Below, in pieces: positions 1 through 64,000 of a stretch of 64,000 nucleotides of DNA. Within the stretch, counting starts at the first letter, position 1. The number at the start of each line of letters is the position of its first letter. The notes beneath the pieces are model-generated. The model saw only the letters and a list, made by a program, of their open reading frames with translations. It was not told the DNA's origin and did not search any database. A program made the translations under genes and the position numbers. Where the stretch lies: contig NZ_JARRAF010000015.1 of the NCBI RefSeq assembly GCF_030129945.1, positions 1 to 64,000 on the forward strand, written 5' to 3'. This stretch comes from Parachitinimonas caeni. Its GTDB lineage: Bacteria > Pseudomonadota > Gammaproteobacteria > Burkholderiales > Chitinimonadaceae.

Positions 1-347
1 TGCTTGAGATTGCCGACACCCTCCCGCACCAGCAGCCGGTTGACGCCCGAGCGCGAGGCTTCGGCATGGATGAAACGCCGGGTCACGGCGAGCAGGTCAT
101 CCAGCGGCAGCAGCAAGGTGGTGCGCAACGCCAGCACAATGGCTTCCTGGGCGGGCGAGAGTGTGGTCTGCAGCTTATGAGGACGATGCGAACGATCAGC
201 AAAGTCATCACGTTTCTGCCACTTGCGCACCGTATCCTTGCTGATGCTGTAACGCCGCATCAGCTCTACCTGCGGCAGGGTGGAATGACGGATTTCTTCC
301 CGGGTAAGCGGGGTGGTGCGCGCATTGCTGTGCAGGCGGTAACTCAT
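1..347 (-). CDS. IS481-family transposase, N-terminal part, cut by the window edge
   Basis: The minus strand is open from an ATG at 347 to the left edge, giving about 115 residues that begin MSYRLHSNARTTPLTREE and continue into a helix-turn-helix segment (QVELMRRYSISKDTVRKWQKR). This matches the N-terminal DNA-binding part of IS481/IS3-like DDE transposases; the catalytic DDE core would lie outside the window. The gene would cut and rejoin the ends of its own insertion sequence. I could not identify the terminal inverted repeat between 348 and 416, so whether the element is intact is unknown. It lies just downstream of an AT-rich orphan gene, which fits an accessory region. Confidence 0.8.
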   Translation of the reverse strand, partial: MSYRLHSNARTTPLTREEIRHSTLPQVELMRRYSISKDTVRKWQKRDDFADRSHRPHKLQTTLSPAQEAIVLALRTTLLLPLDDLLAVTRRFIHAEASRSGVNRLLVREGVGNLK

Positions 348-416
348 GATCAGGAAGGGTTCTCAAGTTGGGCGATCAGACTACGCAAAAGATCTCTGGC
401 CCGATAGAGCGGCCAG

Positions 417-1118
417 CTACGTCTTGGAATGGAATCTGGTGGAACCCAACAGTTTGGTGAATCTGGCAGGCTTGCATGGCTGATCGATATTGTATTTCTC
501 AGCCAAAATGGCGGCGTAATTGTTCAGCCGCTCCAGCTTCATATCCTGTATCTCCTCGCAAAATTTCCGATGTTTTGCGCTGATCTTGTCATATTGAATA
601 ACCAGATAATATAAAACCTGCTCATAAAACATAGCCGTGAATTGCACTTGGTCGCGCGGCGAATCTTCACTTTCCAGTAAATTCAGTATTTTATGGTCGT
701 GAATCATCTGTCGGACCATTTCTTCATCTCGCAGAATAATTGCCGCCACCACGCCGTAGTACCAGATGTGATAATCAAATCGATTTTCTTTCTCGCCTTG
801 CCTGACTTTGAATGTGGTGATTTTATCAAGCCAATGCCCAGAAAAAATTTCCTTTGGCTGAAAATGTAGCCGCATCATATACCAGGACGATTGCGCCATC
901 AGACGTAAGTAATCCAAAGCCCCCTTTGTGTCATCGGGGTAGAGTACTAAATGATTTTCCAGATTTGACTTTGAATATTCATGCGTGATTTGCAGGGCGT
1001 AAGGATATTCCTCAACCCTACCCATTTGTTCCCATAGGAAAGCCACGTTCTTTTGATGCTCCTCCGCAGAGTCATCCATCATGGTTATCGGTGATATGTG
1101 ACGTTTCAAGAAGTTCAT
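417..1118 (-). CDS. hypothetical protein, possibly Imm49-like
   Basis: A 233-residue cytosolic protein with no signal peptide or membrane segment. It is rich in aromatic and charged residues and looks all-helical. The central part (around residues 110-135, RFDYHIWYYGVVAAIILRDE) vaguely recalls immunity proteins of the Imm49 type, but I cannot confirm this. Base composition is clearly AT-richer than the neighbouring nrd genes, and it sits between an insertion sequence and a long AT-rich gap, so recent acquisition is likely. No partner toxin is seen in the window. Function unknown. Confidence 0.65.
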   Translation of the reverse strand: MNFLKRHISPITMMDDSAEEHQKNVAFLWEQMGRVEEYPYALQITHEYSKSNLENHLVLYPDDTKGALDYLRLMAQSSWYMMRLHFQPKEIFSGHWLDKITTFKVRQGEKENRFDYHIWYYGVVAAIILRDEEMVRQMIHDHKILNLLESEDSPRDQVQFTAMFYEQVLYYLVIQYDKISAKHRKFCEEIQDMKLERLNNYAAILAEKYNIDQPCKPARFTKLLGSTRFHSKT

Positions 1119-1573
1119 GTCAATCCCGCCCTGTCGGACATTTTAAGAGCCCACGATTTTACGCGAGACTGGGTACGAAAGAAGCATGATCCTGCGACAG
1201 GATATATTCTGATGATGTAAATGGCTGGTCCGCACTGCCTGTCTTTGTGGGCCCGGAAACAATTAAAATAGAGAAGTAATGTGAAATAGAAACTTGGTGA
1301 TGAATTATCTGCACTGAGTTGTTAAAGGTAATAATCGGAGATTGCCGGATTTGGGGTGATGACCTGAATCATTGAGAATTCTAATTTGCCATAGCGGCTT
1401 TTGTATCCCGGATTGCTTTTTTTGTTGCGCCGTATGAGGTTGCTAAAAGTCGATCCTTTCTGATAAATATAATTATCGCTTTGTCGTGCAATGGGGGTTG
1501 CGGGGATTCTCAGGTTTGATAAGAAGTAAAAGATTGGTGTGAGATGGAAAAGCGTGAAAGGTTGAAGGAAATA
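1119..1573. other. AT-rich intergenic stretch without a gene
   Basis: About 450 bases of markedly AT-rich sequence between the orphan gene and the nrdB terminator. No ORF with a convincing start or family match is present on either strand. The part next to 1118 should hold the promoter of the orphan gene. The composition suggests it arrived together with that gene and the adjacent insertion sequence. Confidence 0.5.
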
Positions 1574-1606
1574 AAAAAGCCACTTCTTTTAAAAGTGGCT
1601 TTTTCT
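1574..1606 (-). terminator. Rho-independent terminator after nrdB
   Basis: The inverted repeat AAAAAGCCACTT / AAGTGGCTTTTT (about 12 bp) is followed on the minus strand by a run of T. It begins 5 bases after the nrdB stop codon. The A/T tails on both sides mean it could work in both directions. Confidence 0.85.
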
Positions 1607-1610
1607 TTTT

Positions 1611-2783
1611 TTAATCCCAGCTCAATGCTCCGCCGGATTGGTATTCAATGACTCGGGTTTCGAAGAAATTCTTTTCTTTCTTCAGGTCGATCATTTCGCT
1701 CATCCACGGGAACGGGTTGGTCGCGCCGGGGAACATCGGCTCCAGGCCAATCTGCTGCATGCGGCGGTTGCAGATGAAGCGCAGGTAGTCTTTGAACATG
1801 CTGGCGTTCAGGCCCAGCACGCCACGTGGCATGGTGTCTTCGGCGTAGGCGTATTCAAGCTCCACCGCTTTCTGGAACAGCTCGTTCAGGCTTTGCTTGA
1901 ATTCTTCGGTCCACAGCTGTGGGTTTTCAAGCTTGATGGTGTTGATGAGGTCGATGCCGAAATTGCAGTGCATTGACTCGTCACGCAGGATGTACTGGTA
2001 TTGCTCGGCGGCGCCAGTCATTTTGTTTTGGCGGCCAAGACTCAGGATCTGCACGAAACCGACATAGAAGAAGATGCCTTCCATGATGCAGGCGAATACG
2101 ATCAGGCTTTTGAGCAGGGCCTGGTCGGCCTCGGGGGTGCCGGTCTTGAAGTTGGGGTTGGTCAGCGTGTCGATGAACGGTATCAGGAAGTCGTCTTTGT
2201 CCCGAATCGACTTGATTTCGTGGTAGGCATTGAACACTTCGCCTTCGTCGAGGCCGAGGCTTTCGACGATGTATTGGTAGGCATGGGTATGAATGGCTTC
2301 TTCAAATGCCTGGCGCAGCAGAAATTGGCGGCATTCCGGTGCGGTGATGTGGCGATAGGTGCCAAGCACGATGTTGTTGGCAGCCAGACTGTCGGCGGTA
2401 ACAAAGAAGCCAAGGTTACGTTTGACGATGCGGCGCTCGTCTTCGGTCAGGCCATTGGGGTTCTTCCACAGTTCGATGTCGCGCTGCATGTTGATTTCCT
2501 GCGGCATCCAGTGGTTGGCGCAGGTGGCGAGGTACTTTTCCCAGGCCCATTTGTATTTGAAGGGCACCAGTTGATTGACGTCGGTAGCGCCGTTGATGAT
2601 GCGTTTGTCTACCGCTGAGATCCGGCCCTTGTTGGCGGAGCTCATGCTGTTGGGGTTGTAGTCAGCGCTGGCCGGTGCTGCCTCGAAGCTGTACTGCGGC
2701 TGAGGCGCGGCGGCTGTGGGGGCTGCTACGGGTGCAGGGCGGGCAGCGGGTTGGGGGGTGGGTTCGTCGTCCCAGTTCAACAT
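1611..2783 (-). CDS. nrdB: ribonucleoside-diphosphate reductase, class Ia beta subunit
   Basis: Small subunit (390 residues) of aerobic ribonucleotide reductase; it generates the di-iron tyrosyl radical used by NrdA to make deoxynucleotides. The iron-site motifs EEAIHTHAY and RDESMHCNF are present, and the C-terminal tail that docks on NrdA is present (ending GGALSWD). The first 60 residues are a Pro/Ala-rich extension absent from the E. coli protein but common in betaproteobacteria. It lies downstream of nrdA on the same strand, separated by a methyltransferase gene, and ends at a strong terminator. Confidence 0.97.
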
Positions 2784-2853
2784 ATTGGTTTCCTTGCTTA
2801 ATAGTCATTGCCAATCCGCTCGGGAGCACCTCCTGCTTGGAGGGCTGCCGGGC

Positions 2854-3507
2854 TTATTGGTTTAGTATTTGTATCTCGGGTGCTGAAGCCTTGAGTGCGG
2901 GCAGTTCGTCGCTGAAGGTGGGCCGCTTTTGCAGTACGAATTCAATCGCGCATTCCGCAACGGGCGTCAGCGTTTGGTCAAAATTGGCCTGGGCCAGCAC
3001 TTTCCGGAAGAAGTTGTTTTGCAGGCAAACGCGTTCTACCCCAACCCGGTCGCCGACTTCGCGCAGCAGGTCGAGCACATTGATGGACTTGGGCATCGTG
3101 CTTTGTGGCTTGTAGATGGTAAAGCTCCACTTGTGGTCGCTATTACGCTGGCTGGGCCAGTCGCCCAGTTCGTAGTAGTCCTCATCCGGCACGGTGATGA
3201 TCAGGAAGCCGCCGGGTTTTACCACGCGAATCCAGTTATCAAGTGCGACCCGCACATCAACCATGTGCTCAAGGCAATGGCTGGAGTGGATGAAGTCAAC
3301 ACAGTTGTCCGGCAGGGCTTCCAGATACTGGGCATCGCCCTGTTCCCTGTCCCAGGTCATGACTTCCTGCATCAGCGGGAAAACGCCTACATATTGGCCC
3401 AAAGGGTCCGGGCCTCCGCCAATATCAATGCCACGGCCTACAAAGTAACGATTCAGAAATGCACCATCCGAGTGACGACGTACAGCTGCCTTGCTTTGCT
3501 CGTTCAT
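2854..3507 (-). CDS. class I SAM-dependent methyltransferase
   Basis: A 217-residue soluble protein with the Rossmann methyltransferase pattern: SAM-binding loop GIDIGGGPDPLG near residue 30, an acidic strand end (TWDREQGDA), SSHCLEHM near residue 95 and VKPGGFLIITVPDEDY near residue 120. This is the Methyltransf_11-like layout. The substrate cannot be read from the sequence. It sits between nrdA and nrdB in the same orientation, 70 bases before nrdB and 170 after nrdA, so it may be co-transcribed with them. That position is unusual and need not mean a role in nucleotide metabolism. Confidence 0.85.
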   Translation of the reverse strand: MNEQSKAAVRRHSDGAFLNRYFVGRGIDIGGGPDPLGQYVGVFPLMQEVMTWDREQGDAQYLEALPDNCVDFIHSSHCLEHMVDVRVALDNWIRVVKPGGFLIITVPDEDYYELGDWPSQRNSDHKWSFTIYKPQSTMPKSINVLDLLREVGDRVGVERVCLQNNFFRKVLAQANFDQTLTPVAECAIEFVLQKRPTFSDELPALKASAPEIQILNQ

Positions 3508-3520
3508 TGTTTGTCCTTGA

Positions 3521-3549
3521 GGCTTTGCTGGCCAATAGTCAACAGAGCC
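3521..3549. repeat. small imperfect palindrome related to the dispersed TIR family
   Basis: GGCTTTGCTGGC and GTCAACAGAGCC flank a 5-base centre. The right arm is identical to the end of the larger repeat elements elsewhere in the window (for example at 32578-32589), and the left arm is a degraded copy. It overlaps the region just upstream of the methyltransferase start at 3507. Best read as a remnant of a miniature element. Confidence 0.5.
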
Positions 3550-3584
3550 GGGCTAATGGGTATTTTGATAGGCGCCTGCTGGAG

Positions 3585-3606
3585 GGGCGTGGCCATGACC
3601 ACGCCC
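3585..3606. other. stable hairpin between nrdA and the methyltransferase gene
   Basis: GGGCGTGG / CCACGCCC, an 8-bp stem with a 6-base loop, lies 70 bases after the nrdA stop. There is no T-run, so it is more likely a processing or attenuation structure than a classical terminator. Confidence 0.5.
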
Positions 3607-3678
3607 GCTTTCAGTTTTCAGAGAGGCTCCAGCCTATTGCTTGGGTATAAGCAGGGGCCAGACCCGTGCCGTGCCAAA

Positions 3679-6594
<2,916 letters not shown>

Positions 6595-7145
6595 TTTTTG
6601 TGCACGGGGTTCAGGTTGCCGGTGATATGCCTTGTCAGACGATCGGCAAGGCCGATTCCGACTGTGGATTACTCCGGGGGTAACTTGTGGAAAAACACTA
6701 GATGTTGTGTTCTTTCATCACCCAGACCACCGTATCTAGTAGATAGGTAACTGGTGCGACTTTATCAAGAAACACCCACAACGAGCTAGCCATTGACTTT
6801 TTTACGAATTGGGCATGCCCATTCCAGCTCCTTGTTTTGGCTGAACTTTCGCCGAAAATTGCCAGGTGCGTGTTGTGTCGCAAAAGTGGCCTGCTGCCAG
6901 CAAATAAAGGCTTTGGATGGACGTGAACTGGCCATTGCGCCGGTTATCTGCAGGCGACGAATGAGGCTTTTACAACGGTCGATAGGCTTTCGCGCGGACG
7001 AGCACGCCCATTGCTCGGCTGCCGGTCTGGTATCGGCCAGGGCAAATGGGTGTGCAGGATGAGGGGGACGTGGGCGGTTCCGAATCGAAACGGGCGGGTT
7101 CGGGGAGGAGGCTGGCTGGTGCTGAATGGTCTTACCGCAGGCCGC
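6595..7145. other. long intergenic region upstream of nrdA
   Basis: 551 bases between the response regulator stop and nrdA. It must contain the nrdA promoter and holds the NrdR box at 6695-6710, a DnaA-box-like TGTGGAAAA at 6686-6694 (one mismatch from the consensus on the other strand), and a palindrome TATCTA-G-TAGATA at 6733-6745. A plus-strand reading frame at 6793-7062 has no start signal or family resemblance and is not called as a gene. Nothing else was recognised. Confidence 0.6.
6695..6710 (-). promoter_or_regulatory. NrdR box upstream of nrdA
   Basis: ACACTAGATGTTGTGT matches the NrdR consensus acaCwAtATaTwGtgt at about 14 of 16 positions and is palindromic. NrdR represses ribonucleotide reductase genes when dATP is plentiful, so the position about 100 bases before nrdA is functionally sensible. 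A second box is expected one to three helical turns away; only a weak candidate is seen near 6729-6745. Confidence 0.7.
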
Positions 7146-7808
7146 TCATTCGAATTTGTACCCCGCGCCGTAGACGGACTGGATGTATTCGTGATCCGGG
7201 TCTACATCGGCCATCTTGCGGCGCAGTTTCTTGACGTGGCTGTCTACCGTGCGATCTGCAACAACGCGGTTGTCTTCGTAGATCTTGTTCATCAGCATGT
7301 CGCGCGAGTAGATGCGGCCTGGGTGTCTGGCCAGGAGCCGCAGCAGTTGATACTCGATCTGGGTGAGATCCAGTGTCTGGCCCAGCAGCGTGGCGCGCAG
7401 CTTGTCGTCTTCGAACTGGAGCGGGGTGTCGGCTGGCGCTGGGCCGGGGCTGCGCCGACGCAGCACGGCTTTTACCCGTGCAACGGCCTCTCGCATGCTG
7501 TAGGGCTTGCAGATGTAGTCATCTGCGCCCAGCTCCAGGCCGAGCAGGCGGTCGATTTCTTCGACGCGTGCTGTGGTGATCAGGATCGGGATGTCGCTGT
7601 GGCGGCGCAGCTCCCGGCAGATACTGAGCCCGTCTACGCCGGGCAGCATCAGGTCCAGCATGATGGCGTCCGGCGTGTTGGCGGTAACCCAGGGCACGAC
7701 AGCATTGCCATTATCCAGCCAGTGGGTGTCGTAGCCGGCTTGACGCAGGAAGTCCTGCAGAAGTCCGGCCAGACGTTCTTCGTCTTCAACGATCAATACG
7801 CGCTGCAT
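7146..7808 (-). CDS. OmpR/PhoB-family response regulator
   Basis: 220-residue two-component regulator. The receiver domain (residues 1-115) begins MQRVLIVEDEERL, with phosphoacceptor Asp52 in IMLDLMLPG and a conserved Lys in YICKPYSMREA. The C-terminal winged helix (about 130-218) has LTQIEYQLLRLLARHPG and DSHVKKLRRK, the OmpR-type DNA-recognition region. The start at 7808 is preferred because the receiver begins there; a longer frame to 7847 would add an atypical tail and overlap the kinase. It follows the kinase gene with a 2-base gap, so the two are translated together. The pair resembles BaeS/BaeR in architecture. Confidence 0.93.
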   Translation of the reverse strand: MQRVLIVEDEERLAGLLQDFLRQAGYDTHWLDNGNAVVPWVTANTPDAIMLDLMLPGVDGLSICRELRRHSDIPILITTARVEEIDRLLGLELGADDYICKPYSMREAVARVKAVLRRRSPGPAPADTPLQFEDDKLRATLLGQTLDLTQIEYQLLRLLARHPGRIYSRDMLMNKIYEDNRVVADRTVDSHVKKLRRKMADVDPDHEYIQSVYGAGYKFE

Positions 7809-7810
7809 GA

Positions 7811-9250
7811 TCAGCTTTCCAGTGAGGGCAGGTCGATGGTGATGCAAAGTCCACCCAGCGGGCTGTGGCTGGCGGAGACTTTGCCATTATGGGCATGGAC
7901 AATATTGGCGACGATGGCAAGCCCCAGGCCAGTGCCACCCGTGGCGCGCTGCCGGCTGGCATCGACGCGGTAAAAGCGCTCGAACAGGTGGGGCAGTGCG
8001 TCATCCGGTACGCCGGGGTTGCTGTCCTGCCAAAGCAGTCGCCAGCCATCGCTACTGCGACGCAGCTGGATGGAGACCTTGCCCGGTGCATCGGTATAAC
8101 GCAGGCTGTTCTGGGCCAGATTGGTGGTCAGCTGGGCCAGCTTGTCGGCATCGCCTTGCAGGCGGGCATGGGCAGGGAGGTCGAAAGTGAATTCGATACC
8201 GGCCCGTTTGAAGCTGGTGCTGAAGCCTTCCAGCTCATCCTGCAGTAGCTCGGCCAGATCAACCGGACGGAATTCATAGCGCATGGCGGCGCGCTCGCTT
8301 AGCAGCAGTTCCTTGAGCTCATCGACGAGGCGGGACATGCGCCCAACCTGGCCCCCCAGCTGCAGGTTGGTGGATTGATCGTAGCTGCGTACCCCCTCGC
8401 GCAATGCTTCCAGCTCGCCCTGCAGGACGCTCAGCGGCGTGCGCAGCTCGTGGGCCAGATCGGTCAGCCATTGGCGTTGGGCATCGGAGTGTTCCTGCAA
8501 GGTGGCGGCGAGCAGATTGACGTTGACGGCCAGCCGGCCCAGATCGTCGTTGCTGCCGGTGGGCAGGCGCACGCTATTGTCGCGGGCGGCCAGGCGGGCC
8601 AGTGCTTCGTCGATTCGTTGTACCGGTTTGAGCAATATGCGCGAAAGCGGCCAGGACAGGACCACGGCCAGAATGGCGGCGACGCCACAGCCGACCAGCA
8701 GCAGCTGCTGCAGGCTGCGAAAGAAAATATTGTCGGCACTGTTGAAGGTCGCATCATTTCGTACTGGCAGACGCGCCAGATAGCCGAAAAGGCGGCCATC
8801 GGTGCCGTGAATCGGATATTTTTCCAGCAGATGCGGTGGCAAGCGTGGCCCGATGATGACTTGCCCCTGCTCGTTCAATAGCACGATCGGTATTTGTGGG
8901 CGACGGTCAACACTCATGCCGGGCGGTAGCGGGTCACGGTCCGGGCCGGCATCAGCTCCGGCGGGTGGCAGGTCGATGGTGGTGGTGGGCTGGGGGGGCA
9001 GCATGGTTTCCAGCGCCTTGTTCCAGACGGGCGGCGAGTCGATGAGTAAGCGCCATTTCTCCGGCGTGGCAAAGCGTGCCTGCACCAGATACTGCAAGCC
9101 CAGAACCATCTGTCGCTGGCCTTGATCGACAAAAGTGGTGAAACCCTGCTCAAAACCCAGTCTGACGGTCAGGTACAGGGCGGCGACAATCACCAGCCCG
9201 AAGCTGGTCAGGGCCAGCATCAGTTTTGTTCTCAGACCCAGTTGAAACAT
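7811..9250 (-). CDS. membrane sensor histidine kinase (HAMP, HisKA, HATPase)
   Basis: 479-residue inner-membrane kinase, the partner of the regulator directly downstream. Membrane segment 1 is near residues 10-28 and segment 2 near 181-202, enclosing a periplasmic sensor of about 150 residues containing a Pro-rich stretch. A HAMP linker (LSRILLKPVQRIDEALARLA) precedes the HisKA box LTDLAHELRTPLSVL with phospho-His267. The ATPase has the N-box TNLAQNSLRYTD and the G-box GGTGLGLAIV. The start at 9250 (MFQLGLRTKL) places the first membrane helix at the usual distance; a longer frame reaches 9286. The stimulus is unknown. Confidence 0.92.
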   Translation of the reverse strand: MFQLGLRTKLMLALTSFGLVIVAALYLTVRLGFEQGFTTFVDQGQRQMVLGLQYLVQARFATPEKWRLLIDSPPVWNKALETMLPPQPTTTIDLPPAGADAGPDRDPLPPGMSVDRRPQIPIVLLNEQGQVIIGPRLPPHLLEKYPIHGTDGRLFGYLARLPVRNDATFNSADNIFFRSLQQLLLVGCGVAAILAVVLSWPLSRILLKPVQRIDEALARLAARDNSVRLPTGSNDDLGRLAVNVNLLAATLQEHSDAQRQWLTDLAHELRTPLSVLQGELEALREGVRSYDQSTNLQLGGQVGRMSRLVDELKELLLSERAAMRYEFRPVDLAELLQDELEGFSTSFKRAGIEFTFDLPAHARLQGDADKLAQLTTNLAQNSLRYTDAPGKVSIQLRRSSDGWRLLWQDSNPGVPDDALPHLFERFYRVDASRQRATGGTGLGLAIVANIVHAHNGKVSASHSPLGGLCITIDLPSLES

Positions 9251-9278
9251 GCACTGCTCTCCGTGTCGATGCGTCGCA

Positions 9279-9316
9279 AAGCCCAATGGTAACCGCTGCG
9301 GGTTACCTCCGGGCTT
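9279..9316. other. long hairpin just upstream of the sensor kinase gene
   Basis: AAGCCC-AAT-GGTAACC / GGTTACC-TCC-GGGCTT encloses a 6-base loop, two paired arms with a symmetric 3-base bulge. It sits in the 5' untranslated region of the kinase gene, 29 bases before its start. It has no T-run on either strand. Confidence 0.6.
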
Positions 9317-9321
9317 GGCAT

Positions 9322-9402
9322 CGGTTCAAGATCGGCCTGACAGCAGCTGAGGGCGGCGAGGTGGCTTGCCTCCCTCAGTGTGACCGGCCCGGCCTTGAAC
9401 CG
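9322..9402. other. 81-base imperfect stem-loop between the Vps62-like gene and the kinase
   Basis: The outer arms CGGTTCAAG (9322-9330) and CTTGAACCG (9394-9402) are perfect. Further in, CGGCC, CTGAGGG and GG pair with their counterparts, giving a long cruciform-capable structure. It starts about 20 bases after the Vps62-like stop codon. It could end transcription or be a processed RNA element; there is no T-run. Confidence 0.5.
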
Positions 9403-9423
9403 ACTGCTTTCAGGTGCGATCGG

Positions 9424-10506
9424 TTAACGGTCTTCGCCTTTCCACCAAGGGTTTTGCCAGGGGCCGATCGGGCCGGTGCCCAGACGGTAGTCATCAAGCA
9501 GATTGGTGTATTTGAAGAGCGTGGTGGCCAGGTTGGCCAAGTCGGCATCTTCTACGTAATAAATGTTGCCTTCAGGGTCTTGAACCTTGGTGTTGTCAAC
9601 ATTGATCCGGCCCCAACGGCCCGGAAACTGGGTGATTGGATGGGTAGGGGTGCTGCCGTCTGTGGTGGCCAGTACACGAACGCGGCCGAAGGTGTCCCAG
9701 GTCTTGCCATGATTGTCCGTGACATCGCCGACATACAGTTCATAGAGACCGGCAGGGGTGACGATGCCGCGCGAAGTCCAGCTCCAGTCATCGTTGATGA
9801 TGGTACTGCTGGAGTAGAACCGGTCCTCAGAGTGGGTGCCGTGTGAATTGCGTGCAACGTAAACCCTGGGTCGGTTGTAGGACCAGTCGATTTCATTGGG
9901 CGACAACTGACCTTGCTTGCCATGCGCATTCAGGAAAATATCGGTGACTTCACCGCTTTGGGCATCGATGCGCACGCTCATGTGCTCCCAGTCACCCGGA
10001 TGGCGGCCGAAATTGCACCATTCAAAATTGGTCTTGGTCATGCTGTCCCACGTGTAGCGCTTGGTGTGGGCACGGAACATCTCGCAGCCGTTGTAGCCGA
10101 AGAGCATTGAGTAATGCACCTCGCGATAGGCGTGGCCATCTTTGGTGTAACTGACTACGTTGGCGTAGATCGGCGCATTGGCATCATAGGTGGTGCCGTA
10201 GGTGGTCGCGTTATTGTCGAGGTAGAAGTCATCCTTCCGGCGCAGATCGGTGCCGGTGATCGTGGTTATTTCAGCCACAGTCTTGGGATAGGCTTTCAGG
10301 ACGTTACCGTTCTTATCCTTGAGTATCGAGTTTTGATAGAAGGTCTCAATCGAAACCGGGAAGTTGGTTTCTTCGCTGGCAAATCGCATGATGGGAGCCA
10401 ATGCGTTGGCAAGCTCGGTATCGTTCATGCCGGGGTTCACGGTAACGGCAGCAGCGGGCAAGGCGGCGACAAGTGCGGCAAATACGGGCAGTTGCTTGAA
10501 TTTCAT
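9424..10506 (-). CDS. secreted Vps62-like (DUF946) protein
   Basis: 360 residues with a clear Sec signal peptide (MKFKQLPVFAALVAALPAAA). The mature protein has features of the Vps62/DUF946 family, best known from fungi and plants: LAPIMRFASEE near the N-terminus, FGRHPGDWEHMSVRID in the middle, RVYVARNSHGTHSE, and a GPWQNPWW ending. The repeated His/Asp/Glu motifs suggest a metal- or ligand-binding surface, but no activity is established. The start at 10506 is chosen for the signal peptide; a frame to 10563 is open but adds an unlikely leader. No operon partner; long hairpins follow the gene. Confidence 0.75.
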   Translation of the reverse strand: MKFKQLPVFAALVAALPAAAVTVNPGMNDTELANALAPIMRFASEETNFPVSIETFYQNSILKDKNGNVLKAYPKTVAEITTITGTDLRRKDDFYLDNNATTYGTTYDANAPIYANVVSYTKDGHAYREVHYSMLFGYNGCEMFRAHTKRYTWDSMTKTNFEWCNFGRHPGDWEHMSVRIDAQSGEVTDIFLNAHGKQGQLSPNEIDWSYNRPRVYVARNSHGTHSEDRFYSSSTIINDDWSWTSRGIVTPAGLYELYVGDVTDNHGKTWDTFGRVRVLATTDGSTPTHPITQFPGRWGRINVDNTKVQDPEGNIYYVEDADLANLATTLFKYTNLLDDYRLGTGPIGPWQNPWWKGEDR

Positions 10507-10796
10507 GATTATTTTCCTGTGGTCAATGAAGGATGTTGTCTGGCGGGCAGTGCAGAGCAACATCCGATGTCGTGCAGACTACAGGGGCATTTCGCAGAAA
10601 TTCGGGACGAAAATGTCAAAAAAATGACACGCTTTCAGGCATTGCATAAGAGACAGCAGGCTGTTGCCATCAGCAATCATGTAGAAGGTCGGCGCAGGCA
10701 AGCAAGGCGACTGGGTCGGGCGCTGCCTGCGTTGCGTTTGCAGGCGCGCCGGGAGATGTGTGCGGGGGTGGGTCAGATATTTGGCGGGGCGCCTGG

Positions 10797-11537
10797 TCAC
10801 GAAATAAAGCCGCGCAGCTTGCTTTCGACGATGCGCGGGTTTTCGCCGCTGGCGATGGCGAAGATGCCCTCAATCAGCATTTCCCGACGTTTGACTTCCA
10901 TTGCGATCAAGGTCTTCAACTTGTTGGCGATCGGCAGGAACAACAGGTTGGCCGAACCTACGCCATAAATCGTTGCGACAAAAGCCACGGCGATACCTGA
11001 CCCGAGTTTGGAGGGGTCGGACAGGTTTTCCATCACATGAATCAACCCCATCACGGCGCCAAGAATGCCGATGGTCGGGGCGTAACCGCCGGCGGCTTCC
11101 CAGATTTTGGCGGCAGCACGGTGCTTGTCTTCGTAGACGTCTATTTCGACTTCCATCATGCGGCGGATGGCTTCGGGCTCGCCGCCATCCACCAGCATCT
11201 GCAAGCCGCGTTTGACAAAGGGGTCGCGCTCGGCCTGCATCGGCCCTTCCAGCGCCAGCAGGCCGCCTCGACGCGCGGTATTGCTCCAGCTCACCACCAC
11301 TTTGATCCAGGCTTCGTAGTCGCTATTCGGGGGCTGGAAAATCCAGCGTGCCATCCTGACGCCCGCCAGAAACTGGGGTCGGGTGCTTTGCAGCAAAACG
11401 GCCCCCAGTGTGCCGCCAATGACGATCATGAAGGCGGTTGCCTGCAGCAGGGAGCTGATGTGACCGCCTTCGAGGACCTGGCCGACGATGATGGCGATCA
11501 GGGCGGTCAGAATGCCGATTAGGCTCAGGATGTCCAT
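10797..11537 (-). CDS. motC: flagellar stator protein MotC (MotA/PomA family)
   Basis: 246 residues, inner membrane. Like other MotA/PomA proteins it has two N-terminal helices (residues 3-22 and 32-50), a cytoplasmic domain (about 70-145) that contacts the rotor, and two C-terminal helices (about 148-168 and 180-203; GGYAPTIGILGAVMGLIHVM, GSGIAVAFVATIYGVGSANL). It forms the ion channel of the stator together with a MotB/MotD partner. It follows fliA on the same strand, as in the Pseudomonas-type fliA...motCD arrangement, but no motD gene follows within the window, so the B-type partner must be elsewhere. Confidence 0.9.
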   Translation of the reverse strand: MDILSLIGILTALIAIIVGQVLEGGHISSLLQATAFMIVIGGTLGAVLLQSTRPQFLAGVRMARWIFQPPNSDYEAWIKVVVSWSNTARRGGLLALEGPMQAERDPFVKRGLQMLVDGGEPEAIRRMMEVEIDVYEDKHRAAAKIWEAAGGYAPTIGILGAVMGLIHVMENLSDPSKLGSGIAVAFVATIYGVGSANLLFLPIANKLKTLIAMEVKRREMLIEGIFAIASGENPRIVESKLRGFIS

Positions 11538-11601
11538 GAATGGGTGTTGGGCTTGTGTTTGTATTGGGTAAAGAGATGGGCTGGCTCACCATTTACGGTG
11601 C

Positions 11602-12345
11602 TTACCGGCCCACCCAGTCTTTCAGCCGGACTCTGAGCCGGCCGATGGCCTGGCTGTGTAGCTGACAGACGCGCGATTCCGACACGCCGAGCACAGCGCC
11701 GATTTCCTTCAGGTTGAGTTCCTGTTCGTAATACAGGGCCATGACCAGCTTTTCGCGTTCGGGCAAATACTCTATTCCTTCGATCAGTATGCGGCGAAAG
11801 TCCGTGTCAGCCAAGGTGTTGAAGGGGTTGGCATCGTGGTCGGCCACCAGCTGGTCGAGCCGTTCGCCGTCGTCATCGCCATCGAAGTCATCGTAATAGA
11901 TGAGCTGATGGCCGCGACATTCGCCAAGCATTTCCTGATAGGTCGCCAGCGGGATGCCCATGGCGTGGGCCATTTCGCTGTCATTGGGCTGTCGGCCCAG
12001 GGTCTGAGAGGTTTTCTGCAAGGCCGCTTCGATGTCACGCATATTGCGGCGGATATGCCGGGGTAGCCAGTCGGCATCACGCAGCTCATCCAGCATGGCG
12101 CCGCGAATACGCTGGCTGGCATAGGTCTCGAACTGGACTCCGGCCGTGGGGTCGAAATTGCGGGCAGCATCCATCAGCCCGATCAGGCCCGCCTGGACCA
12201 GATCGTTGACCTCAACGCTGGCGGGCAGCTTGCTGACCAGGTGATAGGCCATCCGCTTGACCAGCGGCGCGAATTCATCAACCCGTGCTTCAATCGGATC
12301 GACGGCATGCTGGCGGTAGAGGTCGATAGCTCGGGTAGGCGTCAT
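11602..12345 (-). CDS. fliA: flagellar sigma factor FliA (sigma-28)
   Basis: 247-residue RNA polymerase sigma factor for late flagellar and chemotaxis genes. Region 2 contains VEVNDLVQAGLIGLMDAARNF and FETYASQRIRGAMLDELRD, region 3 contains LGRQPNDSEMAHAMG, and region 4 ends with LKEIGAVLGVSESRVCQLH, the -35 recognition helix. Length is normal for FliA. The gene is first in line before motC. No other flagellar gene is adjacent, though flgA lies at 29182-29880. A sigma-28 promoter was not located in the gap before motC. Confidence 0.96.
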   Translation of the reverse strand: MTPTRAIDLYRQHAVDPIEARVDEFAPLVKRMAYHLVSKLPASVEVNDLVQAGLIGLMDAARNFDPTAGVQFETYASQRIRGAMLDELRDADWLPRHIRRNMRDIEAALQKTSQTLGRQPNDSEMAHAMGIPLATYQEMLGECRGHQLIYYDDFDGDDDGERLDQLVADHDANPFNTLADTDFRRILIEGIEYLPEREKLVMALYYEQELNLKEIGAVLGVSESRVCQLHSQAIGRLRVRLKDWVGR

Positions 12346-12529
12346 TACATGAAATCGGTTGAGGCGCCTGCATGGGGGCAGGCATTGCTTCTAATCAGGT
12401 TAGCAAGCAGCAAGCCCGGCGACAATCAGCCTTTGCGTAAGATTTTCAGTCGCTCGGCCTTCATCAGGCTGACGACGCTGCATTTTCCAGAGCCTGCTCT
12501 GTCGGGTTTCTGGCGGATACACGGCAAAA

Positions 12530-12560
12530 GCCGCACGGCGGGGAGATCAAGCCGTGCGGC
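12530..12560 (-). terminator. hairpin, probable terminator on the minus strand
   Basis: GCCGCACGGC / GCCGTGCGGC, a 10-bp stem with an 11-base loop, followed on the minus strand by TTTT. It would end transcription coming from the glycosidase-like gene, though it is about 200 bases after that stop codon. Confidence 0.55.
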
Positions 12561-12637
12561 CTTCAAGGGGTTGGGGGAGGGGGAATTTGCCATGCAGTTC
12601 AATTGCTTGGCAGATATTGCCGGAGTGGCTGAGTAGT

Positions 12638-12662
12638 GATTGCCCGGTCTGGCCGGGCAATC
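12638..12662. repeat. perfect 10-bp inverted repeat
   Basis: GATTGCCCGG / CCGGGCAATC with a 5-base loop. Second of three hairpins in this gap; no T-run. Confidence 0.6.
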
Positions 12663-12679
12663 CTTCCACGCAACGCTCT

Positions 12680-12700
12680 GGTTTGCTCAAAGAGCAAACC
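12680..12700. repeat. perfect 9-bp inverted repeat
   Basis: GGTTTGCTC / GAGCAAACC with a 3-base loop, 62 bases after the glycosidase-like stop codon on the minus strand. It may protect the mRNA end; no T-run. Confidence 0.6.
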
Positions 12701-12761
12701 GGGTGTGGTCGCGATTATTTTGTCAGCCGACTTCCTGCCGGTGAGACTGAGCGTCCGGGGA

Positions 12762-14732
12762 TCAGGGCACGCAGCCAGCCCACCAGCAGTCTCCCTTGCG
12801 ATAGGGCTGTATGGCTTTCCACTTGACCCAGTCATTGCTGAACTGCTGCTCCTTCAGACCCCAGGCGCCATATTGGCCGGGGGTGCCGATATGGTTGAAA
12901 AACAGATAGGTCTGCGCTTTTTCGTCGATCCACTTCTGCATGAATCGCGTATACGCTTTTGCCATGCGGGGATCTCGATTGGCGGCAATCAGTAAGGGTA
13001 CCCAGTTCTGGTCATTTTCAAGGGCGTTGGCATCTTCGTATTTGCCGCAGCTATCGCTATCTTGTGTTCCTGAGGCAACGCAAACCCATTCGCTGGGGAT
13101 TTTAACCAGATGCTGTCCGCCTTCGTAGGCGAACAAGGACAATCCTCTACTTTGGGCAAGAGCATAGCTGCTTTCGGTTCGCTTTCGCGATAGCTCAATC
13201 GCGCCGCCTTTCACAGAATCTTCAATCTTGCCAAGCAAGGGAGGGTCTATCGCATTACCTTTGGCATCTTCTCCCAGCAATTCTTCAAACACTTTGCTCA
13301 GGCCGCCATCTTTTTGGGTGTACCAGGTTTGACGGGCAGCTCGGACATCAGGATTGATACTGCTCAGATAGTCACCAAAGTAGGGGGCGATGGCCAAGGC
13401 GTCCATATAGTCGCTGCAGGGTTTGCCGCCTAAATCGGATTGGCTGGCCATGCTGCAATCCAGGTACTGACGAGCGAGGTCAGTCCACGATGCCTGGCCA
13501 TTCATGACGCACTTCACCCGCTTTGCCTCGGTGCCGAACTGGGACTTAACCAGCTGACAAACCTGGGTAGCCCGCAGCGCATGCCAATTCATACCGAGTT
13601 CCCAGGCTTCGTGCTTGTCGTCCCACTCTTTTCGGGCGACCTTGGCTTGGCCTTGTTCTACGTACCAGCCTGTGGCTGGGAACATGCCGTTCCAGGGTTC
13701 ATTGCCATATTCAAGGATCAGATCATGGCCGGGTGCCAGCATACGCTTGGCCAGCTGACCAAACTGGATGGCGAAGTCATCATCAATCTGCGGCGGGAGA
13801 TTGATCCAGGGGTCGGCGCCCGCGCTAGCGGCAAGGTCAAACATGGCGGTATAGGGGGCACCTTTGTTGCTTGCCCAGAAGGCGTGGCTATCCTGTGGCC
13901 GGTCTGCCCAACGGATCAAGGGCTGCACTTTAGGCGCCCAGGTCGCTGGATCGACATAACCATTGGTCATCCCCCAATCCATGAAACGCAAGGTGCGAAA
14001 CCCCTTCAGATCGGCCAAAAATGCTGGATGCCAGGTTTTCTGGCCCACGGTATCGGTAAATGGGACGAACGGCCCCGTCTTATCTGTGCACTTTGCGGCA
14101 CTGTCCGCATAGACCTCGGGCTTCTTGGCGCAGACGCCCCCTGGTGGTATGACACGGATATTGCGGAGGTAATTGGTCGGGTCGGTTTGGGTGATGCTGA
14201 TGAGCAAGCCTTCGTCACGGGTATTGCTGACGGTCACGACGTCTTTTCCTTGCTCCTGGCTGACAACGGTGAAATTCAGCCCATAGCTGATCTTGCCTTT
14301 GCCGTCATAAAGAATGGTGTAATTGCCTGCAACATGAGAGCGGTTGTTTTCCTGAAATAATAAAGCTGAAACATAGCGATATTTATCGGATGAGTTAGCA
14401 GTGGGCAGGCGTTTTACCCAGCCATTCTCATCGAGGTCCAATTTGTTTTGTTCGCCGGTATCCCAGTTCGCAATGACCTTGTTTTGATCACCTTCTGGTG
14501 CGCATTGAATTTCAACGGGCTGCCATTCTCCCCCGCATTGCGTTAACCATTTATCGGTCAGTTTAAATTGATCAATCGTCGGCAGAGCGGGGGAGTAATA
14601 GGCAATGCCCGAGAGATTCAACCCAACACCAGAGCGCGTCTGGGCGTGTGCGGAATTGCTGCCAAGACAGAGACCTGCCATGGCGAAAGCAATGCTGATG
14701 GCTTGGCATAAACGGCTTTCTGCTAAGAACAC
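12762..14732 (-). CDS. secreted glycoside-hydrolase-like protein (clan GH-A fold suspected)
   Basis: 656 residues with a signal peptide ending near residue 30 (CLGSNSAHA). An N-terminal part (31-200) with paired cysteines looks like a beta-sandwich. From about 235 a TIM-barrel-like domain follows. LEYGNEPWNGMF has the Asn-Glu-Pro typical of the acid/base position of clan GH-A (Glu345), and LFAYEGGQHL offers Glu537 as candidate nucleophile. This pattern is seen in bacterial proteins annotated as cellulose-binding or GH39/GH5-like, acting on extracellular polysaccharide. Substrate unknown. It stands alone, with hairpins downstream. Confidence 0.65.
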   Translation of the reverse strand: MFLAESRLCQAISIAFAMAGLCLGSNSAHAQTRSGVGLNLSGIAYYSPALPTIDQFKLTDKWLTQCGGEWQPVEIQCAPEGDQNKVIANWDTGEQNKLDLDENGWVKRLPTANSSDKYRYVSALLFQENNRSHVAGNYTILYDGKGKISYGLNFTVVSQEQGKDVVTVSNTRDEGLLISITQTDPTNYLRNIRVIPPGGVCAKKPEVYADSAAKCTDKTGPFVPFTDTVGQKTWHPAFLADLKGFRTLRFMDWGMTNGYVDPATWAPKVQPLIRWADRPQDSHAFWASNKGAPYTAMFDLAASAGADPWINLPPQIDDDFAIQFGQLAKRMLAPGHDLILEYGNEPWNGMFPATGWYVEQGQAKVARKEWDDKHEAWELGMNWHALRATQVCQLVKSQFGTEAKRVKCVMNGQASWTDLARQYLDCSMASQSDLGGKPCSDYMDALAIAPYFGDYLSSINPDVRAARQTWYTQKDGGLSKVFEELLGEDAKGNAIDPPLLGKIEDSVKGGAIELSRKRTESSYALAQSRGLSLFAYEGGQHLVKIPSEWVCVASGTQDSDSCGKYEDANALENDQNWVPLLIAANRDPRMAKAYTRFMQKWIDEKAQTYLFFNHIGTPGQYGAWGLKEQQFSNDWVKWKAIQPYRKGDCWWAGCVP

Positions 14733-14976
14733 TTTTGCCTCCTTGGTGAAAAATCAGACAATTTGGTCAAATCAAATAAAAGTCGTGCTGAACAGCTGCT
14801 TGTATCAATTTGTAAAAAGTGTTTTCTTGGGGAAAAATTCTTATTGTGATCCGGTCTGAATTTTCAGTGGCTAATCATATTGGCAAGGATTTATCCTGAA
14901 AACACCGCTCTGATTATTCAGTTGATAAAAAGTGTAAATACTGCAGAAAAGTTGGAGTCACGGGTAAGCCGGGGGA
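14733..14976. other. AT-rich intergenic region
   Basis: Sequence between the start of the glycosidase-like gene and the cysH terminator. It is AT-rich and should contain the promoter of the glycosidase-like gene, but no clear -35/-10 pair or operator was recognised. No gene seen. Confidence 0.4.
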
Positions 14977-15012
14977 CAAAAAAACGGCCACCCTGTGACA
15001 GGTGGCCGTTTC
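14977..15012 (-). terminator. Rho-independent terminator after cysH
   Basis: AACGGCCACC / GGTGGCCGTT, a 10-bp GC-rich stem, is followed on the minus strand by seven T. It lies 60 bases after the cysH stop codon. Confidence 0.85.
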
Positions 15013-15071
15013 TTGATGGACGATGATCTGCCACACCGGCGGCGGGCGCCACCAGCGCAGATTGTTGCCAA

Positions 15072-15758
15072 TCAGGCTTTCTTGATGTGCAGGCCGCACT
15101 CCTTGGTGTCCGGGTTCTCCCACCACCAGCGACCGGCGCGCACATCTTCTCCGACGGTGATTGAGCGGGTGCAGGGCGCGCAGCCGATCGACGGGTAATT
15201 GCGATCGTGCAAGGCGTTGTAAGGAATGCCACGCTCGCGGATATAGGCCCAGACTTCCTTCTCTGTCCACTCAATCAGCGGGTTGAATTTGTCGAGGCCG
15301 TTGTCCTTGTCGTACTCGTGATCGGTCAGATCGGTGCGGGTCGGCGATTGTTCGCGACGCAGACCGGTGATCCAGGCTTTCTTGCCGGAGAGCGCACGCT
15401 TGAGCGGCTCGATCTTGCGGATGCGGCAGCACTCTTTGCGCAAATCTACCGACTGATAAAAGGCATTGATGCCACTGCGGTTGACGAAGGCCTCTGTTGC
15501 CGCCGTATCGGGGAAAAACACCTTGATCGGTTGGGCGGGGTAACGCTCGCCGGTTTGTTGCATCAAGGTGTAGGTCTCGGCCGGCAGGCGGCCGGTATCG
15601 AGGCTGAAGATGTCAATCTTGACGCCCGCCTGGGCGATCAGGTCGGTAATGACCATGTCTTCGGCCCCCAGCGAGTTGGCGAATACGGCGGGGCTGAACT
15701 CGCTTTCGATCTTGCGTAGCAAGGTGATGGCAGCTTCGATTTTCAGATCAAGACTCAT
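15072..15758 (-). CDS. cysH: adenylylsulfate (APS) reductase, CysH family
   Basis: 228-residue cytosolic enzyme that reduces activated sulfate to sulfite in assimilation. The PP-loop fold begins with ANSLGAEDMV and SLDTGRLPAETY. Two cysteine pairs, CC in RKECCRIRK and CAPC in SIGCAPCTR, are the 4Fe-4S ligands that mark APS rather than PAPS reductases. The catalytic cysteine is in KECGLH near the C-terminus. It is downstream of a TauE-type permease and near cysB, its expected regulator. The rest of the sulfate pathway (cysD, cysN, cysI) is not in the window. Confidence 0.95.
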   Translation of the reverse strand: MSLDLKIEAAITLLRKIESEFSPAVFANSLGAEDMVITDLIAQAGVKIDIFSLDTGRLPAETYTLMQQTGERYPAQPIKVFFPDTAATEAFVNRSGINAFYQSVDLRKECCRIRKIEPLKRALSGKKAWITGLRREQSPTRTDLTDHEYDKDNGLDKFNPLIEWTEKEVWAYIRERGIPYNALHDRNYPSIGCAPCTRSITVGEDVRAGRWWWENPDTKECGLHIKKA

Positions 15759-15805
15759 GGTACTTACTCCATATCAATCAATAGTCGAGGTTGGGTGGGC
15801 TCGAA

Positions 15806-16582
15806 TCAAAAAGCCAGTCGGGCGCCAACGGTGGCGAGCATGACCGCGATGATCGGGCGCAGGGCCTGATCCGGGATGCGGCCGGTAAGATGGCTGCCCA
15901 GATAAATGCCAGGCAGGGAACCGCCAATCAGGTTGAGTAGCAACATCCAGTCAATATGGCCTAACGTGGAATGACCCAGTCCCGCTACCAGCGTCAGCGG
16001 TACGGCGTGGGCAATTTCGGTGCCGACGAGGCGGGATGCCGGTAATAAAGGAAACAGCAGGAACAGGGCCACGGTGCCCAATGCACCTGCACCGATCGAC
16101 GAGAGCGTCACCAGCACGCCAAGAAACACGCCAGTGATGAGTGTTGCGGCGTTGCGGCCAGCGGGTGACAGCAGGGAGCTGGCGCCTGCGTGTTGTTTGG
16201 TGAAGCGGGCAATCGGACCTTTGAAAATAATGGCCAGGGCAGTCAGCAGCAGGGCGATGCCCAGCGCGTGCTTGATCATGCCATCGAGCACGGCATTTGC
16301 CGGTTGCAGCAGGTGCATGCCATACAGCGTCAGCGCGGCGGCAGGTACGCTGCCCGCTGATAGCCAGGCAGTGATTCGCCAGTCGATATTGCCACGGCGA
16401 TGATGGACAAAAACGCCACCCGCTTTGGTAATCGCGGCGTAGAGCAGATCTGTGCCGACGGCCTTGGCAGGGGAGATGCCGAAGGCGAGCAGGATGGGCG
16501 TCATCAGCGAGCCGCCGCCGATACCGGTCAGACCAACAATGAAGCCGACCGCCAAGCCTGCAATGATGTAACCGATATCCAT
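15806..16582 (-). CDS. TauE/SafE-family (DUF81) sulfur-compound permease
   Basis: 258-residue integral membrane protein with about eight predicted helices and the family repeat motif near the start (GFIVGLTGIGGGSLMTPIL) and again around residue 165 (SSIGAGALGTVALFLLF). Members move sulfite, sulfonates or related anions across the inner membrane. It precedes cysH by 47 bases on the same strand and is divergent from cysB, so a role in sulfite or sulfate movement under CysB control is likely. The direction of transport cannot be told from sequence. Confidence 0.88.
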   Translation of the reverse strand: MDIGYIIAGLAVGFIVGLTGIGGGSLMTPILLAFGISPAKAVGTDLLYAAITKAGGVFVHHRRGNIDWRITAWLSAGSVPAAALTLYGMHLLQPANAVLDGMIKHALGIALLLTALAIIFKGPIARFTKQHAGASSLLSPAGRNAATLITGVFLGVLVTLSSIGAGALGTVALFLLFPLLPASRLVGTEIAHAVPLTLVAGLGHSTLGHIDWMLLLNLIGGSLPGIYLGSHLTGRIPDQALRPIIAVMLATVGARLAF

Positions 16583-16703
16583 GATTGATGTGCCAATTCA
16601 GGGCGAATTCGAAGAGTGCCCATGATAGCAACGGGGTCATATAATCCAGAAAGACTGATGTGTTAGACTTTTATAATGATCGGTTATTTAAATTGAGGAA
16701 GTC

Positions 16704-17636
16704 ATGAAGTTACAGCAGCTTCGTTATCTGGTTGAGGTCTCGAAACAAGGGCTCAACGTTTCTGATGCGGCTGAAAAGCTGCATACCTCGCAACCCGGCA
16801 TCAGCAAGCAGATTCGGTTGCTTGAGGACGAACTGGGCGTCAAGGTCTTTGTGCGCAATGGCAAGCGGGTGGTGGATGTAACCGAGCCTGGCCGACATAT
16901 CCTGGAAATTTCGGAACGTATCCTGCGTGAAGCCAATAATCTGCGCCGGGTAGCAGAGCAGTTTGTGCAGGAGGAAGAAGGTAGCCTGACCATTGCGACC
17001 ACGCATACCCAGGCTCGGTATGCCTTGCCGGATACCATCCGCAGCTTCTGCGAGCGCTATCCCAAAGTTCGCCTGTCGATCAAGCAGGGTAGCCCAACCC
17101 AGATCTGTGAGCTGGTGGTGGCGGGCGAGGCCGATATTGCGATTGCGACGGAAGGCATTGGCCAGTTTCCCGAGTTGGCGGCGCTTGATTGCTATCAATG
17201 GAATCGCAGTATCGTGGTGCCGGATGGGCATCCACTGTTAGCGCTGGATCGGCCGATTACCCTGGCAGATGTCGCGGCCTATCCGATTGTGACTTATGAC
17301 TTTGCATTTGCGGGCCGTTCCAAGATCAACCAGGCCTTCGAGAAGGAGGGGTTGACGCCGAATGTGGTGCTGACTGCGATTGATACCGACGTTATCAAGA
17401 CCTATGTGAATCTGGGGTTAGGGGTGGGCATCATTGCCACCATGGCGTTCGAGCCGTCGCGCGATATCGGGTTGAAGGCCATTGACGCATCCCACTTGTT
17501 TGAGGCTTCCACAACGCGCATCGGTCTGCGACGTGATGCTTATCTGCGTGGCTATACCTATGGCTTCATCGAACGTTTTGCCCCGCATCTGAAACGCCCG
17601 CTGGTCGAGGCCGCTCTCGGGCAGGATGAAGATTGA
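16704..17636 (+). CDS. cysB: CysB-type LysR regulator of sulfur assimilation
   Basis: 310 residues. The N-terminal helix-turn-helix (MKLQQLRYLVEVSKQGLNVS, TSQPGISKQIRLLEDELG) and the effector domain with EGSLTIATTHTQARYALP and KQGSPTQICELVVAGEADI closely follow CysB/Cbl proteins, which sense O-acetylserine/N-acetylserine and sulfate. It is transcribed away from the permease/cysH pair across a 121-base gap containing two TATAAT sequences (16640-16645, 16672-16677), the usual layout for autoregulated LysR genes and their targets. Confidence 0.94.
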   Translation: MKLQQLRYLVEVSKQGLNVSDAAEKLHTSQPGISKQIRLLEDELGVKVFVRNGKRVVDVTEPGRHILEISERILREANNLRRVAEQFVQEEEGSLTIATTHTQARYALPDTIRSFCERYPKVRLSIKQGSPTQICELVVAGEADIAIATEGIGQFPELAALDCYQWNRSIVVPDGHPLLALDRPITLADVAAYPIVTYDFAFAGRSKINQAFEKEGLTPNVVLTAIDTDVIKTYVNLGLGVGIIATMAFEPSRDIGLKAIDASHLFEASTTRIGLRRDAYLRGYTYGFIERFAPHLKRPLVEAALGQDED

Positions 17637-17677
17637 TTGCAGCACCTGCTGATTAATTGTTGCAAGTGGCTGACTTG

Positions 17678-17728
17678 GGCTCTGTAGATGTTTTGCTTCC
17701 GATCCGAAGACAAAATGTCAACAGCGCC
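17678..17728. repeat. 51-bp palindromic miniature of the dispersed element family
   Basis: The left arm starts GGCTCTGTAGATGTTTTG; the right arm ends CAAAATGTCAACAGCGCC. Each arm is a diverged copy of the terminal inverted repeat of the 380-bp elements at 41797 and 32216, joined without the internal part. It lies between the convergent cysB and DUF523 genes. Confidence 0.7.
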
Positions 17729-17775
17729 TTGGTTTCCAGATCCTCCTTGATAATCAAATTGGCGGGCCCGGATTG

Positions 17776-18270
17776 TTAGCTAAGCCCAGAGTCCAGAAAC
17801 ATCGCCAGCTGTTCCAGCTGGTGTTCATCGAATACGGCGATGCCGTGGGCACGTAGCAAGGCTGCAGTGACACCATCGCCAGCAGTCTTGCCACCGCTAA
17901 AGCTGCCATCGTAGATCTGACCTTGTCCGCAAGACGGGCTGCCTGACTTGAGCACCGCCGCCCGGCAGCCATGCAGGTGGGCGAGTTGCAGCGCCTGATT
18001 TGCGCCGGCCTGGAAAGCGGCGGTGAGGGCATTGCCTGTTTTGTCCACAACCCTGGCCTGACCTGCCCACACCGCAACGCCCCCGCCGCGACCGATGATC
18101 TCGGCCGGTTCTCGCGGGACTGGCAGGCCGCCGGCCATTTCCGGGCAGATGGCAATCAAGCGTCCTTCCTCCCACCACCGTTGCCATAGCGGATGCGGTA
18201 CCGGCACTGCTTGCGCGTTGTAGCGAACCGGCAAGCCATATAGGCAGGCGCTGACCAGGATTTTTTCCAT
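17776..18270 (-). CDS. DUF523-family protein
   Basis: 164-residue soluble protein. It begins MEKILVSACLYGLPVRYNA and contains ICPEMAGGLPVPREPAE and LKSGSPSCGQGQIYDG, the conserved cysteine-containing motifs of DUF523 (YbbK-like). The three conserved Cys could bind metal or a cofactor; no activity is known for certain. The ATG at 18270 is preferred over an overlapping TTG at 18273. It begins 3 bases after the upp stop, so it is translationally coupled to upp. Related domains are fused to thiouracil-desulfurising proteins, which would fit a link to uracil salvage, but that is inference. Confidence 0.85.
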   Translation of the reverse strand: MEKILVSACLYGLPVRYNAQAVPVPHPLWQRWWEEGRLIAICPEMAGGLPVPREPAEIIGRGGGVAVWAGQARVVDKTGNALTAAFQAGANQALQLAHLHGCRAAVLKSGSPSCGQGQIYDGSFSGGKTAGDGVTAALLRAHGIAVFDEHQLEQLAMFLDSGLS

Positions 18271-18273
18271 CAA

Positions 18274-18906
18274 TCAGCGCTGCTTGGTGCCGAAGATCTT
18301 GTCGCCAGCATCGCCCAGCCCCGGGATGATGTAACCGTGCTCGTTCAGGTGGGAGTCGATGGCTGCGGTGTAAATGTCCACCTCCGGGTGGGCGGTTTCA
18401 ACTGCCCGCAGCCCCTCTGGCGCAGCAACCAGTACCAGTGCCCGGATTGACTTGCAGCCAGCGCGTTTGAGCATGTCGATGGTTGCCACCATCGAGCCGC
18501 CGGTGGCCAGCATCGGGTCGATAATCAGCGCCATGCGTTCACCCAGATCGCCAACGAACTTTTCAAAATACGGCTCTGGCTGCAGGGTCTCCTCGTTACG
18601 GGATAGACCGACCACACTGATTTTGGCGCTGGGGATCATGTCCAGCACGCCGTCCAACATACCGATCCCTGCCCGCAGGATCGGTACTACCGTGACTTTC
18701 TTGCCCTTGATCTGCTGAATGGCCACCGGGCCGCACCAGCCTTCGATCGTGACCGTCTCCAGCGCGAAATCCTTGCTGGCTTCATAAGCCAGCAGGCGAC
18801 CGACTTCGCTGGTCAATTCACGGAATTTCTTGGTGCTGATATCGCCTTCGCGTAGCAAACCGACTTTATGCTGGACGAGGGGGTGGCTGACGAGGTGAAC
18901 GGCCAT
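18274..18906 (-). CDS. upp: uracil phosphoribosyltransferase
   Basis: 210 residues, normal length. It converts uracil and PRPP to UMP in pyrimidine salvage. Recognised by [19 protein letters not shown], the PRPP-binding segment [20 protein letters not shown], and the uracil-site end [16 protein letters not shown]. First gene of a two-gene operon with the DUF523 gene. A 52-bp palindromic repeat lies 53 bases upstream of its start. Confidence 0.96.
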
Positions 18907-18959
18907 GAAGGTCTCTCTTGGAATGTTGGGGGATGGGCTTGACGGCTAGAGGAGATCTA

Positions 18960-19011
18960 GGCGCTGTTGACGGGTTGTTTCGCAATCCGGAAACAGCAGG
19001 TCAACAGAGCC
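18960..19011. repeat. 52-bp palindromic miniature with TA target duplication
   Basis: GGCGCTGTTGACGGG...CAGGTCAACAGAGCC, nearly palindromic and flanked on both sides by TA (18958-18959 and 19012-19013). The ends match those of the 380-bp element at 41797-42176. It consists of little more than two terminal repeats head to head, inserted between the divergent upp and DUF2807 genes. Confidence 0.75.
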
Positions 19012-19091
19012 TAGTTTGCCATACCGGCGGTCGGTTTACTGTGCATGCTGGTTTGCCGGCATACTGGCAGGGATAACAAAGGGAGCTCACT

Positions 19092-19955
19092 ATGCACAAA
19101 CAACTATTTGGACTCATTGCTGCAGCGCTGGCAGTGGGAGGGTGTGATATCAACGTCCAGAAAAGTGAGGCGGACGGCAAGGTCAACATCACGATAGGTA
19201 GCGATAAAGGCGATAGCGAAGTCAAGCAGGAGAAACGACAGCTGGCTGAATTCGACAGCATCGAAAGCAAGGGGCCGGTAGATGTGACGGTTGAGATCGG
19301 GGATGCCCAGAGTGTCATCGTCGAAGGAAACCCCAAGTACCTTTCGCAAATCACGACTGAGGTAAATGGCAAGACACTCAAAGTGGGTCTGGAAGGCGTT
19401 GTGGTGAATAGCCGCAACAATCTGGTGGTCCGGGTGGTCATGCCACGCCTGAATGCACTAAGCCATCTGGGGTCGGGCGACGTGCTGCTAAAGGGCTTGA
19501 AAGGGGATTTGCTCGCCGTTAATACCACGGGTTCGGGTGATATCACCCTTGCCGGGCAGCTCAAGCAGCTGAATGTCGAGATGACAGGCTCTGGCGATCT
19601 GGATGGCAAAGGCTTGGCTCTGGCGGGGGTCATGGCAAATCTGCGGGGCTCCGGCAGTATGGAGTTGGGCGCGCTGGATGCCGAGAAGGCCGAGTACGAG
19701 TTATTGGGCTCAGGGGATATCACCACCGTGGGCAAAACCAAGCAGCTCAAGATCAACCTGCAGGGGTCCGGCACGGTGGACGCGGGCGGCTTGCAGGCTG
19801 ATAGCGCCAACCTGTCCCTGACCGGGTCCGGTGATATTCAGGCCGCTGTTAAAAATAGCGTCGAAGCGCGCAGTACGGGCAGTGGGGAAATCTCGATTGC
19901 AGGCAATCCTGCCGAGCGTAAGACCAGTGGCAAGGGCATTAACTTTGAAGGCTAA
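19092..19955 (+). CDS. DUF2807 (head-GIN) lipoprotein
   Basis: 287 residues. It begins with a lipoprotein signal peptide whose lipobox is AVGGC (Cys at about 18), so the protein should be anchored in an envelope membrane. The mature part is a right-handed beta-structure with many LGSGD/TGSGD/RGSGS turns spaced about 20 residues apart from residue 125 to the end, the signature of the DUF2807 adhesin-like domain. Ligand unknown; related proteins are thought to bind surface polymers. It stands alone between a palindromic repeat and an MFS gene. Confidence 0.85.
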   Translation: MHKQLFGLIAAALAVGGCDINVQKSEADGKVNITIGSDKGDSEVKQEKRQLAEFDSIESKGPVDVTVEIGDAQSVIVEGNPKYLSQITTEVNGKTLKVGLEGVVVNSRNNLVVRVVMPRLNALSHLGSGDVLLKGLKGDLLAVNTTGSGDITLAGQLKQLNVEMTGSGDLDGKGLALAGVMANLRGSGSMELGALDAEKAEYELLGSGDITTVGKTKQLKINLQGSGTVDAGGLQADSANLSLTGSGDIQAAVKNSVEARSTGSGEISIAGNPAERKTSGKGINFEG

Positions 19956-19957
19956 TA

Positions 19958-19977
19958 TGTAAACTTTTATGTTTACA
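19958..19977. promoter_or_regulatory. palindromic operator 1 upstream of the MFS gene
   Basis: TGTAAAC-N6-GTTTACA, extended by a base pair each side. It has the same half-site spacing as operator 2, and the two centres are 42 bp apart (about four helical turns). This is typical of a dimeric TetR-type repressor site. Confidence 0.65.
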
Positions 19978-19999
19978 TAAAGGAGCGAGGCTGCTAATT

Positions 20000-20019
20000 T
20001 GTAATCAAACTTGATTACA
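20000..20019. promoter_or_regulatory. palindromic operator 2 at the MFS gene start
   Basis: TGTAATC-N6-GATTACA inside a longer perfect 12-bp inverted repeat (19997-20022). It overlaps the first possible start codon of the MFS gene, so a bound repressor, or the RNA hairpin itself, could block expression. Confidence 0.65.
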
Positions 20020-20020
20020 A

Positions 20021-21250
20021 ATGGTGGCCTCCATGCATTTTCCCCGATCCAAGCTCATATTCATCGCCACCTGCGCCATTGCGCTGATTGCCAACACCGG
20101 CGCGGCCCTGCCGTACCCCATACTCGCCCCGCTGTTTGTTGATGTGGCACCCAACGGGTTCAACCATTTCTGGGGCATCGAGCCGAAGTTCTTGTTTGGT
20201 CTGGCTCTGGCCGTCAACCCTATTGGTATTCTCATTGGCAGCATGGTGCTCGGGCCGCTATCCGATCGGCTTGGCCGCCGCCCCTTGATCATGCTGACCC
20301 TCTGGTTGGCGTTGGGCATGCAGTTGCTGGCTGCCTGGGCTTTGAGCATTCAGAACTACCCATTGTTTTTGCTGGCAAGACTGGCGCTCGGGTTCTCGGA
20401 AGGCAATATTGCGGTGGCTCGGGCCATCGTGGCCGATGTTGCCGATGAACTACCCTCAGGTCGCGCCTTTGCGTGGTTCAATACGGCCGCTTATGGCGGC
20501 TGGATGCTAGGGCCGTTGATCGGTGGTTTTGGCGCTTTGTGGGGTATGCCGGCCCCTTTCTTGTTGGCAGCTGCCGCGACTTTGCTTTGTCTGGCGCTGA
20601 CCATAGCCTGTCTGCCGGCAACGGTTGCATCCGCTCCCCAGGCTGCCAGCCAGTCGGGTAGCCTGCGTCAGCTGAGGCAATTACTTGGCGTGACGGAGGT
20701 GCGCAAAGTATTTCTGATTCAATTGGCGTTCACTCTCGGGGTTACAACCTACTATGAGTTCAGCCCGATGTGGTTGAGCGAGTTCATGCGTCATTCCCCG
20801 GCTCAGATCGGGGTGGTGATTGCCCTGCAGTGCCTGATCATGACGCTGACCAGTGCCAATGTGGCTCCGGACGTGCAACGCCTTCCTGCTTTTACTCGCC
20901 GTCATGCCACCTGGTTTGCGCTGGGCATGCTGGCCTTTGCCCTCATGCCATCCTGGCCTGGCGTCGCGCTGATGCTACTGATTGCCATGCCGCTAGCCAG
21001 CTATAGTGCGGCCATGCATGCGCTTTGCGCTCAATGCTTTGCCGAGCACGGCAATGGTGCTGTCATGGGCTTGTTGAGCTCAGTATTTGCAGTGGCCAAC
21101 CTGCTGGTTGCGCTGGTTGGAGGTGCAGTGTCGATGCTGGATACCCGGCTGGTGATTGGGTTGGGCGCGCTGGCATGCCTGGGGGCAGCCTTTGCTTTGC
21201 GGAAGCTCGAGCAAGGTGAGCAGCAACCGCTGGCACTGGCTTCGCCTTGA
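20021..21250 (+). CDS. MFS transporter
   Basis: 409-residue inner-membrane transporter with twelve predicted helices. The loop between helices 2 and 3 has LGPLSDRLGRRPLIML, the major facilitator signature, and helix 5 contains GWMLGPLIGGFGALWG, resembling motif C of drug/proton antiporters. Substrate unknown. The start may be the ATG at 20021 or at 20033; neither has a good ribosome-binding site, and the first lies in a palindrome. Two matched operators immediately upstream suggest control by a TetR-like repressor, but none is encoded nearby. Confidence 0.85.
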   Translation: MVASMHFPRSKLIFIATCAIALIANTGAALPYPILAPLFVDVAPNGFNHFWGIEPKFLFGLALAVNPIGILIGSMVLGPLSDRLGRRPLIMLTLWLALGMQLLAAWALSIQNYPLFLLARLALGFSEGNIAVARAIVADVADELPSGRAFAWFNTAAYGGWMLGPLIGGFGALWGMPAPFLLAAAATLLCLALTIACLPATVASAPQAASQSGSLRQLRQLLGVTEVRKVFLIQLAFTLGVTTYYEFSPMWLSEFMRHSPAQIGVVIALQCLIMTLTSANVAPDVQRLPAFTRRHATWFALGMLAFALMPSWPGVALMLLIAMPLASYSAAMHALCAQCFAEHGNGAVMGLLSSVFAVANLLVALVGGAVSMLDTRLVIGLGALACLGAAFALRKLEQGEQQPLALASP

Positions 21251-21543
21251 TTAGCATTACCCCGGCTTTTGCCAGCAAGACCTGCCGGTAACCTGGGGCC
21301 GCAAGGATCCATTGCAATGTTGCGGACGCCGGGGCCGCGAAATTGACAGAGCCAACTGTGCCAGAACGTACCCGCCCGATGGTTCATGTGGCGCGTTCCA
21401 CGCCTTGATCCGGATCGCTGTACCTCAACACGCCCCACAAACCCAATACCGGTGGAGGCGAGCCCGTGCGATGAGTGGCCATTTCAATAGGCTTGGCGAT
21501 GTTCAGGCTAGAATAGCCGGCTACTCTTTGCTGGAGCGTCACT

Positions 21544-23562
21544 GTGATCGTCACTTTCCCTGATAGCCCCTATCGCCTGCATCAGCCATTTCCGCCCGCA
21601 GGTGATCAGCCTGTTGCCATCGATAAACTGGTGGAGGGGCTGGAGGATGGTCTGAGTTTTCAGACTTTGCTCGGCGTGACGGGCTCCGGCAAAACTTACA
21701 CCATGGCCAACGTCATTGCCCGCACTGGCCGTCCGGCTATCGTCATGGCCCCCAACAAGACGCTGGCTGCCCAGCTCTATGCTGAGTTTCGCGAGTTTTT
21801 CCCGGAGAACGCCGTCGAGTATTTTGTTTCGTACTACGACTACTACCAGCCCGAAGCCTATGTGCCGTCGAAGGATCTGTTCATCGAAAAGGATTCGAGC
21901 ATCAACGAACATATCGAGCAGATGCGGCTGTCGGCCACCAAGGCCATCCTGCAGCGCCCTGATTGCGTGATTGTGGCTACCGTTTCAGCGATTTACGGTA
22001 TCGGCGACCCATCTGACTACCATCAGATGATCTTGCACATCAAGGAAGGCGACAAGCTGGACCAGCGTGACATGGTGGCTAGGCTAGTGGCCATGCAATA
22101 TGAGCGCAATGACATCGAATTCCGGCGCGGGGTGTTCCGGGTACGAGGAGATGTCGTTGATATTTTTCCGGCCGAGAATGCCGATCTGGCATTACGGGTA
22201 TCTTTGTTTGACGACGATATTGAGTCCTTGCAGCTGTTCGACCCGCTAACGGGCCACATCAAACAGCGGGTGGGACGCTTCACTGTTTTCCCGTCCAGCC
22301 ATTACGTCACGCCGCGAGCGACGGTGGTGAGGGCGATTGACACCATCAAGGAAGAGCTGCGTGGGCGGTTGGCGTTTTTCCACCAGAACCACAAACTGGT
22401 GGAGGCACAACGGCTGGAGCAGCGCACCCGGTTTGACCTGGAAATGCTGCACGAGATGGGTTTTTGCAAAGGCATTGAAAACTACTCACGCCACCTTTCT
22501 GGCCACGCACCGGGGGAGCCTCCCCCAACCTTGATCGACTATCTGCCCGAGCATTGCTTGATGATCATTGACGAGTCGCACGTCACCATTCCGCAAATCG
22601 GTGCGATGTTTAAAGGTGATCGTGCCCGTAAGGAAAACCTGGTCGATTTCGGGTTCCGTCTGCCTTCTGCGCTGGATAACCGGCCGCTACGGTTCGAGGA
22701 ATTCGAGCAGATGATGCCGCAGACGGTGTTTGTTTCGGCGACGCCCTCCGAGTATGAAGCCAAGCATCAAGGGCAGGTGGTGGAGCAGGTGGTGCGGCCG
22801 ACAGGCTTGGTCGATCCGATCATCGAGGTGCGGCCGGTCGGCACGCAGGTAGACGACTTGCTGAGCGAAATCCATAAGCGCACTGCAGTCGGTGAGCGGG
22901 TTCTGGTTACCACGTTGACCAAGCGCATGGCCGAGCAGCTGTCTGAGTATTTTGCCGATCATGGCGTGAAAGTCCGCTACCTCCATTCTGATATCGACAC
23001 CGTAGAGCGGGTCGAGATCATCCGCGATCTGCGACTGGGGCAATTTGACGTGTTGATCGGCATTAACTTGCTGCGTGAAGGTCTGGACATCCCCGAGGTG
23101 TCGCTGGTAGCGATTCTGGATGCGGACAAGGAGGGCTTTTTGCGTAGCGAACGCAGCCTGATTCAGACCATCGGCCGCGCTGCACGGAACTTGAACGGCA
23201 CGGCGATTCTTTACGCGGATACCGTAACCCGCTCGATGAAAGCGGCTATCGACGAAACCGAGCGCCGCCGCGCCAAGCAAGTGGCCTTTAATACTGCGCA
23301 TGGCATCACACCTCGTGGCGTGGTCAAGCGGATCAAGGACATTATTGACGGCGTATACAACGAGGAAGAGGCCCAGGCCGCCAGACTGGAGCAGAAGCGC
23401 CAGCGTCAGCTCGAAGAACTCGACGAAAAGCAGCTGGCCAAGGAAATCAAACGAATCGAAAAAGAAATGCTGGAAGCGGCCCGCAATCTGGAGTTCGAGA
23501 AAGCGGCAGTCATGCGCGATCAACTCAAGGCACTACGCGAAAAGGTCTTTGGCGCGAGTTAG
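21544..23562 (+). CDS. uvrB: excinuclease ABC subunit B
   Basis: 672 residues, usual length. The damage-verification helicase of nucleotide excision repair. Walker A is GVTGSGKT; the DNA-gripping beta-hairpin is [16 protein letters not shown]; the DEAD-like box is IDESHVT; the motor ends with [13 protein letters not shown] domain that binds UvrC is at the C-terminus (about 630-665, [18 protein letters not shown]). It starts with GTG at 21544. No neighbour is functionally linked, and transcription ends at a shared bidirectional terminator with ispH. Confidence 0.97.
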
Positions 23563-23616
23563 GCGCTATTGCCGCCCATGAGCCATGCTTTGAATGAGGT
23601 CTGAAAAATCAAGTGA

Positions 23617-23647
23617 AAAAAGAGGCGGGAGAAACCCCGCCTCTTTG
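23617..23647. terminator. bidirectional terminator between uvrB and ispH
   Basis: AAAGAGGCGGG / CCCGCCTCTTT stem with a short loop and A/T-rich tails, placed between the convergent uvrB and ispH genes. Confidence 0.85.
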
Positions 23648-23669
23648 CTTTGGCAAAAGCATTTGCCAG

Positions 23670-24596
23670 TCAGGCCAAGCCTTTGGGCAAGGAGAACACA
23701 ATGTTCTCCTCAATCCCTTTCATCTCGTTGACCCGTTCTGCCCCCAGCTGTTTGACGCGCTCAATGACTTCGATCACCAGCACTTCCGGCGCAGAGGCCC
23801 CGGCGGTCACGCCTACCGATTGATGCCCGGCAATCCATTCGGGCTGCAGCTCGTCGGCGTTATCCACCAGATAGGCTGGAATGCCGAGATTTTCAGCGAC
23901 CTCGCGCAGGCGATTCGAGTTCGAGCTGTTGATGGAGCCGACGACAATCATTACATCTGCTTCGCGAGCCAGTTGCTTGACCGCATCCTGCCGGTTTTGG
24001 GTGGCATAGCAGATGTCATCTTTCTTGGGGCCGACAATATTCGGAAAGCGCTGTTTCAGTGCATTGACGATCGCAGCTGCGTCATCCACCGACAAAGTGG
24101 TCTGGGTGACGTAGGCAAGCTGTTCGGTATTTTCCACCTGCAGCGTGGCAACGTCGGCCACGGTTTCCACCAGATACATGCCGCCGCTGGATTGCCCCAT
24201 GGTGCCTTCGACTTCAGGATGGCCCTGGTGGCCGATCATCACGATTTCAAAGCCGGCTTCGCGCATTTTGCGCACTTCAACATGCACTTTGGTCACCAAA
24301 GGGCAGGTCGCATCAAAGACCTTGAGGCCGCGTGCTTCGGCTTCCCGCCGGACCGACTGCGGTACGCCATGGGCCGAGAAGATCACGGTGGCGCCAGCGG
24401 GCACAGCGTCCAGGCTTTCGACAAAAACGGCTCCTTTGTTGCGTAAATCCTCCACAACAAATTTGTTGTGTACGACTTCATGTCGAACGTAGATAGGTGC
24501 GCCAAATTGCTCAAGCGCCCGCTCGACGATGGCGATGGCGCGATCAACGCCGGCGCAAAAGCCACGGGGATTGGCGAGTACGACTTGGATCGTCAT
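23670..24596 (-). CDS. ispH: 4-hydroxy-3-methylbut-2-enyl diphosphate reductase
   Basis: 308 residues. Final step of the MEP pathway, making IPP and DMAPP with a 4Fe-4S cluster. The three cluster cysteines are in [24 protein letters not shown] and [11 protein letters not shown]. The start at 24596 ([12 protein letters not shown]) is standard for the family; a longer frame to 24656 would run into lspA. Last gene of the ribF-ileS-lspA-ispH operon. Confidence 0.97.
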
Positions 24597-24616
24597 GTCT
24601 GCTATTCCAGTAAAAC

Positions 24617-25123
24617 TTATTGAGAAGCGGGTTTGGGCTTGCGAAAACTGTCCCACACCATCAAGGCCGCGCCAACACAGATTGCAGAGTCGGCAATATT
24701 GAAGGCGGGCCAGTAGAAGTTGCCGTAGTAGAGCTGAATAAAGTCGATGACGTGACCAAGATAGCCACGGTCAATCAGGTTGCCGATAGCGCCACCCAGA
24801 ATCAACGACATTGCCCAGCAGAACAAGGTTTCCGCACGGTGTTTCAGCAACAGCCGCCCGATTACGCCGGATACGACAATCGCCAGCAGCATGAAGAACC
24901 AGCGCTGCCAGCCTCCGGCGCTGGCGAGAAACGAGAAGGCGGCGCCGGGGTTGTACGCCAGTACCAGATTGAACGACGGCATGATGGGGATGACATCGCG
25001 TGGGCTCAAAAAGTGCTCGGCAGCCAGCTTGGTGGCCTGGTCGAGCACTATGACCATGAAGGCAATGACAAACCAGCGGACCGCCCCGCCCAGGGCGCCC
25101 GTTGGTTTGACGGGATCAGGCAT
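24617..25123 (-). CDS. lspA: lipoprotein signal peptidase
   Basis: 168-residue inner-membrane aspartic protease that cleaves the signal peptide of prolipoproteins. Four membrane helices; motifs LDQATK near residue 28, YNPGAAFSF, and the two catalytic aspartates in [16 protein letters not shown] and FNIADSAI. The start at 25123 overlaps the end of ileS by 8 bases, indicating coupling. 20 bases separate it from ispH. Confidence 0.96.
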
Positions 25124-27980
25124 GGACACGCGCTTCACCTTCACCGAATAGATTGGCGACGCAACGTCCGCACAGCGTGGCGTGGTTGGTATCACGGCCC
25201 ACGTCTGCCCGGTAGTGCCAGCAGCGTTCGCACTTGGTGTAGGTGGAGGCGCTGACGCTTACCCGGCTTTCGGCACCGGCCTTCAGGCTGGCGCGCGAGG
25301 TGATGGTGACAAAGCGCAGGTCGTCACCGAGCGCCGCCATGGCATCGAGCGCATGGCCGGTCGCTTCGATATCGACTTCTGCCTGCAAGGAAGAGCCGAC
25401 TGCGCCTGCGGCACGTGATTCTTCAATCTGCTTGAGTACCAGCTTGCGTGCCTCGCGGATGGCCGCCCAATCCTGGGCAAGGGATTGGCTGTCCGCCGCC
25501 ACAGGCAACTGATGCCAGGTGTGCAGGAATACGCTGTCGTCGCAGCCTTCGCCGATAAAGGCCCAGGCTTCGTCAGCGGTAAATGACAGGATTGGCGCCA
25601 GCAGTAAGGTCAGGCTGCGACTGATATGCCACAGCGCAGTCTGGGCCGAACGGCGGGTTTTGGCATCTGCGGCGGTGGTGTAGAGCCGGTCTTTCAGGAT
25701 GTCGAGGAAGAAGCCCCCGAGGTCTTCCGAGCAGAAGTTGTGGATTTCCTGCACGGCACCATGGAAGTCATACCTTTCATAGGCTTTGGTAACAGCCTGC
25801 TGGCATTGTTGGGTCATGACCGATACCGCATACCGGTCGATGGTCAGCAACTCATCGACAGGCAGAAGTTGGGTCTTGGCGTCGAAGTCGGCGATGTTTG
25901 CCAGCAGGAAGCGCATGGTGTTGCGGATGCGGCGATAGGCTTCGATTACACGCTTGAGGATCTCATCCGAGATCGACATTTCGCCAGAGTAATCGGTCGA
26001 TGCGGTCCACAGGCGCAGCACGTCGGCACCGTACTGGTCGATGACCTTTTGCGGCACGATGACGTTGCCCAGCGATTTGGACATCTTGCGGCCCTGGCCG
26101 TCCACCACGAAGCCATGGGTCAGCAGCTGGCGATACGGCGCATGCCCATCCGTAGCGCAGCCGGTGAGCAAGGAGGACTGGAACCAGCCGCGATGCTGAT
26201 CCGAGCCTTCCAGGTAGAGATCTGCCGGGTGGGCAAGCCCTTCACGGCTCTTCAAGACGGCGTAGTGCGTCGAGCCGGAGTCGAACCAGACATCCAGGGT
26301 GTCGGTAAGTTTGACGTAGTCGCGCGCTTCCTCCCCCAGCAACTCTTCTGCCTGCAGGCTGAACCAGGCTTCGATCCCGGCGTTCTCGATCTTCTTGGCC
26401 ACCGCTTCGAGTAGTGCTTGCGAGCGTGGATGCAACTCGCCGGTTTCTTTGTGCATGAAGAAGGTCATCGGCACGCCCCAGTTGCGCTGGCGGGACACAC
26501 ACCAGTCGGGACGGTTGCCGATCATGGCTTCAAGACGGCCACGGCCCCATTGCGGGAAGAACTCGGTGGCATCAACCGCCTGCTTGGCAACATGACGCAG
26601 ACTGTTTCCGGCGTTGCCGGGTTTGTCCATGGAAATGAACCACTGCGCGGTGGCACGGAAGATGATGGGTGACTTGTGTCGCCAGCAGTGTGGATAGCTA
26701 TGGCGCAGCTGTGTGTTGCACAGCAGTAATTCCTTGGTTTGCAGGGTTTCGAGCACAACGGGATTGGCCTGCCATACCGTCTTGCCGGCGAGCATGGGCA
26801 CGGAAGGCAGGAAACGACCGTCATTGCCAACGGGATTGTCGATGGCCAGCCCGTAATGCAGGCCGACGTGGTAGTCATCCAGGCCGTGGGCCGGTGCGGT
26901 ATGGACAAGGCCGGTACCCGCGTCGGTCGTGACGTGCATGCCGAGTACGATCTTGACCTGGCGATCAATAAACGGATGTTGCAGGACCAGATGCTCCAGA
27001 TGTTCGCCTTTGGTCTGGGCGATGACCTCGACGCTTTCGAAACCATAGCGCTGGATGGCCTGTTCGGCCAGATCACGAGCCAGGATCAGCAGCCCTTTGG
27101 GGGTCTGGATCAGGTCGTAAGTGAGTTCAGGATGCACGCACACTGCCTGGTTGGCGGGCAGAGTCCAGGGAGTGGTGGTCCAGATGACGGCGTAGGCAGG
27201 CTCTCCGCCAAGGCTGCCGCCACCAAAGGCTTTTTCCAGTGCCGCGTTGTCGCATACCTGAAAGGCGACGTCGATTGCCGGGCTGTTTTTGTCCTCGTAT
27301 TCAACTTCAGCTTCCGCCAGGGCAGACCCACAATCGACACACCAGTGCACGGGCTTTTGCCCTTTCACCAGATAACCGTTTGCGTGGATGCGACCCAGCG
27401 TGCGCACAATGTCAGCTTCGGTCTTGAAGTCCATGGTGCGATATGGCTGATCCCAGTCACCAAGACCGCCCAGACGCACGAAATCAGCCTTTTGGCGTTC
27501 GATCTGGCCTTGCGCATATTCGCGGCACAGCTCGCGAATGAAGGCTGCTGGCAGGTGGATCGCATCGGCAGGCAGGTCGTTGGCTTTGCGATAGGCGACG
27601 ATGCGTGCATGGATATCCGGCCAGCGCTTCACGGCATCTTTATCTGATTTCACCAGTTTTTCGATCTGGTGCTCGATTGGCAGGCCGTGGCAGTCCCAGC
27701 CCGGCACGTAAGGCGCATCGAAGCCCGCGAGGGTTTTCGACTTGATGATGATGTCCTTCAGAACCTTGTTGACTGCGTGACCGATATGGATATCGCCATT
27801 GGCGTAGGGCGGGCCATCATGCAGGATGAATTTGGGGCGACCCTTGGAGACAGAGCGTACTTTGTCGTAGAGCTTTTTGCTTTGCCAGGTGGCGAGAAAG
27901 CCGGGCTCACGTTTGGCCAGATCGCCACGCATCGGGAATGGAGTGTCTGGCAGATTCAGGGGATATTTATTGTCGGACAT
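25116..27980 (-). CDS. ileS: isoleucyl-tRNA synthetase
   Basis: 954 residues, class I synthetase charging tRNA-Ile. HIGH-type motif [13 protein letters not shown] near residue 55, KMSKS loop [12 protein letters not shown]1 editing domain in between ([25 protein letters not shown]), and a C-terminal zinc finger [10 protein letters not shown]...CGRCVAN. The zinc finger marks the bacterial type 1 enzyme. It lies between ribF and lspA, a gene order common in proteobacteria. Confidence 0.98.
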
Positions 27981-28075
27981 GGAAATTTTCTCGAAAAAGC
28001 ATCAATTCTGTAGGTCGGCTGCACCAGGCTGGCCGTGTCGTGTGCGGGGCGACTCACCCTCGCTCGTGCCCCGCG

Positions 28076-29020
28076 TCAGGCCGAGCGAGGGGAGCTAATT
28101 CGCTCCCCGAACCAACGGCGAATAGCTTCGACGTCGGCACCAATCTGTGCTTTCAAGGTTTCGAGATCAGGGTATTTGGCTTCATCGCGCAGTTTGTGCA
28201 GGAAATCGACCCTGACATGGCGGCCATACAGATCTCCCTCGAAGTCCAGTACATTGACTTCCAGCGCCATCTGGCCATTGCTGATGACAGTAGGACGTAT
28301 GCCGAGGCTGGCGGCTCCCAGGCGCGGTTCGCCTATGCCATGAAACTCCACGGCAAAGATGCCTGTCAGCGGTGGGCGATTGTGCTTTACCTGGATATTG
28401 GCCGTTGGAAAGCCCAGTTGCCTTCCGAGTTTCTGGCCGTGAACAACCCGGCCGCTAATGCTATAGGGTCGGCCTAGCAGGGTGTTGGCGAGTTCGATTT
28501 TCCCTGCGGCCAAGGCATCGCGTACCGCCGTGCTGGAGACCCGCATGCCTTCAACGGTAACGCTATGCATGGCATCGACTTCGAATCCAAGTGACTGGCT
28601 GGCAGCGGTCAGGCTATCGACGTTGCCACTGCGGCCTTTGCCAAACCGGAAGTCATCGCCGATCAGCACATATCGGGCCTGAAGCTGGGTTGCCAGAATA
28701 TCGGCAGCGAAGGTGTCAGCGGCGAGCGAGGCGAGCTTGCGGGTGAAGTGGCAGACATAGACGCGATCAACTCCGGCATCGCGCAGTAATTCGAGCTTTT
28801 CCCGCAGGCTGGTCAGCCTTGCGGGGGCAGATTCCGGGGTAAAGAGCTCGCGCGGATGGGGTTCGAAAGTCATGACAGCCATAGGCAAGCTACGGCGTTG
28901 TGCCTCCTGCCGTAGGCGCGCAAGCATGGTGCGATGGCCGGTGTGCAGGCCATCGAAATTACCAATGGTCAGTGCGCAGGGGCCAGACGAATGAAAGGGA
29001 ATACCGCGAAATACCTGCAT
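28076..29020 (-). CDS. ribF: bifunctional riboflavin kinase / FAD synthetase
   Basis: 314 residues. The N-terminal adenylyltransferase domain has TIGNFDGLHTGHRTML, and the C-terminal kinase domain (from about 185) has HGQKLGRQLGFPTANI and the substrate-site segment LEVNVLDFEGDLYG. It makes FMN and FAD from riboflavin. First recognised gene of the ribF-ileS-lspA-ispH operon, 95 bases before ileS. Confidence 0.96.
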   Translation of the reverse strand: MQVFRGIPFHSSGPCALTIGNFDGLHTGHRTMLARLRQEAQRRSLPMAVMTFEPHPRELFTPESAPARLTSLREKLELLRDAGVDRVYVCHFTRKLASLAADTFAADILATQLQARYVLIGDDFRFGKGRSGNVDSLTAASQSLGFEVDAMHSVTVEGMRVSSTAVRDALAAGKIELANTLLGRPYSISGRVVHGQKLGRQLGFPTANIQVKHNRPPLTGIFAVEFHGIGEPRLGAASLGIRPTVISNGQMALEVNVLDFEGDLYGRHVRVDFLHKLRDEAKYPDLETLKAQIGADVEAIRRWFGERISSPRSA

Positions 29021-29181
29021 GGTTTCAATAGATAAGGCCCGCTGTAATGGGCCTCGGTCAAGTCAGGGCCAATCTCCACACCAGTAATGCGGGTGGTTTT
29101 TGGCCGGGAAACAGGTGATTCTAGCGGAGGGGGGCAGGGTGGTCTAGGAATGAACGGCCTTTCCATGCCCACATAGGTTGA

Positions 29182-29880
29182 TCAGTACTGTATTTCCACC
29201 ACACCTTCCGACTTGGCCACACCATGGACCGTAGAGCCGGATGCCATCTTGACTGACACCTTCTGCCCTTCCGCCGCATTGGTCAGCGCACGGCCCTCGC
29301 TGGTGACTTCGAAGCCATTGCCATGGGCAATTACTTTGACGAATTCATTGGCCTTGACTGCAAATGCGGCGCGCAACTGATCTGAGCGCAGGGGGGCGCC
29401 GACTGCCAATCCTCCAACCAGAGTCCGGCCGATTGCCAGTTGCGGATCCAATACCACCGTCGGCGGAAGTTGGGACAACTCGCCTTCGCGCTTCTGGAAG
29501 TCGGCTTCTGTCATGACATGGCCAGAAGGCAAGGGACGGCTCGCAACCAAGTAGGGGGCCGTCAGCGAAATACTGACGGGGACGTTCACCGCCCAGTTGG
29601 CGCCTTGGGCGCAGCGAACCTTGACCGAGCTGTTGCCGACCAGGCGGTTGCCGGAAGGCAGGCTGACTTCAATCTTTTCACAGCGGGGCAAGATCAGGCG
29701 CTGGTCAATTTTGCCGATCTGAAACTGGGCTTTATTGCCATAAGTTCGCAGCTCGTTTGCGAGGTAGTCGTTGGCAGCCGCAACGATGGCGGCGACGTCC
29801 TGTTGGTCATCGGCGTGGGCAATCGGGCTGGCGAGCGCCATCAGTGCCGGCATCACAAGTGCAAGGGATAGATTTCGCAT
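29182..29880 (-). CDS. flgA: flagellar P-ring assembly chaperone FlgA
   Basis: 232 residues with a signal peptide (start at 29880, cleavage near SPIAHA). The SAF-type domain and C-terminal barrel carry the family motifs: RPLPSGHVMTEADF, LAIGRTLVGGLAVGAPL and VKANEFVKVIAHGNGFEV. It acts in the periplasm to help FlgI form the P ring. Here it is an isolated gene, divergent from rmuC, and not beside flgB as in many genomes. Confidence 0.92.
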   Translation of the reverse strand: MRNLSLALVMPALMALASPIAHADDQQDVAAIVAAANDYLANELRTYGNKAQFQIGKIDQRLILPRCEKIEVSLPSGNRLVGNSSVKVRCAQGANWAVNVPVSISLTAPYLVASRPLPSGHVMTEADFQKREGELSQLPPTVVLDPQLAIGRTLVGGLAVGAPLRSDQLRAAFAVKANEFVKVIAHGNGFEVTSEGRALTNAAEGQKVSVKMASGSTVHGVAKSEGVVEIQY

Positions 29881-30018
29881 GCCCCTATCATAGCCCAAGC
29901 GGCAGGTTTTTTTCAGTCGGGCCCATTGCCTTGTGGTGATTTATGGTCGCCGTGTCGCCCGGTGCGGTCTGTGGGCGCTATCATTGGAAGCTGTACAGGC
30001 AACAAAAACGGAAAAACC

Positions 30019-31530
30019 ATGCTGGAAATGCTGTTCGGGATCGTCGCAATCGTCGTGTTACTAGCCGGGATGTTGGTCTGGGTCAGGCTGGGGCAACTTG
30101 CCAATGCCCAGAAGTTGGTACTGGAAACCATACAGTTGCAACTGGAGGAAAAGCATCGGGCCGTGCTGTCCAGCATGCATGAGGGGATGACGCGGCAGGC
30201 AGAGTCGATGACCAATGCGTTTGGCCAGCAGAGTGATCGCCTGCGCAATAGCCTTACCGAATCGAATGACCGCTTGCGGGAAGGGGTAGCTCAGGCTTTT
30301 GACCGCCTGCGAGAAGCGGTAGCGCACGAATTGCGAGATACCCGGCAAGTGCTGGATCTGGCTCGCAACAGCCAGACTGATGCCATGCAGGCATTGCAAT
30401 TGTCGCAGACGCAGTCCTTGGCCGAGAGCCGGGAGGCGATCCTCAGACAGCTTGCGGAGATTTCGACAGCCATCCAGCAACGGCAGGATCAGGCACGCAG
30501 CGATACGGTCGAGACGGTCGGCCGGGTGCTGGCCGAGCAAGGGGCTGCGCAGCAGGAGCTGCTGCTGACGACGTTAAGGCAGACGACTCAGCAGCTGACC
30601 CAATCAGTCGGAGAGCAGACGCAGAAGGTCGATGAGCGGCTGGAGCAGATTTCCGGCAAGGTCAGTGAACGCCTGGAAGAGGGGTTCAAGAAGACCAATG
30701 AGACCTTCACCAGTGTCATGGCTCGCCTGGCGACTATTGATGAGGCCCAGAAGAAAATTGATGGCTTGACCACCAACGTGGTGAGCCTGCAAGAGTTGCT
30801 GGGCGACAAGCGCTCCCGTGGGGCGTATGGCGAGGTGCAGCTGGAGCATCTGGTACGCAATGTCTTGCCCGAGGCCGCTTTCCGCCTGCAGGTGACACTG
30901 TCGAATGGCACTCGTGCCGACTGTCTGTTACAGCTGCCCGAACCGACCGGCAAGGTCGCAGTTGATTCGAAATTCCCGCTTGAAAACTACCACCGCATGT
31001 TCGGGCCGGATGTGACCGAGACCGAGCGTGCTCTGGCCCAGCGCGCTTTCAAGGCCGATGTGAAGCGACATATTGATGCGATTGGCGATAAGTACATCGT
31101 GCCGGGCGAAACCTCTGACGGCGCAGTTATGTTCATTCCGGCTGAGGCGGTATTTGCAGAGATCCATGCCTATCACCCCGAACTGGTGCAGCACGCAATG
31201 AGCCGGCGCGTCTGGATTGTTTCGCCAACAACCATGATGGCGGTGCTGAACACGGCGCGCGCCGTGATCAAGGATGTTGAAACCCGGCGGCAGGTGCATA
31301 TCATCAAGGATGCATTGGGCAAACTGGGGCGTGAGTTCGAGCGCTTTGATGTGCGTATGAAAAAGCTGGCGGATCACATTCGCCAGGCGCATGAAGATGC
31401 CCTGCAGGTGCAGATAACGAGCGACAAGATCAGCAAACGATTTACCGAGATTGAGCACGTACGATTGGACGGCGAAAATCAGCAGTCACTTCCTGAGCCT
31501 GTTACGAGCGAGACTGGTTTGCTTGTATGA
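30019..31530 (+). CDS. rmuC: DNA recombination protein RmuC
   Basis: 503 residues: an N-terminal membrane helix (about 2-22), a long coiled coil (about 30-280) rich in Gln/Arg/Glu, then the RmuC nuclease-like domain with GDKRSRGAYGEVQLEHLVR, KVAVDSKFPLENYHRM and FIPAEAVFAEI. The family limits recombination at inverted repeats and recently has been linked to DNA cleavage in defence. The start at 30019 is chosen because the membrane helix follows directly. A DUF4124 gene follows after 53 bases. Confidence 0.93.
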   Translation: MLEMLFGIVAIVVLLAGMLVWVRLGQLANAQKLVLETIQLQLEEKHRAVLSSMHEGMTRQAESMTNAFGQQSDRLRNSLTESNDRLREGVAQAFDRLREAVAHELRDTRQVLDLARNSQTDAMQALQLSQTQSLAESREAILRQLAEISTAIQQRQDQARSDTVETVGRVLAEQGAAQQELLLTTLRQTTQQLTQSVGEQTQKVDERLEQISGKVSERLEEGFKKTNETFTSVMARLATIDEAQKKIDGLTTNVVSLQELLGDKRSRGAYGEVQLEHLVRNVLPEAAFRLQVTLSNGTRADCLLQLPEPTGKVAVDSKFPLENYHRMFGPDVTETERALAQRAFKADVKRHIDAIGDKYIVPGETSDGAVMFIPAEAVFAEIHAYHPELVQHAMSRRVWIVSPTTMMAVLNTARAVIKDVETRRQVHIIKDALGKLGREFERFDVRMKKLADHIRQAHEDALQVQITSDKISKRFTEIEHVRLDGENQQSLPEPVTSETGLLV

Positions 31531-31583
31531 CGTGAGAATATTAGAATCATCCCTTATTACCACTTGCAAAAAGGAAGTCCGCC

Positions 31584-32099
31584 ATGCGTAACAATCTTTG
31601 CAAAGCCTTGATGGTTTTGGCTGTAGCAGGGCTGGCTGCGCCAGCGTTGGCCGAGGTCTACAAGTGGAAGGATGCTCAAGGCAACGTTCATTTTTCAGAT
31701 CAGCCACCGCCGACGACCGAAGGGAAAGCCGCTGTTACGCAGATCAAGCCCGCATCGGGTCGTACTATGCCAGTGGGACAGCAGCCTGCTGCGACAGAAC
31801 CCGGCAAAGGGGCTGAGAATATGACCAAGCAGGCCGCCGCTAATGGCCCGGCGGGTGACAAGGATCTCGAAGCCAAGCGTAAGGCTGCCGAGGCAGCGCA
31901 AACCAAGGCGCGTGCCGATGAAGAGGCCAAGATCAAGCAGCAGAATTGCGCAACGTCGAAAGCTTGGCTAGCCAAACTTGAGGATCAAGGCCGTGTGATC
32001 AAGCCTGGCGCGAACGGCGCGCCGGAGTTCATCAGCGACGAAAACCGTCCGGCAGAAATTGCCAATGCCCGCCGCGAGGTGGCTAAGTACTGTAAATAA
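31584..32099 (+). CDS. DUF4124 periplasmic protein
   Basis: 171 residues with a signal peptide (cleavage near APALA-EV). The DUF4124 domain follows at once: EVYKWKDAQGNVHFSDQPP, a short beta-hairpin module. A charged Ala/Lys-rich helix (about 90-130) and a C-terminal segment with one Cys pair (QQNCATSKAW, VAKYCK) complete it. Function unknown; such proteins are common in beta- and gammaproteobacterial envelopes. Good ribosome-binding site AAGGAA upstream of the ATG. It ends 45 bases before a very strong terminator. Confidence 0.85.
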   Translation: MRNNLCKALMVLAVAGLAAPALAEVYKWKDAQGNVHFSDQPPPTTEGKAAVTQIKPASGRTMPVGQQPAATEPGKGAENMTKQAAANGPAGDKDLEAKRKAAEAAQTKARADEEAKIKQQNCATSKAWLAKLEDQGRVIKPGANGAPEFISDENRPAEIANARREVAKYCK

Positions 32100-32143
32100 T
32101 TACGTAAAAGACCCGCTTTCCGGGTTGCTTTAGTCAGCAAGTA

Positions 32144-32185
32144 CCAAACAAAACCGGCAACCCAAGGGTTGCCGGTTTTGTTTGG
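32144..32185 (+). terminator. strong terminator, 20-bp perfect stem
   Basis: A perfect 20-bp inverted repeat with a 2-base loop (arms 32144-32163 and 32166-32185; core ACCGGCAACCC). The descending arm contains GGTTTTGTTTGG. Unusually long and exact for a terminator; it follows the DUF4124 gene. Confidence 0.8.
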
Positions 32186-32215
32186 GGTGGTGGGCTTGGT
32201 GACTAAGGCAGCCCA

Positions 32216-32589
32216 GGCTCTGTTGACATTTTATTTCCGGATCGCGTTTCGTTGGATTTGGGCCTGATGCAAGGTGAAAAGCGCGCCGCTTAGTGGTAAG
32301 CCACGTGGTTTCCCGTCTGGGCGCACAGGCTGTAAGGTTTGCATGGCAAGCCAACAGCCTGGTAGTCAACGCGGCCGCAGGTCCAAACCCGGCGAAACCC
32401 TCCGTCCCCGCAAGGGGATGCCGTGGCCATAAGCCGCTTTGCGGCAACAGCCACGCAAGCCCGAGGTCGATTTTTGGGGCATGGCGTCGTTAGGGTCCGT
32501 CTATGTCGCTCGCTAAACCGCACTCACCCTGTCTCGCCCTGCCCCAAAGCTCAGCCCGGCGCGATCGGAAACAAAACGTCAACAGAGCC
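32216..32589. mobile_element. MITE-like element, copy A (374 bp)
   Basis: The ends are inverted repeats of about 30 bp: GGCTCTGTTGACATTTTA on the left and, on the other strand, GGCTCTGTTGACGTTTTG on the right, continuing TTTCCG-ATCGCG. The interior shares long stretches with copy B (41797-42176), including a nested hairpin at 32422-32455 and a TTTGGGGCA/TGCCCCAAA pair at 32473-32547. There is no transposase frame. TA duplications are not visible here, so the copy looks old. The right end is 3 bases from the mfd stop codon. Confidence 0.8.
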
Positions 32590-32592
32590 AGC

Positions 32593-35500
32593 CTAGCGTA
32601 GCTCTCCAAGTAACTCTTTCACGCGGGCTGCGCGCAGGGCAGGATCGGGCAGGTTACTTTCCACCCGCAGCCGGTCTTGGCCAGCCAGCTTGTAGTTCCG
32701 TTTGGTCTGAATCAGCTGGATGATTTTCATTGGGTCAACGCTCGTTGTCTTTGCGAATTGGATGACGATGGCGGAGTCCGACGCATCCAGTTTGGCCACC
32801 CCCATGGGGCGGGCTACCATGCGCAGGCGGTGGCAATCGAGCAGGATCTTTGCAGGCGCCGGCAGCAGGCCAAAGCGGTCGATCAGTTCCTGTTGCATAT
32901 CATCCAGTTCCTCGGCGCTTTCACAGTTGGCAAGCCGCTTGTAAAGCACCAGCCGCTCATGAACATCGGGGCAATAGTCATCAGGCAGCAGGGCAGGGGC
33001 GTGCAGATTGATCTCCGTGGCTACGCCAAGCGGCGCATTCAGATCTGGCTCGACCCCTTTTTTCAGAGCCTTGACGGCTTCGTTCAGCATCGCCGAGTAG
33101 AGTGCGAAGCCTATTTCCTGCATTTCTCCAGATTGCGAATCCCCAAGTACCTCGCCTGCGCCGCGAATTTCCAGATCGTGCATGGCCAGATAGAAACCGG
33201 AGCCCAGCTCTTCCATCATCTGGATGGCTTCCAACCGCTTCTGGGCGCCCGGTGTCAGGCTTTTCAGGTCTGGCACCAGCAAATAGGCGTATGCCTGATG
33301 GTGCGAACGACCGACCCGTCCACGCATCTGGTGCAGCTGTGCCAAGCCGAATTTATCGGCGCGGTTCATGAGGATGGTGTTGGCATTGGGGATGTCGATG
33401 CCGGTTTCGATGATCGTGGTGCATAGCAGCAGATTGAAACGTTGCTGATAGAAGTCCCGCATCACGTGTTCCAGCTCGCGTTCACGCATCTGACCGTGGG
33501 CAATGCCGATGCGGGCTTCGGGTAGCAGATTGGCGAGCTTCTCGCGCATGTTGTCGATGGTATCGACCTCGTTGTGCAGGAAGAACACCTGGCCACCCCG
33601 TTTGAGTTCACGCAATACCGCTTCGCGGATCACGCCATCACTCCAGTTGGCGACAAAGGTCTTGATAGCCAGACGCCGGCTTGGGGCGGTGGCGATTACC
33701 GAAAAGTCGCGCAAACCTTCCAGGCTCATCGCCAGCGTGCGTGGGATCGGGGTGGCGGTCAGAGTCAGGACATCTACTTCATTGCGCAGGGCCTTGAGCT
33801 GTTCCTTGTGCCGTACGCCGAAACGGTGTTCTTCGTCGATGATCACCAGTCCAAGCCGCGCGAACTTCACCCCATCCTGCACCAGCTTGTGCGTGCCGAT
33901 CACGATGTCGATCTGGCCTTCCGCCAAACCTTGCATGGCGGCGTCGATTTCCTTTTTTGAACGGAAGCGCGACAGCTCGGCGATTTTTACCGGCAGATCG
34001 GCAAAGCGATCAGAAAAATTCTGGAAGTGTTGTTCGGCGAGCAAAGTGGTGGGCACCAGCACCGCCACCTGTTTGCCATCGGATACGGCTACGAACGCCG
34101 CCCGCAAGGCGACCTCGGTTTTGCCAAAGCCGACATCGCCGCAAATCAGCCGATCCATCGGCTGGCCGGAGGTCATGTCAGCAACCACGGCTTGAATAGC
34201 CGAGGCTTGATCAGGGGTTTCCTCAAAGCCGAAGCCCTCACAGAAGGCTTCGTAGTCATGCGGGTTGAAGCCAAAGGCGTGGCCTTGGCGCGCAGCGCGT
34301 CGGGCGTAGAGATTCAGCAGTTCGGCTGCGGTATCGCGTACCTGCTCGGCTGCGCGGCGCTTGGCTTTTTCCCAGTTGCCGGAGCCCAGTTTGTGCATCG
34401 GTGCTGCATCGGGCGAGCCGCCCGAGTAGCGGGAAATCAGATGCAGCTGGGCAACGGGAACATACAGCTTGTCATGGCCCTGATACTCGATCAGCAGCAT
34501 TTCGGTGCTGCCTTCGCCGAGGTCCATGCTGACCAGCCCCATATAGCGCCCGATGCCATGTTGCTCGTGTACAACCGGATCCCCGACCTTCAGCTCGGAC
34601 AAGTCGCGCAGCATGCCCTCAGCACTCGACCGCTTGCTTGCCTTGCGACGGGAGGCGCCGACCGGACTGCCATAGAGATCGGCCTCGGTGATGACTGCAA
34701 CACCGTTCTTGCTGACGAAACCGACCGCCAGCGGTGACACCGCGAGTGCGATGTGGGCCTGGCTGGTTTGAAAGTCGGCCCAACTTTCCACTGCAGAGGT
34801 ATCGAGGCCATATTCGGCAAAATATTGGGAAAGCGTCTCGCGTCGTCCCAGGCTTTCCGCCAGCAACAGTACCCGCCCTGTGTGATGGTCGATAAAGTGC
34901 GTCAGCTTGCCGACGGGATTTTCGGCCCGGCGATCCACACGGATATCCGGCAATACCGACGTGGCCGCCTTCCAGCCCGACTGCACAATGTCATCAACAC
35001 TGGCGGTAGCCGTTGTCAGTTCGATGCGACGGTAGGGTTTGAGCCCGCCAAACAGGCGGTCTGTCGGCAGGAACAGGTCGGCAGGCGGCAGCAAGGGGCG
35101 ATCCTTATCGCCGGCCAGCATCTGGTATCGGCTCTGGGTATCCGCCCAGAAGCGTTTCGATTCTTCTTCGATTTCGCCATGCAAGACCATCAGCGCGTCA
35201 CCCGGCAGATAGTCAAACAGCGTCGCGGTCTGGTCAAAAAACAGGGGCAGGTAGTACTCGATGCCGGCGGGCGTCACGCCGGACGAAATGTCCTTGTAAA
35301 TGCGCGAGCGGGAGGGATCCCCTTCGAATACTTCCCGAAAGCGCGAACGGAATTTGCTGCGGCCTGCGTCGTCGAGCGGAAATTCGCGCGCGGGTAGCAG
35401 GCGGATCTCCGGCACCGGGTAGATGCTGCGCTGGGTATCGACATCGAAGGTGCGGATCGTTTCGATTTCATCATCAAAAAGGTCGAGCCGGTAGGGCAGG

Positions 35501-36030
35501 GCTGACCCCATCGGGAAAAGATCAACCAACCCACCACGAAACGAAAACTCCCCCGGACTGTATACCTGATTGACGTGGCTATATCCGGCCAAGGTCAGAT
35601 CAGCCCGCAGCCGGTCGCCATCAAGCCGGGTTTTCTGCTTCAGGAAAAAGGTGTAGGCACTCAGGTATTCGACGGGGGGCAACACCATCAATGCCGTGGT
35701 CAGCGGGATCAGCACGACGTCCGCCTGGTTTTGCCGGATCTGCCACAAGGTCGCCAGACGCTCCGAGATCAGGTCGTGGTGCGGAGAAAAACTGTCGTAG
35801 GGCAGTGTCTCCCAATCAGGCAGCAGGGCGACCGCCAGTTCAGGGTTGAACCATGCCACCTCGTCTTTCAGGCGCGAAGCGGTCTGTGCCGTTTCGGTCA
35901 CCACAACCACCGGGCGGGCCTGCGTGGCGAGGTCGGCAATCAGGCGGGCATCGGCAGAACCCGCTGGCAGGGCGAGAGACAGTCTCTGGCCGGCTGGCGG
36001 CAGAGGAATGGACGGAAGCAACGAAGACAT
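32593..36030 (-). CDS. mfd: transcription-repair coupling factor
   Basis: 1145 residues from the ATG at 36030 (a GTG at 36048 would add six). It displaces stalled RNA polymerase and recruits UvrA. The N-terminal UvrB-like part includes SPHHDLISERLATLWQ; the RNA polymerase-interaction domain follows (VGDPVVHEQHGIGRYMGL); the translocase has GDVGFGKTEVALRAA, IIDEEHRFGV, TLTATPIPRTL and MRGRVGRSHHQAYAYLL; a TRCF C-terminal domain ends the protein. uvrB, in the same repair pathway, is also in this window but not adjacent. Confidence 0.97.
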   Translation of the reverse strand: MSSLLPSIPLPPAGQRLSLALPAGSADARLIADLATQARPVVVVTETAQTASRLKDEVAWFNPELAVALLPDWETLPYDSFSPHHDLISERLATLWQIRQNQADVVLIPLTTALMVLPPVEYLSAYTFFLKQKTRLDGDRLRADLTLAGYSHVNQVYSPGEFSFRGGLVDLFPMGSALPYRLDLFDDEIETIRTFDVDTQRSIYPVPEIRLLPAREFPLDDAGRSKFRSRFREVFEGDPSRSRIYKDISSGVTPAGIEYYLPLFFDQTATLFDYLPGDALMVLHGEIEEESKRFWADTQSRYQMLAGDKDRPLLPPADLFLPTDRLFGGLKPYRRIELTTATASVDDIVQSGWKAATSVLPDIRVDRRAENPVGKLTHFIDHHTGRVLLLAESLGRRETLSQYFAEYGLDTSAVESWADFQTSQAHIALAVSPLAVGFVSKNGVAVITEADLYGSPVGASRRKASKRSSAEGMLRDLSELKVGDPVVHEQHGIGRYMGLVSMDLGEGSTEMLLIEYQGHDKLYVPVAQLHLISRYSGGSPDAAPMHKLGSGNWEKAKRRAAEQVRDTAAELLNLYARRAARQGHAFGFNPHDYEAFCEGFGFEETPDQASAIQAVVADMTSGQPMDRLICGDVGFGKTEVALRAAFVAVSDGKQVAVLVPTTLLAEQHFQNFSDRFADLPVKIAELSRFRSKKEIDAAMQGLAEGQIDIVIGTHKLVQDGVKFARLGLVIIDEEHRFGVRHKEQLKALRNEVDVLTLTATPIPRTLAMSLEGLRDFSVIATAPSRRLAIKTFVANWSDGVIREAVLRELKRGGQVFFLHNEVDTIDNMREKLANLLPEARIGIAHGQMRERELEHVMRDFYQQRFNLLLCTTIIETGIDIPNANTILMNRADKFGLAQLHQMRGRVGRSHHQAYAYLLVPDLKSLTPGAQKRLEAIQMMEELGSGFYLAMHDLEIRGAGEVLGDSQSGEMQEIGFALYSAMLNEAVKALKKGVEPDLNAPLGVATEINLHAPALLPDDYCPDVHERLVLYKRLANCESAEELDDMQQELIDRFGLLPAPAKILLDCHRLRMVARPMGVAKLDASDSAIVIQFAKTTSVDPMKIIQLIQTKRNYKLAGQDRLRVESNLPDPALRAARVKELLGELR

Positions 36031-36111
36031 GGCGGGTTTTGTTGACACGGTTGGGTTGGACTTCGCTCTATTGAGGGTTGAACCCGGCCTGCAGCAGCGG
36101 CGGTGGGCCGG

Positions 36112-36312
36112 TCAGGCTGGCGGAATGTGCGGCTCCCCCTGTATTGGGGAAGCAAGACGACCGCCATAGCGGGCCTCCCACTCTGCCAGCGCCTGGCGAT
36201 ATTGGGCGACTTCCTCGTTGTACAAATCCCAGATGCAAGGTTGACAGCCCGAGTCACAACACTGGGCTGGGTCGGGGGCAACGGGCGGTTCTGGGCGTGG
36301 TGGAATCTGCAT
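36112..36312 (-). CDS. small oxidoreductase-like (Oxidored-like, PF09791-type) protein
   Basis: 66 residues. It begins MQIPPRPEPPVAPDPAQ and carries CCDSGCQPCIWDLYNEE, the Cys-rich motif of the oxidoreductase-like N-terminal family, followed by a helix (YRQALAEWEARYGG). The four cysteines could bind metal or a cluster. The start at 36312 is chosen to begin just before the motif; the longer frame to 36378 lacks similarity. It lies directly upstream of mfd on the same strand. Function unknown. Confidence 0.75.
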   Translation of the reverse strand: MQIPPRPEPPVAPDPAQCCDSGCQPCIWDLYNEEVAQYRQALAEWEARYGGRLASPIQGEPHIPPA

Positions 36313-36558
36313 GAAACGATTGTACTCCGCAGATGGGCAGAATGAGAATCGGCACGGTACGCACCAGGGCCATCTCATTGTCTTGTGGATTATTTTTGGT
36401 TATCCACAGCCATGCTTCTTGAGCCTGAAGCCTGAAAGCCCAGATAAGGGGCGGCATACAGACAAAGTGTGAAAAATTACCGGAAGTAATTTACTGGAAA
36501 AATTACGCCGATGTCATGGAAAATGGGTGGTCAACCCAATTTCCCGGAAGGGCCGCAG

Positions 36559-38505
36559 ATGGCACTCTGTCGCAAATGGTGTTCCTCATGGTTGCTGGCT
36601 GCAGGTCTGGTGCTGGTCAGCAACTGGGCGAGTGCCGCTGATTTTACGCCTCGCGCAGTACCTGTAGGCAGTGTGGAGAAACTTTCACTTTCTCTGGGTT
36701 TGTCAGTGACCGGCCCAGACCGGGGGCAGACTGGTGTGGTGATGGTTGCCGCCTTGTTGCCCAATGGCAATCTGTATGTCTTGACACCCAATGGCTGGTC
36801 TCCTTTCGATGGCAAGCTACCCGCCCTCTTCAAAGGGGTTCTGGGCGAGCACGAATTTCCGCTGTTTTCAAATACGGATCTGACCCCGTATGTCGGCACC
36901 ACGGTGTACATCGGTTACGGCAAGACAGAGCAGGACATGCTGGCCCGTCGGCTCTACTCCGGGATTTATACCGTCCCCGCTGCGCCGGCATCGGCGGCGA
37001 GCAAATCAGCCCGATTTCTGGCCCAGGCGACATTTGGCCCCCGGCCTCAAGACATCGAACAAGTCGCTGCGACAGGTTACGAAAGTTGGCTCACAACACA
37101 GTTCAATACGCCAGCGACCTTACTGCTGCCAAAGATGCTGGCCAGTGCAGAGCCGGATGCCCGCAATACCCGGATGGAGACTTGGTGGCACATTGCCCTG
37201 ACCGGGCAGGATCAGTTGCGGCAGCGCGTGGCGCTGGCCTTGAGCGAAATCTTTGTCGTATCGGATCGTGGCAATAATCTTGGTGATCATCAGGCCATTG
37301 CCTACTACCACGATCTGCTGGCCAAGGATGCTTTCGGTAATTTTCGAACCCTGCTGGAAGACGTGACCCTGAGCCCGGCCATGGGGCTCTACCTGAATAT
37401 GCTGGGTAACCAGAAGCCGGATCCGGAAAACAATATCCATGCCGATGAAAACTATGCGCGAGAGCTGATGCAGCTGTTTTCGATCGGTTTGGTACAGCTC
37501 AATGCGGATGGCACTATCAAAACCGATGCACAAGGCAAACCGCTGCCCACCTACACCCAGGCGGATGTCACGAATCTGGCGCGCGTGCTCACGGGTTGGA
37601 GTTGGAATCGGGCCGGTTTTTATGATGGTCCGGAGAATAACCTTGTACAGATGGTACCGTTTGCCGAATACCACGATACCGATGCCAAGACCATCATCGG
37701 TGGGGTTCGGATTCCGGCTGGTAAAGATGCTCGCAGCGAGTTGAAAGTTGCGCTCGATACCTTGTTCAATCATCCGAACGTCGGGCCGTTTATCGGCCGT
37801 CAGCTGATTCAGAGACTGGTGACCAGTAACCCGACTCCTGCCTATGTTGGCCGTGTTGCGCAGGTTTTTGCCAACAATGGCAAAGGGGTACGAGGGGATA
37901 TGCAAGCCGTGGTGCGCGCCATTTTGCTGGACCCGGAAGCCCGGGATACTGCACCGACCAATGCCAGTTTCGGAAAGCGCCGTGAACCTTTGCTCATGGT
38001 CAGTCATGTCTGGAGGGCACTCAATGCCTCAGCAGGTAACGGTAAATACCAGTTCTGGTATCCCGACTGGGACCTGGGCCAGGCGCCTTACAGCGCACCT
38101 TCGGTTTTCAATTTCTATAAGCCGCGCTATGTGCCGGCAGGCCCGCTCAAGATGGCGGGTTTGGTCGGGCCTGAATTTCAGCGGGTGGATGCTTCGTCGA
38201 TCGTGCAGCTCAGTAATTGGTTTTCCTACAACGTGTTCGAGCACGAGAAAGGGAATCCGGAAGCGCGGCCAGAAGACATCCTGCTCGATTTCGAGCCCTT
38301 GCGCGCACTGGCAGGAAACCCGGATAGCGGGCCCTTGGTGGACCGTTTGAATCTGTTACTGCTAAGTGGGCAGATGACGGCGACCAGTCGCCGGTCAATG
38401 GTGAACTACCTCAACACGCTGGATACGGATGATCGTGGCAAGAGCCGGATTCAGGAGGCGCTGTTCCTGATCATGACGTCGCCTCAATACCAGATCCAGA
38501 AGTGA
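36559..38505 (+). CDS. secreted DUF1800 protein
   Basis: 648 residues with a signal peptide (MALCRKWCSSWLLAAGLVLV, cleavage near ASA-AD). After an N-terminal beta domain, the DUF1800 domain begins near residue 150 with ARFLAQATFGPR and includes MAYYHD/ADENYARELMQLFSIGL, LTGWSWNR, GRQLIQRLVTSNPTP and NFYKPRYVP. The family is predicted to be exported and is almost always paired with a DUF1501 protein, as here 7 bases downstream. Activity unproven. The start at 36559 fits the signal peptide; the frame is open to 36511. Confidence 0.9.
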   Translation: MALCRKWCSSWLLAAGLVLVSNWASAADFTPRAVPVGSVEKLSLSLGLSVTGPDRGQTGVVMVAALLPNGNLYVLTPNGWSPFDGKLPALFKGVLGEHEFPLFSNTDLTPYVGTTVYIGYGKTEQDMLARRLYSGIYTVPAAPASAASKSARFLAQATFGPRPQDIEQVAATGYESWLTTQFNTPATLLLPKMLASAEPDARNTRMETWWHIALTGQDQLRQRVALALSEIFVVSDRGNNLGDHQAIAYYHDLLAKDAFGNFRTLLEDVTLSPAMGLYLNMLGNQKPDPENNIHADENYARELMQLFSIGLVQLNADGTIKTDAQGKPLPTYTQADVTNLARVLTGWSWNRAGFYDGPENNLVQMVPFAEYHDTDAKTIIGGVRIPAGKDARSELKVALDTLFNHPNVGPFIGRQLIQRLVTSNPTPAYVGRVAQVFANNGKGVRGDMQAVVRAILLDPEARDTAPTNASFGKRREPLLMVSHVWRALNASAGNGKYQFWYPDWDLGQAPYSAPSVFNFYKPRYVPAGPLKMAGLVGPEFQRVDASSIVQLSNWFSYNVFEHEKGNPEARPEDILLDFEPLRALAGNPDSGPLVDRLNLLLLSGQMTATSRRSMVNYLNTLDTDDRGKSRIQEALFLIMTSPQYQIQK

Positions 38506-38512
38506 GACCCGC

Positions 38513-39904
38513 ATGAAGCGTTCATTACTTGAAGCCAGTATCAATCGACGTCAACTCCTCAAATGGGCCTCCGGGGCATCGCTGGGCGGTAGCTCGCTGA
38601 CTGCAGCACTGGGCGGCCTGTCTGCATTGGGGACTTCTTCAGCATTGGCGGCAGGGCCGGACAGTAGCTATCGGGCGCTGGTCTGCGTATATCTGCTGGG
38701 AGGAAATGATGCCTTCAACATGCTGGTACCTAGCGACGCAGCTGGATACAACCAGTATCAGCAGGCGCGGGTGCGACTGGCGGTACCGCAGGCAGGACTG
38801 TTGCCCATTCGTCCGCGCTCCACGGATGGCCGTAGTTTCGGTTTCCATTCCTCCATGACTGAAATGCAAAACCTGTTTGGCCTGGGGCGCCTGGCGGTTG
38901 TTGCCAATGTCGGTACATTACTGGCGCCCACCAGCAAGGCCGAATACGAGTCGGGTCATAACCTGCCACCCCAGCTGTTTTCGCATTCTGATCAGTCCGA
39001 TCAGTGGATGATGGGACGTCCGGAAGGTTTGGATCTGCAGGGTTGGGGAGGGCGATTGGGAGACCTGCTACAGGCTCAGAATCAGGCGAATGGTCTCTCG
39101 ATCAATATTTCTCTGGATGGCGACAATGTGTTCCAGACCGGGGGGGCGGTGGTGCCGTATTCACTCGATGTGAATGGTGTGCAGCAATTCAACCGTCTGA
39201 ATGAGCCGCACGAGGCCGGCCGGATAGCGGCCTTTCAGGCGATGCTGGACGAGGGCTTGGCCAGTAGCAATCTGCTGGAGCGGCAGTCTGCGGAAGCGAC
39301 AAGATTGTCGCGTAGCCTGAGCGAGTTGATGCGTAATTCCTTGGCGCAGGCGGGGGGCTTTACGGCATCGTTTCCAGATACGCCACTTGGCAATCAGCTG
39401 AAAATGGTCGCCAATTTGATCTCTGTTCGTAGTCGTCTGGGGGCAAAGCGGCAGATTTTCTTTGTGTCGATGGGCGGATTTGATACCCATGACCAGCAGC
39501 CAGAGGTACAGCCAAGGCTGTTCAGTGAGGTCAGTCAGGCGCTCTACGCCTTTTATCGGGCCACGGTTGAATTGGGTGTCGCAGAGTCCGTTACCACCTT
39601 TACCCAGTCGGAGTTCGGCCGGACACTGACCAATAACGACAATGGAACCGACCACGGCTGGGGCTCGCACCACATGGTCATGGGCGGTGCGGTGCAGGGC
39701 GGCGACATTTACGGCCGTATGCCGCAACTCTCGATCGGTGGGCCGGACGACACGAGCGATGGCCATGTCATCCCTACCACCTCCACCTACCAATATGCGG
39801 CGACGTTAGGGCAATGGCTCGGAGCAAGTGCTGCCGATGTGGCCACCCTCTTTCCCAATCTCAGTCGCTTTGACCGTCCAAATCTCGGTTTTCTGTCACC
39901 GTAA
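38513..39904 (+). CDS. DUF1501 protein, Tat-exported
   Basis: 463 residues. The N-terminus NRRQLLKWASGASLGGSSLT is a twin-arginine signal, so it is exported folded. The body resembles the alkaline phosphatase/sulfatase superfamily fold: YLLGGNDAFNMLVP, FVSMGGFDTHDQQ, FTQSEFGRTLTNNDNGTDHG with its metal-ligand-like Asp/His residues, and HHMVMGG. It is co-transcribed with the DUF1800 gene. The pair is widespread; the substrate is unknown. Confidence 0.92.
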   Translation: MKRSLLEASINRRQLLKWASGASLGGSSLTAALGGLSALGTSSALAAGPDSSYRALVCVYLLGGNDAFNMLVPSDAAGYNQYQQARVRLAVPQAGLLPIRPRSTDGRSFGFHSSMTEMQNLFGLGRLAVVANVGTLLAPTSKAEYESGHNLPPQLFSHSDQSDQWMMGRPEGLDLQGWGGRLGDLLQAQNQANGLSINISLDGDNVFQTGGAVVPYSLDVNGVQQFNRLNEPHEAGRIAAFQAMLDEGLASSNLLERQSAEATRLSRSLSELMRNSLAQAGGFTASFPDTPLGNQLKMVANLISVRSRLGAKRQIFFVSMGGFDTHDQQPEVQPRLFSEVSQALYAFYRATVELGVAESVTTFTQSEFGRTLTNNDNGTDHGWGSHHMVMGGAVQGGDIYGRMPQLSIGGPDDTSDGHVIPTTSTYQYAATLGQWLGASAADVATLFPNLSRFDRPNLGFLSP

Positions 39905-39956
39905 GTGCGGGTCACCCGTACGGTAGACCTGACCAGGCGAAGCCGAAATAGAAGCC

Positions 39957-40931
39957 TCAACAGGCATGGCATCCCGTTTGTTTGCTGTACGCGATATAGA
40001 CCGCATCCAGTGTCCAGCCTTGTGCCTGATACAAAGCCTGTGCCGGCAGGTTGGTGCGGGCAGTGGTGAGGTCGAGGCGTGCATAGCCGTTTGTGCGGGC
40101 ATGCTGCTCGGCGGCTTCCAGTAAGGCGGCGCCCAGCCCGAGGCGTCGGGCAGTCGGGGCAACATACAAGTCATACAGCACATAGACGGGCGCTGCCAGA
40201 ATCGAGCAGAAGCTTGGATACAACTGGCAGAAGCCGGCGGCTTCGCCGTTGTTGAGTTCCGCCAGCAAGATCTCTGATTGATTGGCCTGTAGCCGTTCGG
40301 TAATGAAATTCCAGGCCAACGGCAGATCGGGCGCTTGCTGGTAGAACTGCCGGTAGGCGTCAAACAATGGCGCAATGCGGGCGGCATCGGCCAGGGTTGC
40401 CAGACGGATATGAAACGGCGGCAGCGGTCGTTGTGCTTCTACCCAATAAAGCTGCTTATGCCCCAATGATTCATAGTGTTGCCGATAAAATTCGGCGACG
40501 CGCCGACTTTCAAAATGGCGCATCAAGATCATATTCCCATTGTCGTCCTGCCGGAATAAATCGGCGTCGCACAAGTCGGCGGTAAATGCCGGATGCTGTT
40601 GTCGGCAAATTGCCAGAAGTGACTCATTCAGGTGCGTGGGCCAGTTCTGTAATTCGAGATATTCCAGTGCGGCGTTAATTTCTGCCGTTGCAAAATGAAT
40701 CAGGCATTGTGTACCGGGCAAGGGGTATTCAAACCCCATCTGCTGGCCCCAAGGCAGTTCAAAGAACCACCAATGCACCGCGTCGGCAGACGCTTCTTTG
40801 GCCGTGGGGGCTGCGTGCGGTTCGCCCAGTTTTTGGACCAGATCGGAATACGCAATATCGACACAAATAATAGGGGCCGAAAAAGAAATGGTGGCAGCGG
40901 GAATGATTTTGAGGCTGGCGGGTATCGACAT
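39957..40931 (-). CDS. GNAT acetyltransferase with an unrecognised N-terminal domain
   Basis: 324 residues. The C-terminal part (about 173-315) is a GNAT domain: IRLATLADAARIAPLFDAYR, YVLYDLYVAPTARRLGLGAALL with the acetyl-CoA loop R-L-G-L-G-A, and NLPAQALYQAQGW. The first 165 residues are a separate domain with no family I recognise, rich in aromatic residues (HWWFFELPWGQQMGFEYP) and cysteine. The acceptor is unknown; GNATs of this type modify small amines or peptides. The gene stands alone, convergent with DUF1501. Confidence 0.8.
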   Translation of the reverse strand: MSIPASLKIIPAATISFSAPIICVDIAYSDLVQKLGEPHAAPTAKEASADAVHWWFFELPWGQQMGFEYPLPGTQCLIHFATAEINAALEYLELQNWPTHLNESLLAICRQQHPAFTADLCDADLFRQDDNGNMILMRHFESRRVAEFYRQHYESLGHKQLYWVEAQRPLPPFHIRLATLADAARIAPLFDAYRQFYQQAPDLPLAWNFITERLQANQSEILLAELNNGEAAGFCQLYPSFCSILAAPVYVLYDLYVAPTARRLGLGAALLEAAEQHARTNGYARLDLTTARTNLPAQALYQAQGWTLDAVYIAYSKQTGCHAC

Positions 40932-41181
40932 TTTTTTGGCGAAGGGGTAAACGTATTTGTATATTTTAAATTCTATTGTGGGTTAGGTGTGGGAATGTGG
41001 GTGGCCTGTGTGCCCGATTTAAATGGGTAAATGCGGGTTTCAGGTTCGAGACGGGTATTTTGCAAACGTGCAGGATTCTCTTTGGGAAATGTGGGTCCAA
41101 GTGGAAATGCTCCGGCGGATTTTCACCGACAAAGGCGGGCTATCTGAGCTGTCTTAAAGGAAGCGGCCCTTAAGGAAAAAA

Positions 41182-41430
41182 GTGAAAACACTCGTCATCC
41201 TGTTGAAAGTGCTGTTGATCAGTGTTTTGTCGATTCTGGCAATCGGTTTCGGGTTATGCGGGGCACTGGGCTTGTCTATCGGGCAATGGGAAACCGTTGG
41301 GCTGGGTGCTGGCGGTGTCGGGATTGCCACAGTGCTTGGCTGGCTCGTTGTGTTGCTGGCGCGCTCGTTGAACCCGGCGCATCCCCCCAAGCCGCCGGAA
41401 GATGAGAGCTCCAGTCCGCCGCCCACCTGA
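41182..41430 (+). CDS. small membrane protein, first of three related genes
   Basis: 82 residues, GTG start with AAGGAA 5 bases upstream. Two membrane helices (about 7-29 and 38-62) with FGLCGALGLSIG between them, then a Pro/Ser-rich cytoplasmic or periplasmic tail. The GLCGA motif recurs in the interrupted third gene of the set. 11 bases separate it from the next gene. No family recognised. Confidence 0.7.
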   Translation: MKTLVILLKVLLISVLSILAIGFGLCGALGLSIGQWETVGLGAGGVGIATVLGWLVVLLARSLNPAHPPKPPEDESSSPPPT

Positions 41431-41441
41431 GTGAGGAAGCC

Positions 41442-41723
41442 ATGTTTGCTGGCTGTCGCGTTACCGACGTGTTGAAGGTGGTCTGGCAGACCGTGTCGAT
41501 GTTGCTTCTGACGATTCTGGCTGTCAGCTATGGCGTCATGGGCTTGCTGGTGCTGGCCGGGGCCGCAGGAGGCAATGGGATCGCCGGGGGGCTGGTGTTG
41601 CTGGCGGCGTGTGGGTTGTGCCTGTGGGGCCTGTTTTGTATCGCCCACCGCGTGAGTGCAAAGATGCCGCCGATGTGGACGGAGCACTCCGGGGCGGCTG
41701 GCAAACCCGACTCGATGAGGTGA
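41442..41723 (+). CDS. small membrane protein, second of three related genes
   Basis: 93 residues with GAGGAA before the ATG. Two membrane helices (about 14-38 and 44-66), SYGVMGLLVLAGAAGGNG between them, then a charged tail. Helix order and spacing match the preceding gene. Its end is 16 bases before the start of the third gene, so the three probably formed one operon with the Lgt-like and radical SAM genes. Function unknown. Confidence 0.7.
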   Translation: MFAGCRVTDVLKVVWQTVSMLLLTILAVSYGVMGLLVLAGAAGGNGIAGGLVLLAACGLCLWGLFCIAHRVSAKMPPMWTEHSGAAGKPDSMR

Positions 41724-41739
41724 GCGGGTGCAGACCCTG

Positions 41740-42409
41740 ATGAAGGCGGTCAAGATCGTCGTGGCCTTGTTTCTATTTCTGCCAGCGTGTGGTTTAGGTT
41801 CTGTTGACGTAAGGTTTGCAGATCGCGTTTCACCGGAAAATGGCCTGGAACAAGGCGCAGAGCGCGCCGCATAGTCATTCTATGCAAGCGCTCTGCAACA
41901 CAGGGCCAGGCCGTTTTCCGGTGAAATCCTGCGTCCCCGCCAGGAGGATGCCGTGGCTGTAAGCCGCTACGCGGCAACAGCCACGCAAGGCCGGGGTCGA
42001 TTTTTGGGGCAGTGCGTCGTTAGGGTTCGCTTATTTAGCTCGCTAAACCGCGCTTACCCTGCCGTGCGTGGTGGTTGGGGCTTTAGCCCCTTACCATCCA
42101 CGGCCTACTCCTTGCGGGTATAGCCCTGCCCCAAAACTCGGTCCGGCGCGACTGTAAACCTTACGTCAACAGAACCTAGGCTTATGTGGCGCCATTTTCA
42201 CTTTGGGCAATGCCGAGGCGTTAATGACCGAACTTTCCGGAGCGAATGTCTGGAATTTGCTGTGGGACTTGTCTTTGGTAGGCGTGTCACTTTTACTGTT
42301 CTTCATGATTCATCATTTGCTCAAGTCTGCGCAGCGATCGTCCCCTCAAGTCATCCCGCCCTCTGCCGCCAAGTCGGACAGCCACGGCGATGGCAATCCC
42401 CCTAACTGA
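41740..42409 (+). pseudogene. third small membrane protein gene, interrupted by a 380-bp element
   Basis: The ATG at 41740 begins MKAVKIVVALFLFLPACGL, then runs into the element and stops. After the element the same frame resumes at 42179 with GLCGAIFTLGNAEALMTEL and continues to the stop at 42407-42409. Removing the element plus one TA gives a continuous 95-residue frame whose GLGLCGAIFTLG matches GFGLCGALGLSIG of the first gene. It has two helices and a hydrophilic tail like its neighbours. The gene is therefore disrupted unless the downstream part is translated on its own. Confidence 0.75.
41797..42176. mobile_element. MITE-like element, copy B (380 bp) with TA target duplication
   Basis: The terminal inverted repeats GGTTCTGTTGACGTAAGGTTT (left) and the complement at the right end agree over about 28 bp. 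TA lies on both sides (41795-41796, 42177-42178), the target preference of IS630/mariner-type transposition. No transposase is encoded. The interior has a nested hairpin (41952-41985), an 11-bp closing stem TTTTGGGGCAG / CTGCCCCAAAA (42002-42012 and 42126-42136), and an extra hairpin not in copy A around GGGGCTTTAGCCCC. Confidence 0.88.
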
Positions 42410-42421
42410 TCTTGCCGATTC

Positions 42422-43201
42422 ATGACTTTTCATCTGGCCCTGTCTGCTCAGCATGCGCTGATTGCCCATCAACTGCTTGAGTTTCTTGGCATGGCCATTG
42501 GAGCCCGCTACTACTTGCGGCTGCGCCGGTGTGGTGATGGCCAGTCGGTGCTGGCACCGACCCATTACGCCGTGCTGGTGGGTTGTCTTGCCGGGGCTGC
42601 ACTGGGCAACAAGTTGGTGTTCTGGGTGGAAAATCCACAGTTGTGGGCGGTTTATGGTCAGGACTGGCGCAATTGGCTGGGTGGGCAGTCGATGGTGGGT
42701 GGCTTGCTGGGTGGATTGCTTGGGGTGGAACTCGCCAAATGGCTGACCCACCAGACCCGTTCGACCGGCGACTTTTTTGTTTTCCCGCTGCTGCTGGGGT
42801 TGATGATTGGCCGCGTCGGCTGCTTTCTGGCGGGGTTGCATGATGGCACCTATGGCGTGCCAACCAACCTGCCCTGGGGTGTGGACTTTGGGGATGGCCA
42901 GCCACGGCACCCAACCCAGCTCTACGAGATCATTTTCTGCGGCCTGCTCTGGCGGGGGCTGCGGCTCTGGCAAGCCGCACTGGCTACGGTACCGGGGTTG
43001 CTGTTCAAAAGCTGGGTGGTGGCGTATCTGTTGTGGCGACTCCTGGTCGATGCCATCAAGCCGGTGCCGTATGGGTATCCGGGTGGTTTGTCGGGAATCC
43101 AGTGGATCTGCCTGCTGGCGCTCGCTGCTTATCTTCCATTTGTCTGGCGGGCGTGGCGGCTGTGGCGCACGTCTGCATCACTAGAAAGTGCCTCCTCATG
43201 A
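42422..43201 (+). CDS. Lgt-like (prolipoprotein diacylglyceryl transferase family) membrane protein
   Basis: 259 residues, about seven membrane helices. It resembles Lgt, which attaches diacylglycerol from phosphatidylglycerol to prolipoprotein cysteine: GQSMVGGLLGGLLGVEL near residue 88, GRVGCFLAGLHDGTYG near 130 (the Lgt signature region) and RHPTQLYEIIF, where Lgt has PSQLYE. It is shorter than housekeeping Lgt and the signature is altered, so it is probably a paralogue acting on another acceptor. Its stop overlaps the radical SAM start (ATGA), implying joint function. Confidence 0.75.
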   Translation: MTFHLALSAQHALIAHQLLEFLGMAIGARYYLRLRRCGDGQSVLAPTHYAVLVGCLAGAALGNKLVFWVENPQLWAVYGQDWRNWLGGQSMVGGLLGGLLGVELAKWLTHQTRSTGDFFVFPLLLGLMIGRVGCFLAGLHDGTYGVPTNLPWGVDFGDGQPRHPTQLYEIIFCGLLWRGLRLWQAALATVPGLLFKSWVVAYLLWRLLVDAIKPVPYGYPGGLSGIQWICLLALAAYLPFVWRAWRLWRTSASLESASS

Positions 43202-44658
43202 GCCGCAAGAATCGGCCCTACCTCTTCTACGACACCACAACGGCGCTGTGCGGCCAGTGCTATCGCACGGTAGAGGCCAAGATCATCGAGAAGTCCGGCG
43301 CTGTTTATATGGATAAGTGGTGCCCGGCGCATGGCAACGAGCGGGTGCTGGTCAGTGACGATGCCGACTACTACCGGCAGTGTCGCGAGGTCTACCTCAA
43401 ACCGCCGGAGATGCCGCAGCAGTTCAATACATCGATGACTTATGGCTGCCCCTATGACTGCGGTCTCTGCCCTGATCATATGCAGCACTCCTGCCTGTCG
43501 ATCGTCGAGATCAACGATCATTGCAACCTGCAGTGCCCGGTTTGCTATGCCGGTTCCGGGCCTAAACGCAGCGAGCATCGCAGTCTGGCCGAAATCGAGG
43601 CCATGCTCGATGCGGTGGTTGCCAACGAAGGTGAGCCCGATGTGGTGCAGATTTCCGGTGGCGAGCCGACGCTTCATCCCGACTTCTTTGCCGTGCTGGA
43701 TCTGGCCCGTGCCCGGCCGATCCGTCATCTGATGATCAACACCAACGGCATTCGCATCGCCCAAGACCCGGACTTTGCCGAAAGACTGGCCAGCTATGCG
43801 CCGGGGCTCGAAATCTATCTGCAGTTCGACTCGTTCCGCCCCCTGGCGTTGCAGGCATTGCGGGGCGCCGACCTCAGCCGAATTCGGGAGCAGGCCATAT
43901 TGCGCTTGAATGCGCTCAATCTTTCGACCACCTTGGTGGTGACGCTGAAGCGTGGGCTGAACGATGACGAAATCGGCGACATCATCCGCTATGGCTTGCA
44001 GCAGCGCTGCGTCCGGGGAGTGACGTTGCAGCCGATTCAGGAGGCCGGCCGGCTGGAAGGCTTCGATGGCAAGCGCCACCGTCTGACGGTCAGCGAGATT
44101 CGTCGTGCGATTGCCGCGCAGAGCGGGCTGTTCAGCCTGGATGATGTACGGCCCGTCCCCTGCAACCCCGATACCCTGGCCATGGCTTACGCCATCAAGC
44201 TTGAGGATGAGGTGGTGCCGCTGACCCGTTATCTAGATGCCGACACTCTGCTGGCGGGGGAGCGCAGCACGATTGTGTTCGAACGCGACCCGGCACTCAA
44301 AGCCAGTCTGTTCAAGCTGTTTGCCACCAATCATTCGCCGGAATCGCAGGCCAGTTGCCTGTCTGAACTGATGTGCTGCCTGCCCAGCGTTGAGGCGCCA
44401 CAGGCGCTGACCTACGCCAACGTGTTCCGTGTGCTGATCGTGCAGTTTATGGACGCCAGCAACCTCGATATCCGGGCACTGAAGAAGTCGTGCATCCACT
44501 TCGCCCGCCCCGACGGCCGACTGATCCCGTTCGAGGCGTACAACCTGTTCTATCGGGATGACCGGGCGGGGTTGCTGCAAACCATACAGGATGAGATTGC
44601 GCAGACCACCAGACAGCGGCAGCGGGTGATGTCGTTGCGGCCGATTTATGGAGAGTAA
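43198..44658 (+). CDS. radical SAM enzyme, Tes/MJ0619-like
   Basis: 486 residues. The N-terminal zinc-ribbon-like part has ALCGQCYRTVEAKI and KWCPAHGNE, then MTYGCPYDCGLCPDH. The radical SAM cluster motif is CNLQCPVCY near residue 115, with SGGEPTLHPDF following. This order of Cys-rich segments is like archaeal MJ0619/tetraether synthase (Tes) and its bacterial relatives, which act on lipid chains; others in the superfamily methylate or couple carbons. Coupled by a 4-base overlap to the Lgt-like gene, so lipid modification is the best guess. The substrate is not shown by the sequence. Confidence 0.8.
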   Translation: MSRKNRPYLFYDTTTALCGQCYRTVEAKIIEKSGAVYMDKWCPAHGNERVLVSDDADYYRQCREVYLKPPEMPQQFNTSMTYGCPYDCGLCPDHMQHSCLSIVEINDHCNLQCPVCYAGSGPKRSEHRSLAEIEAMLDAVVANEGEPDVVQISGGEPTLHPDFFAVLDLARARPIRHLMINTNGIRIAQDPDFAERLASYAPGLEIYLQFDSFRPLALQALRGADLSRIREQAILRLNALNLSTTLVVTLKRGLNDDEIGDIIRYGLQQRCVRGVTLQPIQEAGRLEGFDGKRHRLTVSEIRRAIAAQSGLFSLDDVRPVPCNPDTLAMAYAIKLEDEVVPLTRYLDADTLLAGERSTIVFERDPALKASLFKLFATNHSPESQASCLSELMCCLPSVEAPQALTYANVFRVLIVQFMDASNLDIRALKKSCIHFARPDGRLIPFEAYNLFYRDDRAGLLQTIQDEIAQTTRQRQRVMSLRPIYGE

Positions 44659-44778
44659 ATATTTGCTTCTTACTTTGCGCTTTGATTTTTAAATGCTTTT
44701 GTTTGAGGTGGATGAGTATTTATTCAAATGTGGCGCCTAAATGGATAAACTGGATTTCTCTTCCTGATGGTGACATCA

Positions 44779-45306
44779 ATGAAAAATATCCTGCTGGTAA
44801 TTTTTGCTGCACTGACGGTGGCCTTGCCGGCAATGGCCAAGCCCTATTCCTTGCCCGGAACTGGTATTCATTTTGATGCCCCCGAAGGCTTTACCGCCAT
44901 GACGGCAAAAGAAATCGCCGTCAAATTTCCCGTCGCCAATCCGCCTGCGACAGTGGTCGCCAATAAGGCCCGCACGGTTACGATTGCGTATGAAGTGAGG
45001 CCACAAGCCCTGCCGGTTGAGATGCTGGAAACCGCTTTGGGTGCTTTTGAGAAGGCTTTCGAGCAAAGCGTGCCAGGGCTGGAGTGGAAAGCCCGTAAGG
45101 TGATTGCATTGCAAGATAGAAAATGGATCCAGCTGGAATTTATTTCAAACCGGGATGGTGTTGATATTTATAACATCATGCTGATCACGCCGTTTGACCA
45201 GAAAATGCTGGCATTCAATTTTAATTCCATCCGTCATGAATTTTCCAAAATAGAGCCTGCATTGCGAAAAAGCATGCAAACTATTGTTTTGCCAGAAAAT
45301 AAATGA
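44779..45306 (+). CDS. secreted protein of unknown function
   Basis: 175 residues from the ATG at 44779 (the frame is open to 44767). Signal peptide MKNILLVIFAALTVALPAMA. The mature part (YSLPGTGIHFDAPEGFTAMT ... KWIQLEFISNRDGVDIYNIM) looks like a small alpha/beta domain of the kind found in PsbP/DcrB-like envelope proteins. Its stop overlaps the ADP-ribosylglycohydrolase start by four bases (ATGA), so the two are translated together. AT-rich sequence before it suggests its own promoter. Confidence 0.7.
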   Translation: MKNILLVIFAALTVALPAMAKPYSLPGTGIHFDAPEGFTAMTAKEIAVKFPVANPPATVVANKARTVTIAYEVRPQALPVEMLETALGAFEKAFEQSVPGLEWKARKVIALQDRKWIQLEFISNRDGVDIYNIMLITPFDQKMLAFNFNSIRHEFSKIEPALRKSMQTIVLPENK

Positions 45307-46214
45307 GCTTTTCCAATTTGCAAAATCGCTTCCGGGGCTGTCTGCTTGGTCTGGCCTGTGGCGATGCTGTCGGCACTACGGTTGAGTTTTCCCCGCGCGG
45401 CAGTTTCGAGCCAGTACGGGATATGGTTGGCGGTGGCCCGTTCAATCTGCCAGCCGGTGCCTGGACTGACGACACGTCTATGGCGCTGTGTCTGGCGCAT
45501 AGCCTGCTGCATTGCCAGGGATTTGATGCGCGAGACCAGATGAATCGCTATACCAACTGGCAACAGCATGGCTATATGAGCAGTACCGGTAGCTGCTTTG
45601 ATATCGGCGTGACGATAGCGCGGGCCCTGCAGCGGTATCAGCTTTCCGGCAACCCGTTTGCGGGGGTGCCCGACCCACGTCAGGCCGGCAATGGCAGTCT
45701 GATGCGACTGGCGCCCGTGGTGCTCTACTACTTCGATCAGCCTGATCAGCTGCCCGGCATGGCAGCGGAGAGTGCCCGCACTACACATGGCGCCGAGGAA
45801 GTGCTGGCGGCAACACGCCTGTTTGCCCGGCAGTTACGCGCTGCGCTGGCTGGTCAGAGCAAGGATGCCATCGTGCAGGGGCTACAGGATGAGCCGTGCC
45901 CACCCAAAGTGGCGGCCTTGGCCCGAGGCGACTGGCGCGACAAGGCCGAGAGCGAGATCAAGGGCAGTGGGTATGTCATGGAATCGCTCGAAGCGGCGCT
46001 TTGGTGCTTCTGGCATACCGACAGCTTCGAGGCGGCGATCCTGCGCGCGGCCAATCTGGGGGATGACGCAGACACCACGGCCGCCATCTGCGGTCAGCTG
46101 GCGGGCGCTTACTATGGCGTCGAAGCGATTCCACTGCCCTGGCGGCAGCGGCTGGTGATGGCGCAGGAAATCACCGCCCTGGCCGATCAGCTGCTGGCGC
46201 AGCGCAGACATTGA
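45303..46214 (+). CDS. ADP-ribosylglycohydrolase (DraG/ARH family)
   Basis: 303 residues, cytosolic. The di-magnesium site motifs are intact: GLACGDAVGTTVEF (residues 16-29), AWTDDTSMALCLAH near 53, NGSLMRLAPV near 123, and LGDDADTTAAICGQLAGAYYG near 258. Such enzymes remove ADP-ribose from proteins, nucleic acids or small molecules. It overlaps the preceding secreted-protein gene and is followed after 13 bases (with AAGGA) by the HEAT/ARM gene, so it reads as part of the same transcript as the retron locus. Whether it belongs to the defence function is inference. Confidence 0.92.
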   Translation: MSFSNLQNRFRGCLLGLACGDAVGTTVEFSPRGSFEPVRDMVGGGPFNLPAGAWTDDTSMALCLAHSLLHCQGFDARDQMNRYTNWQQHGYMSSTGSCFDIGVTIARALQRYQLSGNPFAGVPDPRQAGNGSLMRLAPVVLYYFDQPDQLPGMAAESARTTHGAEEVLAATRLFARQLRAALAGQSKDAIVQGLQDEPCPPKVAALARGDWRDKAESEIKGSGYVMESLEAALWCFWHTDSFEAAILRAANLGDDADTTAAICGQLAGAYYGVEAIPLPWRQRLVMAQEITALADQLLAQRRH

Positions 46215-46227
46215 ACAAGGATCAAGC

Positions 46228-49200
46228 ATGAACCACCGCGCAGACCTCTTGCTGCTGCATCGGCCGGGTACGGAAGGGGGCAATTTGCGCCTCTGTCTGG
46301 AGGCGGAACCCGCCGGCCTTGTCGGATTGAGACTGATGTGGCAGCCGGCCGGGCAAGACTGGCAGGATCTTCACTATTTCGGCGGCTTGCCGGACCGCAG
46401 TGCCGCTGAAACCCTGGCCCAGAAGTTGGCCATGCAGAAACAGACGGACGGGTTTTTGATGGCAGGGCAGACGGTGCCTGCCGTTGAGCCCACTGCGCTG
46501 AGCCTTGGCGAGGCGAGGCAAGCCCGCTTGCTGAGCCGATTGCAGGCCGATGACTGGCGTTTGCTCGCACCCGGCAAACGGACGCGGCTGGTATGGCAGA
46601 TCGGTGAATTGCGGCTGAAGCCAGCCGTACCCCGGTTGGTTACCTTGCTGGAATCCGGCGATGACCGGCTCGACTATTGTCTGGCGTGGGCGATTGGCCG
46701 GTGTGGCGATACCGGCGCCCGTGACGCCATGCACCATCTGGCGCAGCGCGGTCGTTCCGAGGCGACCCGGCGACTGGCGCGGTGGGCCGAACTGGCGCTG
46801 TCCGACTCCGCCGAACGGGATGCCTGGGCTGAGCGTCTGATCGCCGATTGGCCAGCCACCCTGCGCGAAGCCTGGGCCACGCCCTCGATGACACACATCG
46901 ACGCAGTTCTCTCCGAACTGGCGAGCCAGAAGTCATTCAAGGTTGCCGACTGGCTGGAGCAGTTGGATGAAGTCGCCCAATGCCAGCCAACCGCCCGACC
47001 CGTCTTGCTGGCGCAGCTGGCGGATATGCCCTTGGCTGCTGGTAACTTCCGGGCGCTGCGCCACCTCTACAAGGCTGCCGAGTTCCGGGGGGATGCGGAC
47101 ATCTGGGCCTTGCTGCAGCATCGGTTTGAGCAAACGGGCCACAATTTCTACTATGCCTACCCCAATCAATCGGTTTACCTGGGCCGCAAGTGGGTAAAAG
47201 TCTGCGACGAGTTACCGCGCAGCGACAGCCGACTGGCGTATTCCAACCGCACCCGCAACTACCTGTTACGCCGGGGTTGGCGCAGTCTGCGACGGCTTGG
47301 CGCCTATGGCAGCCCGGAATTTGCCCCCCTGGCCTATGCGGCACTCCGTAGTTTTGACGATGCCAGCGCCCCGGCCCATCAGGTGACCGTTTCAACCTGG
47401 GATCGCGGTTACAGAACACATATCGAATACCGGCATGCCCATGCGCGTTCCCCCTTGTTCAACCGCTTGCTGTTCCGGCCGGATGGCCCGATCCACTTCC
47501 GGCGAAATGGTGCGCCTGCCTATGCCCTGAGCCTGCTGCCGGCACAACGGCCTGAACGCTATGAACCCTATGCCAAGCTATGGGATACCCGGCCAGATTT
47601 GCTGCTGCAGCTGGCACTGGCCAGCCATGCCGAGTGGGTGCAGGCGTTTGCCGTGCGGGCGCTGGCTGATCTGCCGGCCTATTGCGCCCGGATGCAGGAC
47701 GTGCATTGGCGCAGCCTGTTGGGAAGCCCGTTCGCAGTGACAGCGACATTTGCCAGCCAGCACATCACCCGTCTGCTGGCTGCCGAGACGTCGCCCCTGC
47801 AGCGCGAACCCTGGCTGGTGCTGCTGCTGGGCAGTCGTCACGCCGAGGTGGTGCAGGCCGGGCTGGCCCTGTTCGAGCAGGATCCGGCAGCATACGCCCA
47901 CAGCACACCGCTGGTGGTAGGGGTGCTGACCGCACGCCATGCCGAGGTCAGGCGCCACGCCCGCCTGATCTGCCAGGTGGCGGCAGCCGATTCCGCTGTG
48001 GCCGGGCAGATTGTCACGCAGCTGCTTGAATGGCTGACATTGGCCGACACGCTCACCGAGTCGCTGGAGGCCATTGTCGAAAACATCGGCTGGGCTGTCG
48101 CCCAACCCTTGCGGCAGGCTGCTGCGCTGGCCGACTACCCGGCCCTGTTGGCGCTGACTGACCACACGCTGCTGGCAGTGCGTTGCCTGGCCGTGGATTG
48201 GCTGATTCTGCATCAACAACCCGTGCAGACCTTGCCACCCACCTTGTTCCGGCAGTTGCTGGAGAGTGACGAGCCGCGTCTGCTCGCTGCCGGGCTGCGC
48301 CTGTTGGCGGCGATGCCCTTGCCCCTGCTGCTGGCCCAGGCCGAGCTGGTGGGCATGTTCTGCGTTTCACCGCACACAGTCGTGCGCGAGCAGGCGCTCC
48401 TGACTGTAGAAAAGCTGCTGACACATGATCCGGCCTTCGCCAATGCCCTGCTGCCGAAGCTGCTGTCGGTGTTGTATCGCACCGAGCAGGCTCCCGGCAT
48501 GCATGATGCGATTCACGGCTTTCTCACCCAGACGCTTGCATCGGCCTGCCAGAATCTGCCAGTCACCCACATCCTGAGCCTGTTGCAGGCGCGAAGCACC
48601 GCTGCACAGCGTTTTGGGGCATGGCTGCTGCCGCAATGGCCGGATGAGAGCCTGTCGGTAGCCGACTGGGTGTCGCTGGCGCGTTGTGATACCCAGGATG
48701 TGCGCCAACGTGCCATGGCGGTGCTCGACCGTCTGTTTGCCGGGCTGGCCCCGGCGACCCTGCTGCCGATTCTCGATGGGCGCTGGGACGATAGCCGGCA
48801 GCAGCTCCTGAGCTGGCTGGCGCAGCGCGTGCCCAATCGGCAGTGGCAGACAACCGAACTGATCACCCTGGCCGACCATGCCAACCCCTCGGTGCAGGCA
48901 TTTGGTTGTGCCCAGCTCGCTACCCGTCTGGCTGAAGGCCAGGATGCGGATTGCCTGCTGGCGCTGGCCGAACACCCTTCGCTGGCCGTGCAGGGCTTCG
49001 TTGCCCACTGGCTGCAAACCGTGCTCAGCCAGCATCCCGAGCGATTGCCGCAGTTTGCTGCTTACTTCCGGCTGGTGTTGTCGCAGGTCAACAAGGGGCG
49101 GCAGATCAAGCGCACTTTGCATGCGCTGCTGCGGCAGCAGGCCATGCATTCCGAAGCGCTGGCGCGGGAAGTGGCGAGTCTGTTCGAGTGGCTGGCTGTG

Positions 49201-49320
49201 ACGGTGGCCATTGGCGACAAGGCCCAGTATGTGGCGGGCCTGTATGAAATCCGCCGACGTTTTCCCGGTATCGAAACACGCCTGACGATTGCGGCACCGG
49301 CGGTGCGAGGGGAGGGATAA
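46228..49320 (+). CDS. large HEAT/ARM-repeat protein of the retron locus
   Basis: 1030 residues, soluble. A short beta-rich N-terminus (1-90) is followed by alpha-helical repeats to the end, for example LRLKPAVPRLVTLLESGDDR near 130 and many Leu/Ala-rich helix pairs with HAEV and DVRQRA turns between 500 and 900. A conserved central motif reads YLLRRGWRSLRRLG near 345. No catalytic site was recognised, so it is probably a scaffold or recognition subunit. The stop overlaps the next start (TAATG). ARM-repeat plus WHSWIM proteins accompany clade-9 reverse transcriptases in type XIII retrons as I recall that scheme. Confidence 0.85.
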   Translation: MNHRADLLLLHRPGTEGGNLRLCLEAEPAGLVGLRLMWQPAGQDWQDLHYFGGLPDRSAAETLAQKLAMQKQTDGFLMAGQTVPAVEPTALSLGEARQARLLSRLQADDWRLLAPGKRTRLVWQIGELRLKPAVPRLVTLLESGDDRLDYCLAWAIGRCGDTGARDAMHHLAQRGRSEATRRLARWAELALSDSAERDAWAERLIADWPATLREAWATPSMTHIDAVLSELASQKSFKVADWLEQLDEVAQCQPTARPVLLAQLADMPLAAGNFRALRHLYKAAEFRGDADIWALLQHRFEQTGHNFYYAYPNQSVYLGRKWVKVCDELPRSDSRLAYSNRTRNYLLRRGWRSLRRLGAYGSPEFAPLAYAALRSFDDASAPAHQVTVSTWDRGYRTHIEYRHAHARSPLFNRLLFRPDGPIHFRRNGAPAYALSLLPAQRPERYEPYAKLWDTRPDLLLQLALASHAEWVQAFAVRALADLPAYCARMQDVHWRSLLGSPFAVTATFASQHITRLLAAETSPLQREPWLVLLLGSRHAEVVQAGLALFEQDPAAYAHSTPLVVGVLTARHAEVRRHARLICQVAAADSAVAGQIVTQLLEWLTLADTLTESLEAIVENIGWAVAQPLRQAAALADYPALLALTDHTLLAVRCLAVDWLILHQQPVQTLPPTLFRQLLESDEPRLLAAGLRLLAAMPLPLLLAQAELVGMFCVSPHTVVREQALLTVEKLLTHDPAFANALLPKLLSVLYRTEQAPGMHDAIHGFLTQTLASACQNLPVTHILSLLQARSTAAQRFGAWLLPQWPDESLSVADWVSLARCDTQDVRQRAMAVLDRLFAGLAPATLLPILDGRWDDSRQQLLSWLAQRVPNRQWQTTELITLADHANPSVQAFGCAQLATRLAEGQDADCLLALAEHPSLAVQGFVAHWLQTVLSQHPERLPQFAAYFRLVLSQVNKGRQIKRTLHALLRQQAMHSEALAREVASLFEWLAVTVAIGDKAQYVAGLYEIRRRFPGIETRLTIAAPAVRGEG

Positions 49321-50972
49321 TGCAGTTCGAGTACCGCTATTACGGTGAAAGCCAGGTGCGCCACGATGATCAGGGCACCGGCATCAGCTTTGCCCCCGAC
49401 ACCCTGCGCCAACCCGTGCACTTTGTTGCCGACATCAGCCGCCATCTGCCTTTTCGCGAGGCCATATCGGCCTTGCACGATGTGGTGGTGTCGGATTTGC
49501 GCACCAAGCAAAGGGATGTCAGCGCCTACAAAGCGTGGCTGGCGGGGCAGGAACAGGTGATGCTGGCCGAGTTCATGGCGCAGGCGTCATCGCTGCGAGG
49601 ACAGGTGGAAGCGCTCAGCCAGCAGATCGCCGAGGTACGCACACAGCGCGTGGCTATGCAGGCCCCTTATCTGAAAGCCAAACAGCGCTATTTCAACCAT
49701 ATCTACCAACACAACCGCGACCTCTGGTTTGTGTTGGACCCGGTGATCACCGTCCACCCGGATAGGGTGTTCTTCGAGTGCTTCAGCCAGGATGAATCAA
49801 CCTACGCCAACTTCAGTTGCGGTCACGAGATGTTCAGCCATCACGGCGACTTTGCCTGTGGCACCACCAATATTGATTACTCGGCGCCGCTGTATGCCGA
49901 GTTCCAGAAAATCCGCCAGTACAAGCCCACCCGGCTGACCGTGGAGCCGGCCGGCTTTACCGTGCAGACCGGTGTCGATGACGGTTTCGTCGAGGAAAAA
50001 ATCGACTTGCCCGAAAGCTGGGTTCGGGGCTTTTTGCAGGTCAGCGCTGCGATGGCCTTGCCGGGCCGGCGTCTGCAGCTGCACCCGATGGATTTGCATA
50101 ACTTCTGCCTGATTCTGCGCTGGCGCAAGGAACGGGTCGGCCCCCGTTCGATCCGCTTCGAGCTGGTGCCGGGTCAGCCGGTCAAGGCGGTGTTCGAACC
50201 CTGGGGGCAGGAGGTAGTCTGCCTACGCTCCAGCCACGATGCGCCAGCGGCCGAGAGCATCCGCATCTGGGGGCGTCGTCGCCTGCTGACGCTGGAGCGG
50301 CTGACAGGGGTGGCCGAGCGGGTGCAGGTGCATCTGCTGGGCACCGGCCTGCCTAGCTTCTGGATGGTCTCTGGCGCCGACTGGCAGTACACGCTGGGCC
50401 TATCTGGCTGGACGGCGAACGACTGGTCGCGCAATGGACAGTTTGATCTGTTCGGCCCGCGCCAGCAGGTTGATACCGCGACCCAGGCGCAGGTATTCCA
50501 GGCCCTTGCGAGTGATTACAAGGCGACCGCTGCGCAGCTTGGCCTGCGCCTTGGCCTGCAGCCATCGCTGGTTGAGTCGAGCCTGCTGGCGTACACCCAG
50601 GCCGGGCGGGTGGTTTACGACTTGGCTGATGGCTGCTATCGCCTGCGCGAATTGTCTCGCGAGCCGCTGCCGCTTGAACGCCTGCGCTTTTGCAATGAGC
50701 GGGAAGAGCAGGCCTCGCAGCTGGTGTCGCGAGGCAAGGTCAAGGGCCTGAGCATCAGCGCCAGCGACGCGGGCCGGCAGATCTCGGCACAGCTGCAGGA
50801 TGGCGATCGTCGCCATGGCGTGACTTTGCAGATCGACCTTGATGAGCGCATGGCGGCGGCCCGTTGTGATTGCGACTACTACGTCCACAACAAGCTGTAT
50901 CGAGGGCCGTGCGCGCACATTCTGGCAGCACGCATGGCGGCCGACCTGCAGGCGCGCCAGCAGCGTGGCTGA
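49320..50972 (+). CDS. winged-helix SWIM zinc-finger protein (WHSWIM)
   Basis: 550 residues. The N-terminal third contains a coiled segment (about 75-130). A winged-helix-like region lies near 400-445 (AAQLGLRLGLQPSLVESSLL, AGRVVYDLADGCYRL). The C-terminus holds a SWIM zinc finger with ligands C516, C518, C531 and H533 (CDCDYYV...GPCAHI). SWIM fingers bind DNA or protein. Translation is coupled to the HEAT/ARM gene through a 1-base overlap with a strong GGGAGG site. The retron RNA and reverse transcriptase follow, so it is probably the nucleic-acid-sensing or effector-control part. Confidence 0.88.
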   Translation: MQFEYRYYGESQVRHDDQGTGISFAPDTLRQPVHFVADISRHLPFREAISALHDVVVSDLRTKQRDVSAYKAWLAGQEQVMLAEFMAQASSLRGQVEALSQQIAEVRTQRVAMQAPYLKAKQRYFNHIYQHNRDLWFVLDPVITVHPDRVFFECFSQDESTYANFSCGHEMFSHHGDFACGTTNIDYSAPLYAEFQKIRQYKPTRLTVEPAGFTVQTGVDDGFVEEKIDLPESWVRGFLQVSAAMALPGRRLQLHPMDLHNFCLILRWRKERVGPRSIRFELVPGQPVKAVFEPWGQEVVCLRSSHDAPAAESIRIWGRRRLLTLERLTGVAERVQVHLLGTGLPSFWMVSGADWQYTLGLSGWTANDWSRNGQFDLFGPRQQVDTATQAQVFQALASDYKATAAQLGLRLGLQPSLVESSLLAYTQAGRVVYDLADGCYRLRELSREPLPLERLRFCNEREEQASQLVSRGKVKGLSISASDAGRQISAQLQDGDRRHGVTLQIDLDERMAAARCDCDYYVHNKLYRGPCAHILAARMAADLQARQQRG

Positions 50973-51083
50973 GCGCAGGCTCGATACCCAGGGCAACCAA
51001 ACCGAACTTTTGATTGAGGAGATCACGCCGGGTTGTTAGACTCGGGAATGTGTGAATTTGCCACAGCAGCTGTGGCAGATTCT

Positions 51084-51094
51084 GGGTGGCAGGG
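51084..51094 (+). repeat. retron a1 arm
   Basis: GGGTGGCAGGG, the exact reverse complement of 51288-51298. It pairs with a2 to bring the msr and msd ends together for priming by the reverse transcriptase. Confidence 0.8.
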
Positions 51095-51173
51095 AGGCTC
51101 TTGCAACCCGGACGGTGGATCGCCGTCCTTGTACCAAGCTCTCCCACGCGCCACTGGCCCGCTCTTCACTGGG

Positions 51174-51243
51174 CCGGGGCTCCCTACCTGCTGCATGACG
51201 GTGTGGCTTGTTCCAAGCCCGATGCAGCAGGTAGGGGCCCCGG
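51174..51243 (+). other. msd-like long stem-loop
   Basis: Arms CCGGGGC-T-CCCTACCTGCTGCAT and its complement pair over 22 bp with one bulged T; the cap is a second hairpin. Long stems like this are the reverse-transcribed core of retrons and the template for msDNA. Confidence 0.8.
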
Positions 51244-51287
51244 CTTTCGAGTGGAGCGGTCCAGTCTACAAGGCTCTTCGATGAGAA

Positions 51288-51298
51288 CCCTGCCACCC
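51288..51298 (+). repeat. retron a2 arm
   Basis: CCCTGCCACCC, 35 bases before the reverse transcriptase start codon, complementary to a1 at 51084-51094. Confidence 0.8.
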
Positions 51299-51332
51299 GC
51301 ACACTCCCGCCTCCGCTATCCGGCTTGCCATC

Positions 51333-53207
51333 ATGAGCAACGCCACCCCTACCAGCCGTGAAGCCGTTCTCGCCCGCATTCAGGCCAGCAGCAAAGAAGA
51401 AGTCATTCTTGAAGAAATGCAGCGCCAGGGATTCTGGTCTGCCGATGCGGCCGCCCCCGAGCAAGCCAAACTGACCGAGCTGATGCAGCAAGAGCACACG
51501 CTGCTGCGTGAGCTGAGTGCGTTGAATGAACAGCTGCGGCTCGCCAGCGATCCGGAAGCTGCCCTGCAGGCCATGCGCAAGCAACGCATGGCCGATGCCA
51601 AGGCGCGGCGTGAAGAAACCCGGCAGAGAGCCGCCCAGCGCCGTCACCAGAAAGCCTTGGCTTGGCACGCCCTGAGCGGCAGGGAGATTTTTTACCTGGG
51701 CGAAGGCGTGTCGCAGGGGTTGGCCGATGGCCGGCTGGATGCCGACAGACTCATCGCCAAAGGGCTGCCGGTGCTGGAGGGGCCGCTGGCCCTGGCGACG
51801 GCCATGGACATCCCCCTGCCGGAGTTACGCTTCCTGGCCTTTCAGCGCAGCGTCTCGCGCATCAGCCATTACCGCCGATTCGGCCTTCCAAAAAAAACAG
51901 GGGGCTTGCGGCTGATTTCCGCACCCATGCCCAGACTGAAACGTGCCCAGTACTGGGTGCTCGACAATATTCTGGCCAAGCTGCCGGTGAGTGAGGCCGC
52001 ACACGGATTCGTACCGGGGCGGTCCATCGTCAGCAATGCCGCGCCCCATGTTGGGCAGGCCGTGGTCGTTAACTTCGACCTCAAGGATTTTTTCCCGTCA
52101 ATCCGCTACCAGCGGGTACGTGGCCTGTTCCAGTCGTTTGGCTATTCACGCCAGCTGGCAACGGTGCTGGGACTGCTCACCACCGAGTTGCCGACCGAAG
52201 CAGTGGAGATCGACGGCATGTGCTTTCAGGTGCAGAGCGGTGAGCGACATCTGCCGCAGGGGGCGCCATCGAGCCCGGCCATCACCAATCTGCTATGCCG
52301 ACGTCTGGATAGGCGTCTGTCTGCGCTGGCGCAGCGGCTGGGTTTTCGCTACAGCCGCTATGCCGACGATATGACATTTTCTGCTGACGCGGCAGGCGCC
52401 GCGAATCTGCCGCGCCTGCTGTGGCAGGCCAAACGGGTGATTGCCGATGAGGGATTCGTGCTGCACCCGGACAAACAGCGCGTTATGCGTGCCAGCTCAA
52501 GGCAGGAAGTGACGGGTGTCGTGGTCAATCACCATGCAACCGTGTGCCGTGCCACCTTGCGTCGTTTTCGAGCGACCTTGCATCAGGTCGAGAAAGACGG
52601 CCCGCCGGGCAAGAGCTGGCATGGGAATCCCGATGTGCTGAATGCGCTGGCCGGTTATGCCCGGTTTGTGCGGATGGTCGATCCGGCCAAGGGTGACCTC
52701 ATGTGCCGTCAGGTGGCGCTGTTGCAAGCCCGTTGGGGCGGGGCGCCAGCCCGGACGCATGGCGACTATTTCCGTCGGTTCCGCGCCGCCAGCGCAGCCG
52801 GTCAAGCCTTGCCGGGCAAGATCCAGCTGGCCAAGCCCAAAGCCGCACCTCAGCTCGAAAAGACGGCCATCCAGCTGCAGAAAGCCAAGGAAACGGTTGC
52901 TTCGGCAGCCACGCTTACCGTTGATCCGACCCTTGATGCGGCTAGTCAGCCGGCGGTTCCGCCGCCCCAGGTAGCGCAGGCCGAGGCACCTGCGGCAAAC
53001 CCCCACGAGGCGATGCCTGCCTCGCTATACGTGAATCTGGCGGTGCAGTTTGTGCTGATGCTGGTGGGGGGCATGTTGTCCGGCAATCTGTTGCTGCTAT
53101 TCGGCAGCGCTGGCTGGGCCTGGTATGCGATGAACAGTCGCAAGGCCAGTTGGTGGGTCTGGCTGGGCGTGGTGGTGGTGTGCCGCTTGCTTTGGCGAAT
53201 GCGATAG
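51333..53207 (+). CDS. retron reverse transcriptase with C-terminal membrane helices
   Basis: 624 residues. An N-terminal extension (1-115) contains a charged coiled coil. The RT core has the retron motif NAAPH (235-239, NAxxH), the motif A aspartate in NFDLKDFF (D249), LPQGAPSSP (307-315), the catalytic YADD (343-346), and VTG (393-395) in the retron-specific Y region. After about 490 comes an Ala/Pro/Lys linker, then two membrane helices (about 566-592 and 606-621) ending RLLWRMR. The extension and helices make it much longer than typical retron RTs of 300-400 residues. Should copy the upstream msd RNA into msDNA. No clear ribosome-binding site. Confidence 0.93.
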   Translation: MSNATPTSREAVLARIQASSKEEVILEEMQRQGFWSADAAAPEQAKLTELMQQEHTLLRELSALNEQLRLASDPEAALQAMRKQRMADAKARREETRQRAAQRRHQKALAWHALSGREIFYLGEGVSQGLADGRLDADRLIAKGLPVLEGPLALATAMDIPLPELRFLAFQRSVSRISHYRRFGLPKKTGGLRLISAPMPRLKRAQYWVLDNILAKLPVSEAAHGFVPGRSIVSNAAPHVGQAVVVNFDLKDFFPSIRYQRVRGLFQSFGYSRQLATVLGLLTTELPTEAVEIDGMCFQVQSGERHLPQGAPSSPAITNLLCRRLDRRLSALAQRLGFRYSRYADDMTFSADAAGAANLPRLLWQAKRVIADEGFVLHPDKQRVMRASSRQEVTGVVVNHHATVCRATLRRFRATLHQVEKDGPPGKSWHGNPDVLNALAGYARFVRMVDPAKGDLMCRQVALLQARWGGAPARTHGDYFRRFRAASAAGQALPGKIQLAKPKAAPQLEKTAIQLQKAKETVASAATLTVDPTLDAASQPAVPPPQVAQAEAPAANPHEAMPASLYVNLAVQFVLMLVGGMLSGNLLLLFGSAGWAWYAMNSRKASWWVWLGVVVVCRLLWRMR

Positions 53208-53353
53208 ATGGGATGACTTTGCCGCCGGACGATGTTTGCGGTGGTTTGGTCATGTAATTAACTTCCTGATGGCCTGGCGTTGGAAGGTAGGTGCCACACG
53301 TTGTTTTGTCGTGGATTTCTGGTTTGATTTCTTTTTGTTTAGAGGGTTTTTAA

Positions 53354-53833
53354 ATGAAAAAGATGTTGGCACTGCTATTAATGCTACCCGCTGTTGCCCT
53401 AGCGGACTCCTATGATCCAGTAACCAATCAGCTGACGATTGATACGGTGTCCCTGCCGGGTGATCCAGATGTCGTTTACAAGAATGTGGTTGTCACTCTT
53501 GGAAATGTTGTCAGTCCCGGACAGATGGTTTCGATGCGGGGAGCAAGACCCATCCAGTGCAGCGAGAAGAATTTTTCCAATGCCATTGTCAGTGGCATCA
53601 AGACTGGCATGACCTTGAGCCAGGTGAACGCCGTCATGGGTTGTACCGCGACAGCGGCACCCCTGATGTATAACACCCCCCAAACCATCTGCTACACATG
53701 GTCGATCGGCCCGTTTTCACAGCAGTACTCGGGCCGCGCAGCTTGGGTATACATTGACCGCACCACACAAAAGGTCGGACCGATGTTCGGGGAAGAAGGA
53801 GGGGGCTTTTATGCGGGTTGGGCAGGCTTTTAG
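53354..53833 (+). CDS. secreted protein with a BamE/SmpA-like segment
   Basis: 159 residues with a signal peptide (MKKMLALLLMLPAVALA). The part from about 78 (VSGIKTGMTLSQVNAVMGCT ... ICYTWSIGP ... AAWVYID) resembles the BamE/SmpA fold, in which I-x-x-G-M-T-x-x-Q-V precedes a beta-sheet. Three cysteines in the mature part. Its TAG stop is made of TA plus the first G of repeat element C, so the natural C-terminus may have been longer. Partner unknown. Confidence 0.7.
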   Translation: MKKMLALLLMLPAVALADSYDPVTNQLTIDTVSLPGDPDVVYKNVVVTLGNVVSPGQMVSMRGARPIQCSEKNFSNAIVSGIKTGMTLSQVNAVMGCTATAAPLMYNTPQTICYTWSIGPFSQQYSGRAAWVYIDRTTQKVGPMFGEEGGGFYAGWAGF

Positions 53834-54028
53834 GCTTTGTTGAGTTTTGTTTCCAGATCACGTTTCGTCGGATTTGGGCCTGATGCAACGCGACGAGCGC
53901 GCCACTTAGGTGGTAAGCCACGCGAGGCCGGGATCGGCTTTTGGGGTATGGCGTCGTTAGGGTTCGCTTATTGGGCTCGCCAGGCTGCACTCACCCTACC
54001 CCAAAACTCGACTTGGTGACCGGAAGTG
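53833..54028. mobile_element. MITE-like element, copy C, right end lost
   Basis: The left end GGCTTTGTTGAGTTTTGTTTCC matches copy A and is preceded by TA (53831-53832). The interior matches copies A and B (GGATTTGGGCCTGATGCAA; GGCGTCGTTAGGGTTCGCTT; CACTCACCCT; CCCCAAAACTCG). Similarity ends near ACCGGAAG; the right terminal repeat is missing or too degraded to see. Confidence 0.7.
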
Positions 54029-54122
54029 TAGCCGGCAGGTGTCGACGGATATGTCGAGGCCAGTATCAGAGTCAGTGGGGCGTTAACGAACGCCCCATTT
54101 TACCTTTGGCGGAAGGGGTTGC

Positions 54123-54494
54123 TTACCACGAGCAATCGCAAGGTGCATCACAAGGTACATCTGGTAGGTGGTTGCAGTTGAGGAATGGATCTGCGCATTC
54201 GCAGGCGCCTTTTCCCGCATTACAACCAGACAAGCGTGGTGACTTGTTTTTATCCCGCTTCTTGTTTTCGGTAGGCATGGCAAGCAGGGTGGCATAAGCC
54301 ATGCGACAGCGCTCGAACTGGCGGGGCAAGGCAACCCAAAGTGCCAGTGCGCCTTTGCGCTGTACGATACGGCGGGCGTATTCCGAGCAGGAATGGTGGC
54401 CAGTAAGGTGGCGATACGCACAGCAAAAGCCTTTGTGCGGCGACAGGTAGCGCTGGTAAGCGACGATGGCGCCAAGAACTGCGTAGCGGAGCAT
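54123..54494 (-). CDS. YidD-like protein with a Cys-rich tail
   Basis: 123 residues. AYQRYLSPHKGFCCAYRHLTG, HHSCSEYARRIVQRKGALAL and ERCRMAYATLL follow the YidD (membrane protein insertion efficiency factor) pattern YQ-x-SP...C...CS-YA...G...R-x-x-RC. After residue 80 comes a charged linker and a Cys-rich end (CNAGKGACECADPFLNCN, CDAPCDCSW) not found in standard YidD. It is probably a paralogue rather than the copy beside yidC/rnpA. It lies downstream of the LURP-like gene with a hairpin between them. Confidence 0.75.
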   Translation of the reverse strand: MLRYAVLGAIVAYQRYLSPHKGFCCAYRHLTGHHSCSEYARRIVQRKGALALWVALPRQFERCRMAYATLLAMPTENKKRDKNKSPRLSGCNAGKGACECADPFLNCNHLPDVPCDAPCDCSW

Positions 54495-54556
54495 GGCCTA
54501 TCCTGGCTGGTGGATGACAATGCAGGTGTAATCCTGGGGCGGGGCTCTGTCAATTG

Positions 54557-54583
54557 CCGGGCGTGGCTTATTGCTACGCCCGG
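54557..54583 (-). other. hairpin between the LURP-like and YidD-like genes
   Basis: CCGGGCGTGGC / GCTACGCCCGG, an 11-bp stem with one wobble and a 5-base loop, 11 bases after the LURP-like stop. There is no T-run; it could be a weak terminator or an mRNA-stabilising structure. Confidence 0.55.
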
Positions 54584-54594
54584 TGCCCGTCGGG

Positions 54595-55182
54595 TTATTC
54601 TTTGTAGACGATATCAATGGCCAACCCTGCGGCCAGTAATAGCATGGAAATGTTTTTATCGGCCTGATCGGGCAGGGCGATTACATAGTTATCCGCTGAA
54701 GTAAATAGTTCTTTGCCGACGCCGGCCCATTTTTTGGTAACACTGCCAATTTCCTTTTCGTTTTTATCCAGTAATTGGAAGTTCCAGCCTTTCCAGTCGC
54801 CTTTGATTTGTGCGACTTGATTGTCTGCCGTATCAAATACCATAAAGGAAGGGCCAATTGAAATCAGCTTGCTTTTAAAGTAACCAATCTTGTTACCCTG
54901 GCGGTCGAGAATTTCCACTTTGGGTCGGATCAGTGAAAAGCGACGTTTGATGCTGAATAACCGTTTGCTGTCATTTTCATGGCTGTCGCCCTCAAAGACA
55001 TTGACGGTGGTGGGGAGCATGCGTTTATTGACAATCAGCCGCAGCACATGAATCAAAGCCCCCGGTTTTTCTTTGGCAATTCCCAGCTGTGCCTGAGTGG
55101 CCGGATCGAGAATATCGTAGGTGTCGGATAGTTTGAGCATTCCTACATGCTCACGAATAAAAAAAGTGGTTCTATTGAACAT
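54595..55182 (-). CDS. LURP-one-related / phospholipid scramblase-like protein
   Basis: 195 residues from the ATG at 55182 (the frame is open to 55233). No signal peptide. The beta-strand pattern with FFIREHVGMLKLSDTYDI at the start, FSIKRRFSLIRPKVEILDRQG and VFDTADNQVAQIKGDWKGWNF in the middle, and a hydrophobic C-terminal helix (NISMLLLAAGLAIDIVY) is that of the LURP-one/Tubby-like barrel with its buried helix. Lipid or membrane binding is suspected in relatives; not proven. AT-richer than its neighbours. Confidence 0.75.
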   Translation of the reverse strand: MFNRTTFFIREHVGMLKLSDTYDILDPATQAQLGIAKEKPGALIHVLRLIVNKRMLPTTVNVFEGDSHENDSKRLFSIKRRFSLIRPKVEILDRQGNKIGYFKSKLISIGPSFMVFDTADNQVAQIKGDWKGWNFQLLDKNEKEIGSVTKKWAGVGKELFTSADNYVIALPDQADKNISMLLLAAGLAIDIVYKE

Positions 55183-55527
55183 GAATGATTCTTCCTGATA
55201 AGGATAATGCGGATTCTGTTTGGATAAGCGCACAATAAAGTTAATACACGAACTGAAAAAGGTTTTTCAAACAGCTCTTATGCGTCAATGATGTGTGTTG
55301 AGAATTTACGACTTTAGCATATTTAATGAATTGACCGAAACCCGTCAGGCAGATGGGGAGCAATCGTTGTGACGGGGGTTTACCAGGTGGGACTGCTGGT
55401 CAAACATCGCTGAAATCGTCTAGGCTGAAACGGGAGGTCCGCGTTATTGCGGCAAATGCAGGTTCTTTCCATGAGGACTAACCTGAGGCGGAATGCGGGC
55501 AAATATAAGATGTGCGAGGAATTGATA
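55183..55527. other. AT-rich divergent intergenic region
   Basis: 345 bases between the LURP-like gene and the mutarotase gene. It should carry promoters in both directions. A possible longer N-terminus of the mutarotase (from 55447) is not supported by a ribosome-binding site. No operator or RNA was recognised. Confidence 0.45.
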
Positions 55528-56424
55528 GTGAAGAATGCCAGTGCGGGCCTGTATTTTTTACGGCTGCCCGATGGAGTACGAATTGAGCACCTGCCGCGAG
55601 GGCAGGCAGTGGTCGAAGTCGAAACCAGGCTGTGCCGGGCGACTTTGAGCGTGCAGGGAGCTCAGGTGTTGAAGTTCGAGTCTCGCGCATCGAATACGCC
55701 GATGCTGTGGGTGTCGCGTGATGCGCTGTTTGAGCCGGGCAGGGCGATACGTGGCGGGATTCCGCTATGTTGGCCCTGGTTCAATGCCCATCCGGATAAC
55801 CCTGGCCTGCCTTCTCATGGCTTTGCCCGAAATCTGGACTGGCGACTGGAGTCGGCCGACATCCTGCCAAGCGGCGAAGCACGGGTCGTCTTTTGCCTCG
55901 AAGATTCGGAGCAAAGCCGCCAATGGTGGCCGCATGCGTTCAAGGCGACCTTGGTGCTGACCCTGGGACTGCAGCTGCAGTTGGCTTTTTCGGTGAGCAA
56001 TACCGGCGACGATGCCTTTGACATGAGTTACGCCTTGCATAGTTATTTTCCGGTTTCTGATCTGAACAATGTCAGGGTTGAGGGGCTGGATGGCCGCTGT
56101 TTCATAGATCAGCTTCAGGGCAACGCGCGGCGTATGCAGTCGGGGCCGGTGCAGATTGCTGGCGAGACGGACGCGATCTATCTGGATGTGCCGGATACGC
56201 TGATTCTGGTGGATGGAAACCGCATGCGGCGGGTAACGGCCGACAATATGCCCTGTGCCGTGGTGTGGAACCCAGGCCCTCACAAGGCCGCGCGTATGGC
56301 GGATTTGGGGGACGATGAATACGCAGGCATGTTGTGTGTTGAACGAGGTCGGCTGGCTGATGCGGCGATACGGTTGGACGCGGGTGCCAGCCATCGTTCG
56401 TTGCTGACGCTGGCAGACTTTTAG
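55528..56424 (+). CDS. D-hexose-6-phosphate mutarotase (YeaD-type aldose epimerase)
   Basis: 298 residues from a GTG at 55528 preceded by GAGGA; longer frames exist but lack a ribosome-binding site. The galactose-mutarotase beta-sandwich is recognised by AIRGGIPLCWPWFNAHP, SHGFARNLDW (His as general acid), SYALHSYFPVSDLNNV and VVWNPGPHKAARMADL...CVERG. It interconverts alpha and beta anomers of hexose 6-phosphates, feeding glycolysis or glycogen metabolism. A sensor kinase gene follows after 25 bases. Confidence 0.9.
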   Translation: MKNASAGLYFLRLPDGVRIEHLPRGQAVVEVETRLCRATLSVQGAQVLKFESRASNTPMLWVSRDALFEPGRAIRGGIPLCWPWFNAHPDNPGLPSHGFARNLDWRLESADILPSGEARVVFCLEDSEQSRQWWPHAFKATLVLTLGLQLQLAFSVSNTGDDAFDMSYALHSYFPVSDLNNVRVEGLDGRCFIDQLQGNARRMQSGPVQIAGETDAIYLDVPDTLILVDGNRMRRVTADNMPCAVVWNPGPHKAARMADLGDDEYAGMLCVERGRLADAAIRLDAGASHRSLLTLADF

Positions 56425-56449
56425 ACTTTTAAAGAGTGAGCAGGCAGCC

Positions 56450-58135
56450 ATGGCCGATTCGCCAGATTCCCCCAATATGAGCGAGCTGATCCAGCGGGCC
56501 GAGCAATACGATGATTCAGGCGTGCTGGCCCGGAGTCTGCTGCAGGCCATCCATTCCGGACATATCGGCGTCTGGGTATGGCAGGCGCAGACCGGCACCA
56601 TGCTGTGGAATGACTGTATGTATGACATCTACGGTCTGGATGCGGCGTCGTTTGCCGGGACGCTGGAAGCGTGGAGTGCGACGGTCCATCCGGACGATCT
56701 GGCGCGCGTCAGTGCCGATGTGACCGCAGCGCTGAAAGGGGAGCGCCCTTACAACACCATCTTCCGCATGGTGCGGCCTGATGGCGGAATCCGCTATCTG
56801 CGCGGCACAGCCTGGGTGGAGCGAGACGAAGCCGGCAAGCCCTTGCGCATGTGCGGTATCAATGAGGATGTGACCGAGCGCGAGCGCCTGATCAATCTGC
56901 TGGCAGCCGTACAACAAAGTACTCTGCGCAATGTGGGGGATGAGTATTTTCAGGCGCTGGTGGCCTCGCTGGTCCGGGTGCTGGGGGTGCGGATGGCCCT
57001 GGTGGCGCGGCGCCTGCCACCCGAGCTGCCGGCGTGCTGTTGCAGCATGGCCTTGCTGGATGGCGGCCGGTCGCTGCCGATGGAGTACTTTCCGGTAGAC
57101 GGTTCGCCGGCTGCGGTGGTGCTAGCGAACGGCAGTTTCGCGACCGAGCGCGGTATTTGCACACAGTTTCCGGCTGATGAGACGTTGCAGCGCAGTCAGG
57201 CTGAAGCCTATCTGGCGGTGGCGTTGGAAAACGATAGTGGGCAACACATCGGCTATCTGGCGGTGATTGACGATAAACCGATGCCTGATGTTGCGCACAA
57301 CCTTGAGCTATTGAAGCTGTTGGCCGGACGCGCCAGCGCAGAGTTGCAGCGCATGCTGGACGAAGCCGAGATCCTTCGCCTGAACTCTGAGCTGGAGCGG
57401 CGTGTTGGCGAGCGCACGGCCGAGTTGCGACGCACGCTGAAGGAGCTGGAGACGTTTTCCTACTCGGTTTCGCACGATCTGCGGGCGCCGCTGCGGGCAA
57501 TCAGCGGATTTGTAGGCATCCTGCAGGAAGAGTACGGGGAAGGCCTTGATGAAACGGGTCGAGACTACATGCGCCGCGTGGTGACCGCTACCGACCGGAT
57601 GGGGCGACTGATAGACGATCTGCTGAGTCTTTCACGTATTTCTACCCGCAATCTGCATCTGCAACCCGTGAATCTGGGCAAGCTGGCCCACGAGATTCTG
57701 GATGAGCTGGAGGTGGATACCTCCCATCCATCTGTCCTCCGTCAGATTCCAGATAACCTGACGGCTTATGGCGATGCAGGTTTGTTGCGACTGGCGCTCG
57801 ACAACCTGATCGGCAATGCCTGGAAGTTCAGTCGGTATACTGAGTCACCGCTGATCGAAATGGGTGCGGAAGAGCGAGATGGAGGGAAAGAATTCTTCAT
57901 TCGCGACAACGGGGCTGGTTTTGATGCAGCAAACGCAACGAAACTATTCGCCCCGTTTCAACGTTATCACGGTACCGATCTATTTCCTGGGAGTGGAATT
58001 GGCTTGGCGATTGTCCAGCGCATTGTCTATCGCCACCACGGTACCTTGCGCATCCAGAGCTGCCCGGACGATGGTGCAACCGTCTATTTCCGATTGCCGG
58101 GAGCCGCCGAGATCTCCTTGCTTGAAGCCCCTTGA
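56450..58135 (+). CDS. soluble PAS/GAF sensor histidine kinase
   Basis: 561 residues, no membrane segment. A PAS domain of the PAS_3 type spans about 34-142 (GVWVWQAQTGTMLWNDCMYD ... MVRPDGGIRYLRG ... GINEDVTERE). A GAF-like domain follows (about 150-305), containing a CCC cluster at 196-198. A coiled segment leads to HisKA with His342 (FSYSVSHDLRAPLRAI), and the ATPase has LDNLIGNAWKFSRY, FIRDNGAGFD and GSGIGLAIV. This is the phytochrome-like cytosolic architecture. No response regulator is adjacent, so its target is unknown. Confidence 0.92.
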   Translation: MADSPDSPNMSELIQRAEQYDDSGVLARSLLQAIHSGHIGVWVWQAQTGTMLWNDCMYDIYGLDAASFAGTLEAWSATVHPDDLARVSADVTAALKGERPYNTIFRMVRPDGGIRYLRGTAWVERDEAGKPLRMCGINEDVTERERLINLLAAVQQSTLRNVGDEYFQALVASLVRVLGVRMALVARRLPPELPACCCSMALLDGGRSLPMEYFPVDGSPAAVVLANGSFATERGICTQFPADETLQRSQAEAYLAVALENDSGQHIGYLAVIDDKPMPDVAHNLELLKLLAGRASAELQRMLDEAEILRLNSELERRVGERTAELRRTLKELETFSYSVSHDLRAPLRAISGFVGILQEEYGEGLDETGRDYMRRVVTATDRMGRLIDDLLSLSRISTRNLHLQPVNLGKLAHEILDELEVDTSHPSVLRQIPDNLTAYGDAGLLRLALDNLIGNAWKFSRYTESPLIEMGAEERDGGKEFFIRDNGAGFDAANATKLFAPFQRYHGTDLFPGSGIGLAIVQRIVYRHHGTLRIQSCPDDGATVYFRLPGAAEISLLEAP

Positions 58136-58563
58136 TCACTGACCGGGCAGGCTGTGACAGCGTGCAGGTTTCCGGGTGGGTGGATCTCTTTTACCTGAAA
58201 CAAATCGGCAACACCGGTCATATGGGCTTTGCTGCATTGTTTGTCTGCCTGGCGATATTGCGGTAAACCAGTACAGACTCCTGGCAGGGTAGTGCAGACG
58301 ATGTAGCGTGAAGACTTTTGCGCCCTCTTCAAATGTGCTCAATATGTTGATTTGCCTGAAACTGTCTCAATTTCCCAACAGAAAAATCCTCGCAAACGTT
58401 TGATTGTCGTACAGGTCGGTAGTTTGGCAGTTTTTTGTCAACAATTATTCACCTTGAAACGCTAGACTGCGCCCTCTCTCTGGTTCGGGATAGGGGTCTG
58501 GTGCTGTTCGGAGCGGTACGCCTTGTCCTGGCCAAAGTTCTACAAACCGGGAAAGGGGTTTTC
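58136..58563. other. intergenic region before the nuclease gene
   Basis: 428 bases. The frame of the nuclease extends upstream to 58435 but that part lacks a signal peptide and start signal, so it is treated as untranslated. The nuclease promoter should lie in the AT-rich part around 58380-58460. No other gene or structure was recognised. Confidence 0.45.
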
Positions 58564-61500
58564 ATGCAGTTCCGCAGAACAACGCTGGCGACACTGATCG
58601 CAGCACTGGCTGTTACCGCACAGGCCGACACCACGTATCACCTGTTGGCCAATGGCAATTTTCGGCAGGATTGGACCAACACGGCGCTGATCAGCGCAGA
58701 CAATAGCTGGGCCAATATCCCCAGCATCATGGGCTATGCAGATGCCCTGACTGGCACGGGTGTCGATGCCAAAACCATTCTGGTTGCGCAGAGCGTCGTC
58801 AATCTCAAAGCCAATCAGACTACGCCTAATACCAATACAGCCGGCGGTCTCGCGGAATTTGAACTGACTGACCCGGTCGTTGCCTTCCAAGGCTCAAGCA
58901 AAGCCCCGGCTCCGGCACTGGTCATCCATCTTGACACCACCAATAGCAAGAACATCAGCGTCAGCTACCGTCTGCGTGATATCGATGGTAGTGCCGACAA
59001 TTCAGCTCAGACGGTTGCCCTGCAATACCGTGTCGGCGAAACCGGCGATTTCAAGAACATCGATGCCGGCTATGTGGCCGATGCCTCGACTGGCCCCAGC
59101 GCCGCAACCAATGAAGTCAAAGTAGCCGTTACCCTGCCAGCAGACGCCGAAAATCAGGCCAAGGTTCAACTTCGTATCCAGACTGCCAACGCATCCGGCA
59201 ATGATGAGTGGATCGGCATCGACGACATCGAAATTTCCGCAACCAAGGATGGCGGCAATAGCGGTGGTGGCACAGGCGGCGGTACTGGCGGTGGCTCGGG
59301 CTCGCCTGATACCCAGGCACCAGTTCTGAGCGCAGTCAAGGTTACCAGCATCACCGAAAGCGGTGCATCGCTGAGCCTGAGCAGCGATGAAGCAGGTTCT
59401 GCATGGTTTGTGGTGCTGCCGGCTGCCGCTGCAGCCCCCAGCGCAGATCAGATCGTTGCCGGTAATGCCGCTGACGACAAAGCTGCGGCGATCAAAGGTA
59501 ACGGTGCCGTTACGGCAGGAACCGTGTCGTTTGCATTCAGTGGTCTGACTGCGGCAACCGACTACAAGCTCTACGTGCTGGCAGCAGATGCCACAGGTAA
59601 TCGCACCAACGTAAGCTCCATCGACTTCTCGTCGGCAGCAGCCAGCAGCGTTACACGCATTCATGACATCCAGGGCAAGACCGATGTCAGCCCGCTCAAT
59701 GGCAAAGCCGTGACGGTTGAAGCCATCGTGACAGCCGTTCATGAGAATGGCGATGGTTCGCTCAATGGCTTTTTCATCCAGGAAGCGGATGCCGATGCAG
59801 ATAGCGACCCGCTGACCTCGGAAGGAATTTTCGTTTACACCGCCTCGAAGACCGCCACAGTTGCGGTAGGTGATCGCGTTCGCGTCGCCGGAACGGTGAC
59901 CGAGAACTTCAACAACACCCAGATCAAGACACCCGTAACCACGGTGCTGGCAAAGGGTATTGCCCTGCCCAAGCCCGCCGAGGTGGCGTTGCCCGTGCAG
60001 AGCCAGGCCGACTACGAGCGGTTTGAAGGCATGCTGGTGCGTTTTGCCCAGCAGCTGACTGTGACCGACAACTATGGCCTGGGCCGCTATGGCGAAGTGG
60101 GCTTGTCGGTAGGTGGGCGCCTGTTGCAACCGAGTGATGTTATTGACATCAACGACGCCAATCCGGACGGCACCAGCTTCACCGGCAAGTCGAATGTGGC
60201 GGCACTCAACGCCCTGATCGACGAAAATGCCCGCCGCAAGATTGTGCTCGACGATGGCTTTACCAAGCAGAACCCTGATCCGATCGCCCATATCGACCCG
60301 GTTACCAAGACACTGCGTCTGGGCTCTACCGTCGATAATCTGGTAGGGGTGATGGATTACCGCTTCAATATCTATCGCATCCAGCCTGCTGGCCCGATCA
60401 AGTTCAACTATTCCGCCCGCCCGGCAGCACCGAAGTTTGCCGAGGCCAACCTGAAAATCGGTTCGGCCAACGTACTCAATTTCTTCAAGACCACGGTCAG
60501 CACCGACAAAAACTCGCGTGGTGCCAATAACGCTGCCGAATTCGACCGCCAGTTGGCCAAGACCGTAGCAGAACTCAGCCAGCTTGATGCTGACGTGCTG
60601 GGTATTCTGGAAATGGAAAACATCGACCAGACGGCCATCGACCTTCTGGTGGCATCCCTGAACAAGGTGATGGGTGCGGGCACCTACGCCAAAGTCGTCG
60701 ATGCGATCAAGCCGTTCTCGCAGGGCTCCGATGCGATCAAGGTTGCGATGATCTACAAGCCAGCTGTTGTCGAGCCGGTAGGCGCTTCACAGATTTACGA
60801 AGATGCCATCTTTGATCGCCCATCCTTGGGCCAGGTGTTCCGCCACAAAGCCAGCGGCGAAGAGTTTGCTGCGATCATGAATCACTTCAAGTCGAAGCGG
60901 TGTGATGGTGCTGGCGGTGCGGATGCTGATCAGCAGGACGGCCAGGGCTGTTTCAATGATCGCCGTCGTCAGCAAGCGACGAAACTGCTGGATTTCGTCA
61001 ACAAGATCAAACCGGCCAACGGTCGCGTCATGTTGCTGGGTGACTTCAACGCTTACACCCAGGAAGACCCGCTGGATGTTATCCGTACCGGTGGCTTCAG
61101 CTCAGTCAAGACACCAAGCGAGTCTTACCAGTTCAATGGCTACACCGGCTCGCTCGACCATGCCTTGGCAACCGCTCCGATGTCCAAGTTGATTGTGGGC
61201 GCTGCCCACTGGAACATCAATGCGGATGAGCCGACCTTCGTTGATTACAACCTGGAATTCAAGTCGGCTACTCAGCAGCTTGATATTGCTCAGGGTGGTC
61301 TTTATTCCGCTACGCCATACCGTTCTTCTGATCATGACCCTGTGATCGTCGGCCTCAAATTTGGTGCTGGCTCCGGCAATGGTTCGGGTAACGGCAGTGG
61401 TTCGGGCAACGGCAATGGCACCGGTACTGGTACTGGTACAACTTTGCCACCAGTCACTGTACCGGGAGGTGTGACCTTCCCGCGTACTGGCGCGATTGGT

Positions 61501-62799
61501 GAAGTCTTCGCGGGCACTCCGACCAATATCGGCGTGTCGAGCAACGGTGTAGTAGTGGTTGGCGCGGGGGCTTCCGGCAAGGTGGACTTCGTTGGCAGCA
61601 CACCTGCCGGCACACTGATCTCCATCGCCAAAGGCGGCAAGCTGTCGCTGACCGATGGGCGTAGCTTCAGCCCGGTAGGCGCAGATGCGCTGCTGCGTAC
61701 CCGCCCTGTCGAGGTGAACGGCAAGACTGTTCAAGTGCTGGATCTGGTGCAGGGTCGTACGGCGGCTGCGGCATCTGATGCCGGCGTCGGCTTGCTGGCA
61801 TTGCCTGGTGCCACGGTGCTGCAATCCGGCAGCAAGGGTGGCGAGGCCGATATGCAGACAACGGCAGATGGCAGCCGCATCGTTGCCGTTACCAATGGTT
61901 CGGCCGCTGTGGTGATGACTTCGGGCAAGGTTGAGCTGTTTGCAGGCGAGCGTACAACGGTCAACGCGAGTGGTAGTGTTGGCGCACTGACGCTGGGCTC
62001 GATTGACGGCAAGTCCGGCGTAGCGGGCGACCCGCTCAGTTTGCCAGCTATTGCCGGCATGAAAATCGAAGCCAATGTTGCCAAGGTTGATGCAGCAGTG
62101 GCTCGTGCCGGTGGCAAGTCGCTGACCAGCATCATCAGCTCGGTTTCCGGCCTGCAAGTGAATAGCCAACGTGCTGACGGTGTATTGCGCCTCGTAGATC
62201 GTGGTGTGACCTACAACGCACTGCCGCTTGGTCCCGTTACGATTGAGCCCGGTCGTGCTGATGGCATGACGACCGACTCAAAGGGGGATGTTTACATCAG
62301 CAAAAATGGCGTCGTTGTGCGACTGGTGCCTGCACTGGCAGATCCTGCCGGTTGGATGGCTGCTTTGCGCAAGACTGATCCGGCTGCTGAAGTGACGCTG
62401 CGTGCCGATGGCCTGCTGCAAGTTAAAGTGAACGGCCGCACCATGGTGGTTCGTCCGGGCTGGCGTACAACGTCGCTGCGCGCCATGTCTGCCAGCAATG
62501 GCCGTCTGTTTGACTATGCAACGTCTAACGGCGAACACCAGACCTTGCACGCAGCATTCCATGACGTTGCCAGCCTTGGTAAGGAGCTGAAGAAGATCGA
62601 TCAGAACGCCACGATCACTACTGAGGAAGACGGCAGTGTGTCTACCCGCCTGGGTGAGCGTAACTATCGTCTGAGCCCATACCCGACTCTGGATAGCGTA
62701 CCGGCTGATGCGGGTTCGCAAGCTTGGTGGGTGAATGCTGATGGCCTGATCGTATTGCGCAATAGCGATGCAACCAGCCAGACCTTCACAGCGGAGTAA
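58564..62799 (+). CDS. extracellular nuclease, ExeM/NucH-like, with long C-terminal extension
   Basis: 1411 residues with a signal peptide (MQFRRTTLATLIAALAVTAQA). An N-terminal beta domain (about 25-230) is followed by a Gly/Thr/Ser linker, an Ig-like domain (about 250-360), an OB-fold (about 362-460; VSPLNGKAVTVEAIVTAV), and the endonuclease/exonuclease/phosphatase domain (about 630-930): SANVLNFFKT, LGILEMENID, HFKSKRCDG, LGDFNAYTQED, SSDHDPVIVG. A Gly/Asn/Ser/Thr linker (from about 938) leads to a FecR-like and unassigned C-terminal part of about 450 residues. The enzyme would degrade extracellular DNA for nutrients, phosphate or biofilm release. Standard ExeM proteins are shorter. Confidence 0.88.
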   Translation: MQFRRTTLATLIAALAVTAQADTTYHLLANGNFRQDWTNTALISADNSWANIPSIMGYADALTGTGVDAKTILVAQSVVNLKANQTTPNTNTAGGLAEFELTDPVVAFQGSSKAPAPALVIHLDTTNSKNISVSYRLRDIDGSADNSAQTVALQYRVGETGDFKNIDAGYVADASTGPSAATNEVKVAVTLPADAENQAKVQLRIQTANASGNDEWIGIDDIEISATKDGGNSGGGTGGGTGGGSGSPDTQAPVLSAVKVTSITESGASLSLSSDEAGSAWFVVLPAAAAAPSADQIVAGNAADDKAAAIKGNGAVTAGTVSFAFSGLTAATDYKLYVLAADATGNRTNVSSIDFSSAAASSVTRIHDIQGKTDVSPLNGKAVTVEAIVTAVHENGDGSLNGFFIQEADADADSDPLTSEGIFVYTASKTATVAVGDRVRVAGTVTENFNNTQIKTPVTTVLAKGIALPKPAEVALPVQSQADYERFEGMLVRFAQQLTVTDNYGLGRYGEVGLSVGGRLLQPSDVIDINDANPDGTSFTGKSNVAALNALIDENARRKIVLDDGFTKQNPDPIAHIDPVTKTLRLGSTVDNLVGVMDYRFNIYRIQPAGPIKFNYSARPAAPKFAEANLKIGSANVLNFFKTTVSTDKNSRGANNAAEFDRQLAKTVAELSQLDADVLGILEMENIDQTAIDLLVASLNKVMGAGTYAKVVDAIKPFSQGSDAIKVAMIYKPAVVEPVGASQIYEDAIFDRPSLGQVFRHKASGEEFAAIMNHFKSKRCDGAGGADADQQDGQGCFNDRRRQQATKLLDFVNKIKPANGRVMLLGDFNAYTQEDPLDVIRTGGFSSVKTPSESYQFNGYTGSLDHALATAPMSKLIVGAAHWNINADEPTFVDYNLEFKSATQQLDIAQGGLYSATPYRSSDHDPVIVGLKFGAGSGNGSGNGSGSGNGNGTGTGTGTTLPPVTVPGGVTFPRTGAIGEVFAGTPTNIGVSSNGVVVVGAGASGKVDFVGSTPAGTLISIAKGGKLSLTDGRSFSPVGADALLRTRPVEVNGKTVQVLDLVQGRTAAAASDAGVGLLALPGATVLQSGSKGGEADMQTTADGSRIVAVTNGSAAVVMTSGKVELFAGERTTVNASGSVGALTLGSIDGKSGVAGDPLSLPAIAGMKIEANVAKVDAAVARAGGKSLTSIISSVSGLQVNSQRADGVLRLVDRGVTYNALPLGPVTIEPGRADGMTTDSKGDVYISKNGVVVRLVPALADPAGWMAALRKTDPAAEVTLRADGLLQVKVNGRTMVVRPGWRTTSLRAMSASNGRLFDYATSNGEHQTLHAAFHDVASLGKELKKIDQNATITTEEDGSVSTRLGERNYRLSPYPTLDSVPADAGSQAWWVNADGLIVLRNSDATSQTFTAE

Positions 62800-62851
62800 G
62801 TGCTGATTGTCTGCAGATGCCTCCTCGCAGAGGAGGCTGTCTGTAGATAAG

Positions 62852-62887
62852 AAAAGCCGCTCATCTTTACGGATGAGCGGCTTTTTT
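62852..62887. terminator. bidirectional terminator between the nuclease and secreted-protein genes
   Basis: AAAAGCCGCTCATC / GATGAGCGGCTTTT, a 14-bp stem with a 6-base loop, followed by T on the plus strand and by T on the minus strand. A smaller hairpin GCCTCCTC/GAGGAGGC lies at 62819-62837. Confidence 0.88.
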
Positions 62888-62907
62888 CTTGTTACTGAGT
62901 AGCGGAC

Positions 62908-63855
62908 TTACCAGATGCGAAGCATGCCCGTCTTGCCGCCAATGATCAGCCCGAGGCTGTTGAGCGCGAGGCGGTTGTTGGCGAGGGTGGTACAGGCTTG
63001 CAGCTGCTTCATGGCGGCACTGCCGACACTGTAAGTACCCGTCGAGTTGGCACCACCCGCGACGTTGGAAACGTTGACCGAGGCATAGGTGAAAGTGCGA
63101 ACCGGGAAGGAAGTACCCGTCTGGGCAAAGGCAACCAGAGGTGCCAGCCAGGCGTTGGGGTCGGTGGTGTAGCTGCCGGTAATGGTGTCAGACGTTGCCC
63201 CGCCTGACTTGGTGGTGATGGTGTAAAGCGCCGAGACCGAAGACATATTGGCGTGGCCGGTCGAGGTAAACAACGCTACGGCGTTGTTGGCGGAGACATG
63301 GTCGATCACGTACTGCATATAGTCGTCGGTGCCGACATAGGCATTGAACGAGATATTGCAGGTTGCGCTGCTGACCGCAGAGGAGTAGCTGAAAGGCACC
63401 AGGATTTCGCCTTTGGTCGCCGAAGGGGCGAGCGGACCGCCGGTGGTGGAGTAGTTACCGACAGCGCCATAGTAGGTGTACGAACTGGCGACGGCACCGG
63501 AAGTGGATGCGGTAATCGACCAGCTGGCGAAGCTGTCATTGGATACGCCGACGCTGATGGTGTTGACCATGCCGGCGATGGCCGGAGCAGTACCGAGGTT
63601 GGTGCGGCTGACGAAGTACTGCCAGGTGCCGGGTGCGGTGCCGGTGCCTTGTGTCAGCTCCAGCAGAATCACGGAGTCGGAAGACTGGTTACCTGAGGGC
63701 AGGAAGGCGGTATACAGCGGCGTTCCACCACCTTTGGCATAAATCAAGGGGTCACCGAAAGTGTGCAAGCCAAGTGTGGAGCCAGCAGCAAAGGCGCTGG
63801 CAGAGGTAGCCATCAGGCCAAGACCTGACCCAAGCTTCTTGAGTATGTGTTTCAT
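62908..63855 (-). CDS. secreted protein of unknown function
   Basis: 315 residues with a signal peptide (KKLGSGLGLMATSASAFAAG). The mature protein is rich in Ser, Thr, Ala, Gly and aromatic residues with almost no Lys, as in beta-rich surface or extracellular proteins; segments such as GGGTPLYTAFLPSGNQSSDS and VIDHVSANNAVALFTSTGHA recall periplasmic substrate-binding or surface proteins, but no family is certain. One cysteine pair (ATCNISF, QACTTL). It is convergent with the nuclease gene at a shared terminator. Confidence 0.75.
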   Translation of the reverse strand: MKHILKKLGSGLGLMATSASAFAAGSTLGLHTFGDPLIYAKGGGTPLYTAFLPSGNQSSDSVILLELTQGTGTAPGTWQYFVSRTNLGTAPAIAGMVNTISVGVSNDSFASWSITASTSGAVASSYTYYGAVGNYSTTGGPLAPSATKGEILVPFSYSSAVSSATCNISFNAYVGTDDYMQYVIDHVSANNAVALFTSTGHANMSSVSALYTITTKSGGATSDTITGSYTTDPNAWLAPLVAFAQTGTSFPVRTFTYASVNVSNVAGGANSTGTYSVGSAAMKQLQACTTLANNRLALNSLGLIIGGKTGMLRIW

Positions 63856-64000
63856 GAGGAATCAAACCGGGAAAGGTGAAGAGAGGGGCGCCAAGACTGG
63901 CTATCTGCCGGCCATATGTGACAGATAGATAGGACAACAGTGAGAGAACTGCTGAACTGGCTTGGCGCCAGCTTGTATTTTGTATTTAGGCAGCCCTCGG

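Follow-up and report, generated by a model that had tools for sequence, protein, structure and literature searches.

A probable msr-msd RNA of a type XIII retron in Parachitinimonas caeni

A locus with three type XIII protein profiles

The window, meaning the whole stretch of 64,000 nt from Parachitinimonas caeni that was analysed (contig NZ_JARRAF010000015.1, to which all coordinates refer), contains three adjacent genes whose best PADLOC profiles are WGR_XIII, SWIM_XIII and RT_XIII:

46228-49320, plus strand: WGR/HEAT-repeat protein of 1030 aa, retron partner (WGR_XIII, E 6.2e-234; the match begins at residue 57)
49320-50972, plus strand: SWIM zinc-finger protein of 550 aa, retron partner (SWIM_XIII, E 3.2e-214)
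51333-53207, plus strand: retron reverse transcriptase (RT) of 624 aa (RT_XIII, E 1.6e-180)

The stop of the WGR/HEAT gene overlaps the start of the SWIM gene. For the RT, the second-best PADLOC profile is RT_other with an E-value of 4.4e-101. Pfam recognises RVT_1 in the RT and a SWIM zinc finger in the SWIM protein (E 4.3e-4); HEAT_2 stayed under the cut-off. Because RT_XIII, SWIM_XIII and WGR_XIII match three adjacent genes, the locus is assigned to the type XIII retrons of PADLOC-DB, with which it shares the three protein profiles in one neighbourhood and an RNA beside the RT. Retrons make small RNA-linked DNAs and are thought to protect bacteria from viruses. The retron classification of Mestre et al. 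in 2020 is said to name 13 types. Within the literature covered, which leaves out much of the field, the sole mention of type XIII retrons was a passing PADLOC label in PMC11953036; the PADLOC web server is described as employing msr-msd covariance models (PMC9252829).

The RT carries the motifs NAxxH (residues 235-239), YADD (343-346) and VTG (393-395), which all 27 aligned RTs share without variation and which are described as retron RT motifs in PMC6868368. Its nearest solved structures by sequence are chains of the retron Ec86 RT. When an AlphaFold2 model of the RT (mean pLDDT 87.4) was compared with known folds by Foldseek, rows 1 to 18 were all chains of retron entries, rank 19 was a group II intron RT, and the first DRT entry appeared only at rank 24. 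Among solved structures, retron Eco1 (Ec86) thus comes closest to the RT in sequence and in fold, and it has the same a1/a2, msr and msd layout. This likeness rests on the RT and the RNA layout, not on the RNA sequence, and the partners differ: the Eco1 accessory protein is assigned to a predicted NDT/DNA-binding family in PMC8989520, whereas the window encodes SWIM and WGR/HEAT proteins. The AlphaFold2 model of the WGR/HEAT protein combines an N-terminal beta domain with a long alpha-solenoid, and its PDB matches, among the rows listed, are general HEAT-type proteins with TM-scores of at most 0.28. In neither of the two partner proteins was an enzyme domain recognised.

An ADP-ribosylglycohydrolase gene (45303-46214) lies 13 nt before the WGR/HEAT gene. 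It was considered as a conserved operon member and rejected, since tblastn gave no match in the DNA available for 81 related loci, which for L004 and the short contigs extends little to the upstream side. A gene for a Scramblase / LURP-one-related protein is located near the retron on the minus strand (54595-55233).

The RNA element and its conservation

An earlier note on this DNA had placed a series of nested inverted repeats between the SWIM gene and the RT gene, and the interval between 50972 and 51333 does contain the following elements:

51014-51042, plus strand: promoter-like block, TTGAGG, a 17-nt spacer and TAGACT preceded by TG, identified by eye
51054-51082, plus strand: 5' leader hairpin, GAATTTGCCACAGC/GCTGTGGCAGATTC, repeat I3, outside a1/a2
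51084-51094, plus strand: a1 arm, GGGTGGCAGGG, an 11-bp perfect complement of 51288-51298 that covaries in relatives
51100-51104, plus strand: near-invariant CUUGC, from sequence conservation
51110-51128, plus strand: msr hairpin of 8 bp, 51110-51117 with 51121-51128
51153-51265, plus strand: msd hairpin, expected to be reverse-transcribed; repeat I1 with 44-nt arms, 73% complementary
51153-51157 with 51261-51265, plus strand: msd basal stem, from RNA fold and consensus structure
about 51172-51196 with 51222-51247, plus strand: msd long stem, from RNA fold and consensus structure
51205-51219, plus strand: apical hairpin at the tip of the msd
51279-51283, plus strand: conserved CGATG just before a2, CGAAG in most other copies
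51288-51298, plus strand: a2 arm, CCCTGCCACCC, a perfect complement of a1 that covaries in relatives

The density of complementarity had been described as unexpected for ordinary intergenic sequence, and thermodynamic folding, which had been proposed as a check, agrees. The minimum free energy of 51040-51310 is -163.3 kcal/mol, compared to -110.3 (sd 5.8) in dinucleotide shuffles (z -9.22), and none of 200 shuffles was as low. The segment 51084-51298 alone gave a z of -9.3 (60 shuffles), and the exact span 51060-51298, which cuts the 5' hairpin, gave -7.2. As a local control, 146 random 239-nt stretches of the window had a mean z of -0.79 and a minimum of -5.1, with two at or below -5 (30 shuffles each). 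The 11-bp a1/a2 pair can be read directly in the sequence as perfect and falls inside inverted repeat I2. The 22-bp msd-like stem is borne out in its length (51174-51196 with 51222-51243) but not in its perfection, because T51181 is bulged, also in the computed fold. As for the three short hairpins, which by our own reading are those at 51110-51128, 51205-51219 and 51054-51082, the first two are parts of the element, but the third is located upstream of a1.

This near-perfect 5' hairpin separates the promoter-like block from a1 and is missing from the four nearest relatives, which were aligned here (L004, L033, L034, L036); judged by this alignment, it is not part of the RNA family. It was also rejected as a genomic repeat family: 6 places matched with at most 3 mismatches, two of them the hairpin itself on either strand, and a control pattern matched at 1. 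The promoter-like block aligns in the window and four relatives, and TAGACT or TACACT, preceded by TG, is present in all five. A consensus scan reported neither promoter nor terminator, the block being under the scan threshold. A further complementarity, 51028-51040 with 51099-51111 (I4), overlies the block, is not kept in L036 and was taken as chance.

At the gathering score, Rfam 15 has no match in the 64-kb stretch; for 50950-51400, only miRNA hairpin models appeared, below their gathering scores, and the RNA of 10 homologous loci gave no Rfam match either. The description as previously unannotated holds with respect to Rfam 15, which has no family for the RNA, but type XIII is already a named kind of retron, and the msr-msd covariance models of PADLOC may cover this RNA. 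A covariance model located one copy in the host's own 5.65-Mb assembly, at 51072-51315.

Related loci were collected by a scan of contigs that used the RT as query, from which the best 80 of 331 confirmed relatives were retained; L004 brought the set to 81, and L005 and L006 were left out because they seem to duplicate L034 and L035. The RNA was searched by nhmmer, seeded by the window RNA alone and iterated over the 700 bases before each RT. Immediately before the RT, 74 of the 81 loci contain the RNA. Their hosts, by record title, include Proteobacteria, Bacteroidota, Planctomycetota, Campylobacterota and Aquificota. The remaining seven loci gave no RNA match. L047, L049 and L091 have merely 205, 75 and 347 bases before the RT, and L102 looks truncated. 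In L106, L107 and L110, the SWIM stop lies 10-21 nt before the RT start, and neither the model, applied to the whole loci, nor folding of some flanks revealed a clear candidate for a displaced RNA. Because SWIM abuts the RT in these three loci, a type XIII-like RT can lack the RNA at this place. In L107, a large hairpin followed by a T-run is present upstream of the HEAT gene.

Of the 81 loci, 72 have a SWIM match and 69 a HEAT match. No SWIM match was obtained in nine loci, eight of them contigs of less than 9 kb; the ninth, L080, has the RNA, the RT and full flanks, yet neither a SWIM nor a HEAT match. In seven loci (L085, L094, L096, L099, L101, L103, L104), SWIM and/or HEAT are encoded downstream of the RT. 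As the RNA is still located just 5' of the RT there, it goes with the RT and not with the partners. Two RNAs precede a single RT in L052, L078, L081, L050, L037 and L058, and three do so in L057; the extra pieces in L037 and L057 are partial, and the count is a lower bound because 26 loci were searched whole by the model. The copies before one RT are 52-91% identical.

Among 100 genomes including that of P. caeni, scanned with strict filters, the RNA model matched four (G000, G006, G007, G040), whose sequences were used in model training or are near-identical to those used. These are exactly the four with a strong RT (E below 1e-200). Where the RT is more distant, for example in G014, G016 and G046, the RNA model had no match. 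The plasmid search returned one partial match, from Methylobacterium. None of the phage records covered 80% of the RT among 8 of 56 matching records, and the Phytobacter RNA had no match in E. coli genomes.

The earlier note had named the lack of compensatory substitutions in homologues as the observation that would speak against it; instead, the a1/a2, msr and msd stems keep their pairing through double changes. Alignment A1, made with MAFFT, comprises 38 sequences picked for variety from 80 nhmmer matches and leaves out Chitinophaga-type and Flavobacterium copies, near-duplicates and the weakest copies. Its RNAalifold consensus contains 43 pairs, 34 of which have double changes (26.7 in shuffles). 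The fraction of paired cells is 88.8% compared to 67.2% in shuffles, the number of double-change cells 379 compared to 124.4, and the covariation score 0.573 compared to 0.191; for each of these four measures, none of 500 shuffles was as high. Further pair types numbered 100 compared to 92.0, a value that 15 of 500 shuffles reached. When the partners are shifted by 1 to 3 columns, pairing falls to 34-46%, a comparison that favours the true over the slid versions because the consensus structure was derived from A1 itself. In A1, the msr hairpin is paired in 99.0% of cells, with double changes in 4 of 8 pairs, and the three long msd helices are paired in 78-82%; the lower msd value is put down in part to MAFFT misregistering the variable arms.

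Since a1/a2 is absent from the A1 structure, it was analysed by duplex energies and by group alignments. The energies cover 76 copies, as four of the 80 matches were dropped in which no CTTGC was located. The 76 true pairs, many of them from copies closely related to each other, have a mean of -25.6 kcal/mol, compared to -11.6 when copies with dissimilar a1 arms were swapped (5038 swaps). For the window's own duplex (-32.7 kcal/mol), 1 of 75 swaps was at least as stable; by this measure, L070 (19/75), L096 (10/74) and L085 (5/74) were the weakest cases. The group to which the window belongs (6 rows, of which 5 are distinct) has 12 a1/a2 pairs, with 95% of cells paired and double changes in 7 pairs; the five measures were attained in 0 to 6 of 500 shuffles. 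An alphaproteobacterial set (n=11) has the same layout including a1/a2, with double changes in 25 of 82 pairs.

Priming site, proposed mechanism and other explanations

The predicted fold has the layout of a retron RNA, with 11-bp complementary ends that close it, an msr hairpin and one long msd hairpin; retron RNA ends are described as complementary over about 8-30 bases (PMC6868368). On these grounds, 51084-51298 is very probably the msr-msd non-coding RNA of a type XIII retron. Against this count the seven loci that gave no RNA match and an invariant G whose context differs from those listed for retrons.

In retrons, the priming G is described as sitting where the a1/a2 stem ends on its inner side, most often in the context TAGC and also in CAGA, CAGC, GAGC and ACGC (PMC6868368). 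The branch G had been predicted at 51096 or 51097, but these positions are not conserved, with a G in 33 and 51 of 76 copies, respectively. Positions 51100-51103 are CUUG and G51103 is a G in 76 of 76 copies, and 51104 is a C in 75; the CTTGC anchor was placed by string in 28 of the 76 rows, so that the invariance is independent in 48. CTTGC is also invariant in all 38 rows of A1, none of which is among the 28 string-anchored ones. In six of the 76 copies, the 5 nt upstream contain no G. In the alphaproteobacterial set, CCUU forms a helix with the AAGG adjacent to a2, which leaves the G at the helix end; in the window, the corresponding CCUU/AAGG helix would carry a U-U mismatch. The position of G51103 fits a priming G, but its context, CUUGC, is outside the listed retron contexts. 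The known priming context GAGC directly precedes CTTGC in 8 of 76 copies, not including the window, and this lowers our estimate for G51103. On balance, we slightly favour G51103 as the best candidate for the priming (2'-5' branch) guanosine, an assignment that draws on sequence conservation. At the other end, C, G, A and the last G of CGATG are invariant in the 38 aligned sequences, and this element is likely the start of the template, at about C51279/G51280.

These assignments would be compatible with the following course of events. The RNA would probably be transcribed from a promoter near 51014-51042, and pairing of a1 and a2 would close the fold. The RT would bind the msr and prime cDNA synthesis from the 2'-OH of a conserved G by the a1/a2 stem, which is likelier to be G51103 than 51096/51097. 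It would copy the msd backwards from about 51279-51280 to a cDNA end near 51140-51160, which would result in a branched RNA-DNA molecule whose DNA part measures about 120-140 nt. Judging from other retrons, the locus may function in defence, with the RT-msDNA complex restraining or positioning the WGR/HEAT and SWIM proteins until phage disturbance.

Other explanations of the element were weighed against this assignment. The RNA could be a scaffold or template for non-retron DNA synthesis (concatemeric, protein-primed or untemplated), similar to DRT2 or DRT9. The absence of a CUUGC priming context from the retron list in PMC6868368 would suit this explanation, and the branched msDNA of 51084-51298 is itself a prediction, but the RT shows the NAxxH and VTG motifs of retrons, retron RTs rank as its nearest folds and DRT entries begin at rank 24, and a closing a1/a2 pair combined with an msr hairpin and one long msd hairpin is how retrons are laid out. 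We consider it very unlikely. Less probable still is an ordinary structured 5' UTR, attenuator or terminator that regulates the RT gene in cis. The RNA is indeed located 34 nt upstream of the RT start and has strong hairpins, but no terminator-like site was found, the distance from CTTGC to the conserved 3' end stays at 182 to 208 nt in 76 copies, and two or three copies precede one RT in 7 loci. Covariation across several helices together with a distal a1/a2, and conserved unpaired CUUGC and CGA.G, also argue against regulation in cis. A palindromic repeat (REP- or IS-like) with complementarity unrelated to the RT has a negligible probability, because, although such genomes often contain GC-rich inverted repeats, the RNA model finds a single copy in the 5.65-Mb assembly, a DNA comparison finds no match except the element itself and its own reverse complement, and the RNA accompanies the RT in several phyla.

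The C-terminal tail of the reverse transcriptase

Beyond its assignment to a type XIII retron with an msr-msd RNA, the locus has a further feature that distinguishes the window's RT within the type XIII retrons, namely a predicted three-helix hydrophobic tail:

53019-53204, plus strand: hydrophobic C-terminal tail of the RT, residues 563-624, from AlphaFold2 model and hydropathy

The tail is located beyond the RT_XIII match, which ends at residue 501. In the model, residues 534-556 have a pLDDT below 50 and are followed by helices at 563-583, 586-602 and 607-623. Defined by a 19-residue Kyte-Doolittle mean of at least 1.6, a hydrophobic, transmembrane-like tail is present in the window and in 18 of 81 relatives, all 18 of them Proteobacteria by record title, with L004 counted in as a member of the window's order. 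The tail is missing in six of the 24 proteobacterial relatives, two of which have short or unusual ORFs. The two Phytobacter RTs differ, as L044 has the tail and L043 does not. RT ends that contain WW, such as KPWWKFW, were observed in 45 of the 81 relatives, none of them Proteobacteria; the RT of L095 ends with WF only and has no WW. Amphipathic helices as a feature of the RT tails were rejected, because for five of the ten sequences tested, between 122 and 909 of 1000 shuffles attained the observed value; for the five Campylobacterota RT tails, 4 to 47 of 1000 did so.

Predicted membrane helices in a retron system are shared with the Eco6 type, in which, however, the accessory protein has the two transmembrane helices (PMC8989520), whereas in the window the RT itself has the hydrophobic tail. 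The transmembrane proteins of retrons that are described in PMC8989520 and PMC13405049 are accessory or effector proteins. Among the retron records listed by a full-text search, with a coverage that leaves out most subscription papers, none showed a transmembrane part in the RT.

Hydrophobic or tryptophan-rich RT ends could tether type XIII RTs to the membrane. That type XIII retrons act at the membrane, to which the RT, as the enzyme that produces and keeps hold of the msDNA, would be anchored by its C-terminal tail, is a tentative proposal that we rate as rather unlikely, and our estimate was lowered because the two Phytobacter RTs differ in their tails. Since no enzyme domain was recognised in the partners, the tail may belong to the effector or may set the sensor at the envelope. 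Alternatively, the RT tails may dock onto partner proteins.

The alignment yields an RNA model supported by covariation, a testable priming site, and homologues across several phyla that include loci with two or three RNAs per RT. For type XIII, the more interesting question is that of the RT tail, and this material suffices to ask whether type XIII retrons make msDNA and whether they act at the membrane.
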